Source: Clostridiales bacterium Firm_14 (GTDB lineage Bacteria; Bacillota; Clostridia; Saccharofermentanales; Saccharofermentanaceae). From it: a stretch of DNA of 64,000 nucleotides. The notes under the pieces were generated by a model. It was not told the DNA's origin and ran no database searches. It saw nothing but the letters and a program-made list of their open reading frames with translations. Below, in pieces: positions 1 to 64,000 of the stretch (positions are counted from its first letter, which is position 1; each line of letters opens with the position of its first letter). The stretch is taken from the NCBI GenBank assembly GCA_001604135.1, contig LVAT01000009.1, forward strand, positions 222,414-286,413, in the 5' to 3' direction. The position numbers were made by a program, and so were the translations under genes.

Positions 1-40
1 CCGCCGTAAATCCTGCTGCAAGTTTCTTTGTAAGTGCCAT
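1..40 (-). CDS. 5' end of an unidentified gene cut by the window edge
   Basis: The complement reads GGAGG, six bases, then ATG at position 40, followed by 13 codons (start MALTKKLAAGFTA) that run off the window. The ribosome binding site is strong and well spaced, so this is very likely a true start. The Lys-Lys then Leu-Ala-Ala-Gly beginning could open a signal peptide, but too little is present to assign a function. Confidence 0.6.
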   Translation of the reverse strand, partial: MALTKKLAAGFTA

Positions 41-244
41 ACTATTCCTCCATATCGCCATATTGATTGCACCCTGATGTTACTACCGCGTTGTAATGCA
101 AACCTACGGTAAATGTACAGGAATTGTAAAATCTTTCGAGCGTTGTAAATCTTTCGCGTGCGGGTGGCAAATGTTATTTGCTGATCTGCGGTATGCAATA
201 TGCGCACGAAAAACTGTCTCAGTGATACGGCTGCGAAAATCTCC

Positions 245-309
245 AGTTAAGGATTTGTTGCCTTCCAGGCGGACAAAAAGAGCAACATTTAGAGCAACAA
301 TTCTTAACT
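245..309 (+). repeat. 65-bp palindromic dispersed element, copy A
   Basis: It begins AGTTAAGGATTTGTTGC and ends GCAACAATTCTTAACT, so its ends form a near-perfect inverted repeat around a 32-bp centre containing GGCGGAC. The reverse complement of 42487-42551 matches it at 57 of 65 positions with no gaps (hand count). Exact length conservation and terminal inverted repeats suggest a small MITE- or REP-like element or a structured RNA. No open reading frame is present. Confidence 0.75.
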
Positions 310-350
310 GACAGAACTAGCTGGGACTAACAGTCCAAGAACTCGAAAAA

Positions 351-388
351 ACACAGTAAAACAGAGGCTGCCCTATTAGAGCAGCCCC
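351..388 (-). terminator. Rho-independent terminator of the DUF4428 gene
   Basis: On the minus strand GGCTGC and GCAGCC (386-366) pair around a short loop and are followed by CTCTGTTTTACTG. It lies about 50 bp beyond the stop codon at 434. Confidence 0.65.
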
Positions 389-433
389 GTTATTTTCAGC
401 TTTTGATTTAGTCAGAACCTGACTATGAGAGTA

Positions 434-1735
434 TCAGACAAGCTTGTTTCCGCAGTTCGTACAGATGCCGGCATTGCCGATAGTTACTGTCGCTCCGCAC
501 ATCTGGCAAACAACCTGTGTTCCGACAGGAGGCACCGGAGCAGCCTGAGGCATCTGCTGGAATCCCGGCTGCATTGGCATCTGCTGGATTGGAATAGCAC
601 CGCCGCCGCTCGGGTCATTCGGATCTAAAGGCCTTGCAGCTCCCATTGCTCTTGCGCCCATGGTTCCATAAGGACCTGCGCCCATTGCGCCCGCACCCAT
701 GGCACCCATGGCACCCATTCTAAGTGCACCCATCTGTATAGCGACTCCTTCCGCGGTGATCCGCTGCGTCAGCATTTGATACCGCTGTTCATCTTGAGGA
801 ACTGGCGTTCCGGCCTGCCGCTGGGCATCTATCTTAAGTGCCAGACTTTGTGCTTCATCAATCAGTGCATTGATCGGGTGATTATCCGGCTGACGGATTG
901 CTTCCATTGCGATACTCTGCTGAAGCGTCATATAGCGTGACATTTCAGTCGGATCAATATTTCCTGTAGCCCTCGCCGCATCTATCTTCTCACGCAATTT
1001 TTCGGTTTCAGCTTTAATAGTGTCAAGCACTCTCGTATCCGGCTGAGCCGCTGCCTGTGCAGCGCTTGAGCGCATCGCATCCACAGCCGCCTTTATCTCG
1101 TTGCCGCAGTCAACACACTTATAGTATTCATCGATCTTGTTTCCGAAGAGATTAAAGCCCGAACGCGAGACGCTCCATCCGCCGCTCTGGCCGGGGTTCA
1201 TGGGCTGCTCGCCAACCTCGATGTATCCGTTCGAAAGAGCAAATTTCATGTCATCGAAATAAGGATGGTCGACGCGGATGATCGCATGGAATTCATACGA
1301 ATACTTGTAGCGCGGCGGGTTGTAGCTGACAGACTTTCCGCTGCTGTCCGTTGTTCTGATCTCATGTCTGTTCTCCTTAACATCAAGATCACAGCCTACA
1401 GCCTGTGAGAAATCCAGAACGTCAGGATTTGCCGCGTTGAGATCCTTTGCAGAAGTAACCATAAACTTCTTTGCGTTGTCGTCGATCAGGAGCTTCGTGC
1501 TTGCCGTTCCCAAAGTTCTCGTTGCAGAGAAGGATGCTACCGCAGACTTATTCTGCTCACGGTATTCAAGCTGCTTCTCAATGTCTGCCTTCGTGCTGTG
1601 ACGGCGCTCGGAAAACCATGGTGAGAGCTTAGCAGCGCAGTCCTTACACATGTTCGCATCCTCAAGTTTTTTGTTGCCCAAAAGGCTGATCTTGTTTCCG
1701 CAAAAATCGCAGTATTTCTTATCAAAAAGTCCCAT
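434..1735 (-). CDS. DUF4428-type zinc-ribbon protein
   Basis: A 433-residue cytoplasmic protein. The N-terminus (about residues 8-34) carries CDFCG...CKDC, a zinc-ribbon signature of the DUF4428 family, followed by a mixed region ending in another CVDCG near residue 208. A helical stretch follows (about 225-320), then a low-complexity run rich in Met-Gly-Ala (about 340-370) and Pro/Gln/Met, and a C-terminal zinc ribbon CQMCG...CTNCG. The start has GGGAGG seven bases upstream. No enzymatic motif is visible. A zinc-stabilised scaffold or binding role is inference from the paired ribbons; the family's function is not established. Confidence 0.8.
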   Translation of the reverse strand: MGLFDKKYCDFCGNKISLLGNKKLEDANMCKDCAAKLSPWFSERRHSTKADIEKQLEYREQNKSAVASFSATRTLGTASTKLLIDDNAKKFMVTSAKDLNAANPDVLDFSQAVGCDLDVKENRHEIRTTDSSGKSVSYNPPRYKYSYEFHAIIRVDHPYFDDMKFALSNGYIEVGEQPMNPGQSGGWSVSRSGFNLFGNKIDEYYKCVDCGNEIKAAVDAMRSSAAQAAAQPDTRVLDTIKAETEKLREKIDAARATGNIDPTEMSRYMTLQQSIAMEAIRQPDNHPINALIDEAQSLALKIDAQRQAGTPVPQDEQRYQMLTQRITAEGVAIQMGALRMGAMGAMGAGAMGAGPYGTMGARAMGAARPLDPNDPSGGGAIPIQQMPMQPGFQQMPQAAPVPPVGTQVVCQMCGATVTIGNAGICTNCGNKLV

Positions 1736-1866
1736 ATCTTACCTCCCTTATTCTTTTATGCCATCAGGTGATATTCCTGCATTTGGCCAGATAATTTTAC
1801 CATATAAATGCAATTTGATGTTCAAGGGATGTATGTAACTGCAATGTGCTGACTTAAAAAGGGCTC

Positions 1867-2670
1867 TTATTTTTCGAAACAATTCCGGAAAGCAGTTATA
1901 TTCTTTCCGTTCTCACTGCCATATATTGCAAAACATATCTCATCGAAAGCACGTCCGAGTTCTTCATCGACTATGACCTTCTTAAAGTAATACGCTACAT
2001 CTTCAGGACGGTTGCCGAAAGCGCCGCAGCCCCATGCACCGAGCACAAGATTTCTGTATCCGTTTACCGCGGCAGCGCGGAGCAATATCCTGATGCGGCG
2101 AATGAACGTCTCTTCGATTATCTTCGCGGTTGCAAACATTGCTGCACCGCGGCGGTTAGGCGCCGGCACAGTCACAACGCCCATAACAATCGGAGCACCA
2201 AGCAGCGACAGGTTCTTATCGCGGAACACGACAACATTGGGAGATATCAGCATGTAATCCGATTCCACACTGCTCACATGAGTATTGTTATATCTGTACA
2301 TTACGTCGGCTTCTTTGGAATTTATCGAAGCATAAAGGGTGCTGCATCTGCAGAGCGCTTCCTCCTGAGCATTCGCTCCGAGCTTAAATCCGCCACCCGG
2401 ATTATGCGCATTTGCAAAGTTCATTACGAGAGGATTCTCATATGCCCTGCCAGCCTCGAAAGAGTCCTTATTATTGATGGTTATGCGGCACAACCTGTCT
2501 GTCATGTAAGACGACATGTCCGCATCAAGCAGGCGCTGTCCTTCTTCCGGCGAAATGACCTGTACCTTTGCAAGATCTATATCCGGAAGCGCAATAACCT
2601 TGCCGCCCAGAACGTATTGCCGTTCAGCTGTTATCTTTATTGTCTCCTGTGCTGCCGTGATATTGTTCAT
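1867..2670 (-). CDS. Bacterial-type poly(ADP-ribose) glycohydrolase (TIGR02452 family)
   Basis: A 267-residue macrodomain-fold protein. Residues about 84-105 read NFANAHNPGGGFKLGANAQE followed by E, matching the GGG-X6-8-QEE catalytic signature of bacterial-type PARG; the two Glu residues are the expected catalytic pair. A second conserved block, LVLGAWGCGAFGNRPEDVA, lies near residues 208-226. Known members remove ADP-ribose from proteins or hydrolyse poly(ADP-ribose). No signal peptide, so cytoplasmic. GAGG lies upstream of the start. It appears to be a single-gene unit. A second ADP-ribose-binding protein (macrodomain) lies at 39478-40662. Confidence 0.88.
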   Translation of the reverse strand: MNNITAAQETIKITAERQYVLGGKVIALPDIDLAKVQVISPEEGQRLLDADMSSYMTDRLCRITINNKDSFEAGRAYENPLVMNFANAHNPGGGFKLGANAQEEALCRCSTLYASINSKEADVMYRYNNTHVSSVESDYMLISPNVVVFRDKNLSLLGAPIVMGVVTVPAPNRRGAAMFATAKIIEETFIRRIRILLRAAAVNGYRNLVLGAWGCGAFGNRPEDVAYYFKKVIVDEELGRAFDEICFAIYGSENGKNITAFRNCFEK

Positions 2671-2760
2671 AGTTCAAGTACCTCAATATGCTGATCCTGA
2701 TAACCCGTATCCCTTAAACCAAACCGACAATCTTATTATACCAAGTATTGCTTATCGCAA

Positions 2761-3258
2761 TTAAGCAGAGAGATAACTATCAGTGCTCTTTTTCCTTCGG
2801 CTTAAGATAAAATATCCGATCACAGGCGCGATAAACATTGCCAGATACACAAGCGTGATCCAAGGCCGGTAATCGACGTAGAATTGCTTGAAAGTAAGAG
2901 TCCACGGGTGAGGGATAAGTACCCAGCCGACAAGGTCGATCACGATGCTGATGCCTGCCCAGAGAGCGCCTGTTACCATAGCCTTCTTAAGCGTGAGACC
3001 GTTCACTTTTCGAAGATACAAAAGCCCGAAGATCGTGAAAAGAATGATGTTATAAAGCGGGTGCCATGGTTTTGTCATCTCATAGCCCTGCCCCAAGCCG
3101 GGGCCTTCTGACATGGAGCTCATGCCCAGAACGAGGATATTAAAGATCGTGTGGCCGATCCCCACCCAGGTGACCACAACATAGCTTATCGCGTACCACA
3201 AAAGCGACATTCCGATATCTTTTCCGGTGCCGAATTCTCTTAATGACTGCTTATTCAT
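2761..3258 (-). CDS. Small integral membrane protein of unknown function
   Basis: A 165-residue protein with about four hydrophobic segments (near residues 14-45, 70-84, 93-115 and 135-152) and a basic C-terminus (LSRRKKSTD). The start is supported by AAAGGAG eight bases upstream. No motif was recognised. Orientation matches the next minus-strand genes, but 357 bp separate it from them, so it is probably its own unit. Confidence 0.75.
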   Translation of the reverse strand: MNKQSLREFGTGKDIGMSLLWYAISYVVVTWVGIGHTIFNILVLGMSSMSEGPGLGQGYEMTKPWHPLYNIILFTIFGLLYLRKVNGLTLKKAMVTGALWAGISIVIDLVGWVLIPHPWTLTFKQFYVDYRPWITLVYLAMFIAPVIGYFILSRRKKSTDSYLSA

Positions 3259-3615
3259 AAATCTTCTCCTTTGGCCTTGATCCAGGCATCGTTTCGTTAT
3301 GCCTGTATTCTAAGATCGGTCAGGCGGAAAAGATTTATATAAGGCTTATATAGTTCTTAATTCTGTCTTAAATATGAGAAGTGCGGCTTTGAATTGACTG
3401 ACAAAACCCGACTTATAGATCGCGGTGGTGAGTTTAAACAGTTGATGTATGAGAGAAAATGACAGAAGATAATGAGGTGTTTAGTGTGATTAAGGTTCAT
3501 AGCGGTATTTTATATTTTATAAACAGAACATTAGATAGTTGTTCGTATCGACGGTCATCGGGCACTAAAACCAAGTATCAACTAACGAGCTTGGTATATT
3601 AAAGATATATACGAT
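3259..3615. other. Non-coding interval
   Basis: AT-rich, with no supported gene on either strand. It holds the weak terminator of the lipoprotein gene (3570-3595) and presumably the promoter of the membrane-protein gene. Nothing else recognisable. Confidence 0.6.
3566..3595 (-). terminator. Weak hairpin terminator after the lipoprotein gene
   Basis: On the minus strand ACCAAG (3595-3590) pairs with CTTGGT (3575-3570) around a 14-base loop and is followed by TTTAG. The uracil tract is short. Confidence 0.4.
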
Positions 3616-4188
3616 CTAATCAAGACTTAGCGTAATAGTTACATCACCATTGCCTAAGAGATCTTTTAATTCCTTTTCAGTCAGGTTGATCTTACCGAGT
3701 CTTGTATAGCTCCAGGAATTGGATCCATAGAACATCACTATCTGATCACCGGAATAAAGAACAATATCGCCCGGCTTTGTTGTTGTCTGTTTATCGTCTC
3801 TTGTGATGCTCTGGCCAATGGGACCTACCTGCTCAAAGCCGCCGTACATCGACATCTTTATGGTCAGATCTGATGCAGCGAGTTTCTTCAGGTCTTCCAC
3901 TGAAGCATTATCTTCCCAGGTGACCTGAACTTCCTTTTCTCCGATCTTTAATGTCATTGATCTTTCTGTCTCCGTGACGGTAGTCGTCTCTTCTGTCTGA
4001 ATGGTCATTTCAGAAGTTGCAGACGTTTCCGTTGATGTGGTCTTCTCTGTCGTCATTTCGGATATTTCTTCAGCCGAAGTCGTAATCTGCGTTTCAGAAG
4101 TTGGTGTAGATTCAGGAGCCGCAGAACAACCTGCCAGACTTACCAGAATCGTGCCTGCGGTCAAAGCGGCTGCAATGTTCATTCTCAT
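3616..4188 (-). CDS. Surface lipoprotein with Ser/Thr/Glu-rich linker
   Basis: A 190-residue lipoprotein. A hydrophobic signal leads to the lipobox LAGC near residue 21, so the mature protein would be anchored on the outer membrane face through a lipidated Cys. Residues about 25-80 are almost entirely Ser, Thr and Glu, a typical extracellular linker, and a compact domain of about 110 residues follows. The start overlaps the stop of the upstream hydrolase gene by four bases (ATGA), so the two are translationally coupled. An alternative Met two codons later is possible. No known domain was recognised. Confidence 0.75.
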   Translation of the reverse strand: MRMNIAAALTAGTILVSLAGCSAAPESTPTSETQITTSAEEISEMTTEKTTSTETSATSEMTIQTEETTTVTETERSMTLKIGEKEVQVTWEDNASVEDLKKLAASDLTIKMSMYGGFEQVGPIGQSITRDDKQTTTKPGDIVLYSGDQIVMFYGSNSWSYTRLGKINLTEKELKDLLGNGDVTITLSLD

Positions 4189-5174
4189 AGATATTTCCTC
4201 ATGAATTCTTCGATATGATCGAAAGGAATAACATCAAGATTGTCGTACAGATCCGTATGAACTGCGCCGGGAATTATCATGAGTTCCTTGTTATCTTTAT
4301 ACTTGCTGTCCTTTGTCATATTCGCATATGCATCCTTTGAGAAATAGCAGGAATGAGCTTTCTCTCCGTGAATGATCAGGACTGCATTTCTTATCTCATT
4401 CGAGTACTTAAGGATCGGCTGATTCATAAAAGACTCACAGCCTATAACATTCCATCCTTCGTTGGAATTAAGGGACCTCGCATGATATGCCCTTCCCTTA
4501 TAGTATTCACTGTAATCCTTCACGAAGAACGGAGCATCTTCCGGAACCGGAAGTGGCAGGCATCCTCCTGCGCGCTTATAAGTACCGTTCTTTAAGTCTT
4601 CAAGGCGCTGTGCAGCCATTGCTTTCTTTTTCTCATAGCGCTGCTCTTCGGAGTCCTCAGAATCGAAATATCCGTTGGCATTAACTCTGGTCATGTCATA
4701 CATGGTCGAAGCAACCGTAGCTTTAATGCGCGGATCTAATGCAGCCGTATTAAGTGCCATGCCGCCCCAGCCGCAGATGCCGATGATACCGATCCTGTCA
4801 GGATCGACTTTCTCATTGAGAGAAAGGAAATCTACTGCAGCCATGAAATCTTCTGTATTGATGTCGGGAGATGCCATATATCGGGGCTCACCGCTGCTCT
4901 CTCCGGTATAAGAAGGATCAAAAGCGATTGTGATAAATCCCCTCTCTGCCATGGTCTGGGCATAAAGGCCTGAGCACTGTTCTTTGACCGCACCAAAAGG
5001 TCCGCTTACCGCGATCGCAGGAAGTCTTCCTTCTGCTCCCTTCGGCACATATATATCTGCAGCCAATGTTATTCCATAACGGTTCACAAAGGTTACTTTG
5101 CTGTGATCAACCTTCCCGCTCTTTGGAAATGTCTTATCCCACTCTGTTACAAGTCTCAGATCTTCTGCTTTCAT
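4185..5174 (-). CDS. YcjY-like alpha/beta hydrolase
   Basis: A 329-residue alpha/beta hydrolase without a signal peptide. The nucleophile elbow reads GICGWGG (about residues 132-138), with Cys where most serine hydrolases have Ser. This variant is typical of the YcjY/dienelactone-hydrolase-like subgroup. An HGEKAHS segment and a late VHTDLYD give candidate Asp/His triad members. The substrate is unknown. It is the first gene of a two-gene unit with the lipoprotein at 3616-4188, and lies near a small helical protein and the divergent LysR gene, which is the obvious candidate regulator. Confidence 0.85.
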   Translation of the reverse strand: MKAEDLRLVTEWDKTFPKSGKVDHSKVTFVNRYGITLAADIYVPKGAEGRLPAIAVSGPFGAVKEQCSGLYAQTMAERGFITIAFDPSYTGESSGEPRYMASPDINTEDFMAAVDFLSLNEKVDPDRIGIIGICGWGGMALNTAALDPRIKATVASTMYDMTRVNANGYFDSEDSEEQRYEKKKAMAAQRLEDLKNGTYKRAGGCLPLPVPEDAPFFVKDYSEYYKGRAYHARSLNSNEGWNVIGCESFMNQPILKYSNEIRNAVLIIHGEKAHSCYFSKDAYANMTKDSKYKDNKELMIIPGAVHTDLYDNLDVIPFDHIEEFMRKYL

Positions 5175-5195
5175 CGTTATAAACCTCCGTGGCTT

Positions 5196-5414
5196 TTATA
5201 CTGTTTCCTTCTCTGCTTTCCGGATCAGATAATCCATCCGGTCAACTTTTCTCTGGCTCTCATGCATCTCATCGATCAGGCCGCACCGGCACTTCTTCAG
5301 ATATCTGATCAGTTCCGCATTCTGACCCAGGTCATAGAGCTTTCTTGCCGTACGTTTCTGTTCATCGGTCAAGCCTATGTCAGACAGGCTGTCGATCATC
5401 ATTTTCAAGTCCAT
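5196..5414 (-). CDS. Small helical protein of unknown function
   Basis: A 72-residue, highly charged protein predicted to be mostly helical, with one KKCRCG segment near residue 43. The complement has GGAG about ten bases before the ATG. It sits 21 bp upstream of the hydrolase gene on the same strand and directly divergent from the LysR gene, so it is probably the first gene of a three-gene unit. No family was recognised. Confidence 0.6.
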   Translation of the reverse strand: MDLKMMIDSLSDIGLTDEQKRTARKLYDLGQNAELIRYLKKCRCGLIDEMHESQRKVDRMDYLIRKAEKETV

Positions 5415-5541
5415 AACCGGATCTCCGCTAAAACTGTTTTTGTCCTTACAAGATCAGTATAAGGGGTTGCCGTGAAGTGCGCTAATGAATAAAATGAATA
5501 TGTGATATGCCGTATTGGAATATCATAGAAAGGGGTGCCCG

Positions 5542-6414
5542 ATGGAGATAAAGAACCTTCGCTACTTCCTTGCAGTTGCCAGAGAAGAGAACATGTCCCA
5601 TGCTGCAGAGCTCATGCATGTGACGCAGCCTACCTTATCAAAGGCGCTTAAAGCTCTTGAAGACGAACTGGGCAAAAAGCTCTTTACCCGTCACAGCTTC
5701 TCCATCAAGCTGACTGATGAAGGCATGCTGCTCCGCGACCGTGCCGAAGACCTTGTCGCAATGGCAGATAAGATCGAGCAGGAATTCATCTCCCTTGATG
5801 ACATTACAGGTGGCGATATTTATTTCGGGCTTGGAGAATCGTATCAGATAGCCCTGCTTGCACGCGAGATAAAGAAGCTAAAAGACAGATACCCGTCCTT
5901 TACCTACCACATAACAAGCGGTGATACGGAGCAGGTAACCGAGAAGCTGGACAAAGGCATACTCGATTTCGGTGTGATATGCGAGCTTCCCAATAAGGAA
6001 AAGTATGAATATCTCCCGTTCCCGGCATCGGACCGCTGGGGTGCGGTCATGTTAAAGAGCCACCCTTTGGCAAAGAAAAAGAATATAAAGGTCTCAGACC
6101 TTATCGGCCAGCCGCTCTTCTGCTCAGAACAAAGCTGGAATATCGAGATACCTGAATGGGCCGGCGAACGCTTCTCTGAGCTTCATCTGGAAGGCTCATT
6201 CCGCCTTTCTTATAATGCTTCCATGTTTGCGAAAGAAGGTCTGGGAATCCTTCTTACATTCGAACATCTGATAAACTGTTCCGAAGAAAGCGACCTTGTA
6301 TTCCGTCCGCTGTCTCCGAAGCAGGAAACAAAGCTGTATCTGATCTGGAACAAATACCAGACATTTACGCCTATAGCCGAGAAATTCCTTGCACAGGTAA
6401 AGGAGTCGTTCTAG
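5542..6414 (+). CDS. LysR-family transcriptional regulator
   Basis: A 290-residue regulator. The N-terminal winged helix-turn-helix (residues 1-60, MEIKNLRYFLAVAREENMSH then QPTLSKALKALEDELG) is classic LysR, followed by a periplasmic-binding-like effector domain. The start at 5542 is chosen because AAAGGGG lies at the right distance upstream and homology begins at MEIKNLRYF. It is transcribed away from the small protein, hydrolase and lipoprotein genes (5414-3616), the usual arrangement for a LysR protein and its target operon. The effector is unknown. Confidence 0.92.
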   Translation: MEIKNLRYFLAVAREENMSHAAELMHVTQPTLSKALKALEDELGKKLFTRHSFSIKLTDEGMLLRDRAEDLVAMADKIEQEFISLDDITGGDIYFGLGESYQIALLAREIKKLKDRYPSFTYHITSGDTEQVTEKLDKGILDFGVICELPNKEKYEYLPFPASDRWGAVMLKSHPLAKKKNIKVSDLIGQPLFCSEQSWNIEIPEWAGERFSELHLEGSFRLSYNASMFAKEGLGILLTFEHLINCSEESDLVFRPLSPKQETKLYLIWNKYQTFTPIAEKFLAQVKESF

Positions 6415-6423
6415 TTAATTCCC

Positions 6424-6519
6424 TTATTTCAACACTATATCCTGACACACACGCGATGCAGCGAGTTCTCTTGTCAGGCCTTCTTCATGGTAGGCATCCA
6501 TCAATTCCTGTAAATTCAC
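6424..6519 (-). pseudogene. Truncated AbiEii toxin remnant
   Basis: Immediately after the AbiEi stop codon (TAA then GTG), a reading frame of 31 codons reads VNLQELMDAYHEEGLTRE and ends in CQDIVLK-stop. This matches my recollection of the N-terminus of AbiEii nucleotidyltransferase toxins, whose next residues normally lead into a TIKGG segment. Here a stop follows and the LysR gene ends ten bases later. None of the toxin's catalytic region remains, so the toxin is deleted and the antitoxin is orphaned. Confidence 0.65.
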
Positions 6520-7062
6520 TTACAGTACCTCCTCATCGAGAGCCTTTGATATCATTTTGCTTTTTGGAAAAACAGAGGCATATTCTTGTATCCGCCATAT
6601 CTCGAGTTCGTATATTATCTCTCTGTAGTGAATCAATATTTCCTTGTAGAGATCGTACGGCATGCTGTTCTTCGCTCGGAGAAGTTCAATGAGCATACGC
6701 TCTTTGTCATAAATCCTTAAAAGTACTCCGTTTTTTTCTTTTTCCTCAATCCCAAGATTGAATATGTCTTCTCTGACATATATTTGTCTAACTCTTTTGT
6801 CTGTAAGCTTTGCGGCCTTTGACGTTGTTGCCAAATCGTATTTTTCAGGAATCAGATTGGTCAGTCCATGAGCATAAAATGCATATTCTCCGGCCAGAAC
6901 GGCTTTCGGATACTTCTTCATGATTATCCCCAGCTCCGGCTCCTGTTTGTTAGTAGAGTATATGCCGTCTTCTAACTTAAAAACTAACCCGCCAGAAACC
7001 GCTTGAGAAAGTTTATATGCATTGCCAAATTGAGTAATTGCCTCTTTATAATTCAATACCAT
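6520..7062 (-). CDS. abiEi: AbiEi-type antitoxin (type IV toxin-antitoxin)
   Basis: A 180-residue protein with an N-terminal winged-helix segment (about residues 1-70, including YKLSQAVSGGLVFKLEDGIY and a block ending AVLAGEYAFYAHGLT) and a C-terminal AbiEi domain. Known AbiEi proteins counteract the AbiEii nucleotidyltransferase and repress their own operon. The toxin gene that should follow is reduced to 31 codons (6424-6519). A TTGACA-N17-TATCTT promoter lies upstream, with repeated candidate operator sequences. Its AT-rich character and lone context fit an acquired, decaying defence module. Confidence 0.8.
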   Translation of the reverse strand: MVLNYKEAITQFGNAYKLSQAVSGGLVFKLEDGIYSTNKQEPELGIIMKKYPKAVLAGEYAFYAHGLTNLIPEKYDLATTSKAAKLTDKRVRQIYVREDIFNLGIEEKEKNGVLLRIYDKERMLIELLRAKNSMPYDLYKEILIHYREIIYELEIWRIQEYASVFPKSKMISKALDEEVL

Positions 7063-7065
7063 TTG

Positions 7066-7171
7066 TGTAATCCTCGGTGTTTTTTCAAATTTTGCCTATC
7101 TTTACTTAAAGATACATTGCGTTTGGTCATTTGTCAATGTAATCCTCGGTAATTTTTCGATTTTTACCGAT
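7066..7171 (-). promoter_or_regulatory. abiEi promoter with repeated operator candidates
   Basis: On the minus strand TTGACA (7137-7132) and TATCTT (7114-7109) are separated by exactly 17 bp. The 13-mer ACCGAGGATTACA occurs twice, at 7138-7150 next to the -35 and at 7066-7078 covering the ribosome binding site. The upstream copy continues into the inverted repeat TCGGTAA-N11-TTACCGA. Autorepression by AbiEi through such repeats is known for the family; its use here is inferred. Confidence 0.6.
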
Positions 7172-7271
7172 ATATGCAAAAAAAACGCTATCAAATCAAA
7201 AAGAAACATGCTCTTTGATGTGATATAGTTCAAATGCACTTCGACAAGTTTTTGTCTGAGTGCTAAACCAG

Positions 7272-7305
7272 AAGGAGGAGCAGCGGTCCTATTTGCTGCT
7301 TAATC
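7272..7305 (+). promoter_or_regulatory. Ribosome binding site separated from its start by a hairpin
   Basis: AAGGAGG (7272-7278) lies 27 bases before the phosphatase ATG. The bases between contain AGCAGC (7279-7284) and GCTGCT (7295-7300), which pair around a 10-base loop. Folding would leave only five bases (7301-7305) between hairpin and start, close to a normal spacing. Confidence 0.45.
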
Positions 7306-7767
7306 ATGATCAGAGTACTATTCGTATGTCACGGCAACATCTGCCGCTCGACAATGGCGCAGTCCATGTTCCAGGACATGGTAAATAAAATGGGGCTCGC
7401 GGACCGCTTTGAGATCGACTCTGCTGCGACGAGCCGCGAGGAGATCGGCAACGGGCCGCACTACGGCACCGTCAGTAAGCTGAGGCAGGTCGGCATCCCC
7501 GTCGTTCCGCACCGCGCGCGCCAGATGACACGTGCCGATTATGAGCATTACGATTACCTGATCGGCATGGATTCATATAACATTTCGAACATGACGAGAC
7601 TTGCAGGGGGCGACCCGGGCGGCAAGATCTACCAGTTGCTGACCTTTGCGGGATCAAGCCGCAGCATCGCAGATCCGTGGTATACCGACAATTTCGATGA
7701 GACATACGACGACCTGACAGAGGGCCTTAACGCCTTTATGAAGTTCCTGCAGAAGAAGGGCATCTGA
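7306..7767 (+). CDS. Low-molecular-weight protein tyrosine phosphatase
   Basis: A 153-residue cytoplasmic enzyme of the LMW-PTP/Wzb/YwlE family. The phosphate-binding loop CHGNICRS (residues 8-15) gives the catalytic C-X5-R, and the late DPWYTDNFDETYDD block supplies the general-acid Asp. Members dephosphorylate Tyr or Arg phosphates on proteins. No cognate kinase gene is adjacent, so the substrate is open. Its strong ribosome binding site is unusually distant and separated by a hairpin. Confidence 0.93.
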   Translation: MIRVLFVCHGNICRSTMAQSMFQDMVNKMGLADRFEIDSAATSREEIGNGPHYGTVSKLRQVGIPVVPHRARQMTRADYEHYDYLIGMDSYNISNMTRLAGGDPGGKIYQLLTFAGSSRSIADPWYTDNFDETYDDLTEGLNAFMKFLQKKGI

Positions 7768-7804
7768 AGCGGTTTGGTATAATTCATAGTTGAGGTGTCT
7801 TAAC

Positions 7805-7992
7805 ATGAAGATCGCGCGAAAGACAATCAGCATGGTTCTGGTCCTGGCAATGTCTGCCGGGCTGACGGGCTGCGGTCAGAAAACTTTTCGCACAAGACGC
7901 TCATTAACGCTGCCACATACGCCGGCGAAGGCAATGCCGTCTGCGAAGCATATAAAAAATCTCACCAACGGAAGACTGACCTATGTTACTAG
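7805..7992 (+). pseudogene. Frameshifted lipoprotein gene remnant
   Basis: A good lipoprotein start (MKIARKTISMVLVLAMSAG then LTGC lipobox, GAGGTG upstream, TATAAT at 7778-7783) runs normally to about position 7875. After that the frame reads as a basic, unprotein-like sequence. Another frame gives a plausible continuation (SENFSHKTLINAATYAGEGN and onward) to a TAG at 7990-7992. One lost base would join them. The combined product is only about 60 residues, so the gene is probably both frameshifted and internally shortened. Its end overlaps the next gene's start. Confidence 0.5.
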
Positions 7993-8948
7993 TTTACTGG
8001 CTCGTTTTAGTTAATCTCGCTGCATTTATCCTTTACGGCTACGACAAATCGTGCGCGAAAAAGAACAAGCGCCGCGTACCCGAGAAGACCCTCCTCTTCT
8101 GGGCCTGGATCGGCGGCTCTGTTGGCGCTTTTCTCGGCATGAGATTTTTCCACCACAAGACATTAAAGCCCAAGTTCTTCGTGGTTCCTGTGCTTATGGT
8201 TCTGGAGATCATTATCTGCTGCTTGTGCCTCTATCAGAACTACCACCTCGTCACGACAGATTACGAAGTCGACCTGGGCCTTTCTTCCGAAGTCACCATC
8301 GTCCAGATCTCCGACCTTCACAACCAGTTCTTCGGCATCAAACAGTCCACGCTTCTTAAGCAGATCGAAAAAGCTGACCCTGACATAATAGTCGTCACGG
8401 GCGATATCGTCGACAAGTCGCACACGAATTTCGCGATCTCCGAAGACTTCATCGAAGGCGCCGTCAAGATCGCGCCTGTCTACTATATCACCGGCAATCA
8501 CGAGATCTGGATCGGCGACGATAAGATGGCTCCTTTCTACGAGAAGATGCGCTCTCTGGGCGTCATATTCCTGAACGACACTTACGTTGACATGGGTTCA
8601 TATATTTTGGCCGGCATCGACGACAGGTCTCTCGATTCATTCGTCGCTTATCCGCCTTTCGATGACAGCAAGCCCGTCGTAATGCTCGCTCACGAACCGC
8701 AGTATTCCGGACTCTATAAGAACCTCGGCGCCGACCTCGTCTTCACGGGCCACTACCACGGCGGACAGATAATAATCCCGGGCCTTGGCGGCTTTGTCTC
8801 ACCCGAGTACGAATTCTTTCCCAAGATGTATCAGGGCGTAAACGACATCGGCGGCATGCAGCAGGTCGTCTCAAGGGGTTTGGGCAACAGTATCCTGCCG
8901 GTCAGGATCAATAACTTCCCGGAGATCGTAGTCGTTAAGGTGCGCTGA
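7983..8948 (+). CDS. DUF1294-metallophosphoesterase fusion protein
   Basis: A 321-residue membrane protein. Residues about 1-65 form a DUF1294 module with membrane helices (NLAAFILYGYDKSCAKKNKR then RVPEKTLLFWAWIGGSVGAF). A third helix follows (about 62-80). Residues about 100-320 are a calcineurin-like phosphoesterase with DLHN, GDIVD, GNHE and GHYHGGQ, the set of metal ligands seen in YkuE/YaeI-type enzymes. The enzymatic domain would be tethered to the membrane. The substrate is unknown; relatives act on lipid-linked pyrophosphates. No good ribosome binding site is seen, so coupling to the broken upstream gene is possible. Confidence 0.85.
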   Translation: MLLVYWLVLVNLAAFILYGYDKSCAKKNKRRVPEKTLLFWAWIGGSVGAFLGMRFFHHKTLKPKFFVVPVLMVLEIIICCLCLYQNYHLVTTDYEVDLGLSSEVTIVQISDLHNQFFGIKQSTLLKQIEKADPDIIVVTGDIVDKSHTNFAISEDFIEGAVKIAPVYYITGNHEIWIGDDKMAPFYEKMRSLGVIFLNDTYVDMGSYILAGIDDRSLDSFVAYPPFDDSKPVVMLAHEPQYSGLYKNLGADLVFTGHYHGGQIIIPGLGGFVSPEYEFFPKMYQGVNDIGGMQQVVSRGLGNSILPVRINNFPEIVVVKVR

Positions 8949-8984
8949 CGTTAGTCATTTAGTGCTCCATCACTTGTCTGTAAT

Positions 8985-9020
8985 AAGTCTAGCAAAGTTA
9001 CCGACTTGCTAGACTTTTTT
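8985..9020 (+). terminator. Rho-independent terminator after the phosphoesterase gene
   Basis: AAGTCTAGCAA (8985-8995) and TTGCTAGACTT (9006-9016) form a perfect 11-bp stem with a 10-base loop, followed by TTTT. Confidence 0.9.
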
Positions 9021-9085
9021 GTAGGATTTTCGCCGGTTCTGATCCCTAAAATCCACGACCTTCAGGCGCGCTCCCGGATAACAGA

Positions 9086-9194
9086 AAATTCCGGAAAAAA
9101 GTCCGACTATGTAGGACAAATATCTGGAATTTCCGGTTGCGTGGCTTAAATTCCGGAAAAAAGTCCGACCCGGTCGGAACTATTTCCGGAATTT
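9086..9194. repeat. Two tandem nested-hairpin elements
   Basis: Each unit starts with the same 22 bases, AAATTCCGGAAAAAAGTCCG then AC (9086-9107 and 9148-9169). In both units the outer arm AAATTCCGGA pairs with TCTGGAATTT (9123-9132) or TCCGGAATTT (9185-9194), and an inner arm GTCCGAC pairs with GTAGGAC or GGTCGGA. Inner and outer stems are kept while loops differ, as expected for a REP/BIME-like palindromic repeat. Confidence 0.7.
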
Positions 9195-9235
9195 TCCTAA
9201 TCTGACATCTCCAGGCAGTCAGAGCCTTCTGCCCG

Positions 9236-9271
9236 TTGCGCCCCCTGTCCTCAACATGCTAAAATTTCTTT
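9236..9271 (+). promoter_or_regulatory. Candidate leaderless promoter of the carboxylesterase gene
   Basis: TTGCGC (9236-9241), an 18-bp spacer and TAAAAT (9260-9265) are followed by six bases and then the ATG at 9272. No ribosome binding site is present, so transcription would start at or next to the ATG. Confidence 0.45.
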
Positions 9272-10624
9272 ATGAATTACGCCAGAACAGTCGCAACCGA
9301 ATATGGTCTTGTCAGAGGCATCGTCAGAGACGGGTGTCACGAATATCTTGGCATCCCCTACGCTGCGCCTCCGGTAGGCGACCTCGCGTTCAAGCACCCT
9401 GTCCCGCCTGAACCCTGGAGCGGCATCCTCGACGCCGTCAAAGGTCCGATCAGCCCCGTTCAGGGCATCGGCCGTTCCACGATCGCTTTGGACGGCAGGG
9501 ACTGCCTGTATCTGAACGTCTTCGTGCCTGAAGATGTTGAGCCCGGCGCGCCCGTAATGGTCTGGGTCTACGGCGGCTCTTATGCCAACGGCGGTGTCGG
9601 CCGTCTGAACGAAGACACCTACGAGCTCTCCTACGACATGGCAAGGTTCGCGCGTGAGACAAAGACCGTCTGCGTAAACTTCAACTACCGCCTAAATCTC
9701 GAAGGCTTCCTGAACCTGCATTTCCTAGACAAGAATTTTGACCAGAACAACGGCATTTACGACCAGATCCTGGCCCTGAAATTCGTCCGCAACAACATAC
9801 ACCGCTTCGGCGGAAATGCCGACAACATAACGGTTTTCGGCCAGAGCGCCGGTGCCGCGTGCCTCCTGGTCCTCATGGGAAGGAAAGATACGGCCGGGCT
9901 TTTTGACAAGGCGATAATCCAGTCCGCCTGCGTCGGTTCTTTCTGGACCGAGAAACAGAGCCAGCGCCTCACTTACAAGTATCTTAAGATGCTTGGCGTC
10001 AGCCCCACTCACTCCGATCTTGCCCGCCTTAAAGACTTGCCTCTCGATCAGATCCACGAGGCAAACCGCCGGCTTAGAAAGCTCGTGCTCCACGAGGGCA
10101 ACTCCAACTGCTGCTTCTCGCCCACCATCGACGGCGTCACGATTCCTGACAAGCCCGGAGAGATGGCCAAGAGCTTCTCAAAGCCCATCCTGATCGGCAC
10201 GACCAGCCAGGAAGGCGACCTCTTCATCATGAACATTCCCAACATAGCGCTCCCTCTTGCCGCCTACTGGTTCAAGTTCAAGTTCCGCCCCGGAAAAGGA
10301 GCCCACCGCTTCATGTCAGACGACTTCACCGCAGCTTTCTACAGGAATCCCGCCTACGACATCGCACGCAACATGGCAGGCGATGCCTGGGTCTACGAAT
10401 ACCGTTACCAGACGCCCAACATGCTCAAAGCTCATTCCGGGTGCTGTCATGCATGCGAGCTTCCGCTGCTGTTCGGCAAGTCCAACGCCTACATCAGCAT
10501 CGACGACCCTGTCTCCCAGCGCGTCGGCGAGAAGCTCCGCGAGATCTGGGGCGAATTCGCCCATAACGGCTCGCTCTCATGGAAGAAATTTAAGGTCGAC
10601 GGCGAAGTTAAAGGGATCGAGTAA
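9272..10624 (+). CDS. Type-B carboxylesterase family hydrolase
   Basis: A 450-residue cytoplasmic esterase. It has the N-terminal YLGIPYAAPPVGDLAFKHP block, the CLYLNVFVP block, an oxyanion-hole YGGSYANGG, and the nucleophile motif FGQSAGAA (Ser near residue 194), all diagnostic of the carboxylesterase type B/para-nitrobenzyl esterase family. A late CHACELPLLFG contains the expected triad His. It is somewhat shorter than typical members (about 490-550 residues). The natural ester substrate is unknown. It is a single-gene unit bounded by a terminator on each side. Confidence 0.92.
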   Translation: MNYARTVATEYGLVRGIVRDGCHEYLGIPYAAPPVGDLAFKHPVPPEPWSGILDAVKGPISPVQGIGRSTIALDGRDCLYLNVFVPEDVEPGAPVMVWVYGGSYANGGVGRLNEDTYELSYDMARFARETKTVCVNFNYRLNLEGFLNLHFLDKNFDQNNGIYDQILALKFVRNNIHRFGGNADNITVFGQSAGAACLLVLMGRKDTAGLFDKAIIQSACVGSFWTEKQSQRLTYKYLKMLGVSPTHSDLARLKDLPLDQIHEANRRLRKLVLHEGNSNCCFSPTIDGVTIPDKPGEMAKSFSKPILIGTTSQEGDLFIMNIPNIALPLAAYWFKFKFRPGKGAHRFMSDDFTAAFYRNPAYDIARNMAGDAWVYEYRYQTPNMLKAHSGCCHACELPLLFGKSNAYISIDDPVSQRVGEKLREIWGEFAHNGSLSWKKFKVDGEVKGIE

Positions 10625-10658
10625 GTTAAGCACCTGTCCCTGGAAAACGCATCTGTTG

Positions 10659-10689
10659 AGCGGTTTAACAATGTTAAACCGCTTTTTTA
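10659..10689 (+). terminator. Rho-independent terminator after the carboxylesterase gene
   Basis: AGCGGTTTAAC (10659-10669) and GTTAAACCGCT (10673-10683) form an 11-bp perfect stem with a three-base loop, followed by six T. Confidence 0.92.
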
Positions 10690-10755
10690 TTGCAACATTT
10701 TTGGCAACAGAGCCCTCAAACCACGCTTTTTCGACACTTACGCCCTAAAGTGTAG

Positions 10756-10810
10756 GTTACAACCCTATTCCCCTCTAGTATAATGGGTTAATAGGAAGCT
10801 CCGCACGGAG
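10756..10810 (+). promoter_or_regulatory. Rrf2-gene promoter and candidate self-operator
   Basis: An extended -10 TAGTATAAT (TATAAT at 10779-10784) is flanked by inverted half-sites: AACCC (10761) with GGGTT (10785-10789), and CCTATT (10764) with AATAGG (10790-10795). The leader also has the palindrome GCTCCG-CA-CGGAGC. Autoregulation is common in this family; the operator call is inference. Confidence 0.45.
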
Positions 10811-10828
10811 CCCCATATGGAGGTAAGT

Positions 10829-11239
10829 ATGGTTGTATCAACAAAAGGACGCTACGCGCTGCGCGTAATGATCGATATCGCTAAATACGGCAATGACGCT
10901 TATGTCACACTGAGCGGGATCGCTGAGAGGCAGCACCTCTCGGAGAAGTACCTGGAGTCGATAATCAAGATGCTCGTGCAGAACGGCCTGGTTAAGGGCC
11001 TCCGCGGCAAGAATGGCGGCTACAAGCTCTCCCGTGACGCTAAGGACATCACCGCGTGGGACGTTATCTCAGTTACCGAGAACGACTTCTACGTTGTAGC
11101 ATGCATGGATCCGAAGGCGCCGAAGTGCGACCGCATCAATTCCTGCGTGACTCTTCCGATGTGGAAAGACTTTTCCGAGACGATGGAGAAGTTCTTCAAT
11201 AAGTACACGATCGCCGAGCTGGCTGAGAAGGAATCTTAA
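10829..11239 (+). CDS. Rrf2-family transcriptional regulator
   Basis: A 136-residue regulator with an N-terminal winged helix (STKGRYALRVMIDIAKYGND; recognition region HLSEKYLESIIKMLVQNGLV, then GKNGGY). Three Cys residues in the C-terminal half (C-X7-C-X5-C, within VACMDPKAPKCDRINSC) resemble the Fe-S ligand set of IscR-type members, so a redox- or Fe-S-sensing role is plausible. The start at 10829 is preferred over 10817 because GGAGGT sits just before it. No isc/suf or cysteine genes adjoin, so its target is unclear. Confidence 0.9.
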   Translation: MVVSTKGRYALRVMIDIAKYGNDAYVTLSGIAERQHLSEKYLESIIKMLVQNGLVKGLRGKNGGYKLSRDAKDITAWDVISVTENDFYVVACMDPKAPKCDRINSCVTLPMWKDFSETMEKFFNKYTIAELAEKES

Positions 11240-11279
11240 GCCGCTAATAACAGCAAATTTACCCGGTCGATAAAGATAT

Positions 11280-11313
11280 GAAAAAAGGCGCTTCACTTCA
11301 TGTGACAGGCGCC
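11280..11313 (-). terminator. Terminator of the Bat/lipase operon
   Basis: On the minus strand AGGCGCC...GGCGCCT-like arms (AGGCGC at 11313-11308 with GCGCCT at 11291-11286, plus an inner TCAC/GTGA) end in six T. The plus strand lacks a T tract, so it serves the minus-strand gene ending at 11371. Confidence 0.75.
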
Positions 11314-11370
11314 TATATTATTGCATTATTCAGTCCCTTGTAATTGTACGCGGGCTTTGTGTGATCCTTC

Positions 11371-12711
11371 TTACAAGCCTCTATCCTTCAATCCCTTTAC
11401 GACATTTACGTAAAACTCGCGGATGTCGAATCCGTCTATGTTCTCGCGGTTTAAGTCGATCATATCAGCGTGGGAGATGCCGCGGAGGCCGCGGTTTGTG
11501 AGGAACTGATAGTTAGGGCCCCACTGGAAGGATTCCTCGCCGACAAGTCCGTCGTTATATCCGTCGAAATGCTTTACGAAGTGGTAGCTCATGTTAAGAG
11601 GGAACCTGCCGTTTACGGCGTGGTTGAGCTTAGAACCGAAGCTCTGGGTGAAGATGTTGTCGAACTGGTATGCCATCGGCTCCATCTCTTTGTTGAGCTG
11701 CTCTACGCCCGCCTTGGTGAGGTCGGTAACGGCCTTGATGAAGTCGGGATTGGTGTCGCCTGCGAGCTTGGCGCCCTTGTTATAGGCGGCCGCAACGGTA
11801 TCGCGGAGCTTCTCGGGAGCCTTGTTCATGAGGTATTCCGCAAATTCGCAGCCGTGGTGCGGAGTGTTGATCGTAGTAAGTGATGCGACGTAAGGCGCCA
11901 TGCCGAGCATCGATACGCAGTAGCGTGAATCGAGGCCGCCCTTACTGTGGGCGATGATGTTGACCTTCTCGGCACCGGTCTCCTCAAGACACTTGACGAT
12001 GGCTTTCTTAAGCTGCAGTGCGCAGGTGTGGACGTCGCCGGCGGATTCCTGGCCGCCGTAGTAGATCGTCGCGCCGTTCTTGATGAGCTCGGCCGGGACG
12101 CGTCCCCAGTAATTCAAGTGCTCAGAGTCGCGGAAGAAAACGCCGTGGACCATGAGGATCGGATACTTTGTCTTGCAGATCTGGAGAGCCTTTCTCTCTT
12201 CATTGCGCCAATAGCGCTGGCTCTCTTCGCGTACTTCGCGTCCCGCGATCTTGAATATTATCGAGAGCGCGAAAAGATTGGCGATGGGGATCATGCCGCA
12301 GAATATTCCGATGAGCCTCATCCTGATGCCGATCTGCTTTGATGTCAGATAGACGAGGATGATGCCGACCCAGAAATACAGGTTAAGAAGACCGAGCGTT
12401 ACGCACGCATATGTGATTATCGCGGGCCACCCTAACTGCTCGTGGAAGAATAATGACACGATAAATACCGGAACGACTACGAGAAGCGTGAACGGGAACA
12501 CGGACAATATCGTGTTTCCGTAAGAGCATGTCTTCAGTCTGAAGCCGGCGATTCCCTTGGCATAGAAACCCGGTAAAAGGAAAGCCAGAACAGCCAGCAC
12601 TACGGTCAGTATGATGAACCAGTAGCTGAACTGATACAGGAACGTGGACAGGCATGATGCGGTAATGAAGATGCCGTCTAATACTTTTATTGCAGGTCTC
12701 TCTTTAAACAT
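11371..12711 (-). CDS. Membrane-anchored lipase-like alpha/beta hydrolase
   Basis: A 446-residue protein with four to five membrane segments in its first 150 residues, then a catalytic domain starting near YPILMVHGVFFRD. The nucleophile motif is AHSKGGLDSRY (Ser near residue 257), typical of triacylglycerol-lipase/EstA-like enzymes, followed by TINTPHHGCEFAEY and a likely catalytic His in the C-terminal SYHFVKHFDGYND block. GAGGTG supports the start. It lies 32 bp after the TPR gene and before a terminator, so it is probably the last gene of the Bat operon. The substrate, perhaps a membrane lipid, is inferred. Confidence 0.85.
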   Translation of the reverse strand: MFKERPAIKVLDGIFITASCLSTFLYQFSYWFIILTVVLAVLAFLLPGFYAKGIAGFRLKTCSYGNTILSVFPFTLLVVVPVFIVSLFFHEQLGWPAIITYACVTLGLLNLYFWVGIILVYLTSKQIGIRMRLIGIFCGMIPIANLFALSIIFKIAGREVREESQRYWRNEERKALQICKTKYPILMVHGVFFRDSEHLNYWGRVPAELIKNGATIYYGGQESAGDVHTCALQLKKAIVKCLEETGAEKVNIIAHSKGGLDSRYCVSMLGMAPYVASLTTINTPHHGCEFAEYLMNKAPEKLRDTVAAAYNKGAKLAGDTNPDFIKAVTDLTKAGVEQLNKEMEPMAYQFDNIFTQSFGSKLNHAVNGRFPLNMSYHFVKHFDGYNDGLVGEESFQWGPNYQFLTNRGLRGISHADMIDLNRENIDGFDIREFYVNVVKGLKDRGL

Positions 12712-12743
12712 TCAAGAGTCACCTCTTTTTCGAGATATAAAAA

Positions 12744-13856
12744 TTACCAGCTTGCAGAATTGCCGTAGTTGTATTCTGCGTCACCCTGGCCCTGACCGCC
12801 GCCGCCTGTACGCTCCTGGTTGCCGCGGTTCTGGATGTCGCGGATCCTTTCGGCAGGAGTCTTGGTAGGTTCCGGCTGACCCTGGCCCTGACCGCCTCCT
12901 TCACCCTGAGTAGGCGTAGGTGTTCCCTGTCCCTGGCCGCCCGGAGTAGGCGTGGGCGTGCCTGTTCCCTCACCACCGGGTGTAGGTGTCGGCGTGCCAG
13001 TTCCTTCGCCGCCGGGTGTAGGTGTCGGGGTGCCTGTTCCTTCACCGCCGGGTGTAGGTGTAGGAGTGGGAGTGCCTTCTCCGCCCGGTGTGGGCGTAGG
13101 TGATCCGGGAGCGCCGGGTGTAGCTGTCGGCGTAGGTGTATTACCGCCCGGCGTAGGAGTGGGCGTAGCTGTTCCGCCACCCGGAGTAGGTGTAGGTGTT
13201 GGCGACTGTCCACCCTCAGGAGTCGGAGTAGGTGTAGGCGTCTCAGTTGCATCGGCATCCGGCTTCGATGTCGGAGTCGGTGTAGGTGTAGAACCGTCTT
13301 CATTAGATTCCGGAGTAGGTGTCGGCGAAGGCGTCGGTGACGGATCCGGATTCTCGTACTGGTTCTTGAGCTCCTCTATGAAGTTGTTGATCTCGTTATA
13401 GAGTTTCTGTGCAGCGTAATAGTGACCGTCGTTATTCTCGGTCGCGCAGCCCTTCTCGGAGAGAATGGACTTGGCTGTCTCACAGATCTCGATCGTTTCC
13501 TTGTAGTTATCGGCCGTGATCTTACTTGTGTCGATCGGCTTTACGTATGAGAGTGCGTAGTTTACTCTGACCTTGCAGTCGTAGGGATCGCCGGGCTTTA
13601 AGTTCAGCGCGGACTGGTATTCCTGCTTGGCCTTCGTGTAATCGCCTAACTGGTAGAAGACATTACCTCTGTTGAAGTGGTTTATGTAAGGCTGCGTGAA
13701 GCCTAAGAAACCTAATTCATTCTGCTGGAAAACGCCTGAGCCGTAACGCTCGATAAGCCTTCTGTTGCCATAGTAATTCAGCACTAAGATTCCGAGGAAA
13801 AGTGCAGTGACGATCCAGACAGCGATAGCGATCTTCTTTAACAATCCGTTGCGCAT
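12744..13856 (-). CDS. BatC-like TPR protein with Pro-Thr repeat tail
   Basis: A 370-residue protein: an N-terminal membrane helix (about residues 8-27), tetratricopeptide-like repeats (about 55-160, including NRGNVFYQLGDYTKAKQEYQ), then about 165 residues of repeats built from PTPTP and GGEGTG units, and a short charged C-terminus (AERIRDIQNRGNQE). It occupies the place of BatC, the TPR partner in Bat operons. The Pro-Thr tail is a likely extracellular, possibly glycosylated, spacer. Four bases separate it from the VWA gene upstream. The repeat coding DNA is an unstable minisatellite. Confidence 0.8.
   Translation of the reverse strand: MRNGLLKKIAIAVWIVTALFLGILVLNYYGNRRLIERYGSGVFQQNELGFLGFTQPYINHFNRGNVFYQLGDYTKAKQEYQSALNLKPGDPYDCKVRVNYALSYVKPIDTSKITADNYKETIEICETAKSILSEKGCATENNDGHYYAAQKLYNEINNFIEELKNQYENPDPSPTPSPTPTPESNEDGSTPTPTPTSKPDADATETPTPTPTPEGGQSPTPTPTPGGGTATPTPTPGGNTPTPTATPGAPGSPTPTPGGEGTPTPTPTPGGEGTGTPTPTPGGEGTGTPTPTPGGEGTGTPTPTPGGQGQGTPTPTQGEGGGQGQGQPEPTKTPAERIRDIQNRGNQERTGGGGQGQGDAEYNYGNSASW
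12936..13345 (-). repeat. Coding minisatellite for Pro-Thr repeats
   Basis: Tandem units of about 36 bp, with the best copies at 12940-13080, encode GGEGTGTPTPTP. Further upstream the units degenerate to shorter PTPTP blocks. The unit count probably varies between strains. Confidence 0.8.
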
Positions 13857-13860
13857 ACCG

Positions 13861-14829
13861 TTATGTCCTCCTCTTCACGCTTATGAATTCATAAGCAACA
13901 AGAGCTGCGAGCGGGATTACGAACCAGTAGTAAACGTCTGCATAGCCGTACTCCTTGGATTCTTCCGTCTCCGCATCAAGAAGCGTCATTATCTTATCTA
14001 ATGTCTCGTCGAGGTCCTCTGACTCGTCCATGTGAATGTATTCGATGCCGAGATCGAATGACAATGACTTGAGGTTCTTCTCGTCGATCTTTGAAATAGC
14101 CGGCTGATAAGGATAGTCTCTCTTATCTTCTACGAGGACCTCCTCATTGTGGAGCTCGTCAAAGTAGTGCATCTGGCCGCCCTTTGCAGTGCCGTAGCCC
14201 ATGATGGCACCGCCTTCGATTCCGTCTGCGATGTCGGAGAAATTATCGAGTCTGTGATCATCGGTATTCTCGCCGTCTGAGAGGAAGAATACGACAACGT
14301 GGCCGTCATTAAGCATCTTTGCGTCGTTGATCATCTGGCCGAGCAGCTTCTTGCAGACGTTGATGTTGGTGCCTGTTGCGTGATAGTCAACCAGGGGCTT
14401 GATCGCGTCGACTGAATCCTTGAGGTACTTGTTGTCGTCCGTGAACGGGCAGATAAGGTTAACGTCATTATTGAAATCGATGATGCAGAACTTGGCACCG
14501 ACCAGGTTCTTTGTGATGTAGTCGATGTCTTCTTTTGCCCTGTCCATACGTGTGCGGGGCCTGTCTTCTTCAAAGCCTTCGACGTCTTCTGCCATCATGG
14601 AGAGTGTGTCGTCAAGAACGATGATGCAGTAACAGTTGAGCTTCTGTCTTATGACCTTGATCTCACTGGATATGTACATCGGTCTTAAGTTGATCGCGAA
14701 AAGAATGATTACCATAAGTACCTGGCGGACATAAGGCATTACACCCTTCCTCTTGATGCAGAGGAGTCCTGCACAGATTATTGTCATCAGCCAGATGGGG
14801 ATTATAGGGAAAAACGCAACATTGCTCAT
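13861..14829 (-). CDS. BatB-like VWA-domain membrane protein
   Basis: A 322-residue protein with two N-terminal helices (about 7-25 and 32-50), a von Willebrand factor A domain (about 75-290) and a C-terminal helix (about 298-314). Its metal-site motif reads DDTLSM rather than the canonical DxSxS, with later Thr and Asp ligands (TGTN, SDGENTDD). In Bat operons two such proteins are membrane partners of the MoxR ATPase. It lies four bases after the preceding VWA gene and before the TPR gene. Confidence 0.85.
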   Translation of the reverse strand: MSNVAFFPIIPIWLMTIICAGLLCIKRKGVMPYVRQVLMVIILFAINLRPMYISSEIKVIRQKLNCYCIIVLDDTLSMMAEDVEGFEEDRPRTRMDRAKEDIDYITKNLVGAKFCIIDFNNDVNLICPFTDDNKYLKDSVDAIKPLVDYHATGTNINVCKKLLGQMINDAKMLNDGHVVVFFLSDGENTDDHRLDNFSDIADGIEGGAIMGYGTAKGGQMHYFDELHNEEVLVEDKRDYPYQPAISKIDEKNLKSLSFDLGIEYIHMDESEDLDETLDKIMTLLDAETEESKEYGYADVYYWFVIPLAALVAYEFISVKRRT

Positions 14830-14833
14830 CTGA

Positions 14834-15880
14834 TCACACTTTCAGGATGAATGCACACAAGAGCATGAGGGAGAGCGTGAGCAGAAGCCACCTGAAAGTT
14901 GTCTCAGGGAGCTCATTCTCGATGATCTCATACTGGGTGTCATCCAATGTTGCCATTTGTTTTTTCAAGTTCTCGACAATGTCGTCAACGACGTCACTGT
15001 CCTCGCCATACCAGAAAGCGCCTCCTGTCTTCTCGACAGTATCCTTCATCATCTGGCGGTCGGAATCTCTCATCATCTCGGTACCGATACCGAAGATCGT
15101 GATTCCTCTCTCGACTGCCCAGTCGCCGGCTTCGGGAAGCGTTACGATCTCTTCCTCGCCGTCCCTGATGGCGTTGTCGTTATCGCTCGTAAAGATAATG
15201 ATCCTGGTACGGTCAGGCTTCTCCTCGACGTCATAGAAGTCAAGGACTGCGCCTGCCAGACCCTCGCCGATGATGGAAGAGCCTCTGTCGGGCCAGCCTA
15301 CGAGCGTGCCGTTCTCAAGGTATGCTGCTGCCTCCTCATAGTTCGGAGGTATGATGAGTCGTCCGTTCGTGACGTCCAATCTTATCGAGAGGTATTCCTT
15401 AAGCTTTTCGAGCTCACGGATAATGTACTGATAGTCATTTGTGAGGGGGCAGAGAAGGCACGGAGACGTGTTGAAGATGACGATTCCGAATCTCTCGCCG
15501 TTCAATTCCTGGACGATCTTCTCGAGCTTGTCGATGAGCGTCGCATTGAGGTTATCTACAGAGCTCGAAATGTCCAGGCAGAGGATGATATCCCTGTTGT
15601 AGTTTGCGAGCTGCTTTGATTCTGTCTTGTACGGGCGCGCCATCAGGAAGCCTGAGAGGACGATGCTCGTGATGATGAGGAAGATCAGGACATACTTTAA
15701 GATGTTGTACCAGACGAGTCTTGTTCTGAATACAGCTTCTTTTCTGAGATATTCAGGCAGAAAGGCCTTCTTACCGCCCTTGTACTTTCTCTTCATTCCG
15801 AAAGTAATGAAGACGGCGATAATGCAGACCAGTGCAACACCTGCGCAGATATATAAAGCTATCGGACTCTTTAATTCCAT
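14834..15880 (-). CDS. BatA-like VWA-domain membrane protein
   Basis: A 348-residue protein with two N-terminal membrane helices (about 8-28 and 62-82), a VWA domain with a canonical metal site (ILCLDISSSVD, residues about 98-108) and a C-terminal helix (about 327-347). The extracytoplasmic or cytoplasmic side cannot be fixed from sequence alone. Its start overlaps the end of the 163-residue gene by ten bases. This is the usual BatA position downstream of MoxR and DUF58 genes; a role in envelope stress or protein complex assembly is known only loosely for the family. Confidence 0.87.
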   Translation of the reverse strand: MELKSPIALYICAGVALVCIIAVFITFGMKRKYKGGKKAFLPEYLRKEAVFRTRLVWYNILKYVLIFLIITSIVLSGFLMARPYKTESKQLANYNRDIILCLDISSSVDNLNATLIDKLEKIVQELNGERFGIVIFNTSPCLLCPLTNDYQYIIRELEKLKEYLSIRLDVTNGRLIIPPNYEEAAAYLENGTLVGWPDRGSSIIGEGLAGAVLDFYDVEEKPDRTRIIIFTSDNDNAIRDGEEEIVTLPEAGDWAVERGITIFGIGTEMMRDSDRQMMKDTVEKTGGAFWYGEDSDVVDDIVENLKKQMATLDDTQYEIIENELPETTFRWLLLTLSLMLLCAFILKV

Positions 15881-16362
15881 TCAGCTACCAGTCTCCTTGT
15901 TTTCTCCAAAGACGCCTTAACGTCACCTTCGGATATCTTGTCGAACTCCGGCTGATAGTATTCGCCGACGAGCTTCGTGAGGCCCGCAAATTCGGTCCTG
16001 CTGATCTCGGCTAAAGTAAACTTATCAACTTCGGTTCCTGTTGCCTTATAAACAAATTCTCTTACCACTTTACTCATGCCCTCATAAGCAGGCCTGATCT
16101 TCGTGGTATCTTCGTTGTATTTGATCTCGATCTTATTGAGCTTGTCGATGTATTCGGCCTTGAGCTTCGATAAGTCGGGCTTTACGAATACCGGCTTCGG
16201 AGCTTCTTCCACAGGCTTCTCCTTCTTCTGAATATCCTTTACGAGGTTGTATAAGATATAGAGAACTATCGCTACCGTGAGCGCAGCAAGAAAGGCCGCC
16301 GTAATGATTATCGGAAGCTGCGAGAAATCAAATAATCTTCTAAAATTTACCGTCGTAGGCAT
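15871..16362 (-). CDS. Membrane protein of the Bat operon (DUF4381-like position)
   Basis: A 163-residue protein with one membrane helix (about residues 17-38), a Lys/Glu/Pro linker (QKKEKPVEEAPKPVF) and a soluble helical domain. In comparable operons this slot between DUF58 and the first VWA gene holds a DUF4381-type protein; I see similar architecture, but family membership is inferred from place. It lies three bases after the DUF58 gene and overlaps the next gene. Confidence 0.7.
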   Translation of the reverse strand: MPTTVNFRRLFDFSQLPIIITAAFLAALTVAIVLYILYNLVKDIQKKEKPVEEAPKPVFVKPDLSKLKAEYIDKLNKIEIKYNEDTTKIRPAYEGMSKVVREFVYKATGTEVDKFTLAEISRTEFAGLTKLVGEYYQPEFDKISEGDVKASLEKTRRLVAEWN

Positions 16363-16365
16363 ATC

Positions 16366-17247
16366 TTAGTTCACCGTCTTATTCTTCTCTAAGAGTTCTG
16401 CGATCTTACCGTCGACCCTGTTCTCGGTATCGACTTCGACCCACGGAATTCCGTATCTGTTAAGCTTTACTGTCGCGAGCTTTTCCCTGTCTTCCTGGAT
16501 CCTCTTCTGCTCTCTCTGGATGGCCTTGCTCTGCGAAATGAACGGCGGGATGTACCCGTCATCGTCGACATTATAGACTTTCTTGCCGAAAATATCCGCA
16601 TCGCTGACATTTATGAGGAGCACGTCATGGACCATCGTGATCTGGCCCAGGAGATTGTCCTGAAGGCTTAAGATTCCCTCAGTATCCGTTACCATGACGA
16701 CGATCATGCGCCTCTTGATGTTGTGCATGATGTACTTAAGGATCCCGTTAAGGTCGGACTTGTTGGTGGGCGTAAGGCACTTGGCATAGCCCTCGAGCAG
16801 GAATTCCAGATTAAGGAAACCCGTCTTAAAGGGCGATCTCTCCATCTTCTCATCGTGATAGTAGAGGCCTGATACATAGTCGCCGTTGTCGGTAACCATA
16901 TATGCGAGCGTGCCGCCCGCCATAAGGGCAACCGTGCCCTTCTCTTCGCCTGCCTTGGTCTCTGCGAGCATTCTCTTGTTCGCATCCATGACAAGCATGA
17001 TGTTATGTCTCTTCTCGGCTATGTACTGCCTGATAAGGACCTTCTGCGACCTGGATGTCGCCTTCCAGTCGATATCCTTGATATCATCACCGGGCACGTA
17101 CTCACGGAGCTCATCGAAATTCATACTTCTACCCTTATAGATAGAGTTGTATGAACCGTCGAGAACCCTGCTCGTAGCCTTGTCCGTGGCTATCGTCTTG
17201 TAACGCTTAAGCCCGAACTTAATTTTCGAGACGTAGTCTAGATTCAT
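16366..17247 (-). CDS. DUF58-domain protein of the Bat operon
   Basis: A 293-residue soluble protein. The diagnostic DUF58 block FDELREYVPGDDIKDIDWKA followed by TSRSQKVLIRQY lies near residues 43-73, followed by a VWA-like fold (HNIMLVMDANKRM). It almost always sits beside a MoxR ATPase, here overlapping it by four bases (ATGA), and is thought to act as an adaptor or substrate of that chaperone. Confidence 0.92.
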   Translation of the reverse strand: MNLDYVSKIKFGLKRYKTIATDKATSRVLDGSYNSIYKGRSMNFDELREYVPGDDIKDIDWKATSRSQKVLIRQYIAEKRHNIMLVMDANKRMLAETKAGEEKGTVALMAGGTLAYMVTDNGDYVSGLYYHDEKMERSPFKTGFLNLEFLLEGYAKCLTPTNKSDLNGILKYIMHNIKRRMIVVMVTDTEGILSLQDNLLGQITMVHDVLLINVSDADIFGKKVYNVDDDGYIPPFISQSKAIQREQKRIQEDREKLATVKLNRYGIPWVEVDTENRVDGKIAELLEKNKTVN

Positions 17248-18239
17248 GGAGTAACGATTGCTCCGACAATGGCATCGATGATCTGCTCTTCCTTAACGCC
17301 GTCTGCGATCGCAGCGAAGTTAAGCATGATCCTGTGACGCATTACTTCGTGGCGCATTGCCTTAACGTCATCAGGTGTAACATATGCTCTGCCCTGAATG
17401 AGAGCTACTGCCTTGGAAACTTCCATGAACGCGATGGCTGCACGTGTGGAAGAACCCATAGCAACATAGTCAGCGAGGTTAGCGGAGATATATCTCTTCG
17501 GCTCTCTCGTTGCCTGAACGATGTCAACGATATACTTCTTGATCGCAGGTGAGATGTAGACTCTCTTGCAGAGGTCCTGCAGGAACTCGATGTCTTCGAT
17601 CGTAACAACGGAACCTGAAGCCGTAAATACGTCGCCCTCGATCCTGTTAAGGATCTCGACTTCCTCATTAACGTTAGGATATGTGATTACTTCCTTTAAG
17701 AGGAATCTGTCCTGCTGAGCCTCGGAAAGCTCATAAGTACCTTCCTGCTCGATAGGGTTCTGCGTAGCGATAACGATGAATACCGGCGGGAGCTTATATG
17801 TCTGGCCGCCGATGCTGATGGATCTCTCCTGCATCGCTTCGAGCATCGCGGACTGTGTCTTCGCGGACGAACGGTTGATCTCGTCGAGCAACAGGAAGTT
17901 CGCATAAACAGGTCCGATCTTCGTCTCGAAAGTATTATTTGTCATGTTGAATGTCTGCGTACCGATGATGTCGGAAGGCAGGAGGTCCGGTGTACACTGA
18001 ACTCTCGAAAAAGATCCGCCTACAGCTTCAGTCATGACCTTCGCTGCAGTAGTCTTAGCAAGACCCGGCACGGACTCCAAAAGGATATGACCGTTTGCGA
18101 TCATGGAAACGAGGAGCGATACTCCGAGCTGTGACTGACCTACGATCTTGGAATTGTAGTAAGTCCTGATTTTGTTGATGATGGCACCTGATCTGGCCAG
18201 CTCATCAACATTGATGTTCATTACGAGTTGTTCAGCCAT
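17244..18239 (-). CDS. MoxR-family AAA+ ATPase
   Basis: A 331-residue AAA+ ATPase. Walker A is ESVPGLAKTT (about residues 55-64), Walker B FLLLDEINRS (about 115-124), and sensor IATQNPIEQEGTY follows. MoxR proteins act as chaperones that load metal or mature VWA-containing complexes. It is the first gene of the six- or seven-gene operon running to 11371. A TATAAT on the minus strand at 18371-18366 gives a leader of roughly 120 bases. Confidence 0.95.
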   Translation of the reverse strand: MAEQLVMNINVDELARSGAIINKIRTYYNSKIVGQSQLGVSLLVSMIANGHILLESVPGLAKTTAAKVMTEAVGGSFSRVQCTPDLLPSDIIGTQTFNMTNNTFETKIGPVYANFLLLDEINRSSAKTQSAMLEAMQERSISIGGQTYKLPPVFIVIATQNPIEQEGTYELSEAQQDRFLLKEVITYPNVNEEVEILNRIEGDVFTASGSVVTIEDIEFLQDLCKRVYISPAIKKYIVDIVQATREPKRYISANLADYVAMGSSTRAAIAFMEVSKAVALIQGRAYVTPDDVKAMRHEVMRHRIMLNFAAIADGVKEEQIIDAIVGAIVTP

Positions 18240-18636
18240 AAAAACCTCTCATTTTCTTGTACGGTGGAACCCAAACCTGCCATCCGCCCTGACACAGCGG
18301 TTGCAGCAACTTCCGGCATTTTGTGTCCCTTACGCACGATACCGTAAAAATATTTTGACTTGCTTATTATACTATCTAAAAACCGTTTTTCTATAAATTT
18401 TCTATGAATACTACATTTTTGCGCCTTTTTGGAGAGTGGAACGGCCGCAGAGCAGGCTCTGATCCGGTCCCGTCATGGTCGGCTACGGGAGTTGCAAAAC
18501 TATAATTCCTTCCCGCCACAGCAGTTGCCGAAACTATAATTCCTTCCCGCCACAGTTGTTGCTGTAACTATAATTCCGTATGGAATATATTCCATGAGGA
18601 AATATAGTTTTCCGGAACATGCAGCCGGCGGCCCTT
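18240..18636. other. Non-coding interval with tandem repeat and palindrome
   Basis: It holds the MoxR operon leader and probable -10 (18366-18371), then a 34-bp tandem repeat leading into a 44-bp palindrome (18497-18609) just beyond the stop of the 18637-19737 gene. No gene is seen. Confidence 0.6.
18497..18609. repeat. 34-bp tandem repeat ending in a 44-bp palindrome
   Basis: AACTATAATTCC recurs at 18498, 18532 and 18566, a period of exactly 34 bp. The first two units share CTTCCCGCCACAG. The third copy opens a palindrome: AACTATAATTCC (18566-18577) pairs with GGAAATATAGTT (18598-18609) with one mismatch, around the perfect palindrome ATGGAATATATTCCAT (18580-18595). It may act as a terminator-like structure for the minus-strand gene or be a mobile palindromic element. 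Confidence 0.7.
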
Positions 18637-19737
18637 TTACTTCCACGGCGAGCCGTTCTCGTTGACGAAGTCGAACTTTTCGAGCTGGTCGCATCTGCAG
18701 ATCGCAACCGTGACCTTGCCGTCAAAGTCCGGATTGTATTCGTAATCTGCCAGAGAAGGCAGAAACCTGAACTCCTTGTTGTCCGTATTCAGGTAACCGT
18801 CAACAAGCAGGTTCGTATCGTAAACCTGAAGAATAATGTACTTAGCCTCCTGGTAAGACTTCTTTACTTGTTCAGTCAGGTATTTTTCGACATCGATGCC
18901 GTTTTTGCTGCAAAACTCAAGGAGCTTGTCGTAACTGTCGAAAGACATGTTCTTTCCGATCAGGTCCTTGCCGCCGTAAGGCACGTTTGTGATGGACGAA
19001 GACAGCGACAGATAAAGATCCTTATTGATCATGCCCTGTCTGCCCAGGATGCTTTCTGCCTTTTCCCTGGCCTTAATAAGAGTTTTGTCGTCAGTAGTCA
19101 TGGTCATGTCGCCGGTCTTGATGATAGTGACTTCGCGGGCGGTCTCCGGATCGTAGAACTTGAACACGTAAGAGCCACTGTCTTTTGCGGTGTCCTTTTC
19201 TCCGGTCTTCACATCAGGATCTATCTTTTTGCAGATGTCGTAAAGCTCTCTCAATTGTGTTGTGCTCATGTGATATGACGGTTCCGAATACTGCTTTAAA
19301 TAAGCGACCGCGAGATCCCTGCCGTTTTGGTCACCTGCCGTTCCGGGCGCGTTCTCGAAAACATATGCATCGCCGTTATTCAAAATAAGCATCTTCTCTG
19401 ACTGATATCCCCATGCCATATTGCCGTGTTCGTATGAGAACAGGATAAAATCTTCAGAAACATCCGGTGTGATAAGATCCTTGCCGTTCCGGCCCGCACC
19501 GGTATCATCCTCAGTGGTCGTTTCAGAATCTGTGGTCGTATTGGAGACGGTATAGCCGGTGTCGGGATCTTCATGGCTCTCTGCGGTTTCTTCACCATTC
19601 TCGGGCTTATGGTCTTCAGTTACCGTTTCTTTCCGGCCGTCATTGCCGTTATCCTTGCCCGCATCCATGCTGCAGGCAGTCGTGCCCGCTATGAGCGATA
19701 CGATCAGCAGCGCCGATATCAGTCTGTTTTTGAGCAT
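18637..19737 (-). CDS. Lipoprotein of unknown function
   Basis: A 366-residue lipoprotein with lipobox TTAC (Cys near residue 22), a low-complexity acidic linker rich in Asp, Glu, Gly and Thr (about 25-85), and a C-terminal domain of about 280 residues with no recognised motif. GGGAGG lies ahead of the ATG. It is a single-gene unit on the extracellular face. The linker resembles that of other lipoproteins in this window, such as 3616-4188. Confidence 0.75.
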   Translation of the reverse strand: MLKNRLISALLIVSLIAGTTACSMDAGKDNGNDGRKETVTEDHKPENGEETAESHEDPDTGYTVSNTTTDSETTTEDDTGAGRNGKDLITPDVSEDFILFSYEHGNMAWGYQSEKMLILNNGDAYVFENAPGTAGDQNGRDLAVAYLKQYSEPSYHMSTTQLRELYDICKKIDPDVKTGEKDTAKDSGSYVFKFYDPETAREVTIIKTGDMTMTTDDKTLIKAREKAESILGRQGMINKDLYLSLSSSITNVPYGGKDLIGKNMSFDSYDKLLEFCSKNGIDVEKYLTEQVKKSYQEAKYIILQVYDTNLLVDGYLNTDNKEFRFLPSLADYEYNPDFDGKVTVAICRCDQLEKFDFVNENGSPWK

Positions 19738-19827
19738 AGTTATCCTCCCCCATATTTGCGGTCTATATCTTAATTACAGTTATGGGTTTGAAAATGTTGC
19801 AGAAAAGTACGGCGCCGTCACCGCCAC

Positions 19828-19855
19828 AAAAAACCGCCGCATGGGTGTGCGGCGG
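19828..19855 (-). terminator. Terminator of the sugar ABC transporter operon
   Basis: On the minus strand CCGCCGCA (19855-19848) and TGCGGCGG (19841-19834) form a strong stem followed by TTTTTT. It lies about 65 bp after the last permease gene. Confidence 0.85.
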
Positions 19856-19921
19856 CTGGAGGTAAAGTGCATTCCGGATATTCGGGTGACCGGAAAACAT
19901 TGTTATGAAAGAACGGGTTAT

Positions 19922-21274
19922 TTAAGATTCTGTTGTAACTACGCTCTCTGCTGAAGGTTCGGCAGTCTCGTCCAAGGCGTCTTTGATGGCCTTTTCGATC
20001 TCTGCCTGTGCCTTAGCGATCTCGTCTTCTGCGGAAGAGCTCTTCTTTGTCTGGATCTTGGAAGACTTTTCCTTGGACTTCTTGGAAACGATCTCGAATA
20101 CTACGGCTGCGAGGAGAACCAAGCCCTTAACGATCTTGATCCAGTTCTGGTCGACACCGACGAGGGACATGCCCTGGTTGATGACGCCGATCAGGGTAGC
20201 ACCGACAACCATTCCGATTACGGTACCTGCACCGCCGTAAGCGGAAACACCGCCGACGATACAAGCTGCGATGGCGTCAAGCTCGTATTCCTGGCCTGCA
20301 AAGGAGTTTGCGGCACCGGTTCTTACTGTAACGATCAATGCAGCGATAACTGTGAGGATCGCCATGTTGAAGTATGCGAAGAACATTACGCGCTTGTTGT
20401 TGATACCTGAGAGTCTTGCTGCTTCTGCGTTGCCGCCGACAGTCATGAAGTGACGGCCGATCGTTGTCTTCTCGGTAACGATACCGTAGAGAAGGAGAAC
20501 GCCGAGGATCCAGAGGACTACTGTAGGCATACCGCCGTCGAATGAGAATTCGATCGTGAAGAACATGATGACTGCGCTGATCAGGGAGAGCTTTACGGCT
20601 ACATACCAGACGGGATCAGCCTGATAGCCTTTTCTGATCTTCTTATTACGTGCTGAGAGCGTGATGAATACGAAGACCATTACGCCTACTACGCCCATGA
20701 TCACGCAGGGAATGTTCATTACGCCCCAGTCTGTCTCGAAAAGTCTTCCACTGAAGATATCTGAGAGCTCGCCTGAAGCTACCGTATTAGGAAGCGAGAG
20801 AGCGTTTGTCTCAGAAGCCTTTGTGAGGATCTGTGTACCGAGACCGCGGAATGCAAGGTAACCTGCGAGTGTTGCGATCCACGGAGGTATTCTTACGTAA
20901 GCGATGAGGAAGCCTAAGAGTGCACCGTAAGCAACACCTACGCCTAAAGCGATAAGGAGAACTACGGGTACGCTGAGGGGCATCTGGATGATTCTGTTCT
21001 CTACTGAGAAGAGACCAACGATGGCGCCTACGAAGCAAACAACTGAACCTACTGAAAGGTCGATGTTACCACCGGTGAGCATACACATGAGCATACCGGC
21101 ACCTAATACGAATACGTATGCGTTCTGCTCGATGAGCGAAGATACGATCGAGGGCTCGAGCATGTTTGTGCTCTTGAAAACGAGTGCTAAAACTACGAAT
21201 AAAACATAAATACCGAAAAGTGCTATCGTCATTACGTTCTTTTTAAGAACACTCTTTACACTGAAGTCATTCAT
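19922..21274 (-). CDS. Monosaccharide ABC transporter permease, second copy
   Basis: A 450-residue integral membrane protein of the MmsB/GguB/XylH permease family, with about ten hydrophobic segments. Diagnostic blocks are LTGGNIDLSVGSVVCFVGAI near residue 65, RIPPWIATLAGYLAFRGLG near 130 and YELDAIAACIVGGVSAYGGA near 340. It is a paralogue of the preceding gene, which it overlaps by four bases. The C-terminus has an extra charged tail (Lys-Ser-rich then Ala-Glu-rich, about 55 residues). Two permeases in one cluster suggest a heterodimeric channel. Confidence 0.93.
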   Translation of the reverse strand: MNDFSVKSVLKKNVMTIALFGIYVLFVVLALVFKSTNMLEPSIVSSLIEQNAYVFVLGAGMLMCMLTGGNIDLSVGSVVCFVGAIVGLFSVENRIIQMPLSVPVVLLIALGVGVAYGALLGFLIAYVRIPPWIATLAGYLAFRGLGTQILTKASETNALSLPNTVASGELSDIFSGRLFETDWGVMNIPCVIMGVVGVMVFVFITLSARNKKIRKGYQADPVWYVAVKLSLISAVIMFFTIEFSFDGGMPTVVLWILGVLLLYGIVTEKTTIGRHFMTVGGNAEAARLSGINNKRVMFFAYFNMAILTVIAALIVTVRTGAANSFAGQEYELDAIAACIVGGVSAYGGAGTVIGMVVGATLIGVINQGMSLVGVDQNWIKIVKGLVLLAAVVFEIVSKKSKEKSSKIQTKKSSSAEDEIAKAQAEIEKAIKDALDETAEPSAESVVTTES

Positions 21275-22524
21275 GCTTTAGCACCTCCCTTCTCTGAAGC
21301 TGCAACACTTGAGGCCTTTTTCTTGGCACCCTTTCTTCTCATCTGCATGATTACGTCGAAGAGGACTGCGACGATAAGAACGATACCCTTAACAACCTTC
21401 TGATAGTTGACAGGTGTGTCTGCGATGGACATGCCCTGGTTGATGATACCCATGAGGGCAGCACCGATGATTACACCACCTACGGAACCTGTTCCGCCGT
21501 ATGCGGAAGCGCCGCCGATGAAGCATGCTGCGATAGCGTCCATCTCGAAGCCTGTACCGATCGTAGGGCCGGCCTTCTGGCCTCTTGCGATTACGAGGAT
21601 GCCTGCAAGACCTGCGAGGACACCCATGAGTGTGTAAGCGCTGAACATAACTTTTCTTGTGTCGATACCGGAAAGTCTTGTAGCCTTCTCGTTACCGCCG
21701 ACAGCATAGAGGTTTCTGCCCAATGTTGTCTTTGTTGTGATGTAAGCAAATATTCCGAGAACGAGGGCGATCCAGACAAATGCTGTAGGAATACCCTTGT
21801 AGGAAGCGAGCTTATAACCGAACCATACGATGACTGCTGCGATGATGACTGTCTTAACGATGACTGAGATGATGCCGTCAACCTTATAGCCTTTTCTGAT
21901 GAGTCTTGCACGGTTGATGAATGTGAAAAGAACGATTCCGATTGCAAGAAGGATTGCAAATACCATACAAGTCTTATTAAGAGTTGTATCTCCGATTACG
22001 ATCGGGCCGCCGACCTTTTCGAGGAAATCAGGGATGTAGCAGGAATCGCTGCCGCCGAATAAGTTCATGAATGCCTTGTTCTCAACAGGAACGTCCTTAC
22101 CCTTCAGGATGATGTTTGCGAGACCTCTGAATGCGAGCATGCCTACGAGTGTGGCAATGAAAGGAGGAACCTTTACATATGCGATCCAGAAACCGTGCCA
22201 GATACCGACTACGAGACCGATGAAGAGCATTACTGCTACTGCAACGGGCCACGGTATTCTCTTGTCCATAATGATGGCACCGATACTGCCTGCGAGACAG
22301 ATTACGGAACCTACTGAAAGATCGATGTTACCGCCGGTAAGGATGCAGAGGAGCATACCTGTTCCGAGAATGAAAACGTATGCGTTCTGCGAGATCAAAC
22401 TGTCGATGTTTACCGGATATAATGTCTTACCGTTTGTGATGACGTAGAAAGCGATGACTACGAGAACAGTAGCGATAAGCATCATGTATTTACGCAAGAA
22501 ATTTAAAACGTTATTTCCGCCCAT
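21271..22524 (-). CDS. Monosaccharide ABC transporter permease, first copy
   Basis: A 417-residue membrane protein of the MmsB/GguB family with about ten hydrophobic segments. It shares LTGGNIDLSVGSV, the KVPPFIATLVGMLAFRGLAN block and FEMDAIAACFIGGASAYGGT with its tandem neighbour. It lies two bases after the ATPase gene and overlaps the second permease by four bases. Single-permease operons are usual, so the pair is either a duplication or a specialised heterodimer. Confidence 0.93.
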   Translation of the reverse strand: MGGNNVLNFLRKYMMLIATVLVVIAFYVITNGKTLYPVNIDSLISQNAYVFILGTGMLLCILTGGNIDLSVGSVICLAGSIGAIIMDKRIPWPVAVAVMLFIGLVVGIWHGFWIAYVKVPPFIATLVGMLAFRGLANIILKGKDVPVENKAFMNLFGGSDSCYIPDFLEKVGGPIVIGDTTLNKTCMVFAILLAIGIVLFTFINRARLIRKGYKVDGIISVIVKTVIIAAVIVWFGYKLASYKGIPTAFVWIALVLGIFAYITTKTTLGRNLYAVGGNEKATRLSGIDTRKVMFSAYTLMGVLAGLAGILVIARGQKAGPTIGTGFEMDAIAACFIGGASAYGGTGSVGGVIIGAALMGIINQGMSIADTPVNYQKVVKGIVLIVAVLFDVIMQMRRKGAKKKASSVAASEKGGAKA

Positions 22525-22526
22525 TT

Positions 22527-24095
22527 TTATGCCTCACTTCCTTCGCCGTCAGCGTAATTCTTCTCACCGCTTACACCGACGATGCAAGCCATGATGTTTT
22601 CCTGTGTTGCTTCGGAAGCCTTCATCTCTCCTACGATCTTAGCCTGGTTCATTATGTAGATCCTGTCACTCATGCCGATGACTTCGGGGAGTTCTGAAGA
22701 GATCATGACGACCGATTTGCCGGCCTTTGCGAGATCGTTGATGATGCAGTAGATCTCATACTTGGCACCTACGTCGATACCTCTTGTAGGTTCGTCCAGG
22801 ATGAGGACGTCCGGGTTAGCGAACATCCACTTTGCTAGGAGGACCTTCTGCTGGTTACCGCCGGAGAGATTGCCTACGAGCTGGTCAACGGAAGGTGTCT
22901 TCGTTCTGAGCTTTTCAACGTATTCCTGTGCGACTTCGTACTCTTTATCCTTGTCGATAAAGGTTCCGTTGCTGACGCCCTTAAGGTTTGCGAGTGTCGT
23001 ATTCCTTAAGATGGAGTTGGACAGTACAAGTCCGTTGCCCTTACGGTCTTCGGTAACATATGCAAGACCGGCTTCAATAGCCTGCTTAGGGCTCTTTAAT
23101 GTAACGGGGTTTCCGCGGAGCCATAACTCGCCGGAAATTCCGATACCGTAGGATCTGCCGAAGATACTCATCGCAAGCTCTGTTCTGCCTGCGCCCATGA
23201 GTCCGTAGATACCTACTACTTCGCCTGCACGTACGTCGATCGAGACGCCGTCGCAGACTTTTCTCTCTGAGAACTCAGGATGGTAAACAGTCCAGTCCTT
23301 GACTTCCATCATGACGTCGCCGATCTCAACACCGTGACGCTTCGGGAAACGGTCTGTGATCTCACGGCCTACCATGCCCTTGATGATCCTTGTCTCGGAG
23401 ATATCATCTATAGCAGCATCGAGTGTCTCGATCGTGGAACCGTCTCTTACAACTGTGATCTTGTCTGCTACATATGAGACTTCGTTGAGCTTGTGGGAGA
23501 TGATGATCATCGTCATTCCCTCGCCCTTGAGCTTCTTCATGAGATCGAGGAGTGCTCTGGAATCCGTCTCGTTAAGTGATGATGTAGGCTCGTCCAGAAT
23601 GAGGAGCTTAGCGTGCTTAGCCAAAGCCTTTGCGATCTCAACGAGCTGCTGCTTACCTGTACCAATATCTTTAATAAGTGTTTTCGAGGAATCTGTAAGA
23701 CCTACCATCTCGAGATACTTATCAGCCTCTGCGTAAGTCTTGTTCCAGTCGATACACCATTTGCTTCCCTGTTCATTTCCGAGGAACATATTCTCACCGA
23801 TCGTCATGTAAGGGATCAATGCGAGTTCCTGATGGATGATAACGATTCCTTTTTTCTCGGAATCCTTGATGTTATGAAAATTGCATACTTCGCCGTCGTA
23901 TATGATGTCGCCTGTGTAGGAACCATACGGATAAATACCACTGAGTACGTTCATCAGTGTTGATTTACCGGCACCATTCTCACCGACCAGCGCATGAATC
24001 TCCCCCTCTTCAACCTTAAGGTTGACATTGTCGAGAGCCTTAACGCCCGGAAAAGTTTTGGTTATGCTATTCATTTCAAGCAAAACTTTTGCCAT
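22527..24095 (-). CDS. Monosaccharide ABC transporter ATPase (MmsA/GguA type)
   Basis: A 522-residue ATPase with two fused nucleotide-binding domains. The first has Walker A GENGAGKST, signature GTGKQQLVEIAKAL and Walker B LLILDEPTSSL. The second has a degenerate loop GLMGAGRTEL, intact LSGGNQQKV and LILDEPTRGIDVG. This asymmetric pattern is standard for sugar ABC ATPases of the MglA/XylG/MmsA class. It would power import with the two permeases and the ChvE-like binding protein at 24241-25305. Confidence 0.95.
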   Translation of the reverse strand: MAKVLLEMNSITKTFPGVKALDNVNLKVEEGEIHALVGENGAGKSTLMNVLSGIYPYGSYTGDIIYDGEVCNFHNIKDSEKKGIVIIHQELALIPYMTIGENMFLGNEQGSKWCIDWNKTYAEADKYLEMVGLTDSSKTLIKDIGTGKQQLVEIAKALAKHAKLLILDEPTSSLNETDSRALLDLMKKLKGEGMTMIIISHKLNEVSYVADKITVVRDGSTIETLDAAIDDISETRIIKGMVGREITDRFPKRHGVEIGDVMMEVKDWTVYHPEFSERKVCDGVSIDVRAGEVVGIYGLMGAGRTELAMSIFGRSYGIGISGELWLRGNPVTLKSPKQAIEAGLAYVTEDRKGNGLVLSNSILRNTTLANLKGVSNGTFIDKDKEYEVAQEYVEKLRTKTPSVDQLVGNLSGGNQQKVLLAKWMFANPDVLILDEPTRGIDVGAKYEIYCIINDLAKAGKSVVMISSELPEVIGMSDRIYIMNQAKIVGEMKASEATQENIMACIVGVSGEKNYADGEGSEA

Positions 24096-24196
24096 GTGTC
24101 GCCTCTTTCGTTAGTAATAGATTTTTTGTTTCTTATATTTCTTGAGTTTGTTTGTAGAAAAGAGTCTTGTTCAAAGAAAGGTCAACCCCCAATATA

Positions 24197-24218
24197 CAGG
24201 CGGGGTTTCCCCCGCCTG
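24197..24218. promoter_or_regulatory. Intra-operon hairpin after the binding-protein gene
   Basis: CAGGCGGGG (24197-24205) and CCCCGCCTG (24210-24218) form a perfect 9-bp GC-rich stem with a 4-base loop. No T tract follows on either strand. Lying between the binding-protein and ATPase genes, it probably shields the binding-protein mRNA or attenuates read-through, giving excess binding protein. Confidence 0.6.
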
Positions 24219-24240
24219 CAAAGGGCTGATTAGCTATTAA

Positions 24241-25305
24241 TTACAGACCGAGTTCAGCTGCTGTGTAGTAGCCGGAATCGATGAGGATCTCCTGGATCTT
24301 ATCCTTGTCAGCGAATACAGGATCGCAGAGGAAAGAAGCAACATCCTTAACGTTGTTGTTATATGTGTTGTTTGTCTCTACTTCCTTACCTTCGAGGATC
24401 TGGTTAACCATTGTAACTGTTCTAGCTGCAAGAGTACGTGTATCCTTGAATACGGACATTGTCTGCTTGCCAGCGATCATGTTCTTAACAGAAACGATGT
24501 CGCAGTCCTGACCTGTGATGACAGGCCACTGACCATCTCTGCCTGCGCTGTTGTAACGAGCGTCGAGAGCTGTAACAACACCCTGTGCTGTAGAGTCATT
24601 GGAGCAAACCCATGCGTCGATGTTCTTGTCTGCATAGTTAGAACCGATGATGTTCTCTGCTCTAGCCTGTGCTGTAGCGGAAGCCCACTCAGGTGTAGCA
24701 ACAGAGTCAAAATCTGTCTGACCGGAAACTACAACGATCTTGCCTGCGTCGATGTAAGGCTTAAGAACGTCCATAGCGCCGTTGAAGAAGAACTTAGCGT
24801 TGTTGTCACCAGGGTCACCTGCTGTGAACTCAACGTTGAAAGGACCAGCTGCGTTATCAAGATCGAGCTTTTCCTTAACGAAGTTACCCTGAATCTGACC
24901 AACCTTGTAGTTGTCGAATGTAGCATAGTAATCTACGTTCGCATTGTCCATGATGAGACGGTCATAAGCGATAACCGGGATCTTCTTCTTAGCTGCCTTA
25001 TCAAGAGCCTGGCTGAGTGAAGAAGACTCGATAGCTGCGATAACGAGAACCTTACAACCGGAGTTGATCATGTTCTCAACCTGTGAGAGCTGTGTATCAG
25101 GCTTGTTTCCTGCATACTGAAGGTCAACTTCGTAGCCAGCTGCTTCGAACTTCTCCTTCATGTAAGCACCGTCCTGATTCCATCTCTGAAGGTCCTGTGT
25201 AGGCATTGAAACGCCAACCTTCTTCTTTCCGGAACCAGCGCATCCTGTCAATGCAGCACATGCGATTGCAGCGCAAAGAATTGTTCCAAGAATTTTCTTA
25301 AACAT
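24241..25305 (-). CDS. ChvE-like multiple-sugar-binding lipoprotein
   Basis: A 354-residue solute-binding lipoprotein. Start at 25305 is chosen for AGGAGG nine bases upstream and a signal beginning MFKKILGTILCAAIACAALT with Cys lipobox TGC. The mature protein matches ChvE closely in motif order: VLVIAAIESSSL, VIAYDRLI, VDYYATFDNYKVG, DNNAKFFFNGAMDVLKPYID, VITGQDCD, SVFKDTR and a final SGYYT. ChvE-type proteins bind xylose, arabinose, glucose or galactose. It is the first gene of the transporter operon. Confidence 0.93.
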   Translation of the reverse strand: MFKKILGTILCAAIACAALTGCAGSGKKKVGVSMPTQDLQRWNQDGAYMKEKFEAAGYEVDLQYAGNKPDTQLSQVENMINSGCKVLVIAAIESSSLSQALDKAAKKKIPVIAYDRLIMDNANVDYYATFDNYKVGQIQGNFVKEKLDLDNAAGPFNVEFTAGDPGDNNAKFFFNGAMDVLKPYIDAGKIVVVSGQTDFDSVATPEWASATAQARAENIIGSNYADKNIDAWVCSNDSTAQGVVTALDARYNSAGRDGQWPVITGQDCDIVSVKNMIAGKQTMSVFKDTRTLAARTVTMVNQILEGKEVETNNTYNNNVKDVASFLCDPVFADKDKIQEILIDSGYYTAAELGL

Positions 25306-25657
25306 TGAGAAATTCCTCCTATTAGTAATAATCGGCATCTATTGCCACATACAAATTAACACTGGGTATATAGGAGTTGCATATCGATTTTCTTGAAATT
25401 TTTGGCAAGTTGTCATAAGGTTCGGACGCTTTTTAGCACAATTATGTGGTCGCTTTGTCCAAATTATCAAGATTGTGCTAAATACTACAAATATGCCACA
25501 AAGCTGATATTTGTATGGAAGTTTGATTATAAATAGACGCGCGCGCGTGTGAGCGGGGGCAGGATTTTTCGCGCCTGTGACGGAAACGGTGGCTATATCA
25601 GGTCAAAATAGTCTCATTTTGAGTCACTCGAAAAAAGGTGGATATAATGCTGCCGTC
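25306..25657. other. Regulatory interval between the sensing and transport operons
   Basis: No gene is seen. It holds the candidate promoter and inverted repeat for the transporter operon (25432-25482), an alternating CG tract (CGCGCGCG near 25541) and the 3' region of the sensing operon. Confidence 0.65.
25432..25482 (-). promoter_or_regulatory. Transporter-operon promoter inside an 11-bp inverted repeat
   Basis: TTTAGCACAAT (25432-25442) and ATTGTGCTAAA (25472-25482) are perfect inverted repeats 29 bp apart. Between them on the minus strand lie TTGATA (25470-25465) and CATAAT (25446-25441), 18 bp apart. One arm overlaps the -10 and the other abuts the -35, the layout of a transcription factor site. 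The YesN-type regulator upstream is the natural candidate. Confidence 0.55.
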
Positions 25658-26686
25658 TTACTTGTAGATCTCGCTCTTCAAATGGAAGCCGCCGTCGATG
25701 ATGACCTTGTCCAGATTCTCTCTGGTAACGCCTGAGGGTTCGATGGCGATGTAAGGAACATCATAAGTGCCGTCGAAAAAGGTCTCGGTCGCTTCGATCG
25801 TGTTGCCGCTGGCGAGCTGGACGGCATACTCGGCAGCGAGTTTGGCAAGCGATTCAACGGGCTTGAAGACAGTGACGAGCTGTGTGCCTTCGACAACTCT
25901 CTGGCAGGCTTCGAGATCGGCGTCCTGGCCGGTTACGTAGATCTTGTCAGCATAGCCGCGCTCGGCAAGGGCGTGGATTACTTCGCCGGCAAGCGCATCG
26001 TTGCCGCACATGATGGCATCGGCCTGGCTTATCTCGTCGAAATGTGCATTTACGAAGTCATAAGCGAGCTCAGGTTTCCAGTTCTCGCAGTTATATTTCA
26101 GGGTGATGTTCATGTTGTGCTCGGCGCAGACGGAGTCAAAGCCGGACATAACCTGAGGAACGTTGTAGTCGGATTCGGGGCCCATGATCTCGACGATCGT
26201 GCCGCCCTCAGGGACCTTGCTGCAGATGGCGTTGGCCATTTCTTTTCCTACGGTCTCATTGTTGAAGGAGATGTAGAGATCGGCGTTGCAGTTCATTACG
26301 AGACGGTCGTAACAGATGATCGGAATGTTCTTGTTTTTGGCCTCTTTGAGGACATCAGCAAGGGCTACGGCGTCAGCAGTGATTATGACGATCGCGTCAA
26401 CACCGATCTCGATGAAGTACTTGATCTGGGAGATCTGGGTGGTAACGTCACCGCCTGCTGACTGGACGTTAACTTCGGCGTCAAGGCTGTTTGCGGTCGA
26501 TACGAAAACGTCACGGTCTCTTGTCCAGCGCTCGATTACGAAGGAATCGAAAGAGAGCCCTATCAGGAGCTTATCAGTGTCGGTGGTCTCAGGGACCTCC
26601 TTCTTCTCGGGAGTCTTGCATCCTGTAAAGAGAAGGAGCGAGAAGATCATCAGCAGAGACAGGATCTTAACTATGGCTTTGCGCAT
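25658..26686 (-). CDS. Sugar-binding lipoprotein of the sensing operon
   Basis: A 342-residue XylF-like binding protein with lipobox FTGC (Cys near residue 18). Motifs such as DAIVIITADAVALADVLKEA, IICYDRLVM, YVTGQDAD and VFKPVESLA mark the periplasmic-binding type I fold. The start at 26686 shares its A with the stop of the regulator gene (TAATG), so translation is coupled; a longer frame upstream is the regulator gene in another frame. It may feed the ABC transporter as a second receptor or present sugar to the sensor kinase. Confidence 0.88.
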   Translation of the reverse strand: MRKAIVKILSLLMIFSLLLFTGCKTPEKKEVPETTDTDKLLIGLSFDSFVIERWTRDRDVFVSTANSLDAEVNVQSAGGDVTTQISQIKYFIEIGVDAIVIITADAVALADVLKEAKNKNIPIICYDRLVMNCNADLYISFNNETVGKEMANAICSKVPEGGTIVEIMGPESDYNVPQVMSGFDSVCAEHNMNITLKYNCENWKPELAYDFVNAHFDEISQADAIMCGNDALAGEVIHALAERGYADKIYVTGQDADLEACQRVVEGTQLVTVFKPVESLAKLAAEYAVQLASGNTIEATETFFDGTYDVPYIAIEPSGVTRENLDKVIIDGGFHLKSEIYK

Positions 26687-28281
26687 TATCTTTTGCCCTC
26701 CTTGTACTCGGTCGGAGTAACACCCGTGTGCTTTTTGAATATACGGGAGAAATAGTTCGGATCTGAGTAGCCGACCTCCGAACAGATCTCCTTCATGGAC
26801 TTGTTTGTGCCTTCCAGGAGCTCTCTTGCCCTGGCGACCCTGACACCTGTCAGATAGTCGGTAAAAGTAACGCCCGTCTGGTTCTTGAAGACCTTGCTGA
26901 AATAGAACGGGCTGATGTCGTACATGCCGGACAGGTCGTCGAGCGAGATGTCTTCCCTGTAGTTCAGGTCGATGTATTTCTTTGCCTTCTCGGCGACGTC
27001 TTCGGTCTTTGCCGCGTTGGCGGTATTGATCATGTTGACGGCGCGCTCGATGTGCGAGAGGAACCACAGACGGAGTTCGTCGTAGCTCTTCATCGAATTG
27101 ATCTCAGGCAGGTATTCGCTTCTGGACATGAAGTGGTAGACGTGACCGCCGTTGCCGTACGCGAGTCTCTCGCCCCAGAGCACGAATTCCAGTACCTTAA
27201 GGCAGATGTCGGACATCGCGCCGCCGGAAGATCTCACCATCCAGTCGAAGAAGATGTTTGCCTGCTCCTGAGCTCTTATTACGTCGCCCTGTGCGATCGC
27301 GTCAAAGAGGTCCTTCTCCGTTTTGAGCGGGTAGTCAGTATCGTATTCGCAGCCTTCGGGAAGGTCTACGGATTCGGCGACTGTCTGGTTGGTCTTAACG
27401 AGGATCGAGAGAGCTTCGCTGTAGGAATCCGCCATGTTTTCGAGAGGCTTGACGGGACCTATGCCGATACGGAAATCGATGCCCAGAGCTTCGGACAATT
27501 CCTTCTGCGCATTGTTCGCGGAATCAACGATCTTCTGGTATTCCTCGGGTGTGAGGGAGCTCTTCGCACAGGGGATCAGGACGGGGATCTTGTTGCCCAT
27601 GACTGAGCCCGTGATGCACTTGAAATTGTCGGAAATGACAAGAAGGACAGTCTCATAATTCTTCTGCGTCTTGACGCTCGCAGGGACCGCTCCGCGCATA
27701 TAGCCGCCGGGTTCCCTGTCGCCGCCTACGATGGCGAGCATGAGGCCGTACTTCTCGTCGATCTCAAGAAGCTTTTTGTATTCTTCGATATTTTCCTTGA
27801 AGTGTTCGTGTGACAGGAGGTCCTGAATTAGGCCGTTCTCGATGATCGGGACGATCGAATCAAGCTTCTCCTTGATCTCAAGTTCCCTTTTTCTCTGCTC
27901 ACGGACGCGGTCGACTTCCCCCATTGCTTTCTTGAGGACTGTGACGATCTGGCCCTTATCGAAGGGCTTGTTGATGTAGTCGATAACGCCCAGGTTCAAT
28001 GCCTGCTTGGCGTAGTCGAATTTGTCGTATGCGGAGATGACGACGAAGACGATGTTGGGGTTGGTCCTTCTGATCTCCTTCATCGCGTCGATGCCGTTGA
28101 TGCCGGGCATTCTGATGTCCATGAATGCGATGTCAGGGCGCACCTCGTCGGCAAGCTCTATGACTCGTCTTCCGGTCTTGGCTTCGAGAGTCTCGAACGT
28201 CCCCGGAAATTCTTTATCTACTATGAACTTGAGCGATTCTCTTACGATGCCCTCGTCATCTGCGAGCATGAGCTTATACAT
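26686..28281 (-). CDS. YesN-type response regulator with AraC DNA-binding domain
   Basis: A 531-residue regulator. The N-terminal receiver domain has acidic DDE (residues 8-10), phospho-acceptor Asp in FMDIRMPG (near 55) and Lys in INKPFD (near 105). A long central region follows, then a C-terminal AraC-type double helix-turn-helix (about 435-531, ISLDDLSGMYDISPFYFSKV and MKEICSEVGYSDPNYFSRIF). It is the partner of the kinase just upstream, overlapping it by eight bases. By analogy with YesMN and LytS-YesN systems it should activate the sugar-transport operon. Confidence 0.93.
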   Translation of the reverse strand: MYKLMLADDEGIVRESLKFIVDKEFPGTFETLEAKTGRRVIELADEVRPDIAFMDIRMPGINGIDAMKEIRRTNPNIVFVVISAYDKFDYAKQALNLGVIDYINKPFDKGQIVTVLKKAMGEVDRVREQRKRELEIKEKLDSIVPIIENGLIQDLLSHEHFKENIEEYKKLLEIDEKYGLMLAIVGGDREPGGYMRGAVPASVKTQKNYETVLLVISDNFKCITGSVMGNKIPVLIPCAKSSLTPEEYQKIVDSANNAQKELSEALGIDFRIGIGPVKPLENMADSYSEALSILVKTNQTVAESVDLPEGCEYDTDYPLKTEKDLFDAIAQGDVIRAQEQANIFFDWMVRSSGGAMSDICLKVLEFVLWGERLAYGNGGHVYHFMSRSEYLPEINSMKSYDELRLWFLSHIERAVNMINTANAAKTEDVAEKAKKYIDLNYREDISLDDLSGMYDISPFYFSKVFKNQTGVTFTDYLTGVRVARARELLEGTNKSMKEICSEVGYSDPNYFSRIFKKHTGVTPTEYKEGKR

Positions 28282-29752
28282 TTGTGTCCTCCAGCGGTAT
28301 CTTTATCGTTACGTGTGTTCCTTCATTCTTGCGGCTCTTCATCTCGAAAACTTCCTTGTTGTTGTAGTACAGATCGAGCCTCGACATAACATTCGTTATT
28401 CCTACGCCTCTTGTCTCAGAGGGCTTTTTCTCGTGATTCATGATCTTCTCGATGATCTCTTCGTCAGTGCCGATGCCGTTATCGCTGACCCTGATGCAGC
28501 ACATGTTGCCCTCACGGTAAACGGAGAGCGTGACCTTGCCCTCGCCGGGCTCCAAGTCCTTGATGCCGTATTTTATTGAGTTCTCGACCAGCGGCTGGAT
28601 GATCATGGACGGTACCATTACGTTCAGAAGGCTCTCGTCGATGTTCTTCTCGAAAAGTATCTCTCCGGCATATCTTACGTTCAGGATATACATGTACGAG
28701 TCGACGAGTTCGATCTCCTCCGACAGCTTTACGGTCTCGGAACTCTTCTTAACGTTATATCTGAAGAAGTCTGCCATGTTCCTTATGTATTCGACGGTCC
28801 TGTCGGCGCCCTCCATCATGGCGAGCTGCGCGCCGGCATTCAGAGTGTTAAAGAGGAAGTGCGGGTTGATCTGCGACTGCAGATACTTAAGCTGCGCGTC
28901 CTTAAGGTGCGTCTCCATGAGGAGGTTCTTTTCCTTCATCTCACTTTCCGTGATGAGCTGCGTCCTTATCCTGGCGATGTAGTCCTTGATCGAGGCAAGC
29001 ATCTCGTTAAATGCCCTCGTAACCTTACCTACTTCATCTTCGGAATAAACTGCAAGGGGCGCAACGTTCTCAGGCGAACCTTGAGAGATCTCATCGGCCT
29101 TGGCAGAGAGCCTCGTAAGAGGTCTCGTGATCGTGCTCGTGAGGATAATGATGAGGAGTACGTTCATGACCGATGCGACCGCGAAAATAAGCACGCTCAT
29201 GACTTCCGTATATCTCAGTGAATTTACGAGCGCGGTATATGTCTCGGAGTTCGTTTTGAACTGATCGTTGTTGACCGAGTAGATATATGTGTTTAAGTAA
29301 TCTTTGATCCTGGTGCACTCGTTGTACTTAGCCGTGTACTCATCGATGTTCCTTCCTCGCTTCGCCTGGACTGCCTGATCGGCAAGCGAGAGATATGTGT
29401 CGAGCATATTCCTGATGTCACGTTCCGAGAGCTTAATGTTGTTGTCGGTAACGTTTGAATTCAGTTTGCGGCTCATGTTCTTTATGTCGAGCGAGGACGC
29501 ATAGAAAAGCTCGAAGTCATCAGTACCCTTCGTCTCCAAAAATCCCGTAAGGCCCTGGTGCGTCTTGTTCAGGCTGTCGGAGAGCTCGTTTAAGCTGATG
29601 TTGCTCGCGAATACCGAGTTGATCTTCTCGAGCGCCTGGTTCAGGTTTAAGTAGATGAAAACATTGACGCCCATCGCAATGACCGACGTCGCAAGGAATA
29701 CCGCAACGAGCTTACGGGAGATCTTCATGTTGGCAAAGAAATTAGCCCTCAT
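28274..29752 (-). CDS. YesM-type sensor histidine kinase
   Basis: A 492-residue membrane kinase. A helix at about residues 13-33, an extracytoplasmic helical domain, a second helix at about 180-205 and a HAMP linker precede the His_kinase domain QSQINPHFLFNTL (phosphorylated His) and a GHKL ATPase with NSIKYG and DNGIGTD. The start at 29752 is chosen because MRANFF begins 11 bases inside the end of the preceding gene (coupled translation). No sugar-binding domain is built in, so it probably senses through the adjoining binding proteins. Confidence 0.92.
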   Translation of the reverse strand: MRANFFANMKISRKLVAVFLATSVIAMGVNVFIYLNLNQALEKINSVFASNISLNELSDSLNKTHQGLTGFLETKGTDDFELFYASSLDIKNMSRKLNSNVTDNNIKLSERDIRNMLDTYLSLADQAVQAKRGRNIDEYTAKYNECTRIKDYLNTYIYSVNNDQFKTNSETYTALVNSLRYTEVMSVLIFAVASVMNVLLIIILTSTITRPLTRLSAKADEISQGSPENVAPLAVYSEDEVGKVTRAFNEMLASIKDYIARIRTQLITESEMKEKNLLMETHLKDAQLKYLQSQINPHFLFNTLNAGAQLAMMEGADRTVEYIRNMADFFRYNVKKSSETVKLSEEIELVDSYMYILNVRYAGEILFEKNIDESLLNVMVPSMIIQPLVENSIKYGIKDLEPGEGKVTLSVYREGNMCCIRVSDNGIGTDEEIIEKIMNHEKKPSETRGVGITNVMSRLDLYYNNKEVFEMKSRKNEGTHVTIKIPLEDTNV

Positions 29753-30761
29753 TCTTATCTTCCTCCGAACTGTAATCCGCAAGGTTCAGACGCGTGATCT
29801 TAATGACCTGTACCGTGCTGTAGTCGCTGGTAAATCCCGTCTCGTTCAACTCGTTAAGAGCATTTACGCTCTGCATCGCAAGGGTCTTCGTATCGATCGT
29901 AAAGCTCGCATAGACAGAGCCTTTCTCGATTGCTTTTCTGATCGTCTCAGAGTCGTAATAACCAAGGATCCTGGTCTTTCCTACGAGGTTCTTTTCGACG
30001 ATACACTGGATAGCACTCTCGGTGATCTTATCGTTCAGGCATATGATGACATCGGGCATCTTGTTAAGTTCGTCCAATGTCTTCATGATGTTCTCTTCCG
30101 ATGTGAACTGTGATGAAGTATCGACTTCCTTGGATGATATAGAAACAAATCTTCCCGTAAGGGGCTTTTGTATGGCCTGAATGATGAAGTCGTCGGAACT
30201 GCCGTTCTTCAGAATGAGCACCGACAACGGATAGTTTGTCGTCGAGATCTCAGTCAGCGCGTTACCGTATTCGGTACCCAAAGTATACTGGTTAAGACCA
30301 ATGAAGCTCTTACGCACCGAACCCTCGCAGTCAGACAATACTGTTACGACCGGAATGCCGGCATCCGTTGCTTTCTTAATGAGCTCTATCGTCTCTTCGG
30401 AGTTATCGCCCTCCAGAATGATTCCGTCCACTTTGGAGCTAATCGCAATATTAATTCTGTCCGCCTTGGAATATGTTGTCGACAGGTTCAGTCCCGTCAT
30501 CTCGACATAACAGTTATTCTCCTTCGCATACTCGGAGATCTCTTTGTGGATGCGGTTCGACAGCTGGCTGTCCGGATCGTCGGCAATATAAGCATAGAGT
30601 CTGGAATATTCGGCATGGGCCTCTTCCTGAACTTCGCCCAGACGCCTGATCATGTCCCTGTAGTAGATCAGTCCTGCGATCGTCGCGAAAAAAAGAACGA
30701 GCACAATGCCCGCCAGTATCGTGACTGCCAACCGGTTTTTTGAGACTCTGATCCTCTTCAT
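29742..30761 (-). CDS. Membrane-anchored sugar-binding sensor protein
   Basis: A 339-residue protein with a single uncleaved N-terminal helix (about residues 9-31) and a type I periplasmic-binding fold outside the cell (VDGIILEGDNSEETIELIKK, GIPVVTVLSD, SFIGLNQYTLGTEYG, DVIICLNDKITESAI). No lipobox, so it is a tethered binding protein rather than a transporter receptor. Encoded directly before, and overlapping, the YesM-type kinase, it matches the XylFII-LytS-YesN arrangement in which such a protein passes the sugar signal to the kinase. It may be translated leaderless: TATAAT ends seven bases before the ATG. Confidence 0.87.
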   Translation of the reverse strand: MKRIRVSKNRLAVTILAGIVLVLFFATIAGLIYYRDMIRRLGEVQEEAHAEYSRLYAYIADDPDSQLSNRIHKEISEYAKENNCYVEMTGLNLSTTYSKADRINIAISSKVDGIILEGDNSEETIELIKKATDAGIPVVTVLSDCEGSVRKSFIGLNQYTLGTEYGNALTEISTTNYPLSVLILKNGSSDDFIIQAIQKPLTGRFVSISSKEVDTSSQFTSEENIMKTLDELNKMPDVIICLNDKITESAIQCIVEKNLVGKTRILGYYDSETIRKAIEKGSVYASFTIDTKTLAMQSVNALNELNETGFTSDYSTVQVIKITRLNLADYSSEEDKNEG

Positions 30762-30768
30762 GCCGTTA

Positions 30769-30774
30769 ATTATA
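30769..30774 (-). promoter_or_regulatory. -10 box of a likely leaderless sensing-operon promoter
   Basis: The minus strand reads TATAAT, then TAACGGC, then the ATG at 30761. No ribosome binding site is present. The -35 is poor. Confidence 0.45.
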
Positions 30775-30800
30775 CTCTATAGATTTCTTGTGCGCATTAT

Positions 30801-30831
30801 AAAAGGCGGGAGCATTGACACCGCCCCCGCC
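30801..30831 (-). terminator. Terminator of the DUF2130 gene
   Basis: On the minus strand GGCGGG (30831-30826) and CCCGCC (30810-30805) pair and are followed by TTTTAT. It lies 28 bp past the stop. Confidence 0.75.
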
Positions 30832-30858
30832 CTATTTGTCCATATGCGTTCAGATTAA

Positions 30859-32115
30859 TTACTCTTCTGCGTCACCCGGATCAAGCGGTATCCCGTTGTT
30901 CAGATCATCGAACATCTGCTTTACAGAAGGTGCGTTCTTGGTGAGCTTCTTGATGCTGAGATCCTCAGCCTTATTGTTGGCAAGCCTCAAGTTGTTCTCG
31001 GACGATACCAGCGCGTCCTTGACCTTCTGAAGGTGAGTGATGGTCTTGTCGATCTCGTCGATCGCTGTCTGGAATTTCTCTGATGCTATCCTGTAATTGC
31101 GTCCGAAAGCATCCTTAAATTCCTGCATGTTCGTCTCAAAATTCATCAGATCGAGCTGCTGGTTCTTGACGATTGCAAGTTCTCTCTGATACTGCAGGGA
31201 ATTATGCGCAGCGTTCCTTAAAAGAGTGATCATGGGAATGAAAAACTGCGGCCTTATGACATACATCTTCGGATACTTGTAAGAGACATCCACGATGCCG
31301 TTGTTATAGAGCTCGTTGTCAGATTCAAGGAGCGATACGAGAACCGCATATTCACAACCCTTCTCGGTCCTGTCCTTATCGAGTTCCTTGAAGAAATCCT
31401 CGTTCTTATGCTTGGTGGCGGTGGTGTCCATCTCGTTCTTCATCTCGAACATGATGGAGATGAATTCCTGGCCGTCTTCAAAATCCCTGAAGATGAAATC
31501 GCCCTTACTGCCGGTGCCGCTGACTGCGTTGTCCTTCTCAAAATAAGCATTCGGGAAGGCAGTCATGCGGATACTGTTGAACTGGATCTGGCAGTGCTGC
31601 TCTAAGCTCTCGCCGACCATCTTCGTGGACTGGCGGGCCTTAAATTCCTTCAACTGAGCAATCTGATCGTCCTTAAACTTAAGCTGAGCCTGGAAAGCCT
31701 CTTCCTGACTTTTCTCCTTAAGAGCACTCTCATTCTTCTGGTTGGCGAGCCGGCTCTTAAGATCTATGACAGCAGCATTGATATCAGCTATCTCCTTGTC
31801 CTTATCGCGGATCGCCTCGCTAATGGCAAGCTTCTTCTCGGAATCGCCCATGGAAAGCTGGTTCTTAAGCTTCTGGATCTCCATCTCCTTATTCGCAAGT
31901 TCACGGTCCTTATCGCTGATGATTTGAGCAAAACTCTTCTCCTGCTGCATCTGCGCCATCTTGATATCGCTCTTGTTCTTATCCTCTAATTCCTTGGCGC
32001 GTTTATGGAGCTCCTCTTCAAAAGCCTCATTCCTTACCTGGCTCAGGAGCTCGGCATAACCGGACTCGTCCACCTGGAAAACCTCGCCGCACTTGGGGCA
32101 CTTGATCTCATGCAT
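30859..32115 (-). CDS. DUF2130 nuclease-like protein
   Basis: A 418-residue cytoplasmic protein. An N-terminal IKCPKCGEVFQV zinc-knuckle-like start leads into a long charged coiled coil (about residues 25-170), then the DUF2130 domain (RQSTKMVGESLEQHCQIQFN and onward). SKGDFIF with FEMKNE matches the D...ExK order of a PD-(D/E)XK nuclease core, near residues 205-225. A second coiled coil follows. The family is annotated as nuclease-like without a firm function; DNA metabolism is inference. It stands alone between terminator and promoter. GGGAGG precedes the ATG. Confidence 0.88.
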   Translation of the reverse strand: MHEIKCPKCGEVFQVDESGYAELLSQVRNEAFEEELHKRAKELEDKNKSDIKMAQMQQEKSFAQIISDKDRELANKEMEIQKLKNQLSMGDSEKKLAISEAIRDKDKEIADINAAVIDLKSRLANQKNESALKEKSQEEAFQAQLKFKDDQIAQLKEFKARQSTKMVGESLEQHCQIQFNSIRMTAFPNAYFEKDNAVSGTGSKGDFIFRDFEDGQEFISIMFEMKNEMDTTATKHKNEDFFKELDKDRTEKGCEYAVLVSLLESDNELYNNGIVDVSYKYPKMYVIRPQFFIPMITLLRNAAHNSLQYQRELAIVKNQQLDLMNFETNMQEFKDAFGRNYRIASEKFQTAIDEIDKTITHLQKVKDALVSSENNLRLANNKAEDLSIKKLTKNAPSVKQMFDDLNNGIPLDPGDAEE

Positions 32116-32530
32116 ACTGATAATCCTCCCTGTTCAACTTTATGGATTTATTATATACAATCCGGCTCCTTTTAGACGGACAATAAACGGACTTATCTGC
32201 GTTTTAACTTCGGTTTTAACTTCGGTTTTGCGGCCAATTTCGGACAGTCATACATCATCCGGCTTCAGCTTGTTGACGCCTTTTTTCCGTGACGATATAA
32301 TGAACTTACAAATGAGGTGTTACCGGTCGACGGTTGCCCTCTTGGGTTTAGAAAATTCCGCCCAAGTTCGTTAGGCTACGGGCGGTTTTTTAATGCCTGG
32401 TTTTCACACACAGAGCAATGATCGCAACTTATACACGGCAAAATGCATCTTGTACGAATCTGCCGTCACGGCCTTTTTCTTTTTGATAATGTGTGCTCAT
32501 CAAACACAGACGGATAAGGAGTTCACGGAA
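32116..32530. other. Non-coding interval with a short structured RNA
   Basis: It holds the upstream region of the DUF2130 gene, a consensus-like promoter with a terminated short transcript (32273-32391), and about 140 bp of leader before the hydrolase start. No additional gene is supported. Confidence 0.65.
32273..32391 (+). ncRNA. Short terminated RNA or transcription attenuator
   Basis: TTGACG (32273-32278), a 17-bp spacer and TATAAT (32296-32301) predict a start near 32308. The transcript of about 84 bases ends in CCGCCC (32358-32363) paired with GGGCGG (32380-32385) and six T. An upstream CTTGGG (32341-32346) can instead pair with CCCAAG (32361-32366), blocking the terminator, and CCC at 32337-32339 can pair with the same GGG. 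These exclusive pairings look like an attenuator for the hydrolase-LytTR-DUF3021 genes; an independent small RNA is the alternative. I do not recognise a known riboswitch class. Confidence 0.55.
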
Positions 32531-33484
32531 ATGAAAAAGAACAAGATCATAAAGGCATCAGCGATTACTTTGGGCGTTATAGCTTTTCTCGGAGCAGCAG
32601 GGTCTTTTGCATTTGGCGGCTTTATTGCAGATAAGATCCTTCACCAGAATGCAGGAAAAGATACGCATAACAACAGCATTAAGCAGCTTGAGATCTGGGG
32701 ATATGACACGGCAGATTTTGAATCAAGATATAACGGCACTGAAGTAAAAGCTGAAGCAGCTGACGGGAATAAGGTTCCGGGAACGCTTTTCGACATGGGA
32801 TCAGACACGTGCGTCATACTGGTGCATGGTGCAGGCGGAGACCGCGTCTGCACATATCCTCTTGCAGAGGAGTATCTCAAAAGAGGTTATGACGTAATCG
32901 CGATCGACCAGAGGGGAAGCGGCAATAATCCTGATGACAGGGTTACCTTCGGGATCTGCGAGAAGCTCGACGTTGAGGCTATGGTCGCATACGCTAGAGT
33001 CACATTAGGAAACAGCAAGGTCATCGTTCACGGCCAGTCCATGGGCGCCCAGACAACGGTGCTTTATGCGGCAAATGTTACTCCCGGCACAGCAGGCGCG
33101 GCTGATGCTGTCATCTGTGACAGCCCCGTTCCGGGCATGGAGCTTATCCTCAAGGAAATGTTCGGTGACGGCGATACGGATTCATTCATGGCTGTCTATC
33201 TCACCGGCACGAGCAAGATCTTCATGAGACTGGCTTACGGCATCGATTTTGCTGACGGCGACACTATTGCAAAAGCATCCGGTATCAGGATCCCCACACT
33301 TGTCATCTGCAGCGACAAAGACGAGGTCTGCCTTCCTGAACAGGTCTGCGCGGTTTATGATAATATTGCTTGCGAAGATAAGGCTATCATCCATTTTGAC
33401 AGCGCACATATAGAAGGGGTCATCGACGATCCGGAAGGCTATATGAACGGTGTTGAAAACTTTCTTAAAAATGCCGGAATGTGA
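32531..33484 (+). CDS. Secreted or membrane-tethered alpha/beta hydrolase
   Basis: A 317-residue hydrolase with an N-terminal hydrophobic segment (about residues 8-30, ASAITLGVIAFLGAAGSFAF) that would serve as a signal anchor. VILVHGAGGDR gives the oxyanion region, HGQSMGAQT the nucleophile elbow, and SAHIEG near the C-terminus the catalytic His. The start at 32531 has AAGGAG at proper spacing; an upstream in-frame start at 32393 lies within the RNA leader and is rejected. It is followed six bases later by the LytTR gene, so the three genes probably form an operon. Confidence 0.87.
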   Translation: MKKNKIIKASAITLGVIAFLGAAGSFAFGGFIADKILHQNAGKDTHNNSIKQLEIWGYDTADFESRYNGTEVKAEAADGNKVPGTLFDMGSDTCVILVHGAGGDRVCTYPLAEEYLKRGYDVIAIDQRGSGNNPDDRVTFGICEKLDVEAMVAYARVTLGNSKVIVHGQSMGAQTTVLYAANVTPGTAGAADAVICDSPVPGMELILKEMFGDGDTDSFMAVYLTGTSKIFMRLAYGIDFADGDTIAKASGIRIPTLVICSDKDEVCLPEQVCAVYDNIACEDKAIIHFDSAHIEGVIDDPEGYMNGVENFLKNAGM

Positions 33485-33490
33485 TCGAAA

Positions 33491-33961
33491 ATGAAACTGA
33501 ACCTGTACAAAGAAAACGATATTCAGAATGAGCATGTGGATGTTTATTATTCCAATATGCGTCCTCTCATAAGACAGCTGGTCGATACGGTCAATTCAGA
33601 CAGGCCGTCGTTATCAGGACGCCCTGCTGATGAGGATCTTGACGATGGGGAAGAGATCTTGCTTGACCCTAAAGACATCTATTATCTGGACCACATAGAC
33701 AGAAAACTTTTCGCATATACGAAGAACGGAGTATACAGGCTCATGAATACATTGTCCGCATGCGAAGAGATGCTCTGGAACTACGGTTTTGTACGGGTCT
33801 CCAAATCAAATCTCATAAACATCTACAGGATAAAGCAATTAAAGCCTGACCTTAACATGAAGGTGTTTGCATCCTTTGATAACGGCGAGAGGATATGCAT
33901 CAACAGAAGCTACAAGAAGAGCTTCAACGAATATCTTTTGAAGATGAGGGGGATAAACTGA
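33491..33961 (+). CDS. LytTR-domain transcriptional regulator
   Basis: A 156-residue regulator without a receiver domain. The LytTR DNA-binding domain fills the C-terminal two thirds (DIYYLDHIDRKLFAYTKNGV, then NYGFVRVSKSNLINIYRIKQ). Such stand-alone LytTR proteins are usually encoded with a DUF3021 membrane protein and controlled by it, as here: the TGA stop shares bases with the ATG of the DUF3021 gene. Confidence 0.9.
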   Translation: MKLNLYKENDIQNEHVDVYYSNMRPLIRQLVDTVNSDRPSLSGRPADEDLDDGEEILLDPKDIYYLDHIDRKLFAYTKNGVYRLMNTLSACEEMLWNYGFVRVSKSNLINIYRIKQLKPDLNMKVFASFDNGERICINRSYKKSFNEYLLKMRGIN

Positions 33962-34392
33962 TGCGCGAAAAGATAGGCAGCTTCCTGATCGAACTATGCT
34001 GCGTATATACGATAATCTCAGTGGCCGGAGCAATAGTAAACATCATCTGCAAAACAGAAACGAACAACCTTAATGTCATTGTCATGTTCATAACATGCCT
34101 TGCTGCGACATTTGTCCTGTTCCTTCACAAGCTCTTTGACAACGTCAGCCCCCTGGTCATGATCATCGCCCAGTTCCTCATCGCGTGCGCTGTTGTGGGA
34201 CTGATACTTCTGATAATAAGCGTCACGATATCGCCCATATCTCCAAAAGGATGGTTCGAATTCTACAGATCGTTCGTGATACCTTATATCGTCTTTGCAG
34301 CATTCTATTATTACCGTATTTTCTCTGAGACCAAAAAGCAGGATGAGCTGATCCGCCAGATCCAGGAGAAGGCCGGAGAAAAAGCAGAATAA
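33961..34392 (+). CDS. DUF3021 four-helix membrane protein
   Basis: A 143-residue membrane protein with four hydrophobic segments (about residues 8-28, 38-56, 65-88 and 103-120) and a charged cytoplasmic tail (TKKQDELIRQIQEKAGEKAE). This matches DUF3021, the usual partner and likely inhibitor of LytTR regulators. The start at 33961 overlaps the LytTR stop (TGATG); a frame open further upstream is that gene in another frame. Confidence 0.85.
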   Translation: MREKIGSFLIELCCVYTIISVAGAIVNIICKTETNNLNVIVMFITCLAATFVLFLHKLFDNVSPLVMIIAQFLIACAVVGLILLIISVTISPISPKGWFEFYRSFVIPYIVFAAFYYYRIFSETKKQDELIRQIQEKAGEKAE

Positions 34393-34400
34393 AAGACTCA

Positions 34401-34433
34401 TACCGCCTATTTCCACAACCGGAAAGGGCGGTA
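34401..34433. terminator. Symmetric hairpin between convergent genes
   Basis: TACCGCC (34401-34407) and GGCGGTA (34427-34433) form an outer stem with an inner TTTCC/GGAAA stem. It sits between converging genes. No T tract follows on either strand, so termination is inferred from position. Confidence 0.45.
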
Positions 34434-34465
34434 CGGATCATCTTTGCAGGATATTAAGGCAGGCG

Positions 34466-35137
34466 TTATTTGTGTCTCTTTCCGTAGTCATCCCTGATCT
34501 CGGCAAGCATTTCTTCGGAGTCGAAGGCAGCGCCCATGGCCTTTGCGGATTCGGCTTTTCTCGCGCGGGAGACCATCTTGGACATGATCTTGTAGTTAAG
34601 GGCCGTTCCGGCACCGTCGCACTCGTAGGTAACCGCATGGTTCCTATCTACGCCGAAGTTATTCGCAACGCTTACTGCATCCATGTTGGCACCTAAGAAG
34701 ATGAACTCCCAGTGATACTTTTCCTTCTGCCTTTCGACCATCTTCTTGACCTTGTCATAAGTGTACTGTCTGCTGGAATTCTCCATGCCGTCTGTCGTTA
34801 TGATGAACAGGGTCTTCTCCGGAACGTCCTCTTCCCTTGCGTATTTGTGGACGTTGCCGATGTGATGGATAGCACCGCCTACAGCATCAAGGAGCGCTGT
34901 GGAGCCTCTAACGAAATACTCCTTTTCAGTGATGGGTTCGATCTTAGAAAGGGGCACTCTGTCGTGCAGAACTTCAGTCTCATTGTCGAAAAGAATGGTC
35001 GAGATAAGTGCCTCACCTTCTTCAGTCTTCTGCTTTGCGATCATGGAGTTGTAGCCTCCGATCGTGTCCTTCTCCAAGCCTCCCATTGAACCGCTTCTGT
35101 CCAGGATAAATACGATCTCTGTTAATCCCTTTTTCAT
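34466..35137 (-). CDS. VWA-domain protein
   Basis: A 223-residue cytoplasmic protein that is almost entirely a von Willebrand factor A domain. The metal site is canonical: FILDRSGSMGG (residues about 10-20), with GSTALLDA and TTDGMENSS supplying further ligands. No signal peptide or helix. Similar proteins occur as single genes in Clostridia; the binding partner is unknown. GAGG precedes the start. Confidence 0.87.
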   Translation of the reverse strand: MKKGLTEIVFILDRSGSMGGLEKDTIGGYNSMIAKQKTEEGEALISTILFDNETEVLHDRVPLSKIEPITEKEYFVRGSTALLDAVGGAIHHIGNVHKYAREEDVPEKTLFIITTDGMENSSRQYTYDKVKKMVERQKEKYHWEFIFLGANMDAVSVANNFGVDRNHAVTYECDGAGTALNYKIMSKMVSRARKAESAKAMGAAFDSEEMLAEIRDDYGKRHK

Positions 35138-35253
35138 TTTGTTTTCCTCGCTTTCTTCCCGCTGTTATTCCGTCAGCGGATGTTTTATTGTGGCTTCAGT
35201 ATAGGAGGATTTAAGGGACGTGAGGTCGCATGGGAAGCGACATTTTCGGGGCC

Positions 35254-35287
35254 AAAAAGCCCCGCGAACTTAAGTGTTCACGGGGCC
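35254..35287 (-). terminator. Terminator of the sigma/anti-sigma operon
   Basis: On the minus strand GCCCCGTGAACACTTAA folds onto its complement (CGGGGC at 35281-35286 with GCCCCG at 35259-35264, plus an inner GAAC/GTTC stem) and ends in TTTTT. Confidence 0.85.
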
Positions 35288-35341
35288 ATTTCTATTCCGT
35301 CACCCGAAGGATATCAATGCGTGATGTCAGAGCTTGGAAAA

Positions 35342-36307
35342 TCAGAGCTTGGTAAAATCGATGCTGTCTACAAGAGCCTGGATGTCTTCTTTCGAATAGT
35401 CATGTTCGTTCAGATCATAATCGAAGGAATTGATGTTTATGGTTACGAAGCTGTTTTCGAGGTTGGCCGTAACGATCCATTTCTTCATGCCGAGACTGTT
35501 TTTGCCTATGGCGATGGTAACTGTAACGCCGCTCTTTGTCGTATATTCATACTCCTCGTAGTTGGCCTTGTTTCCGATATTGAGGTATGTGGTGTCGAAA
35601 TAACCTCTCATGCATCTTCTGATCTGGAAATTCATGCCGCTGCAAGTTGCATCCAGCTGGAATGTTCCGTCGTCGTACATGTAGCCGCCGCCTTCAAAGT
35701 CGCCGGAGAATATATCGCCGTACTTTTCCTTAACGATCTTCTCATCACAGTCGGTCATGTTTTCATGAAGCTTGAGATTATATTTAGACGTAATCTCGTT
35801 CATCTTATCGACCATCTCCTGTGACCAGACGAGATAGCAGCTGTACTCTTCAAACGGATCTACGCCTGTGCGCTTGATCTCCGCGTCGTGTGCTTCCAGG
35901 ATCTTCCTGTCGCGGTCGTAACTGTCTTCGAATTTTATCCACTCCGCGGTAGCCTTGTATTCGGGCGAATCTGCATATCCCACTACGGAAATGAACTCGC
36001 GTTCGGGCAGTGAATACTTAATGTCTTCTTCGATCGAAGGGCTCCAGGAACTCTTGCCGAAGGATAAGCCTCCGAGACCGCCGGCAAGCGCTGCATAAGC
36101 GGTAGCTCCGAGTGCTGCAACGACTGCGACGGCAATGCCGAGGGTTACAAAACCCTTCTTGGAGCTCTTCTTCTCCGTATAGCCATATTGATTTATCTTC
36201 ATCTTAGTCAACTCCTTTATCCTTTCAGAGGAGACGACGTTCTGTTCTTCAAGTTCTACTGAAGAATCTTCGATGTTGTTCATTAATTCACGAATATGTA
36301 CTTTCAT
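35342..36307 (-). CDS. Probable transmembrane anti-sigma factor
   Basis: A 321-residue protein: a cytoplasmic N-terminus of about 50 residues, one membrane helix (about residues 53-75, VTLGIAVAVVAALGATAYAA) and an extracytoplasmic domain of about 245 residues with Cys residues near 159, 186 and 220-231. It follows the sigma factor and overlaps it by 20 bases, the standard arrangement of an ECF sigma factor and its membrane anti-sigma partner. The extracellular domain is the likely sensor; no family was recognised for it. Confidence 0.72.
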   Translation of the reverse strand: MKVHIRELMNNIEDSSVELEEQNVVSSERIKELTKMKINQYGYTEKKSSKKGFVTLGIAVAVVAALGATAYAALAGGLGGLSFGKSSWSPSIEEDIKYSLPEREFISVVGYADSPEYKATAEWIKFEDSYDRDRKILEAHDAEIKRTGVDPFEEYSCYLVWSQEMVDKMNEITSKYNLKLHENMTDCDEKIVKEKYGDIFSGDFEGGGYMYDDGTFQLDATCSGMNFQIRRCMRGYFDTTYLNIGNKANYEEYEYTTKSGVTVTIAIGKNSLGMKKWIVTANLENSFVTININSFDYDLNEHDYSKEDIQALVDSIDFTKL

Positions 36308-36854
36308 TCAGATCGTCTCCTTTCGAATTATTGCTGAGGATCACCCGGAGTCTCTCGCGTCCGCGCCTTAGTTTGGTCTTGACCGTGGACTGGTTCATCT
36401 GCATTTGTTCTGCGATCAGCGACACGCTTTGACAGTAGTAATAAAACCTTAAGAAGATCTCTTTGTCCGGCTGGGGCATCGCGTAGACGGCTTTGCGCAC
36501 GGTCTCGTCCTGCTCTTCCTGGGCCAGTCTGTCAAATTCAGAATCGTCATCTAAGATAAGAATGTCCTCGTCCAAAGGTAGGTCTGAAGCTTTGTCCCGC
36601 AATTTCTGCATGGAAAGGCTCCTCGCCACGCGGCTCAAGTAACCTTTAAGGTTTAAGGGATAGAGTTTTTCCGCAGACTGCCACAAAGTCACGAACACAT
36701 CAGACGTTACTTCTTCAACGTCCTCATGGCTCATTGAACCCTGCAGTATGTTATTTACTACGGTTCCCACGTAAGCACTGTACTTGTCGATAAACCATTC
36801 CAGTGCTTCCCCGTCGCCTTTTTTAAGTAAAGCCAGCGCCTTTGCGTCGTTCAC
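36288..36854 (-). CDS. ECF-type RNA polymerase sigma factor
   Basis: A 188-residue sigma-70 family protein. Region 2 (about residues 20-85, EDVEEVTSDVFVTLWQSAEK) and region 4 (about 125-175, SLIAEQMQMNQSTVKTKLRR) are clear. The start is put at GTG 36854, eight bases after GAGG; the GTG at 36863 lies too close to that site. It would direct transcription in response to the membrane anti-sigma factor encoded just after it. Confidence 0.88.
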   Translation of the reverse strand: MNDAKALALLKKGDGEALEWFIDKYSAYVGTVVNNILQGSMSHEDVEEVTSDVFVTLWQSAEKLYPLNLKGYLSRVARSLSMQKLRDKASDLPLDEDILILDDDSEFDRLAQEEQDETVRKAVYAMPQPDKEIFLRFYYYCQSVSLIAEQMQMNQSTVKTKLRRGRERLRVILSNNSKGDDLNESTYS

Positions 36855-36879
36855 CCGTTTCACCTCAAATTTGTATTCT

Positions 36880-36891
36880 GAACGGCCGTTC
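36880..36891. promoter_or_regulatory. 12-bp palindrome upstream of the sigma gene
   Basis: GAACGGCCGTTC is a perfect palindrome about 25 bp before the sigma factor start, in the position of an operator in the leader. No regulator can be named. Confidence 0.3.
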
Positions 36892-37073
36892 GCCTATATA
36901 AGTGCATTTTGGTGTCAGATGGTTTCAGATTTTTCGAATATTTTTTCAAATCCTTTCGAAATGATATCACAGCAAGAGGACCCCAACGCCGCCCCCACGC
37001 CCCCGAAATGCAGGCAAATACGGGCTCTCACGCTCTTTTGCCGTAACAAAACCTCACATAAGGCAAGATTGTG

Positions 37074-37079
37074 TATAAT
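37074..37079 (+). promoter_or_regulatory. -10 box of the large solute-binding lipoprotein gene
   Basis: TATAAT lies 35 bp before the GTG start. No good -35 is visible at 16-18 bp. Confidence 0.45.
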
Positions 37080-37114
37080 AATTAAGCATATTACTCAAGG
37101 GATGGTAATTAAGG

Positions 37115-39475
37115 GTGAGATACGCAAAGAAGGCCGCAGCGCTGCTTCTGGCGTTTGCTTTTACGCTTGGCATGGCCGGTTGTAAGAAGAAAGAAGATCC
37201 GGGCAAGGAAGAGATTGCCTGGTTCGATTCCAAGACCGTAGATATTGCGCTCCCCTACAACGAATCCGAATATAACTCGCTCGTTTCCCAATTAGCCGGC
37301 ATCGTTAAGGACAAGGCCGTTGTCCATGTCAATTACGCAAAGCCCTATCCCAATGATTTCGATTATGAACATGATGACCCGACACCTTATCAGGGCGACA
37401 CGCTTGAGATCTACGATCTCGACGGAAAGCACTTAAGCACCTACAACTTAAGGAATCTGGGTTTTTCCGGCAACAGCCAGGTCAGCTTCTCGGCTGAGCC
37501 TAAAGTCTCAGGCGATACCGTCATTCTCCCGATGGATGTCTTTGACGGCAAAGGCGGCAGCAAGAGCGTGATCGGATTTTTCGATCCCGAATTCGGAAAA
37601 CTCGTTAGTAAATACGAGAGACCGATGTCGTCAGAATTTCTGGCAAACTTCATCTGTTCCGGCGGATACGGCGCTTTTGCTTACGGCAAATACGACATCA
37701 ACTGCCTTGATATCGACATCGTATACGACGGCAAGAGCTCTAAGTCGATCTCGTTTACGAGCGCCGACATCAACTGGCAGCAGACATTCCCGATGATCGA
37801 TCTGGGCGACGCGAAGGTCCTTCTGCCCTACATGAAGTCAAACTCAACAAATTGGGGGATCGACGGGTATTTCGTCATTGACTTAAGGACCGCAACCTAT
37901 GAGAAGTTCGAAGAAGACTTAAGCTGGCTCTGCAACACAAACACGATCTATTTTAATTCCTATGTCGCAAGCCTCGGCATGACCATAGCTGATGAAGACG
38001 GCTTAAGCACCGTTGATTTTGCAGGCAAGAAGACCGAGAGGCTCATCGACTACGACAAGTGCGGCGCGAACCTCTATCTTCTGAGCAGATTAAAGCTCTA
38101 CAGCAGCGAGAATGACAGATATGTTTTCGGCGGCAGCATTTACAGGGAAAATTATGTAGGCAACGAACTGATATCGAAGATCATAATCCTTGAGAAGGCA
38201 GCTGAAGATCCGAACAAAGGAAAGACCGTACTTAAGCTCGCTTCATTTGATACGCTCGACTACACCACAGCAGAAGCCGTCTGCAGTTTTAACGCTGAGA
38301 GCACCGAATACCGCGTGGTATTTGATTCCAGATACTATCTGTCGAACTTTAAGGATGACGGCAAGGATCCTGACCGGATGGCAATAAGCTTAAAGGGTCA
38401 GCAGTCGCTCTTCGATCAGCTCAAGGTGGACATACAGGCCGGCGACGGTCCTGACCTCATCATGAACGGCTCTAATTTTACGTCATCTTTCGAAGGCATT
38501 CTTTTTGCGAACCTGACAGAAGACATAAGCTATGACGGAGCCTTCGGAAATATCTTCGAAGCATCGAAAACGGCAGGCAGCCTCTATACCGTACCGCTGA
38601 CGTTCCGCGTATCGGGAATCGTCTGCGACTCCGCGTTTATAAGAGAGAGGCAGAAGGGCTTTACTTACGCGGAATACGCAAAGTTCGTATCGTCGGTATG
38701 TAACGGAAAAGATCCCATCGGAAGCAATCCCATCAACTACTTCCTCCTGTGCTACAGCCTGAAGGCAAACAATTATGTTTACGCAGGCTATGTGCCGGAT
38801 TTCAACGAGCCGGAGTTCAAGGATCTCGCGACATTCGTCAACGGCCAGGTCCATTATTCGACGCCTGTCGAGATACCTCCTGATATCGTTAATCCGATAG
38901 GTGACGACATTCATGCGGTCATTAACACATTCAGCAGCATGACTTCGTTCTTCGCATACGCAAATACAGAAAATATCGACACCGTCGTTCTCGGCCTTCC
39001 CGCCGAAGATGCAACGGGTCCTTATATCGACGTGATCAATTCTGTCGCCGTATCTTCCGCAACGAAGAACAAAGAAGGCTGCGTCGAATTCATTAAGCTC
39101 CTTCTGTCAGAAGAGATGCAGAAGAGTTATGCGAAGACAGGCTTCTCCATCCCCGTAAACGTTAATGCTTTTAACGAATCTTCGATGGAACAGTTAAGGC
39201 TCTATAACGCCGAGAGAAATCAGTACATCAACATGGGCTTCACCGATGCCGACCTGCGCAACATGGGCATGGCGCTGACAGCAAGACAGAAGGATATCAC
39301 GACCTTCGAGAACGTCATCCGTTCCGCAGAAGTCTCTTACAGATACGATCCTACAGTCGCTTTGATCCTTCGCGAGGAAATGGCGGCATATTTCGCAGGA
39401 CAGAAATCACTGGCACAGTCGATCCCTGTTGTCAACGACAGAGTCCGCACATATCTGGCTGAGCAGACCGGCTGA
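37115..39475 (+). CDS. Large lipoprotein: propeller-like domain fused to solute-binding domain
   Basis: A 786-residue lipoprotein starting at GTG 37115 (AAGGGATGG upstream) with lipobox MAGC (Cys near 23). Residues about 30-390 show repeated beta-strand blocks of the kind DLDGKHLSTYNL, suggesting a beta-propeller. Residues about 405-780 resemble family 1 extracellular solute-binding proteins (ISLKGQQSLFDQLKVDIQAG, GPDLIMNG, GSLYTVPLTF, GCVEFIKLLLSEEMQKSYAK). Typical binding proteins have only the latter part (about 400 residues). No ABC permease or ATPase gene adjoins, so it may be a sensor or use a distant transporter. Confidence 0.8.
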   Translation: MRYAKKAAALLLAFAFTLGMAGCKKKEDPGKEEIAWFDSKTVDIALPYNESEYNSLVSQLAGIVKDKAVVHVNYAKPYPNDFDYEHDDPTPYQGDTLEIYDLDGKHLSTYNLRNLGFSGNSQVSFSAEPKVSGDTVILPMDVFDGKGGSKSVIGFFDPEFGKLVSKYERPMSSEFLANFICSGGYGAFAYGKYDINCLDIDIVYDGKSSKSISFTSADINWQQTFPMIDLGDAKVLLPYMKSNSTNWGIDGYFVIDLRTATYEKFEEDLSWLCNTNTIYFNSYVASLGMTIADEDGLSTVDFAGKKTERLIDYDKCGANLYLLSRLKLYSSENDRYVFGGSIYRENYVGNELISKIIILEKAAEDPNKGKTVLKLASFDTLDYTTAEAVCSFNAESTEYRVVFDSRYYLSNFKDDGKDPDRMAISLKGQQSLFDQLKVDIQAGDGPDLIMNGSNFTSSFEGILFANLTEDISYDGAFGNIFEASKTAGSLYTVPLTFRVSGIVCDSAFIRERQKGFTYAEYAKFVSSVCNGKDPIGSNPINYFLLCYSLKANNYVYAGYVPDFNEPEFKDLATFVNGQVHYSTPVEIPPDIVNPIGDDIHAVINTFSSMTSFFAYANTENIDTVVLGLPAEDATGPYIDVINSVAVSSATKNKEGCVEFIKLLLSEEMQKSYAKTGFSIPVNVNAFNESSMEQLRLYNAERNQYINMGFTDADLRNMGMALTARQKDITTFENVIRSAEVSYRYDPTVALILREEMAAYFAGQKSLAQSIPVVNDRVRTYLAEQTG

Positions 39476-39477
39476 TG

Positions 39478-40662
39478 TTACCCCAAAAGAGGTTCGTCGT
39501 GCTCGTACAAAGCGAGATTGATCGTCATGATCTCGTATACTTCATTCTCGATGAAATACTGCACGATTAGGTCGGTCTTGCTTGACGGCGAGAACGCATA
39601 TCCGGCGCGGCCCAGGAAATCCTTTGCCTCATCGATATTGAGCTTTAATGCGAGAACGAATCCGAGCGCCGTGCTCTTCTTCGGCTGATAGTATTTGTCG
39701 GTCCTGATCTTCGAGAAAAGCTTCCTGTCGACATTTGCGCGTTTATACACTTCGACATCCGTAAAACCCTTCTCGTCAATAAGGCGCAGCAGGCTCTCAG
39801 ACCATGTCTCAGTGAGATTCTTCATTACGTCATCAAGAGATCTCTTCTTCGCAGGTGCCGCTCCCATTGCTGCCACGGGCTCTGCTTCAGCCGGTATTTC
39901 CATCGCGTTCCGCTCTTCAGCGCGCGAGTAATTTTTCCGGTTTGTAAGGCCTCTTAAATGGCTTCTTAAGCGCGGCTTTTCTACAGGCGCTTCTTCTGCT
40001 TCTACAGCATCTTCTGCCGCTTCTTCCGGGACATCAAAAGATTCGTCCCTGCAGGCTCTATACGCTTCCGCATTAAGCGCAGCGCCGGATACAGAAGCTC
40101 CCGCGAATCCGTACTCTTCATCTGTCTTATTCTCAACATAATGCTCATCGATGTATTCGTTGATCCCGGCAAATATCCTGCCTGATAATTCGAACGATTC
40201 GTTGTCGAAAACAGCGAGCGTAATATCCATCTCGTGGTCTGCAAGAAATTCACTGAAAACCGTTGTTGCGATGATCAATGCATCTGCTTTGGGAAAGCCG
40301 TAAACACCGGTGGAAATAAGCGGAAATGCGATGCTCCCGATGTTTAATTCAACGGCTTTTTTAAGGCAGTTCTCATAGCAGCTTTTGACCGTGTCTTTCT
40401 CGCCTTTATCGCCTCCCTGCCATACGGGTCCCACGGTGTGGAAAATGTATTTCGCATTAAGGCCGAAAGCGGGCGTTACCGCAACTTCGCCTTCTTCTAT
40501 CGGGCCTATCTTCCTGCGCTCTTCGAGGAGCTTTTCCGCGCCAGCAGCCCGGTATACCGCAGCATCAGTTCCGGCCATGAAAACAGGCTCGGGATTAGCC
40601 GTGTTTACTATGGCGTCTGCCGATATTTTCGTGATGTCATTCCGTACGATCTGAAAAGCCAT
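39478..40662 (-). CDS. Macrodomain protein with C-terminal helical domain
   Basis: A 394-residue cytoplasmic protein. Residues about 1-170 are a macrodomain: DAIVNTANPEPVFMAGTDAA and LISTGVYGFPK are the ADP-ribose-binding loops. A low-complexity Ala/Glu linker (about 205-270) joins a C-terminal domain of about 120 residues (SWSESLLRLIDEKGFTDVEV, YKRANVDRKLFSKIR) that resembles a helix-turn-helix fold. Macrodomains bind or hydrolyse ADP-ribose groups. It ends two bases from the convergent lipoprotein gene with no terminator between them. Confidence 0.87.
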   Translation of the reverse strand: MAFQIVRNDITKISADAIVNTANPEPVFMAGTDAAVYRAAGAEKLLEERRKIGPIEEGEVAVTPAFGLNAKYIFHTVGPVWQGGDKGEKDTVKSCYENCLKKAVELNIGSIAFPLISTGVYGFPKADALIIATTVFSEFLADHEMDITLAVFDNESFELSGRIFAGINEYIDEHYVENKTDEEYGFAGASVSGAALNAEAYRACRDESFDVPEEAAEDAVEAEEAPVEKPRLRSHLRGLTNRKNYSRAEERNAMEIPAEAEPVAAMGAAPAKKRSLDDVMKNLTETWSESLLRLIDEKGFTDVEVYKRANVDRKLFSKIRTDKYYQPKKSTALGFVLALKLNIDEAKDFLGRAGYAFSPSSKTDLIVQYFIENEVYEIMTINLALYEHDEPLLG

Positions 40663-41032
40663 GAGTCACCTTTTCCATATTTATTCAACGTGACGTTAGT
40701 CACTTAAATTTCCTTGACGCATATATTATATCGCTTGCCTGATACTGCGTACAAAATACTGTTATTTTCAAAAGTGACAAACTTGTAAGAAATTAGTAAG
40801 CAGAATGAATGGAGCGGTTTCTTAACTAAATCTAAACTATTGCCATGAAGGAAAGAACCGGAAACAGCAAACGCAATAAAGACGGGCTTTTCGCGCATTT
40901 TGAGATCGGCTGACCCAATGTTACGCCTCATTCTGCACGAAAAATTGCCTCAATCTTAAGGAAATCTTAAGGTTTTCGACACTTCAATTTAATGAAGTCT
41001 GTGCAATAATGTGACGCGGGGAGAACAAGACT
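40663..41032. other. Non-coding interval upstream of the glycosyltransferase gene
   Basis: No gene is seen. It contains a small hairpin (GTGAC-GTTA-GTCAC near 40692) in front of the macrodomain gene, and, for the glycosyltransferase, a tandem 10-mer (40952-40972) and a possible -10 AATAAT at 41005-41010. Confidence 0.6.
40952..40972 (+). promoter_or_regulatory. 11-bp-spaced direct repeat upstream of the glycosyltransferase
   Basis: AATCTTAAGG occurs at 40952-40961 and again at 40963-40972, exactly one helical turn apart. It lies about 33 bp ahead of AATAAT, the usual place and geometry for an OmpR/PhoB-type response regulator dimer. Confidence 0.5.
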
Positions 41033-42343
41033 ATGGAAACTATCAGAATCATTAATTTCATCATCACAGCGATCTTTGCGGTCTGCTATTCGTACCAGTT
41101 TTTGTACGTGCCGGTCTCACTCTGGTTCCAGAACAGAGACAAGCGCAGAATGAAGAACGCAAGATCAGAAGCTGACAACGAGCTTTGCGAGAGACATCTC
41201 AAGCGTTACGCTGTCCTCATCAGTGCACGTAACGAAGAGAACGTAATCGGACAGCTCATCGACTCGATCAACAACCAGACATATAAGGGTGAGATCACGA
41301 CGTTCGTAATGGCGGACAACTGCACCGATAACACATACGGTGTCGCTGTCGACCACGGCGCAGTCGCATACACAAGAAGATCCTCAAAGTACATCGGCAA
41401 GGGTTATGCCATCGAGATGCTCTTAAAGCACATCAAGTACGATTACCCGCTCGGTTTTGACGGATACTTTGTTTTCGATGCGGACAACATCTTATCACCT
41501 ACTTATATCGAGGAAATGCACAAGTGCCATCTCGCCGGAAACGACGCGATCACATCATACCGTGCAACAAAGAATTACGGTGATAACTGGATCAGCTCAG
41601 GCTACGGCCTCTGGTTCCTCCGTGAGTCAATGTATCTTAATTATTCGCGCTACAGACTCGGAGCTTCTGCCGCTATCTCCGGCACAGGTTTCTTCTTCTC
41701 TGACAGCGTTCTCAATGATATCGGCGGCTGGCCTTTCCACCTCCTTACAGAGGACATCGAGTTCACGATCAACCGCGTATGCAAGGGCAGAAAGATCGCC
41801 TTCTGCAGAAGCGCAGTCTTCTACGACGAGCAGCCTACATCACTTAAGCAGTCCGTAACTCAGCGTATGCGCTGGGCAAGAGGTTATCTCCAGGTCTTCC
41901 AGAAGTATGGAAAGGATTTGATCTATGAGATGTTCCACGGTAACTTCTCCGCATTCGACATGACGATGAACATCATGCCTGCATTCATCCTTACCGCCCT
42001 CTCGATCTTATGCAACCTCGCTTACGGCATCATCGGCGCAGTCACGGGAAATGACATCATGATCGCGATCTGGTCAATGGGCGAGACAGTATTCAACGCA
42101 TGCGCCATGCTCTTCGGCCTCGGCGTCATCACGCTCATCACGGAATGGAAGAACATTCACGCGGGCACAGCCAGAAAGCTCTTCTCAGTATTCTCCTTCC
42201 CGCTCTTTATGCTCACATATATTCCAATCGCATTTGCAGCCCTCTTCGTTAACCCCGGTTGGAAACCGATTCAGCACAAAGCCACCACATCTTCTCTCAG
42301 TGCTGAATTCGCGCAAAGACAAACGAGCAGGAAGATATCTTGA
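41033..42343 (+). CDS. Membrane glycosyltransferase, family 2
   Basis: A 436-residue processive-type GT2 enzyme. One N-terminal helix (about 7-27), a cytoplasmic catalytic domain with VLISARNEENVI, MADNCTDNT, DADN (metal-binding Asp), LLTEDIEF (catalytic Asp) and QRMRWARG (QxxRW), then about four C-terminal helices (about 305-420). This layout is that of polysaccharide synthases such as the BcsA, PgaC and NodC types. The product polymer is unknown. GGGGAG supports the start. No partner genes adjoin; a GGDEF-EAL gene lies 13 kb away. Confidence 0.92.
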   Translation: METIRIINFIITAIFAVCYSYQFLYVPVSLWFQNRDKRRMKNARSEADNELCERHLKRYAVLISARNEENVIGQLIDSINNQTYKGEITTFVMADNCTDNTYGVAVDHGAVAYTRRSSKYIGKGYAIEMLLKHIKYDYPLGFDGYFVFDADNILSPTYIEEMHKCHLAGNDAITSYRATKNYGDNWISSGYGLWFLRESMYLNYSRYRLGASAAISGTGFFFSDSVLNDIGGWPFHLLTEDIEFTINRVCKGRKIAFCRSAVFYDEQPTSLKQSVTQRMRWARGYLQVFQKYGKDLIYEMFHGNFSAFDMTMNIMPAFILTALSILCNLAYGIIGAVTGNDIMIAIWSMGETVFNACAMLFGLGVITLITEWKNIHAGTARKLFSVFSFPLFMLTYIPIAFAALFVNPGWKPIQHKATTSSLSAEFAQRQTSRKIS

Positions 42344-42351
42344 TATTAGGA

Positions 42352-42383
42352 AACGCGGTACCGTAGGGTGCCGCGTTTTTTTT
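42352..42383 (+). terminator. Terminator of the glycosyltransferase gene
   Basis: AACGCGG...ACC and GGT...CCGCGTT pair around GTAG and are followed by eight T. Confidence 0.88.
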
Positions 42384-42663
42384 GCCACAATGAGGCAGCC
42401 CTTGTTTTACACTGTGGCGTGAAGTTTTAGTCACTGTGGAGTGAGCTTTTCGAGTTCCCGGGGCTGTTTATAGTTCTTTTTCCGTCAATTAAGAATTGTT
42501 GCTTCAAATGTTGCTTCTTCTGTCCGCTTAGAAGGCAACAAATCCTTAACTGAGGATTCAGGCAGCCGCCTCTGGAAGCGGCAACAGAGTATAATCCGCA
42601 CTTGAAATCTGTAAGGTAAGCCCAATTTCTCGAAAACTGAGAAAATCAGCTACTAAGATCTTA
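42384..42663. other. Non-coding interval with palindromic element
   Basis: It includes an imperfect 22-bp tandem duplication beginning CACTGTGG (42410 and 42432), the second copy of the 65-bp element, and a GCCGC/GCGGC hairpin near 42573 that may end the feo operon. No gene seen. Confidence 0.6.
42487..42551 (-). repeat. 65-bp palindromic dispersed element, copy B
   Basis: The reverse complement matches copy A (245-309) at 57 of 65 positions with no gaps. The differences cluster in the loop and pairing is largely kept, while both terminal inverted repeats are nearly unchanged. Confidence 0.75.
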
Positions 42664-42825
42664 CTACGGGCATCTGCTCCTGCATTTCGCGCAGTCGCCG
42701 CAGCAGGATGAACCCTTCTTCTTACGGCGCACCGCAAGGATGACGGCACCTGCAACAGCAGCAGCTATGACTGCGACCAGAATGATGTCAACAGGTCTCC
42801 ACGTTATAGCAGCAAGCGTGATCAT
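42664..42825 (-). CDS. FeoB-associated Cys-rich membrane protein
   Basis: A 53-residue protein with one membrane helix (about residues 13-32), a basic stretch RRKKK and a Cys-rich tail SSCCGDCAKCRSRCP. This is the standard form of the small FeoB-associated protein. The ATG at 42825 overlaps the FeoB stop (ATGA). A longer frame upstream is FeoB in another frame. It probably handles ferrous iron or stabilises FeoB at the membrane. Confidence 0.9.
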   Translation of the reverse strand: MITLAAITWRPVDIILVAVIAAAVAGAVILAVRRKKKGSSCCGDCAKCRSRCP

Positions 42826-45206
42826 AAGAGACCTCCCGTGCAAAGCAATACGATGATCCTGAACAGGAAGCAGACGATCCATGCGAGGATGCACTGCCAG
42901 AGAACTACTGCCACTGCCCACTTCCAGCCGAGCTCACGCTTGACCGATGCGATAGCAGCGACGCAGGGCGTGTAAAGAAGGCTGAAGATAAGGAGCGTGC
43001 CGGCTTCAAGAACACCTAAGACTGCAGTAATGCCGCCTTCGGCGCCGAAGAGGACTTCGAGCACGGAGACGACGCTCTCCTTGGCCATGAAGCCGCTGAT
43101 AAGTGAAGTTACGATACGCCAGTCGCCGAGGCCAAGAGGCTTCATGATAGGCGCTATGAATCCCGCGATGAGGGCCATTATGCTCGTTGAGGAATCGTCG
43201 ACCAGGTTAAGCCTTAAGTCGAAGCTCTGGAGGAACCAGACGACGACGGTCGCGATGAGGATTACTGAGAAAGCTTTCTGGAGGAAGTCCTTGGCCTTTT
43301 CCCACATGAGCTGCAATGTGCTGCGGAGTGAAGGGAGCCTGTAGTTAGGAAGCTCCATTACGAACGGCGCAGCTTCGCCCTTGAAGAGGACTTTCTTATA
43401 CAGGAATGCGACGAGGATTCCTATTACGATGCTGAGCAGATAAAGGCCCGTCATGATGAGTCCGCCTTTGCCCGGGAAGAACGCGTTTACAAAGAATGCG
43501 TAGATCGGGAGCTTTGCGGTGCAGCTCATGAACGGCGTAAGAATTACCGTCATCTTACGGTCTCTGTCAGAAGGCAGCGTTCTTGTCGACATGACAGCAG
43601 GAACCGTGCATCCGAAGCCGATCAGGAGCGGCACGATCGAGCGCCCGGAAAGGCCTATCTTACGAAGGATCTTGTCCATGAAGAATGCGATCCTCGCGAT
43701 GTATCCGCTGTCTTCCAAAAGCGAGAGGAAGAAGAACATTACGACGACGATCGGCAGGAAGCTCAATACGCTTCCGACGCCCTCGAAAATACCGTCTATT
43801 ATCAGGCTGTGAATGACATCATTTACACCTGCTTTGGTAAGTGCGGTCTCAGTAAGTCCTGTCAGGATCCCGATACCCTGTTCCAGGAGCCACTGAAGGC
43901 CTGCGCCGATTACGTTAAACGTAAGGAAGAATACCAGTCCCATGATGATGATAAAAAGCGGAATGGCCGTGAATTTTCCTGTCAGGATGCGGTCGATCCT
44001 CTCGGATCTTGCGCGCTCTTTGGATTCCTTGGGCTTAATTACCGCCTGTTTGCAGAGTGACATGATGTAAGAGAACCTCATGTCTGCAACTGCTGCGGAA
44101 GGATCAAGGCCTGACTGCTGCTCGAGCTTTACTCTGATGTGCTCAAGGAGATCTTTCTCATTGTCGTCGAGCTTAAGTTTCTCAAGGATAAGAGGGTCGC
44201 CTTCCAATGCCTTGCATGCTGCAAATCTTAAAGGAAGTCCGCATCTTTCAGCATTGTCGTCGACAATGTGCTCGACGGCGTGGATCGAAGAGTGTATGGG
44301 GCTCCCTTCAGGGCAGAAGTCCTGCTCTAATGGAGTCTCGCGATATTTCGCGATGTGGAGTGCGTGGGTTATAAGCTCATCGATACCCTGGTTCTTCGCA
44401 GCAGAGATCGGAACGACAGGAGCGCCCAGAATGTGCTCCATAAGGTTGATATCGACAGAACCGCCATTGCCGGTCAATTCGTCCATCATATTGAGGGCGA
44501 CAACGACAGGGCGTCCGGTCTCTAAAAGCTGCATTGTCAAATATAGATTGCGCTCTATATTTGTGGAGTCAACGATATTGATAATGGCATCGGGCTTGTT
44601 GTCGAGCACGAAGTCACGTGAAACTATCTCTTCCTTGGAATAAGGTGACATCGAATAGATGCCCGGAAGGTCCGTAATTACTGTATTCGGGTGGCCGATT
44701 ATCGCGCCGTCCTTGCGGTCGACCGTAACGCCCGGGAAGTTTCCGACGTGCTGGTTGGAGCCCGTCAGGCGGTTAAATAAAGTGGTCTTGCCGCTGTTCT
44801 GGTTGCCGACGAGCGCGAAGCTCAGGACGTGATCGTCCGGCAGAGGATTTTCTGTCTTCTTGTCGTGGTGAACGCCCGGCTCACCGAGGTTAGGGTGCGC
44901 GACCTTTGATTTGCGCTTCTTGGAATCAGGAGCTGTATTCTGCTCTGCGGCCTTGTTTTCGAGCTTTGTGACGGCGATCTTGTGCGCGTCATCAAGCCTT
45001 AAGGTAAGTTCATAGCCGTGAATGCTGACTTCAACGGGATCACCCATTGGAGCGAACTTTACGATGGTTATCTCGGCACCCGGGATGATGCCCATGTCGA
45101 GAAAATGCTGACGAAGTGCGCCTTCGCCGCCGACCTTGTCAACTATGCAGCTCTCTCCTGCCTTGAGGTGACCTAAATTCATGCCTGTTTCCTTAGCTTC
45201 GCTCAC
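42822..45206 (-). CDS. feoB: FeoA-FeoB fusion ferrous iron transporter
   Basis: A 794-residue protein starting at GTG 45206, with AGAGGG eight bases upstream. An FeoA (SH3-like) domain occupies residues about 8-80, then a linker, and FeoB: G-domain motifs GNQNSGKTT, DLPGIYS, NMMDE and SAAKN (about 125-275), a helical spacer and about eight to ten membrane helices with the gating blocks IGFGCTVPAV and LTPFMSCTAKLPIYA. It imports Fe2+. FeoA is usually separate; here it is fused. Two promoters, each with a palindromic operator in its spacer, lie upstream. Confidence 0.95.
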   Translation of the reverse strand: MSEAKETGMNLGHLKAGESCIVDKVGGEGALRQHFLDMGIIPGAEITIVKFAPMGDPVEVSIHGYELTLRLDDAHKIAVTKLENKAAEQNTAPDSKKRKSKVAHPNLGEPGVHHDKKTENPLPDDHVLSFALVGNQNSGKTTLFNRLTGSNQHVGNFPGVTVDRKDGAIIGHPNTVITDLPGIYSMSPYSKEEIVSRDFVLDNKPDAIINIVDSTNIERNLYLTMQLLETGRPVVVALNMMDELTGNGGSVDINLMEHILGAPVVPISAAKNQGIDELITHALHIAKYRETPLEQDFCPEGSPIHSSIHAVEHIVDDNAERCGLPLRFAACKALEGDPLILEKLKLDDNEKDLLEHIRVKLEQQSGLDPSAAVADMRFSYIMSLCKQAVIKPKESKERARSERIDRILTGKFTAIPLFIIIMGLVFFLTFNVIGAGLQWLLEQGIGILTGLTETALTKAGVNDVIHSLIIDGIFEGVGSVLSFLPIVVVMFFFLSLLEDSGYIARIAFFMDKILRKIGLSGRSIVPLLIGFGCTVPAVMSTRTLPSDRDRKMTVILTPFMSCTAKLPIYAFFVNAFFPGKGGLIMTGLYLLSIVIGILVAFLYKKVLFKGEAAPFVMELPNYRLPSLRSTLQLMWEKAKDFLQKAFSVILIATVVVWFLQSFDLRLNLVDDSSTSIMALIAGFIAPIMKPLGLGDWRIVTSLISGFMAKESVVSVLEVLFGAEGGITAVLGVLEAGTLLIFSLLYTPCVAAIASVKRELGWKWAVAVVLWQCILAWIVCFLFRIIVLLCTGGLL

Positions 45207-45230
45207 GTGAATTCCCTCTTTTCGCGCACC

Positions 45231-45259
45231 ATTATAGTTAGCCGTTGCTAACAAGTCAA
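45231..45259 (-). promoter_or_regulatory. feo promoter P1 with operator in the spacer
   Basis: The minus strand has TTGACT (45259-45254), a 17-bp spacer and TATAAT (45236-45231). The spacer contains GTTAGC-N4-GCTAAC (45237-45252). A DtxR/IdeR/MntR-type metalloregulator is the likely ligand by site shape and by the gene served; this is inference. Confidence 0.75.
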
Positions 45260-45263
45260 CAAG

Positions 45264-45292
45264 ATTATAGTTAGCAGCTGCTAACTTGTCAA
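45264..45292 (-). promoter_or_regulatory. feo promoter P2 with operator in the spacer
   Basis: The minus strand has TTGACA (45292-45287), a 17-bp spacer and TATAAT (45269-45264), a full consensus promoter. The spacer contains the perfect palindrome GTTAGCAGCTGCTAAC (45270-45285). It repeats the layout of P1 33 bp away. Confidence 0.8.
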
Positions 45293-45334
45293 TATACTAT
45301 AGTTTGTCGCCTATCTAATTAAATTATTTAGGGA

Positions 45335-45340
45335 TATACT
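45335..45340 (+). promoter_or_regulatory. -10 box of a likely leaderless YdcF-gene promoter
   Basis: TATACT is followed by seven bases and the ATG at 45348. No ribosome binding site exists. An ATG at 45342 lies only one base past the -10, so transcripts from here would exclude it. Confidence 0.4.
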
Positions 45341-45347
45341 AATGACC

Positions 45348-46829
45348 ATGATTATCAAGTTCTTGAAAAAGTATTTCTTCATAATTCTCGCCATCTTGAT
45401 CGTTGTCGGCAGTTATTTCTACATAGTCGCCACCGGTAACGTATATACGCATGTGCGTAATGATATCAGCTCCAAAAACACCATCCACAAGGTCTATGTC
45501 GAAGAAGACAGCAAGGGTTTTGTCGAGCTTCTTGACTGGAAAACGACTGAAGACAGCATAGTTATTACCGTTAAGGGCGTAAAGCCGGGCAGGTCCTACG
45601 TCATTATCGAGTACGACGATCTCACTTCTCTTTGCGTTTTTATGGTACACAAGAACGGCGTTGTGTCTTATGAGAAATACTTCGGCAACACGACCGGGTC
45701 AAACGCAGTTATCGCCTGCATCGGAGTCTATCTTATCCTTCTGGCGTGCTTCTTCATCATGAAATACAGAAAGTCGGTTAAGGAGAGCCTTTACCGTTAC
45801 GACAATATCCTTTATCTGGGTCTTATCATCTTCATCTTCTATCTGGTCTATTCGCAGGTAACCGCGCTCATATACAAAAACGGCATTGGCGGCGCACTTT
45901 CGAGTGCTGCTGGCTGCACGCAGTCGTTCGTGCTCTTTACCTGGCCTGTAGTCGTTATTACCACCGTCGTCGTTACAATAAGCAACATCCAGCTCATCCG
46001 CAAGGAAGGCAAGTCCTGGAAGAATCTTCTGGGCCTCTTCCTGGGCCTTGTTCTGGGAATCGGCTCGCTTCTTCCTATTGTCATCGGCGAGATCCTTTTC
46101 TACTCCAAGACCATCGACGTGCACTACGAGCGAGGCTTCGGGCGCTTCCTCGAGCTGTTCCTCGAGAATACGGTCTCCGCTTATGTCGCATACCTTGAAT
46201 GTATCCTCATAGGTACGATAATCGTCGCCATAAAAGCTGCGCGCCGCATCCCTGCGTTCGACAAGGATTACATCATCATCCATGGCTGCCAGATCAGAAA
46301 GGACGGCACTCTTACCAAGCTCTTGCAGTCACGTGCTGACCGCGCCGTCGAGTTCGCGAAAATGCAGAAGGATAAGACCGGCAAAGACATTATTTTCGTG
46401 CCCTCAGGCGGAAAAGGCTCTGACGAGGTGATCTCCGAAGGCGAAGCTATCGCACGCTACCTCAAGGAGCAGGGTATCAGCGAAGATAAGATCCTTCTTG
46501 AGAATGAATCAACGAGCACTGAAGAGAACATCAAGTTCGCAAAGAAAAAGATGGAGGAGCACTCCGGATCTGCTGAATATAAAGCAGTGTTTGCAACAAC
46601 GAATTACCACGTCTTCAGGACCGGAATGCTCGCTGAGCAAAGCGGTCTTAAGGCCGAAGGAATAGGCAGCAAGACGAAGGTATATTTCTGGGTCAACGCT
46701 TTTGTCAGAGAGTTCATAGCAACCATCGTAAATGAGAAGAAGACTCACGCAAGAGTCGCGCTGATCCTCTTACTCGTCCAGGTCGCGAGCATCCTGATGA
46801 TGTATGTTTCGGAAGCAATTCTTTCATAA
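45348..46829 (+). CDS. YdcF/ElyC-type (DUF218) membrane protein
   Basis: A 493-residue membrane protein. A first helix (about residues 8-28), a small extracytoplasmic domain and several helices (about 113-135, 148-168, 190-212, 225-250, 275-295) precede a DUF218 domain (IIIHGCQIRKDGTLTKLLQS, VPSGGKGSDEVISEGEAIAR, STSTEENIKFAKKKM, TTNYHVFRTG) and a final helix. DUF218 proteins such as SanA and ElyC are linked to envelope integrity and peptidoglycan lipid-carrier use. The start at 45348 assumes a leaderless transcript; 45342 is the alternative. Confidence 0.83.
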   Translation: MIIKFLKKYFFIILAILIVVGSYFYIVATGNVYTHVRNDISSKNTIHKVYVEEDSKGFVELLDWKTTEDSIVITVKGVKPGRSYVIIEYDDLTSLCVFMVHKNGVVSYEKYFGNTTGSNAVIACIGVYLILLACFFIMKYRKSVKESLYRYDNILYLGLIIFIFYLVYSQVTALIYKNGIGGALSSAAGCTQSFVLFTWPVVVITTVVVTISNIQLIRKEGKSWKNLLGLFLGLVLGIGSLLPIVIGEILFYSKTIDVHYERGFGRFLELFLENTVSAYVAYLECILIGTIIVAIKAARRIPAFDKDYIIIHGCQIRKDGTLTKLLQSRADRAVEFAKMQKDKTGKDIIFVPSGGKGSDEVISEGEAIARYLKEQGISEDKILLENESTSTEENIKFAKKKMEEHSGSAEYKAVFATTNYHVFRTGMLAEQSGLKAEGIGSKTKVYFWVNAFVREFIATIVNEKKTHARVALILLLVQVASILMMYVSEAILS

Positions 46830-46852
46830 ATAATTAAAGTGAGGTAACGGAA

Positions 46853-48328
46853 ATGGAAGCAAAAAAGATCGTAACCGGCGCAAATCCTTATATGCCTTTG
46901 TGGGAACATGTTCCTGACGGTGAGCCCAGAGTATTTACATACAACGGTGAGACAAGGATCTATCTTTACGGTTCTCACGACACCAAGAAGACCGACTACT
47001 GCGGCCCTGATTATGTCGTATGGTCCGCACCCGTTGACGACCCCACGAACTGGACATGCCACGGCGTCTGCTACACGGCATCTGACGGCGGCGATCTCTA
47101 TGCACCCGACGTCGTTCAAAAGGGCGATACTTTCTACATGTATGCAGCAGAGAACAGAGGTTCTTCTATCATGCTCGTTACTTCAAAATGCCCTTGGGGA
47201 CCTTTTGAAAATCCCGTCAAGACAGAACTCGGATTCGACCCCGGAATCCTCGTTGATGACGATGGCAGAGTTTATGCATTCTGGGGCTTCTGCGAATCAC
47301 ACGCAGGCGAGCTCAATGACGATATGGCAACTCTCAAGAAAGAGACAATAAGACATCACATCATGGGACATTCAAAGCCCTTCTGGATCAAGGAAGACGA
47401 CGGTCACGTAGATCCTGTTGACGGATTCTTCGAAGCGTCCAGCCCCAGAAAGATCAACGGCAAATATGTCCTCATCTATTCCAAGCGTTACGAATATCCG
47501 AAGCCTGAGAACGGCGTATTCGGAAGCTGCAACGGATTCCTCTCATACAAGTGGTGCGACACGCCTCTCGGCGACTACCAGCCGGGCGGCGACATCAGCT
47601 TCAACGGCGGTGAAGTCATCACGGGACCTGACGGCAACGGCATCATGACATACCAGTGGGGCAACAACCACGGCTCACTCATGAAGGTAAAGGACCGGTG
47701 GTTTGTCTTCTATCACAGACAGACCGGCTGCAACGAATATTCACGCCAGGCAATGGTCGAACCCGTCGATATCGCAATGGGCAAGGACGGCAAGATCTAC
47801 ATCGGCAAGATCACATATGAGAACGGCGAGCCCGTTAAGTCCGACGTTGTCGAAGCAACATCACAGGGCTTCTACTTAGACGGTCTTGATGCATATTCGA
47901 TTATCTCCGCAGGCTACACATGCCACATGTACGACGGCCTCGGAAAGCCCATGTATCAGGACAACGCAGAGGGTACGAACAAGGATAAAAGAGTCGCTCA
48001 CATCCAGCCTGTTTACGAAGGCGATTCATCACCTGTCGTAGACATCCAGAGCGGCGCTACGATCGGATTCAAGTATCTTAACTTCGGCACTGAAGGCGCA
48101 TCCAAAGCTGAGCTTACGGGCGACATTCCTGCAGGCTTTAAGGTATCGGTCCGCATCGATTCTTATGACGGAAAAGTTGTTGCTGCAACTGAAGTTTCTG
48201 AGGATTCGAAGGTTGTTTCTTTCGAGCTTTCCGAGAAGATCACAGGAAAGCACGCGGCATATTTTGAGTTTATTACCGAAAATGCCGAAGATAGAGCGAT
48301 TTTTGATACTTTTAGATTTCAAAAATAA
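46853..48328 (+). CDS. Glycoside hydrolase family 43 enzyme
   Basis: A 491-residue enzyme without a signal peptide, so probably cytoplasmic. The five-bladed GH43 propeller occupies residues about 1-320: YLYGSHD near the start, LYAPDVVQKGDTFYMYAAEN, ELGFDPGILVDDDGRVYAFW and GFFEASSPRKINGKYVLIYS, whose Glu is the expected general acid. Residues about 340-491 form a beta-rich, CBM6-like module. GH43 enzymes act on arabinosides and xylosides, so it may process oligosaccharides after import. GAGG precedes the start. It follows the YdcF gene by 23 bp. Confidence 0.92.
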   Translation: MEAKKIVTGANPYMPLWEHVPDGEPRVFTYNGETRIYLYGSHDTKKTDYCGPDYVVWSAPVDDPTNWTCHGVCYTASDGGDLYAPDVVQKGDTFYMYAAENRGSSIMLVTSKCPWGPFENPVKTELGFDPGILVDDDGRVYAFWGFCESHAGELNDDMATLKKETIRHHIMGHSKPFWIKEDDGHVDPVDGFFEASSPRKINGKYVLIYSKRYEYPKPENGVFGSCNGFLSYKWCDTPLGDYQPGGDISFNGGEVITGPDGNGIMTYQWGNNHGSLMKVKDRWFVFYHRQTGCNEYSRQAMVEPVDIAMGKDGKIYIGKITYENGEPVKSDVVEATSQGFYLDGLDAYSIISAGYTCHMYDGLGKPMYQDNAEGTNKDKRVAHIQPVYEGDSSPVVDIQSGATIGFKYLNFGTEGASKAELTGDIPAGFKVSVRIDSYDGKVVAATEVSEDSKVVSFELSEKITGKHAAYFEFITENAEDRAIFDTFRFQK

Positions 48329-48376
48329 AAATAATATGATATTCTGTCTTTATCGCGTTAAATGGGGAGGCAGATT

Positions 48377-48934
48377 ATGGGGACAAGGATCGCCAAGATT
48401 ATCAGTGTAATTACAATACTGTCCGTTCTTTGCATGCTCTTAACCTCCTGCGGCGAAAAGAAGATGCCTGCCTATGTGCTTCTGGCAAGCGAACAATCCG
48501 GCCTCGTTCAGGCTTACGATGCTTATTTCGAACTCGACGGAAATTCTCTTAAAGAAGTCAGAGAGGTCCGCTTTGAGAACCTGGTCGAGAGGACTGACAA
48601 TTACAAGGCGATCAAGTTCCTTAGCTATAATTTCAAGGCCTATTCCACGAACGGAAATCCTTCGGATTACTCCTATGAACAGAGCAGCCTTGACACAATG
48701 CCTTTCGAAAAGGCAACGCTTATAAAGTACCTGCGCAAGATGGGCGTTTTCTGGACCGGCGAGATCGAGATCCAGATAACCGAATTCAACGACTATGTCA
48801 TTCTCGAAGCAGCGCACACTGACACCGACAATATAACTGAAGTCAAGACAGGTCTGTTCCGCGGCAGCAAGTACATCGAACTTCCGAAGGGTTCATCGCT
48901 CAGGTCAATAAATACGGTCTACAAAAAGTTTTAA
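48377..48934 (+). CDS. Lipoprotein of unknown function
   Basis: A 185-residue lipoprotein. The start at 48377 is chosen for GGGGAGG six bases upstream; the ATG at 48362 would lie before that site. Signal MGTRIAKIISVITILSVLCM ends in lipobox LTSC. The rest is a compact beta-rich domain without a recognised family. It is 48 bp after the GH43 gene and may be co-transcribed. Confidence 0.75.
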   Translation: MGTRIAKIISVITILSVLCMLLTSCGEKKMPAYVLLASEQSGLVQAYDAYFELDGNSLKEVREVRFENLVERTDNYKAIKFLSYNFKAYSTNGNPSDYSYEQSSLDTMPFEKATLIKYLRKMGVFWTGEIEIQITEFNDYVILEAAHTDTDNITEVKTGLFRGSKYIELPKGSSLRSINTVYKKF

Positions 48935-48937
48935 TCG

Positions 48938-48967
48938 AAAAGCTCCCCGGCAACGGAGAGCTTTTTG
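48938..48967. terminator. Bidirectional terminator between convergent genes
   Basis: AAGCTC (from 48939) and GAGCTT (ending at 48964) pair around CCCGGCAACGGA, with T-rich sequence on the plus strand and AAAA on the left side, giving a T run on the minus strand too. Confidence 0.75.
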
Positions 48968-48973
48968 TTTTAC

Positions 48974-49813
48974 TTAATTAACCTTCTCGATCCAGGTCAG
49001 GAATCTGTCTAATGTCCTGTTCTCGCCGCGCCCGAAAAGAAAACATCCTGCCGTATACCACGAGTGCGTATTCTTCTTATCTTCTACTTCATAGATCTCG
49101 CACTTGTTGCCGACCGTCTTTGCCTTATCCGCGAAATCCTCAGCGCATGCGAATTCTACCAGGCCGTCGTGCCTGCTCTGGATCAGGAGCATCGGAATGT
49201 CACTCTTATCCATGAGCGTCCACGGCTCAGCTTCCGTGCGGTCGTATCCCTTTGCAAAGAGCATTCCCAGGAGCATCTTAAGCGTCATCGACATGCTCTT
49301 CCTGAAGCTGTACGGACCTCCGAAACCGACATACCCGATAACATTTGAGACATCTGCTCCGTACTTCTTCTGCATGGCTTTGCTGTAGCACAGGATCGAT
49401 GACAGATGCGCGCCCGCAGAAGGCCCGCTGACCACTGTCTTTGAGGTGTCGACGCCCTTCTCCTTCATGTATTTTATTGCAGCATTGTACGCCGCACAGA
49501 CATCCTCTATCTGCGCCGGATATTTATTCTTCGGCGACAGTCTGTAGCCTATCGAGATGAAGCGGTATCCCTGCCTTGCCATATTCTGTCCGACATAGTC
49601 AAAGAACTTGGGATTGCCTGCATTCCAGCCGCCCCCGTGGACCCAGATCACAAGTTTGTCGCTTACTGTTTTCGCGGGCTCGTAGTACAGGAAATACTGC
49701 TCTTTGTCGCTGCCGTAATCGACACGTTCCGGAATGAATTCCTTCTTCGTCTTGAAAAGATACTTCCAGAATATCGGGTAATAACTTAAATTCTCTCTTA
49801 TGTAATCGATCAT
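48974..49813 (-). CDS. HSL/acetyl-esterase-type hydrolase
   Basis: A 279-residue esterase of the hormone-sensitive-lipase family. VIWVHGGGWNAG holds the HGGG oxyanion-hole motif, and SGPSAGAHLS the nucleophile elbow (Ser near residue 144). Late SRHDGLVEF and KKNTHSW give the Asp and His. No signal peptide. It overlaps the upstream hydrolase gene by four bases (ATGA), so the two are co-translated, probably under the TetR regulator at the head of the operon. Confidence 0.9.
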   Translation of the reverse strand: MIDYIRENLSYYPIFWKYLFKTKKEFIPERVDYGSDKEQYFLYYEPAKTVSDKLVIWVHGGGWNAGNPKFFDYVGQNMARQGYRFISIGYRLSPKNKYPAQIEDVCAAYNAAIKYMKEKGVDTSKTVVSGPSAGAHLSSILCYSKAMQKKYGADVSNVIGYVGFGGPYSFRKSMSMTLKMLLGMLFAKGYDRTEAEPWTLMDKSDIPMLLIQSRHDGLVEFACAEDFADKAKTVGNKCEIYEVEDKKNTHSWYTAGCFLFGRGENRTLDRFLTWIEKVN

Positions 49814-50559
49814 GACAGGAACTCCTTTAATTCATTGAGCCACTGATCTTGCCTGAAGCAAAAAAGCTCACCGTGCGCGAGGCCCTCAAAGCACCTTATC
49901 TCCATCTTAGGATTAAACTCTTTCATCTTAAGCGCGCCCTTCTTCGATACCGACTCATTGCCCTTCGTGCCGTGCATAAAAAGGATCTTCATGTCATCCC
50001 TATACTTAATGAATTCAAACGGCATAAAGACCGTGCCTATGATGTTATCTACAGACTGACCGCTCATGTTGTCAGCGATCTTAAGGAACGTCTCCCAGTA
50101 TTCGCCCGGAAGGAAATTCTTCCCGAATGAGGCTTTAACTTTCGGATCGCGTGCTCTCGCACTTTTTAAGATACTCTTGTAGTTATTCTTCATTATGCCC
50201 TTGAACAGGCCGTTTACCTTCATCAGCGGCGCACCGTCTACAACGAGGTTCTCTATCTTAAGGCTCGTGTTTTTCGCGACCTCTGAAGCGATCCTTCCGC
50301 CCATTGAGAGCCCTGCCAGCAAGTACACTTCGCCGTTAAGCTCATTTGTAATGTATTCTGTTATTTTCCGCGCTTCGTCTCTGATGCTTATGAACTCGCT
50401 CGTCTCATCTTCAGTGTGCGCGTCCAACTCCGGCACGATCACGTAGTAACCGCCCGCGAACTCTTGGACCACCCTTTTCCAGATCTGATACGGCATGAGC
50501 ATTCCGTGCAGAAGCACGACCGCTTTGTTTTCCTTATTCCCGTATGTGTGAAATACCAT
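49810..50559 (-). CDS. Alpha/beta hydrolase
   Basis: A 249-residue hydrolase. VVLLHGMLMPYQIW contains the HG oxyanion motif and LLAGLSMGGRIA the nucleophile elbow (Ser near residue 101). GLAHGEL near the end carries the catalytic His. The substrate is unknown. It starts four bases after the TetR stop and overlaps the next hydrolase. Confidence 0.88.
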   Translation of the reverse strand: MVFHTYGNKENKAVVLLHGMLMPYQIWKRVVQEFAGGYYVIVPELDAHTEDETSEFISIRDEARKITEYITNELNGEVYLLAGLSMGGRIASEVAKNTSLKIENLVVDGAPLMKVNGLFKGIMKNNYKSILKSARARDPKVKASFGKNFLPGEYWETFLKIADNMSGQSVDNIIGTVFMPFEFIKYRDDMKILFMHGTKGNESVSKKGALKMKEFNPKMEIRCFEGLAHGELFCFRQDQWLNELKEFLS

Positions 50560-50563
50560 TTTC

Positions 50564-51235
50564 TTATGCCTTTCCGCCCATCATGAGTATCACGGACATT
50601 GCAAGATTCCTGAACATGTCTTCGGGCTTGTACTTGCCTTCGACGTGAGGAACCTTGAAGCACTCCGAGAGCACGTAGCCGGTCTGGATGCCGTGGTAAT
50701 TTACGATCATGAACTGGATGATCTCATCCACGCTTGTTGCCGGCTTTAACCTGTTCTTTTTGATAACTTCTTTTATGAATTTCTCCGTCGCCACCGTCGC
50801 ATAAAGCAGCGGGCTCTGCTCATCTTTCCCGAGCCTTTGCGCGATATTCATCGCCCTCTCCGGATCAGTCATCGCGAGCATGTCGCTGTATATCGACACC
50901 TTAAGAAGGTCCGTACCGACTTCCTTCATGTAGTCAGCCTGCATCGCGCAGATGTCGTAAATGGTCTGCTCCCACTTATCCATTTCCGCCCTCTCCAAGA
51001 TCGCATCGAGCCTGTCGTCGATCTTGTTATTCTCATTGATCGTTATGACCAGGTCCTTCAATACCTCATCGAGATCCTTGTAATATCTGTAAATGACCCC
51101 GTGCGAAAAGCCCGTCTCCTCAATGATGTCCTTCATCTCGACCGACGAGATCGGCTTCCTGGTGCACACGCGGTACGCCGCATCAACGATCTCTTTGCGC
51201 TTTTTCTTATAGTATTCTTCACTGACTTTAGGCAT
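50564..51235 (-). CDS. TetR-family transcriptional regulator
   Basis: A 223-residue regulator. The N-terminal helix-turn-helix spans residues about 8-55 (EIVDAAYRVCTRKPISSVEM, IIEETGFSHGVIYRYYKDLD). Start at 51235 is chosen because the promoter TTGACA-N17-TAAAAT (51301-51273) places transcription near 51266, excluding the longer frames. The ribosome binding site is weak. It heads an operon with two hydrolases and probably represses itself through the palindrome over its -10. Confidence 0.88.
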   Translation of the reverse strand: MPKVSEEYYKKKRKEIVDAAYRVCTRKPISSVEMKDIIEETGFSHGVIYRYYKDLDEVLKDLVITINENNKIDDRLDAILERAEMDKWEQTIYDICAMQADYMKEVGTDLLKVSIYSDMLAMTDPERAMNIAQRLGKDEQSPLLYATVATEKFIKEVIKKNRLKPATSVDEIIQFMIVNYHGIQTGYVLSECFKVPHVEGKYKPEDMFRNLAMSVILMMGGKA

Positions 51236-51256
51236 GGTCTTGCGCCCGCTTTCGTA

Positions 51257-51301
51257 AAAATGACTTGGTGTCATTTTAATTTGCTGCGGGGAAGTTGTCA
51301 A
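51257..51301 (-). promoter_or_regulatory. tetR promoter with overlapping operator
   Basis: The minus strand has TTGACA (51301-51296), 17 bp and TAAAAT (51278-51273). The palindrome AAAATGAC-N5-GTCATTTT (51257-51277) covers the -10 and the predicted start, the usual place for a TetR self-operator. Confidence 0.7.
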
Positions 51302-51327
51302 GAGAGGTTGCCTATATCGCCCGGCAT

Positions 51328-51345
51328 ATACCCCTAGGGGGGTAT
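51328..51345. promoter_or_regulatory. CsoR-operator-like GC-tract palindrome
   Basis: ATACCCCTAGGGGGGTAT has 7-bp arms ATACCCC and GGGGTAT around a 4-bp centre, close to the pattern of CsoR-family copper operators. No copper gene or CsoR gene is in the window, so the identification is tentative. Confidence 0.3.
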
Positions 51346-51368
51346 GGAGGTGTTTTCACAAATAAAAA

Positions 51369-51406
51369 GACATACGAAAACTCGAAAATCGCGTTTTTCG
51401 TATGTC
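51369..51406. repeat. 38-bp hairpin element, copy 1
   Basis: GACATACGAAAA (51369-51380) and TTTTCGTATGTC (51395-51406) form a perfect 12-bp stem. Flanking AAAAA and TTTTT runs make it a candidate bidirectional terminator. A second copy is at 51549. Confidence 0.7.
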
Positions 51407-51548
51407 GTTTTTACTTCGTTTTCAACTTTGAAGAGCACTTTTGGGGTTAAGGAATCCTTTTTCGCCGTCGAACAGCTCGAAAAACCTTATAAGCCGGCCT
51501 GCAAGGCAGACTTTTGCTACGTAAAACGCTCAATATACCCCCCTCACC

Positions 51549-51586
51549 GACATACGAAAATCGAAAAAATCGCGATTTCGTATGTC
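51549..51586. repeat. 38-bp hairpin element, copy 2
   Basis: GACATACGAAA (51549-51559) and TTTCGTATGTC (51576-51586) form the same stem as copy 1, with AATCGCG kept near the centre. It lacks a T tract, so it is not simply a terminator. Confidence 0.7.
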
Positions 51587-51651
51587 ATCCCTGCCCGGGC
51601 ATGGTCAAAGACTCAATATGTCATCCCTGCCGGGCGTGGTCAAAGACTCAA
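51581..51651. repeat. Tandem duplication of about 36 bp
   Basis: TATGTCATCCCTGCC...GGTCAAAGACTCAA occurs at 51581-51616 and again at 51617-51651 with one base fewer and one substitution. The first unit begins inside hairpin copy 2. Confidence 0.75.
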
Positions 51652-51667
51652 TAGCGTGCTCAAAACT

Positions 51668-52192
51668 TCAGATCTTCGTCTGTCCCCCTCTGTAACGGCC
51701 GAAGAATACACCGTCATCGATATACTTATCGGCGTCGGATACCCACATGGGGAATTCGCCTGTGGCGACAGCGACCTGGCCGTTTAGCATGCCCGTGTGG
51801 AAGGACAGGTGGCGGTACTGGCGCAGAACGAGCTCCATGCGCGTAAAGCGGCAGCCTTCAGGACACTCATAGAGCATGTCATCAGACAGAGAATCCAGAA
51901 AGTCCAGAGTCTTCTTCTCAACCGAATCCAAGTACTCAAGGAGCTGCTCATCGGAGAGCACGAAGGACGTCGGATTATCCGGATTGTCCATGCCCTCTTC
52001 GTGGAACGAAGGCTCCTCATAAACGTTGGGGTTGATGAACCATTTGTCCGCCGAGTGGAGCGCGTGGTAGGCCCAGCGCCAGCAGGGTGCGCCGCAGCAG
52101 AGGGCGTCCCTGTCGTAGGCCTTGATCGATGTCCTGATATTGAGAAAATTCGGGACGACCGTGCGTTTGATTATCATTACTAAGTCATTCAT
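51668..52192 (-). CDS. DinB-like four-helix protein
   Basis: A 174-residue protein. CWRWAYHALHSADKWF near residues 37-52 and RQYRHLSFHTGMLNG near 128-142 place His residues as in the metal-binding site of DinB/YfiT-like bundles. Members include thiol S-transferases; no activity can be assigned here. GGAGGTAATT precedes the start. It is 26 bp after the ABC-2 permease and likely the last gene of that operon. Confidence 0.75.
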   Translation of the reverse strand: MNDLVMIIKRTVVPNFLNIRTSIKAYDRDALCCGAPCWRWAYHALHSADKWFINPNVYEEPSFHEEGMDNPDNPTSFVLSDEQLLEYLDSVEKKTLDFLDSLSDDMLYECPEGCRFTRMELVLRQYRHLSFHTGMLNGQVAVATGEFPMWVSDADKYIDDGVFFGRYRGGQTKI

Positions 52193-52218
52193 TTCTAATT
52201 ACCTCCATACAAAACACA

Positions 52219-53022
52219 TTATGAACCTGTGAAGTCGTATTTGCGAACGCCGAGCATCCAGAACTTGTAGCTCAAGTAGACGAAGACCAGGCCGTAGAGG
52301 GGCGAGATCCACGACAGCAGCGGGACGTTGTCCGGCGTTAAGATCACGAGGCTCGGATAGTAGGCGATGAACGCGATCGGAATGATGAACGTAAAGATGA
52401 TCTTGAAGATTCCTTCGAAGATCGACGACGGGTATTTCGCGAAATCCTTGAAGCGGAACATGATTACCATTACGTAGCCGGAACCCTTTATCCAGAAGCA
52501 TGTTGCGGCAGCAAAGTTCATGAGGGCGATCATGAAAAGCGACGCGGTCAGCAGGAACACCAGCAATTTAAGGATGACCAGAGGCGTTACCGGGATCCCT
52601 ATCTTGATCCAGGCATAGACGATGGTGCCGATGCCGAAAGCGAGCTGGCCTAAGCCCTTCACGTCGAAGACCTCCGATATGAAGTAGAAGAACACGTTGA
52701 CCGGCCTGAAGCAGTACTTGATGAAGTCGCCGCTCTGGACCATAAAACGAAGGTTCCAGTTGTTGTCGAAAAAGCACTGCACCGGTGTCAGCGCGACAAG
52801 CGAGAAACCATACAGGAACAGCATGTGGTGGTAGTCCCAGCCGTTGATCTCCGGGAAGTTGTGGAACAGGATCATGAAGGTGACAAAGCCAGACAGGTTC
52901 GTCATTATCATTCCGAATGTGGAGATGATAAAGTCTGCACGATAGCTCATCTTGCTCTTAAGGTCCTGTACGAGAATCTTGCGGTACATTCCCGCATAGA
53001 ATTTCAGTCCTCTTTTGCGCAT
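52219..53022 (-). CDS. ABC-2 type transporter permease, second subunit
   Basis: A 267-residue membrane protein with about six helices, of the ABC-2/DUF990 type. The start at 53022 is chosen because GGAGG lies just before it, inside the end of the previous gene; the ATG at 53034 would precede that site. Pairing with the permease at 53024-53833 and the ATPase gene gives a complete exporter; the substrate is unknown. Confidence 0.87.
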   Translation of the reverse strand: MRKRGLKFYAGMYRKILVQDLKSKMSYRADFIISTFGMIMTNLSGFVTFMILFHNFPEINGWDYHHMLFLYGFSLVALTPVQCFFDNNWNLRFMVQSGDFIKYCFRPVNVFFYFISEVFDVKGLGQLAFGIGTIVYAWIKIGIPVTPLVILKLLVFLLTASLFMIALMNFAAATCFWIKGSGYVMVIMFRFKDFAKYPSSIFEGIFKIIFTFIIPIAFIAYYPSLVILTPDNVPLLSWISPLYGLVFVYLSYKFWMLGVRKYDFTGS

Positions 53023-53023
53023 G

Positions 53024-53833
53024 TCAGCCTCCATTCACGGTGACTTTCTTCACCGCACAATTCCAGAATAAATTTCCGCAAACCGTCAGCACGACGAGCC
53101 ATATCAGCTGCAGTCCAAACAAGCTTACAAGGCCCTGCCAGGTGTCAGATCCGCTCTTGCCGAGTAAGATCGACAAAGGTATGTCGTACACGGCTCTGAA
53201 AGGCAGATACTGAACGATCATCCTTGCCTTCTCAGGGAAGAACGCCAAAGGGATCGAAGCGCCCGATAACAAAAGCACGATCGTCTCTTTTACGATGTTG
53301 ATGCCCCAGGTCGATTCAGTGAATAAACAGATCGGAGCGACCATCATCTCGATGTTGTAGTTGATAATGAGCGCGAGCACCGTGGCGATCAGGAACCATA
53401 CAAGATTCAAGCCCAGCGGAATTGCCCCGCGGGTGACGATCATGACGACGATGAATGTCGGTATGAATGTCAGCACGAACTGGACGACGTGGTTGCCGGT
53501 GTAAGACCAGAACGTGTATTTTCTGAACCTCATCGGCTTCAAAAGATCCAAAACGATCTTGCCCGACTGGATCGACCTGCTCATATCCCAGACGACGAAC
53601 ATCTCCAGGAAGTTGAACAAAGCAGTCGCGAGGATCAGGTAGATCATAGTGTCGGAGAACGTCATGCCGTTTACGACATCCGTGCCGGACGAATCGTAGA
53701 TTGCTTTCCAGAGATAGTAGACCAGGACCAGATAGATCAGGTTCGCAAAGAGAGTAACAAAGATGCCGAGCCTGAAATGCAGGGACTCCATTATCCCGGC
53801 CCTTGTTATTGATAACAGCCTTTTGGGATTCAT
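53024..53833 (-). CDS. ABC-2 type transporter permease, first subunit
   Basis: A 269-residue membrane protein with about six helices (near residues 18-42, 60-80, 105-130, 140-165, 175-200 and 230-255), of the ABC-2 permease type. It starts four bases before the end of the ATPase gene and ends one base before the second permease begins. Relatives export drugs, lipids or peptides. Confidence 0.88.
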   Translation of the reverse strand: MNPKRLLSITRAGIMESLHFRLGIFVTLFANLIYLVLVYYLWKAIYDSSGTDVVNGMTFSDTMIYLILATALFNFLEMFVVWDMSRSIQSGKIVLDLLKPMRFRKYTFWSYTGNHVVQFVLTFIPTFIVVMIVTRGAIPLGLNLVWFLIATVLALIINYNIEMMVAPICLFTESTWGINIVKETIVLLLSGASIPLAFFPEKARMIVQYLPFRAVYDIPLSILLGKSGSDTWQGLVSLFGLQLIWLVVLTVCGNLFWNCAVKKVTVNGG

Positions 53834-54783
53834 TTTGCGCTCCCTTCGTAGATCTTCTTAATAACTTCTTCGGTCGAGATCTCTAAGATCTTGACATCCT
53901 TTATCTTCTTTTCCTTCTGCTTTTCCATGATGACGTCCATTACATCCGTGGTCTTCTCGTCGATCAGGTATTCTTCCCACGTATCGTCAGCGAGCTTGAG
54001 CTTTAACGTACGGTAAGAACCGAAATAGTTTTTCAGGTGCTCTATGTCGTTGTCGTAGATCTTCGTGCCCTTGTCGATGATGACGATCCTCTTGCAGAGT
54101 GCGTCAACGTCGCCCATGTCGTGGGTCGTAAGGATTACGGTCGTGTTCTTCTCCTTATTAAGGCCAAGGATGAGCTCACGGATCTTTGCCTTCATCGATA
54201 CGTCCAAGCCGATCGTGGGTTCGTCCAGGAATACGATCGGAGGGTTATGCAGGAACGCGGCGAGGATGTCGCTCAATGTCCTCTGGCCCAGAGACATCTG
54301 TCTTACGGGCTTATGGAGGATAGGATCGATGTCGACCAGAGAGCGGTAGAGCTCGATCATGGCCTCATAGTCCTTCTGCGGAACCATATAGAGATCGCGT
54401 AAGAGCTTGAATGATTCGATCAGAGGCAGCGACCACCAGAGCTGGCTTCGCTGTCCGAAAACGACGCCGATGTTCTCGCAGTTTTCGGTCCTGTTCTTAT
54501 AAGGCACCTTGCCGTTTACCAGGATCTCGCCGCTCGTGGGCTCTAAGACACCTGTCATCATCTTGATGGTGGTGGACTTGCCCGCGCCGTTAGGGCCAAG
54601 GTATCCGATGATCTCGCCCTTATGAACCGTGAGGGTCACGTCCTTAACTGCCGATACTGTATTGTAGTCTCTCGAAAAAAGATCGCGGATCGATCCCTTC
54701 AGGCCTTCGTGGCGGTTTAAGACCTTGAAATCTTTGCAGACATTTCTCATTACTACTGCTTCGTTTACTGAAAGATCACTCAT
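53830..54783 (-). CDS. ABC-2 exporter ATP-binding protein
   Basis: A 317-residue ATPase starting at 54783, where GAGGG lies eight bases upstream. Walker A is YLGPNGAGKSTTIKMM (near residue 60-75), the signature is the variant MSLGQRTLSDI, and Walker B IVFLDEPTIGLD. It has the extended C-terminus usual for exporters of this subgroup. It is the first gene of the operon (ATPase, two permeases, DinB-like), divergent from the AraC regulator. Confidence 0.93.
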   Translation of the reverse strand: MSDLSVNEAVVMRNVCKDFKVLNRHEGLKGSIRDLFSRDYNTVSAVKDVTLTVHKGEIIGYLGPNGAGKSTTIKMMTGVLEPTSGEILVNGKVPYKNRTENCENIGVVFGQRSQLWWSLPLIESFKLLRDLYMVPQKDYEAMIELYRSLVDIDPILHKPVRQMSLGQRTLSDILAAFLHNPPIVFLDEPTIGLDVSMKAKIRELILGLNKEKNTTVILTTHDMGDVDALCKRIVIIDKGTKIYDNDIEHLKNYFGSYRTLKLKLADDTWEEYLIDEKTTDVMDVIMEKQKEKKIKDVKILEISTEEVIKKIYEGSAK

Positions 54784-54930
54784 AACAATTTCCCTCTTTC
54801 TTTTCTGTTCGATTGCAAGTATATTGTAGATATAAGCGCAAAAACAGTTTAAAAATGCCTGATTTTTATAACTATCTTCCAAGCGCGTGGAATATTGTTA
54901 TAGATTTTGAGAAACCGGAGAAATTTAGTT

Positions 54931-55821
54931 ATGAAGATAGAACAGATGGGTCTCATCGTAAAAAGAGATGACGGTTCCGAGATAGTAAATTACGACGATC
55001 CCAATTTCCCGTCCTATATCTACGACGGATGGATCGCTCCGAAGGTCACATGGGAGGGCGTTCCGCACTTCCACGAAGACATCGAGATCATGACCATAAA
55101 GGAAGGCCGTCTTGCTTATTTTGTCAACGGCAAAGAGCTCTTATTAAGGGCGGGCGATACGATCGTCGTTAATTCCAACCAGATCCATTACAACATGACA
55201 ATAAACGGAGAGATCGCAAAATACGTTATCTGCGTGCTCCACCCGAGCATTCTCGCGAATTCGGTAGCGGTCGAGATGCAGGCAATAAGGCCGATCATCG
55301 ACAATCAGGATCTCCCCTACTTAAGATTCCGTTATATAAATGAGCGCACGGATTCGATAAGAGATCTCATCCTGGGACTCCCTGACATCAGGCATGATCC
55401 CTTTGCGATCACGAAACAGTTCTACCAGATCTGGGACATCATAAGAAAGCAGGCGGAGACATTGGGCGCCACCGAAGAAGTCGTATCTGATCCCAGGATG
55501 CAGTCATTTAAGTCCATGATGCATTTCATCTCGAATAACTACAGCAAGCAGATCACTTTGGGCGACATCGCTGCGAGCGGCAACGTCAGCAAATCGCTGT
55601 GCAACACGCTTTTCCACCAGTATGTGGGCGAGTCGCCGATCAATTACCTGATGCACTTAAGGAGCCGCAAAGTGGCTGAACTGCTGCGTTCCGGCAAGAT
55701 GCCGATGACCGAGATCGCAGCGCTTACGGGCTTTGGCGGCGTGAGTTACATGTCTGAGACGTTCCGCAAATTTTTCGAGGAATCACCGCGCGAATACAGA
55801 AAAAAATGGGAAAACCGTTAA
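54931..55821 (+). CDS. AraC-family transcriptional regulator
   Basis: A 296-residue regulator. An N-terminal cupin (about residues 40-110, VPHFHEDIEIMTIKEGRLAY) is followed by a C-terminal AraC double helix-turn-helix (about 200-296, ITLGDIAASGNVSKSLCNTL, MTEIAALTGFGGVSYMSETF). The start at 54931 has GGAG 10 bases upstream. The cupin suggests a small-molecule or sugar ligand. It is divergent from the ABC-2 exporter operon, a possible target. Confidence 0.9.
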   Translation: MKIEQMGLIVKRDDGSEIVNYDDPNFPSYIYDGWIAPKVTWEGVPHFHEDIEIMTIKEGRLAYFVNGKELLLRAGDTIVVNSNQIHYNMTINGEIAKYVICVLHPSILANSVAVEMQAIRPIIDNQDLPYLRFRYINERTDSIRDLILGLPDIRHDPFAITKQFYQIWDIIRKQAETLGATEEVVSDPRMQSFKSMMHFISNNYSKQITLGDIAASGNVSKSLCNTLFHQYVGESPINYLMHLRSRKVAELLRSGKMPMTEIAALTGFGGVSYMSETFRKFFEESPREYRKKWENR

Positions 55822-55946
55822 AAAAATCTTTACAGTTTGTATTTTGTCTTGTTACTCTAGTAACAAATTAGTGCAAGTTTTCGCGGTTTTGAATTGTTAC
55901 AATGGCAGTATCATGATCAAGAACTATCGGCAAGGGTGAGATTTGT

Positions 55947-57674
55947 ATGGCAAAGCAACCGGAAAATAACAGAGTCGATAAGACCCTGCGAAAGCTGTCT
56001 CTGGAAAAAGAGGCTCCTAAGGGTGTGTTCGTCCTGCTTGCAGTGCTTTTCGTATTCTCGATATTCTTAACATCAAGCATATCCCGATCCGAAGCCACGG
56101 CAGTTATATTCGGGATCCCCTTTGAGATCAAGTCATTTACGGGCATCTCTTCGATGCTCGGCAACATCTGCCTTATCTGCCTCGCGATGCTCTACAGAAA
56201 AACCGGCTACTTAACCGCGCTGGCACTCATCCTGCTGCAGTTCCCCCTGATGTTCATCAACATCTTCATCCGCAGTAACTACGGAAACATTCCGGGCTTG
56301 TTCAATAACATCCTGATAATCCTGGCCATCACGTTCATCTACTTCGGAAACAGGAAGATCCAGGCTTATCAGAATCACATCCGCGAACAGGCCGTAACGG
56401 ACAGGCTCACGGGGCTTCCCAACCGCTTCGCATGCAGCGAGCTTATGCAGGATCTCTTAAAGCGTTCGGAGAGATTCGCGATCGTATCAGTCGACCTCAA
56501 TGACTTCAAGAGCATCAACGATACCATGGGTCATGAGACGGGCGACCATGTGCTCAAGGCTGTTGCCGACAGATGGATGTCCCTGGCTAATTCGCTTAAG
56601 ACCGGCACCGTCGATTTCGTGGCAAGATCCACCGGCGACGAATTCCTTATCATAATCTCCGGTTACGGTTCCTTAGATGATATCGAGAGGACCATTACCG
56701 ACTATAAGACTGATCTAGAAAGAAAGATCACCATTGATGACTGCGATTACTATCTGTCCGCATGCTTCGGCTATGCCGTCTGTCCGGAAGACAGCGACGT
56801 CATTGACAATCTCTTTACGTTCTCCGATGCAGCTCTGCACGAGACAAAGAAGAAGGGCAGCGGCAGCAGGGTCATGAGATTTACGCCCGACGTATTCAGC
56901 ACGGAGGTCTCTTTGGAGATCGAGCGTAAGATCCGCTCCGCACTGACTGATAACAAGATCCTCTGCCATCTCCAGCCGCAGTACGACATGGATCATCATT
57001 TAAGAGGCTTTGAAGCTCTGGCGCGCCTGAAGGATGATAACGGCAAATTCATAAGCCCTGCAGACTTCATTCCGGTAGCCGAGAAAACGGGCCTGGTCGA
57101 CAGGATCGACATGCGTGTTTTCGAGCTGGCCGTACAGTTCATCGGCAACGTAACAGCTGAGACAGGTGCTGACATCACCATGAGCGTCAACGTATCCGTA
57201 AGGCATCTCATGAAGAATAACTTCATCGATGACATCAGGAGAGTCCTCAGAAACTACAACGTCTCACCTTCCATAATCGAGATCGAGATCACTGAATCCA
57301 TCATGATCGATTCCGCGGATAATGCGCTGCAGAGAATAGACGAGCTCAAGCAGCTCGGCTTTAAGGTCGCAATTGACGATTTCGGCACCGGCTATTCGTC
57401 CTTGAGCTACCTCAACAGCTTCCCGACGGACATGCTTAAGATCGACAAGTCATTTATCGACAACATGAGCCTCAACGAATCGTCCAAGCAGTATGTTGCC
57501 ATGATCATCTCGATCGGCCATACGCTTGACCTCAAGGTCATTTCGGAGGGTGTCGAATCTGATGATCAGGTAAATGTCCTGAAGTCCATCGGATGCGATT
57601 ACATTCAGGGTTACGTATGGGGCAAGCCGATGCCTCTTGAAGAAGCAAACAGACTTGTGGCTTCCCGCAAGTAA
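55947..57674 (+). CDS. Membrane GGDEF-EAL protein, likely c-di-GMP phosphodiesterase
   Basis: A 575-residue protein. Four to five helices (about residues 25-140) precede a GGDEF domain (about 150-310) and an EAL domain (about 320-570). The GGDEF motif reads STGDEF, with the first Gly lost, so cyclase activity is doubtful. The EAL domain has GFEALARL, NVSVRHL, EIEITES, DDFGTGYSSL, KIDKSFI and EGVES, the full metal and catalytic set, so phosphodiesterase activity is likely. AAGGGTGAG precedes the start. Confidence 0.93.
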   Translation: MAKQPENNRVDKTLRKLSLEKEAPKGVFVLLAVLFVFSIFLTSSISRSEATAVIFGIPFEIKSFTGISSMLGNICLICLAMLYRKTGYLTALALILLQFPLMFINIFIRSNYGNIPGLFNNILIILAITFIYFGNRKIQAYQNHIREQAVTDRLTGLPNRFACSELMQDLLKRSERFAIVSVDLNDFKSINDTMGHETGDHVLKAVADRWMSLANSLKTGTVDFVARSTGDEFLIIISGYGSLDDIERTITDYKTDLERKITIDDCDYYLSACFGYAVCPEDSDVIDNLFTFSDAALHETKKKGSGSRVMRFTPDVFSTEVSLEIERKIRSALTDNKILCHLQPQYDMDHHLRGFEALARLKDDNGKFISPADFIPVAEKTGLVDRIDMRVFELAVQFIGNVTAETGADITMSVNVSVRHLMKNNFIDDIRRVLRNYNVSPSIIEIEITESIMIDSADNALQRIDELKQLGFKVAIDDFGTGYSSLSYLNSFPTDMLKIDKSFIDNMSLNESSKQYVAMIISIGHTLDLKVISEGVESDDQVNVLKSIGCDYIQGYVWGKPMPLEEANRLVASRK

Positions 57675-57750
57675 TTCGATTAGAGTATTCAGCACACATT
57701 GGAAAAGGGTCCTGCGGAATAAGGATTTGTGTATTTAAGGAGAAAGATCA

Positions 57751-58884
57751 ATGAAAAGAAAAGCAAGGAAACTAACCTCGCTGCTATTGGCAACCCTTTG
57801 TGCCGGCAGCATGCTCTTATGCGCATGCGATAAAGCTGATCAGACTTCAGACCAGTCAGGAGATCCGGGCTTTGCACCTCCGTCAGCTGACGCAACGGAA
57901 ACCTCAGATTCCGCCGAGGCAACGACCGGCAAGAAGGATACCAACTCTTACGAGAAGGTCACGCTTGACGGGGTTAATGAGCACCACTACATATCGACGG
58001 ATTTCTGCTATCTGGAATCCGAGAAGTACGTTCTCCTGATCGACAAGGACATCGATCTTCCCGGCGATTTTGCCGTTGTTCTGGATGCGATAATCGACGA
58101 GATCGAGAATCAGCTCGGCATATCTGCCATGCCCGGAGACAGGGAATACTACAATGTCACTGATAACAGCGTATATTTCGACGGATTCAATCCCTGGAAG
58201 GACTGGAATGTCGGCACCAAGATCCCGATCTTCATCCTTTGCGACAGGCAGCCAAAGGGCTGGATCTCATGTGCAACTGCTAACGATGTCACTATCGTTT
58301 CCTATGACCTGTTCAGCGATGAGATCTGGAATTCCATTCCGGAATTCAGGGATAATCCCTGGCGCAGAGACGAATATCTCGACTATACGGAAATAATCCA
58401 CGAGGTAACGCATGCCATAACCAGGAGGAACTGCAACACGTCGAAGATCATGACAGAAGGCATCGCAAATTACATGGAGGTTGCCGTCGTTAATTCTCTT
58501 GCTGACAAATATCCTTCCATTGCCGAGATAAAGGCAAAGAAGGACTTTTACGATTACGACGTTCCGGAAGCAGTTAATGCTTCAAATGCAGAGAATATAT
58601 TCTTAAGTGATTACAGTGACGTCGAACACGCTGACCGCGGCGCGGAATATACCTTCGGAAAGTACCTTTTCGAGTACCTGCATGAACAGAAAGGCAATGA
58701 TTTCTACAAAGATATCAACGGGAAGATCAAAGCCGATAACATCGACTACCGTTATGACGAATATGATGAAGCCGCGATGCAGAAGATCGCCGGCGTCATC
58801 AAGGAATTATATGGTGACGATGTGTTCACTAAGTTCGGCGACTGGTGCGTGAAGAATAAATATCTTCAGACAGCCAACGGCTGA
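57751..58884 (+). CDS. Zincin-like lipoprotein with HEVTH motif
   Basis: A 377-residue lipoprotein with lipobox LCAC (Cys near residue 26) and a Ser/Thr/Ala-rich linker (to about 70). YTEIIHEVTHAITRR (about residues 214-228) contains HExxH, and MTEGIANYMEV follows about 20 residues later, supplying the third zinc ligand Glu as in gluzincins. It is therefore probably a surface-anchored metalloprotease. No known family was recognised beyond this motif. AGGAGAAAG precedes the start. It is followed by its own terminator and the GH3 gene. Confidence 0.78.
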   Translation: MKRKARKLTSLLLATLCAGSMLLCACDKADQTSDQSGDPGFAPPSADATETSDSAEATTGKKDTNSYEKVTLDGVNEHHYISTDFCYLESEKYVLLIDKDIDLPGDFAVVLDAIIDEIENQLGISAMPGDREYYNVTDNSVYFDGFNPWKDWNVGTKIPIFILCDRQPKGWISCATANDVTIVSYDLFSDEIWNSIPEFRDNPWRRDEYLDYTEIIHEVTHAITRRNCNTSKIMTEGIANYMEVAVVNSLADKYPSIAEIKAKKDFYDYDVPEAVNASNAENIFLSDYSDVEHADRGAEYTFGKYLFEYLHEQKGNDFYKDINGKIKADNIDYRYDEYDEAAMQKIAGVIKELYGDDVFTKFGDWCVKNKYLQTANG

Positions 58885-58908
58885 TACGGATAAACATCTG
58901 ACAAAAAG

Positions 58909-58937
58909 AACGCCTCCCTAAAACAGAGGCGTTTTTG
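58909..58937 (+). terminator. Terminator of the zincin-like lipoprotein gene
   Basis: AACGCCTC (58909-58916) and GAGGCGTT (58926-58933) form a perfect stem followed by TTT. Confidence 0.9.
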
Positions 58938-58987
58938 CGAATGATATAATGAGCACAACCGGAATAAAGGATATTTTGGGGGTAAAT

Positions 58988-60853
58988 ATGAAAGCAAAAA
59001 GATTAATATCAGGTCTTCTTATCCTGTCGCTTACATTTGCAACGGCGTGCATAGATCAGGGCAGCGTCTTCGCGCCCATCCCCACACCGGACAGCAATGC
59101 GATGGCAGCTGCTCCTTCAGACTACTCTAATATGACTCCTGAAGAGATCTGCAAGACTCTGACATTGGAGCAGAAGGCCGCTCAGATGATGCAGCCGACG
59201 ATATATAACACGCTGCCCGGCGAAATGGAAATGACGGACTACGGCTCGATCCTCTCGAGAGTTGATAACTATCCGATGCCCACCGCGGAGGAGTGGAAAA
59301 AGACCGTCACGGAATATCAGACTTACGCTCTCCTGAACGCCGCTCCTATTCCGTTTATCTACGGCAACGACAGCGTCCACGGCGTTAACTTCGCAAACGG
59401 CTGCGTTATGTTCCCCCACAACATCAATATCGGCGCGGCTAACGATCCCAAGCTTACTGAAGAATACGGAAAGCTCGCAGGAAGCGATGTCGCAAATACG
59501 CGCATGATGCTTAATTTCGCACCCTGTGTAGCTACCGCGAACGATCCCAGATGGGGAAGGACTTATGAATCCTATTCCTCCGACAGCAAGATCGTAAAAG
59601 AACTTGCCGTAGCTTATACAAAGGGCCTTATGTCTGAAGGCGTCCTCGCCTGCCCCAAGCACTTCTTCGGAGACGGCATGACAGCTTTCGGAACCGGCGA
59701 GAGCACACCGCTCGACAGGGGCGATTCCAAGCTTACCGAAGAACAGATCAAGGATCAGCTCTCGATCTATCAGGCGCTTATAGATGAAGGCGTTATGGTC
59801 ATCATGCTCTCGCACTCTTCACTTAACGGAACGAAGATGCACGAGAATGAGAAATACATAAGCTATCTCAAAAAAGACATGGGATTTAAGGGCATCGTCC
59901 TCACGGACTGGGATTCGGTAATGAACTGTTCCGGTGCTGATTACAAGGAGAACGTTATCATCTGCGTAAATGCCGGAGTCGACATGCTCATGACCGAGAC
60001 CGACCATCCGGCTGCGATGAAATACATTATAGAGGGCGTAAATGAAGGCCGTATCTCCGAAGACCGCATTAACGACGCGGTTACAAGGATCTTAAGAGTT
60101 AAGAAGGAAACGGGGCTTTTCGATGACCCGTATCTCGAGAAAATAAAGCCTTCATACGAATTCGGAAGCAAGGAGTCTCATGAGGTTGCAAGAAAGCTTG
60201 CAGCTGAATCATTCGTGCCCCTTAAAGCCGGCAAGAACATGTATATAAAGCCCGGCATGAAGGTGCTCGTCACGGGTCCTGCAGCAGACAATGTTGGTGC
60301 TCTCTGCGGCGGCTGGACGAACTGGTGGCAGGGCGAATCAGACGTTAACTTCAGGAATCTGGGCTTTGAGGATAAGCACTTCAGAATGGAAGGCAGTTCC
60401 ATCGTTGAAGCGCTCAGCGAAGCAGCAAAAGAGATCGGCTTCGAGATCACAACGGATAAGACTCAGGTCGATTCCTGCGACATGATCCTTCTCTGCGTCG
60501 GCGAGAAGCCTTATGCGGAATGGTATGGAGATACAAATGACCTGTCACTTACAGGTTCTCTGGGCCTTCCCGGAAACAGCGATGCGATCCAGTTTGCAGC
60601 ACAGTCAGGCAAGCCTGTCGTTACGCTTATCGTGGCAGGCAGAAACGTGATAATTGACCAGTATCTTGACGAATGGGATTCCTGCATCATGCTGTATCTT
60701 CCCGGCACAGAAGGAGGAAACGCAGTATCAGACGTTCTGACAGGAAAAACAGGACTTACGGGAACGCTTCCCATGCCCTATTATTCCTCAACAGAACAGA
60801 TCGGTACCGGCAAATGCTGGCACGATGTAGGATGGAATGCTCTGAAGGGATAA
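58988..60853 (+). CDS. GH3 beta-glucosidase-like lipoprotein
   Basis: A 621-residue enzyme. The start at 58988 follows GGGGGT; the earlier ATG lies inside the TATAAT at 58945-58950. Lipobox FATAC makes it a surface lipoprotein. The GH3 TIM barrel (about residues 50-390) has GNDSVHG, the KHFFGDG block and VLTDWDSV, whose first Asp is the expected nucleophile. The C-terminal alpha/beta domain (about 410-615) includes VLVTGPAADNVGALCGGWTN. It would cleave beta-glucosides outside the cell, feeding the monosaccharide importer. Confidence 0.93.
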   Translation: MKAKRLISGLLILSLTFATACIDQGSVFAPIPTPDSNAMAAAPSDYSNMTPEEICKTLTLEQKAAQMMQPTIYNTLPGEMEMTDYGSILSRVDNYPMPTAEEWKKTVTEYQTYALLNAAPIPFIYGNDSVHGVNFANGCVMFPHNINIGAANDPKLTEEYGKLAGSDVANTRMMLNFAPCVATANDPRWGRTYESYSSDSKIVKELAVAYTKGLMSEGVLACPKHFFGDGMTAFGTGESTPLDRGDSKLTEEQIKDQLSIYQALIDEGVMVIMLSHSSLNGTKMHENEKYISYLKKDMGFKGIVLTDWDSVMNCSGADYKENVIICVNAGVDMLMTETDHPAAMKYIIEGVNEGRISEDRINDAVTRILRVKKETGLFDDPYLEKIKPSYEFGSKESHEVARKLAAESFVPLKAGKNMYIKPGMKVLVTGPAADNVGALCGGWTNWWQGESDVNFRNLGFEDKHFRMEGSSIVEALSEAAKEIGFEITTDKTQVDSCDMILLCVGEKPYAEWYGDTNDLSLTGSLGLPGNSDAIQFAAQSGKPVVTLIVAGRNVIIDQYLDEWDSCIMLYLPGTEGGNAVSDVLTGKTGLTGTLPMPYYSSTEQIGTGKCWHDVGWNALKG

Positions 60854-60858
60854 TAGCA

Positions 60859-60899
60859 GCCGTCTGTGATAAGGGTTCGGATCGCAGACGGCGCTTTTT
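60859..60899 (+). terminator. Terminator of the GH3 gene
   Basis: GCCGTCTG (60859-60866) and CAGACGGC (60885-60892) pair and are followed by GCTTTTT. Confidence 0.88.
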
Positions 60900-60970
60900 A
60901 TATGGTCGGATCGAATTGGCGTTCTGATCTTTCCTATCCTATTATCCCCATATTTATACAGAACAGACTC

Positions 60971-61105
60971 TTACTTCTTAGGTCTCTTAGGCTGATGAAA
61001 GAAATACGGACACCTGGGATAATCCGGATCAGTATTGGAACCTACCGCATTTTTCCTGGTTGCTCTTTCGACCTTTTCGAGAATCAATTTCTCAAGTTTT
61101 TTCAT
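60971..61105 (-). CDS. agrD: AgrD-like autoinducing peptide precursor
   Basis: A 44-codon gene. The N-terminus MKKLEKLILEKVERATRK is an amphipathic helix as in AgrD leaders. The core YPRCPYFF would form a thiolactone from Cys32 to Phe36, and the tail HQPKRPKK is the charged, Pro-containing recognition tail removed by AgrB. GAGG lies nine bases before the ATG, which overlaps the end of agrB by 14 bases. It is the pheromone gene of the agr locus. The exact N-terminal trimming of the peptide cannot be read from sequence. Confidence 0.88.
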   Translation of the reverse strand: MKKLEKLILEKVERATRKNAVGSNTDPDYPRCPYFFHQPKRPKK

Positions 61106-61682
61106 TTGCTGACACCTCGCCTTTAATGATTTTTACTGCTAACAGACTCAAGGCATTATAGATAATTCCGAGAGCTGAATAGTAGACAAAACGGTTACTC
61201 GAAAATATGAATAGAAGACATATAACTGCCGGTCCGATGACCAGGATCAACATGCGGGTTATCCTCTTATGGCGGATAAACACATCCTCAGGCAGATCCA
61301 GATTCGGGTCATGGATTGCTCCGATCACGAGAATTACAGCCATAGAGATAAACACGGCAATAAAGCAGACCGGAGGGTATTTGATAAGCCACCTTGTAGT
61401 CGGTATGGTGGACAGCGCTGACAATACAGATGCGATAAAGCATCCTATGCTTGTTTTACAGTGAATTCCGTCAGAAAAGCGCCTGATGACAACAAATACA
61501 ACAGTGAATACCGCTATCTCGAAAAAAGCTTTAAAGACCAGCGCAAATATGCCGATAAGGATCATCCCTATCGTTTTCTCCAACAATAATTGGATAGAGT
61601 ATGCGTAAAATCTGAGATCATCTTTCTTGATGATCTCATTTTTACACATTCGGTCTGCTATTAATGCAGATAAATATTCCAT
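61092..61682 (-). CDS. agrB: AgrB membrane endopeptidase
   Basis: A 196-residue membrane protein of the AgrB family with four to six helices. RRFSDGIHCKTSIGCF places the catalytic His and Cys seven residues apart, as in Staphylococcus AgrB (His77, Cys84). It cuts the AgrD tail and catalyses ring closure. GAGGGG lies 11 bases ahead of the ATG. It begins the agrBD operon and overlaps agrD. Confidence 0.92.
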   Translation of the reverse strand: MEYLSALIADRMCKNEIIKKDDLRFYAYSIQLLLEKTIGMILIGIFALVFKAFFEIAVFTVVFVVIRRFSDGIHCKTSIGCFIASVLSALSTIPTTRWLIKYPPVCFIAVFISMAVILVIGAIHDPNLDLPEDVFIRHKRITRMLILVIGPAVICLLFIFSSNRFVYYSALGIIYNALSLLAVKIIKGEVSANEKT

Positions 61683-61719
61683 CTCTTATTGTTCCCCTCA
61701 TTGCGACCATTGTGTATTG

Positions 61720-61800
61720 ATAATATAAAATGGCCGTTCAACAGGCAATAAAAAATCGAAAACTCAGGGATAAAGTAAAAAATCCAGGGATAAAGTAAAA
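61720..61800 (-). promoter_or_regulatory. agrBD promoter with 20-bp-spaced direct repeats
   Basis: The minus strand has TTGCCT (61748-61743), 17 bp and TATTAT (61725-61720). Upstream, CAGGGATAAAGTAAAA (plus-strand reading) occurs at 61765-61780 and 61785-61800, a period of exactly 20 bp. Two direct repeats about two helical turns apart, just above the -35, is the geometry of AgrA/LytTR sites. Confidence 0.65.
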
Positions 61801-61803
61801 TTA

Positions 61804-63084
61804 TCAGGCCAGAGGAAGGGTAATCGATATGTGGAAAATGCCTCCCTCAGTATCGATGAAACAGTTGCCTTTATTGGCTTCTACGGTGTTTTTGATGTTC
61901 GCGAGACCAAAACCGTGGTTTTTCTTGTCAGATTTTGTCGTTCCGAAGTCATAATCGGCCGGAATGTGACCCTTGTAGGTGTTCGTCGAGTCGATTATGA
62001 GAGTGTCAGAATCCTTGATGATCTTAAATACGATGCGCTTCTCATCACACTTCTGAACAGCTTCGATCGCATTGTCGAGAATGTTCGTAATTATCGTTAC
62101 GAGATCGCTGTCGCTTATCTTAATATCCTTCAGATTGTCAGCGATAAAGGGAATGATTATGCCCTTCTCTTTTGCTTCGAGATACTTGATGTTCAATACG
62201 GCATTGATAAGCGCGTTGCCGGTATCGATAATGTCAACGCTCTGAACCTCTTTTCCCAGCTGCTCTTCAATATACCGTATCTGCTCGTCGGTCTTGCCTT
62301 CGCGGGCAAGCATGAGCATAACGTTAAGGTGATTAATATAGTCATGTGAGCGGGCCTTCTGCTTTTCGCGCTCATCTGAAAGCGAACGGTACATCTGATT
62401 AAGGTGCTCTGTCTGCCCGAGCATTATTTCTTTCTCGTGGATCATATTCTCGCGCCTTACGACATTATCTATAAGCAGGAAAATAACAATGCTCATGATA
62501 AGCATTCCCGAAGCGAGGATAACCATGCCGGTGTATACATCATCAACCGCTTTTTTCCCGACAGAGAATGCAAGAACGAGAATGGCAATTATCGTAAACA
62601 GCGGATACAGCGCAAAGGTGAGCCAGCCCTTGATATCAAGATTGGTTAAAACGCCTTTTCTGAAGACAGTATTTATAACCATCACAATCAAGAACATCAC
62701 TATCTGGCATGAGAGATCTCCTATAAAAGATTCGTTGTTAGAGATTTGAAGCCAATCTTTTCCGGTCACACGCATCACGACCAGTAAACCTATCATTTGA
62801 AGAGACATCATTATTGCATTATATAAAAGGTTTGCGAGCAGACTCTTCTTAAATGAAACCTTGAAGATCAGCATCGTAAAGCCGATAGATAAAGCAATGA
62901 GAATACAGAATTTGGGTAACGGATTCACAAAGAAAACTGTCAGTACATTCAAGACATAAAGAAACACTATCAGAATGTAATCTAAGGGCTTTTCCGCTTT
63001 GCGCTTCAAGACGCTTTTTATGAACGCATAATATAATAATATGCTGGAAAGATTGGTTAAGACTGCCAGTTCTAAATTTGTCAT
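61804..63084 (-). CDS. agrC: AgrC-type sensor histidine kinase
   Basis: A 426-residue kinase with six to seven N-terminal membrane helices (to about residue 205), a coiled linker, a dimerisation region with RSHDYINHLNVM (phosphorylated His near 240) and a GHKL ATPase with NILDNAIEA and GFGLANIKNTV. This is the AgrC architecture. The start at 63084 overlaps the agrA stop (ATGA) with GGGGAAGG upstream. It should bind the processed AgrD peptide. Confidence 0.92.
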   Translation of the reverse strand: MTNLELAVLTNLSSILLYYAFIKSVLKRKAEKPLDYILIVFLYVLNVLTVFFVNPLPKFCILIALSIGFTMLIFKVSFKKSLLANLLYNAIMMSLQMIGLLVVMRVTGKDWLQISNNESFIGDLSCQIVMFLIVMVINTVFRKGVLTNLDIKGWLTFALYPLFTIIAILVLAFSVGKKAVDDVYTGMVILASGMLIMSIVIFLLIDNVVRRENMIHEKEIMLGQTEHLNQMYRSLSDEREKQKARSHDYINHLNVMLMLAREGKTDEQIRYIEEQLGKEVQSVDIIDTGNALINAVLNIKYLEAKEKGIIIPFIADNLKDIKISDSDLVTIITNILDNAIEAVQKCDEKRIVFKIIKDSDTLIIDSTNTYKGHIPADYDFGTTKSDKKNHGFGLANIKNTVEANKGNCFIDTEGGIFHISITLPLA

Positions 63085-63809
63085 GCGTTCCTTCCCCTGT
63101 AAAGCGTATGCGCACGGCAAACGTCACTGTATTTCTTCTGCGATACGGTGATCTGCTCGCCATTATCGAGAGTAACCAGATATCTGGTGACAGATGTGAT
63201 GTGGCGCAGATTTACCGTCTCGTTGGAGCTGACGGCTATAAAATCAAAAGGCTTCATCACTTCCGTAAGTTTCTTAAGTGTCTGCCGCATAATGTATGTT
63301 TCTTTCGAATCATTCGAAAGAACAAATGTCGTATAGTTACCGGTGGTCTTAAGATAAACAATGTCCTTTATCTTAAGCGTGCGTTTTCCGATCGAGAAAT
63401 CCATAGTGATCTCTTTGTCGAACAGATCCATGTTGGTCATGACGCAGTCGAGGCATTCGAAAAGATAATCCTTCAGATCATCCATGGTCTTCAGAATGAA
63501 TCTTACGGCACGTACATGATACCCGTCCGTGGAGTAATTCATGTGTGCAGACAGGAAAGCTATGTTGACCTTGTCGTTTTGCTGACGAATGCTTTTCGCT
63601 ACCGAAATTCCGTCAATCCCCTTCATCTCAACATCCAGAATGATCAGATCCGCCATCTCGATCAATACTTTATTCTCAAGCAGCTCCTCTCCCGAAGAAA
63701 AGCATTCAACACTGTAAGACATGCCCTTATTGGTGAAGTATTCTTCAAGATACTTCATCTCTAATTTCAGGAATCTGGCTTCGTCATCACAAAGAGCAAT
63801 CTTGATCAT
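63081..63809 (-). CDS. agrA: AgrA-type LytTR response regulator
   Basis: A 242-residue regulator with a receiver domain (CDDE near residue 7, phospho-acceptor in LIILDVEMKGIDG near 58) and a C-terminal LytTR DNA-binding domain (about 135-235, KIKDIVYLKTTGNYTTFVLS). It pairs with AgrC and should bind the direct repeats before agrBD. No clear ribosome binding site precedes its ATG. Confidence 0.92.
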   Translation of the reverse strand: MIKIALCDDEARFLKLEMKYLEEYFTNKGMSYSVECFSSGEELLENKVLIEMADLIILDVEMKGIDGISVAKSIRQQNDKVNIAFLSAHMNYSTDGYHVRAVRFILKTMDDLKDYLFECLDCVMTNMDLFDKEITMDFSIGKRTLKIKDIVYLKTTGNYTTFVLSNDSKETYIMRQTLKKLTEVMKPFDFIAVSSNETVNLRHITSVTRYLVTLDNGEQITVSQKKYSDVCRAHTLYRGRNA

Positions 63810-63942
63810 TAACTGCTAAACGGAAACGAATTACTGCTTACCGGGATAACACTATAGATTTGTTCTCAACAGTAACCCTACTCTCTCCCCATCATGAATC
63901 ATACCTTAATAATTCTTTGGTTAAAAGACTTGGCTTTTTATA

Positions 63943-64000
63943 TCAAAGCTTTTTGAGCTTTCGAAGTGCACCGCGAATGGCATCCGGACCCTGTCTGTCT
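63943..64000 (-). CDS. 3' end of an unidentified gene cut by the window edge
   Basis: On the minus strand a frame enters from the edge and ends at TGA 63945-63943, with the tail DRQGPDAIRGALRKLKKL. The composition looks protein-like, but it is too short to identify. Confidence 0.4.
   Translation of the reverse strand, partial: DRQGPDAIRGALRKLKKL

Follow-up and report, generated by a model that had tools for sequence, protein, structure and literature searches.

The window, by which we mean the whole stretch of 64,000 nucleotides that was analysed, carries on its minus strand the genes agrA, agrC, agrB and agrD, in that order, between positions 60,971 and 63,809 (Table 1). The first-pass annotation had read this region as a complete agr quorum-sensing locus, and the family models, the gene order, the catalytic residues of AgrB and the conservation of the locus in relatives all bear this out. 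AgrB scores 111 bits against its Pfam family (cutoff 23) and has four hydrophobic segments; a search of PDB sequences gave no match at E ≤ 1. Its His/Cys pair, already described as kept, is invariant, as is Cys75, across 11 aligned sequences (the window protein plus 10 relatives), and the pair is spaced by 7 residues, as in the S. aureus pair, which we take to be His77/Cys84. AgrC has seven hydrophobic segments within residues 1–205 and the motif SHDYINHL at residues 246–253, which we read as an HPK10-type kinase box. Both AgrC (49.7 bits against NF046015, cutoff 500) and AgrA (35.7 bits against NF046049, cutoff 400) stay below the cutoffs of the staphylococcal equivalogs, as expected for a distant clade.

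The best candidate for the agrC start is the ATG at 63084, which has GGGGAAGG upstream of it and overlaps the agrA stop codon by 4 nt (ATGA), so that agrC and agrA do form the overlapping upstream pair that had been proposed. The listed TTG start at 63120 was rejected in favour of this ATG.

An AgrB peptidase with its His and Cys, an AgrD beside agrB with a Cys ring and a conserved C-terminal part, a membrane sensor AgrC with an HPK10-type kinase and an AgrA made of receiver and LytTR domains are thus all found, and the sequence supports a complete agr locus, ordinary in kind. With Pfam domains in AgrB, AgrC and AgrA and an AgrD above its TIGR04223 cutoff, the locus is, on these matches, more than chance. 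The genome, assembled at 99% completeness into 45 contigs (3.12 Mb), contains a single AgrB match.

Table 1. Features of the agr locus and candidate targets elsewhere in the genome; positions are those of the window unless a contig (C) is named.
Feature	Position	Strand	Description	Family model
agrA	63081..63809	-	LytTR response regulator, 242 aa	PF00072 + PF04397
agrC	61804..63084	-	membrane sensor histidine kinase, 426 aa from ATG 63084	PF14501 (GHKL)
agrB	61092..61682	-	membrane endopeptidase, 196 aa, His74/Cys81	PF04647
agrD	60971..61105	-	44-aa autoinducer precursor	TIGR04223
candidate AgrA operator	61765..61799	-	two TTTACTTTATCCCTG copies, 20-bp period	
-35 of agrBD promoter, TTGCCT	61743..61748	-	16 nt past operator	
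-10 of agrBD promoter, TATTAT	61720..61725	-	17-nt spacer	
agrA leader, part nearest agrA	63810..64000	- (putative)	belongs to conserved leader of ~370 nt (putative length)	
agrA promoter operator	C9:286643-286677 (window scale 64230-64264)		just beyond window	
candidate target	C8		117-aa secreted protein + 699-aa membrane protein + ABC ATPase + signal peptidase I	
candidate target	C9		132-aa secreted protein + 492-aa + 819-aa proteins	
candidate target	C6		132-aa secreted protein + 491-aa lipoprotein	
candidate target	C10		145-aa secreted lipoprotein-like protein + 722-aa + 401-aa proteins	
candidate target	C9:206204		short presumed transcript (structured RNA)	

The predicted signal peptide and its relatives

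The agrD gene is the 44-codon frame that the first-pass annotation had placed across the end of agrB, and the two genes overlap by 14 nt. Searched against AgrD families, as had been suggested there, the product matches TIGR04223 with 22.3 bits (curated cutoff 19) over residues 31–44; it has no match in Pfam. Residues 1–18 are amphipathic, with 1% of 5000 shuffles scoring as high, and residues 32–36 (Cys32 to Phe36) read CPYFF, followed by the tail HQPKRPKK. In an alignment of 19 AgrDs of the genus, which omits L022 as identical to L021, all have the Cys and four further residues followed by (H/Y)QPKRP; P30, C32 and QPKRP never vary, whereas the ring residues do. The rings of rows 1–10 are CPYFF, CPYFF, CPYIF, CPYFL, CPSFL, CTFLI, CSFIL, CGFIL, CTFLF and CAFLF, and those of rows 11–19 are CPVIL, CPIIL, CPMIL, CISLY, CWIIL, CVTIY, CISFY, CVTIY and CQFFY. 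Because the Cys, the four-residue spacing and the (H/Y)QPKRP are constant, a CPYFF thiolactone closed between Cys32 and Phe36 is the natural prediction, and the alignment supports the ring as it had been proposed. According to PMC11297923, five-membered thiolactones, among them those of Listeria, undergo rapid rearrangement in several species.

The peptide had also been called new. This holds in the sense that CPYFF occurs in no paper of the literature searched, which likewise contained no paper combining agr, Saccharofermentans and 'quorum sensing'. It does not hold within the genus, where another species (G060) encodes the same ring, nor for the HQPK class, already known from C. difficile AgrD1.

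Counting this one, 26 of the 85 genomes of the genus contain a protein that matches AgrB at E ≤ 1e-5. The 30 loci fetched contain 29 distinct AgrB places, 20 of which are followed by a complete short reading frame whose product stops a few residues after QPKRP; three more end at a contig edge (L007, L018, L023), and for the other six the script's rule found no QPKRP frame. In 13 other agr loci AgrA is 94–41% identical to that of the window. The kinase half of AgrC is 52–97% identical and residues 1–205 are 28–85% identical, in some cases over partial length; for example, sensor and kinase halves differ as 68% against 97% in G009 and as 44% against 84–85% in G010 and G066. This would be the usual pattern for a peptide and a receptor that diverge together.

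Fourteen named loci are among the AgrB matches, two of them weak (24–26% identity). They include Ruminococcaceae bacterium RUG11004, RUG12602, RUG12748 and RUG13376, Saccharofermentans sp. Tb.RUG.504, Tb.RUG.80, RUI416 and RUI031, Clostridiales bacterium RGIG5968 and RGIG2731 (sheep and goat omasum) and two Mageeibacillus sp. All of the named relatives are MAGs. The genus is probably Saccharofermentans of the GTDB taxonomy. The RUG in these names presumably stands for rumen, which is probably the habitat of the genus.

A probable tandem-repeat operator and its candidate targets

Between agrC and agrB lies the tandem repeat TTTACTTTATCCCTG-GATTT-TTTACTTTATCCCTG, and a candidate operator of this kind precedes both agr promoters in the genome. 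The first-pass annotation contained neither the operator nor the likely feedback and candidate regulon. The general form TTTACTTTATCCCTG-N5-TTTACTTTATCCCTG was searched with at most 3 mismatches over its 30 fixed bases, the reversed pattern serving as a control. It was found 7 times in the window's own genome and 51 times in the genus, in 14 of 85 genomes, the control giving 0 sites in both searches, and in none of 30 genomes from four other genera of the same family. The sites do not behave as a mobile repeat, a possibility that was rejected since their flanks differ.

Adding three 4-mismatch sites from the fetched loci gives a set of 54 sites, many of them orthologous and hence not 54 independent events, and in 49 of these a TTG starts exactly 16 bases past the operator. 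The best other offset between 8 and 25 accounts for 5 of the 54, and five sites lack the TTG; in the window's own genome it is present at all seven. If transcription starts about 35 bases past the -35, the proximal repeat would be centred near -60, the approximate position of the proximal repeat of S. aureus AgrA in the accessible text of PMC4227749. The repeat is most likely the AgrA operator, to which AgrA would bind.

The operator also varies between genomes. In G018, 6 of 8 sites have a G at position 9 of both half-sites, against 0 of 46 sites elsewhere, and its agrB promoter carries the same variant. G005, which has no canonical site, has the changed half-site TTTACATT at agrB and again at a second locus, the latter with two mismatches to the pattern because its TTG lies one base further on. 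In agr loci of the genus that are more distant from this one, the sequence has changed but two like copies about 20–21 bases apart are retained. An example is TAGACTATCCCAC in G003; as this operator was found only once in that genome, not every member of the genus has a wide regulon.

In the window's own genome the seven sites precede agrA, agrB, four units with a small secreted protein and one presumed RNA. 'Secreted' here reflects visual inspection of N-termini and a crude rule rather than a signal-peptide predictor. At least 17 of the 54 sites are agr promoters (7 agrA, 10 agrB). Small secreted proteins number 15 in the first two genes after the sites, in nine sequence clusters; this count excludes two internal AgrB fragments from an initial 17, and the rule misses some, for example L055:6704-7102. 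The genome's own four have no family match above cutoff, so that 'bacteriocin' is a guess for their activity. The 117-aa protein (L054:8155-8508) has no match among PDB sequences at E ≤ 10 and none to Lactococcin_972 at E ≤ 0.1, and its single-sequence AlphaFold model has a mean pLDDT of 40. As for its neighbours, the C8 ABC ATPase scores 270 bits against TIGR03608 (cutoff 254.85); the regulons of other genomes contributed eight exporter ATPases to the same scan, of which only that of L117 (G066) passes this cutoff, with 266, while six score below it and one has no match at E ≤ 1e-52. The 819-aa protein of C9 matches the solute-binding family PF13416 (28.3 bits, cutoff 27), and the 492-aa protein stays below cutoff.

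At C9:206204, about 78 kb from the agr locus on the same contig, some 165 bases separate the promoter from a strong terminator. This arrangement is conserved in G009 and G060, with an operator in each, and no reading frame stays open across the three sequences. The predicted fold (-59.2 kcal/mol, z -4.1) is matched by 0 of 200 shuffles, and covariation among the three sequences does not rise above that of shuffles, 170 of 500 being as high. A covariance model gives strong matches only in these 3 of 85 genomes, its other 12 matches reaching at most 32.4 bits, and Rfam gives no match at E ≤ 1. We consider the element a putative structured RNA of the candidate agr regulon. The agrA leader, if transcribed on the strand and over the length given in Table 1, has predicted hairpins in which 7 of 59 pairs have both partners changed in some of the 6 species compared; against Rfam its only match is mir-153, at 22.3 bits with a gathering score of 54.

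The proposed circuit and its alternatives

Taken together, we put the probability at roughly 0.78 that the locus is a complete, self-activating agr circuit with feedback and at least five other target units. Specifically, AgrB would cut AgrD after Phe36 and form the Cys32–Phe36 thiolactone (CPYFF with an N-terminal tail). Once exported and trimmed, the peptide would bind to AgrC at its variable membrane half; AgrC would then phosphorylate AgrA, and AgrA dimers would bind the tandem TTTACTTTATCCCTG repeats and switch on the adjacent promoter. Both agrAC and agrBD would be raised, providing the feedback, as would at least five other units, of which four encode small secreted proteins along with lipoproteins or exporters and one encodes an RNA of about 165 nt.

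The main rival, by analogy, is an uncoupling of the kind seen in C. difficile: there agrB1D1 and the sRNA SpoZ are driven by RgaS-RgaR, which does not sense AgrD1 and acts through direct repeats with key bases G-51 and G-72 (PMC10602386). On this account, which we consider unlikely, the agr locus is real and another LytTR regulator binds the repeat, the agr genes being only two of its targets. The distribution of the operator argues for AgrA instead. The operator occurs in 11 of the 21 AgrA-bearing genomes (match at E < 1e-40, counted by hand among the 85) and in 3 of the 64 others (Fisher 4e-6, with the AgrA cutoff chosen while the list was in view and the genomes not independent), and its presence thus tracks AgrA across the genus; ten AgrA-bearing genomes have no operator at ≤ 3 mismatches. 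The three genomes with an operator and no close AgrA, namely G011, G072 and G045, would favour another regulator. The 3.2-kb operator contig of G011 is 91% identical to G060 over 2,922 bases and may be contamination; G072 and G045 stand as exceptions, the G045 site lacking the TTG. G023 has no AgrB match but does have an AgrA about 1.3 kb from its operator. In addition, agrA and agrC share the locus with agrBD, and among the loci listed the operator precedes agrA itself in seven, all of them among the 10 with an operator at agrB; the other three (L062, L063, L066) have none at agrA at ≤ 4 mismatches.

Decay of the locus, with the AgrD frame a relic or the genes silent, would fit the 59 of 85 genomes of the genus that have no AgrB match at E ≤ 1e-5 and the split of AgrB into two frames in G069 and G034. 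It is nevertheless very improbable for the window, where all four genes are open, and in view of the preserved length and motif of agrD and of the operator with its TTG, which nine other loci retain at agrB. Least probable of all is that the AgrB-AgrD cyclic peptide is mainly an antimicrobial or cross-species inhibitor instead of a self-signal, since the genes for AgrC and AgrA lie alongside, under the same operator, even if ring composition differs between species as interference would lead one to expect.

Comparison with known systems

The S. aureus agr system likewise has an AgrB with His and Cys and a five-residue thiolactone ring, and agrBDCA has the same four components. The tail of its AgrD is acidic, whereas the tail here is HQPKRPKK, and here agrA-agrC comes first and agrB-agrD second, each pair preceded by an operator. 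S. aureus AgrA also acts at tandem repeats, the proximal one near -60, upstream of P2 and P3 (PMC4227749, in the part available), but the operator sequence differs. The predicted outputs differ as well, being here small secreted proteins and exporters, and the candidate RNA lies far from the locus and has no Rfam match at E ≤ 1.

For the peptide itself, the nearest published relative that we found is C. difficile AgrD1, in which CPWII precedes HQPK at the same ring position (PMC8534292, from the portion accessible), though the ring residues differ. The excerpted text of PMC10602386 describes a further likeness, an AgrA-like regulator that acts through direct repeats on agrBD and a small RNA; we liken operator and RNA by description, not by alignment. 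In that account the C. difficile kinase and regulator genes are non-contiguous and unresponsive to AgrD1, whereas here agrC and agrA belong to the locus. Lactococcin 972-type operons provide a third parallel, in that the exporter ATPase of one target operon matches TIGR03608, but its small protein has no Lactococcin_972 match at E ≤ 0.1.

Peptide-signal genes are known from rumen genomes (agrA/agrB in 199), with limited evidence, as far as the available text of PMC10838665 goes, and a term search of the accessible portion of the Hungate bacteriocin survey PMC13289728 returned neither Saccharofermentans nor 'autoinducing'. At somewhat less than even odds, species-specific agr peptides may be, in this rumen genus, the master switch for small secreted proteins, exporters, lipoproteins and a new RNA. 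If so, new bacteriocin families could be found among the agr-controlled secreted proteins, and species that share a ring, such as this one and G060, would share a signal. The peptide locus alone would be one more agr system, and what deserves further work is the operator with its candidate regulon. By marking the promoters expected to answer to the signal, the operator makes the agr locus testable, and it directs attention to secreted proteins with a possible part in competition. Operator, candidate targets and candidate signal are given together for a group whose named relatives are MAGs only.

Predicted RNAs

The presumed structured RNA of about 165 nt has counterparts in two further loci, and no ORF is common to the three copies (L055, L102 and L113), nor does the RNA match any Rfam family at E ≤ 1. 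On its presumed strand, the conserved leader of agrA, in which some compensatory changes fall within the predicted hairpins, could represent an RNA in its own right or else a 5' UTR.

Genes of the predicted regulon and around agr

Large lipoproteins of 720–830 aa, alike by eye, recur within or adjoining the predicted AgrA regulon; several carry a DSPWYDAE-like motif close to the N-terminus. The two neighbours of the agr locus are convergent with agrD.

Features by position (L, fetched loci)
Feature	Position	Remarks
Presumed RNA	L055:11287-11458 (own genome C9:206287-206458)	operator-promoter immediately 5'; terminator
Counterpart	L102:9595-9771	
Counterpart	L113:6732-6907	
agrA leader (upstream region)	window 63810-64000; L053:7224-7590	long hairpins predicted
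Large lipoprotein, within or adjoining predicted regulon	L055:8703-11162	
Same	L057:6777-8945	
Same	L053	772-aa ORF 5' of agrA promoter
Same	L113, L119, L121	
GGDEF-EAL-like neighbour	window 55947-57674	named by eye
Glycoside hydrolase 3-like secreted neighbour	window 58949-60853	named by eye

Operator and AgrB in relatives

A 3.2-kb operator-bearing contig of genome G011 (C17, L105) is 91% identical to G060, and the G011 genome contains no AgrB match; contamination of the MAG or transfer is possible. In relatives G069 (L014/L030) and G034 (L017) AgrB is split over two frames, with an intact agrD downstream.
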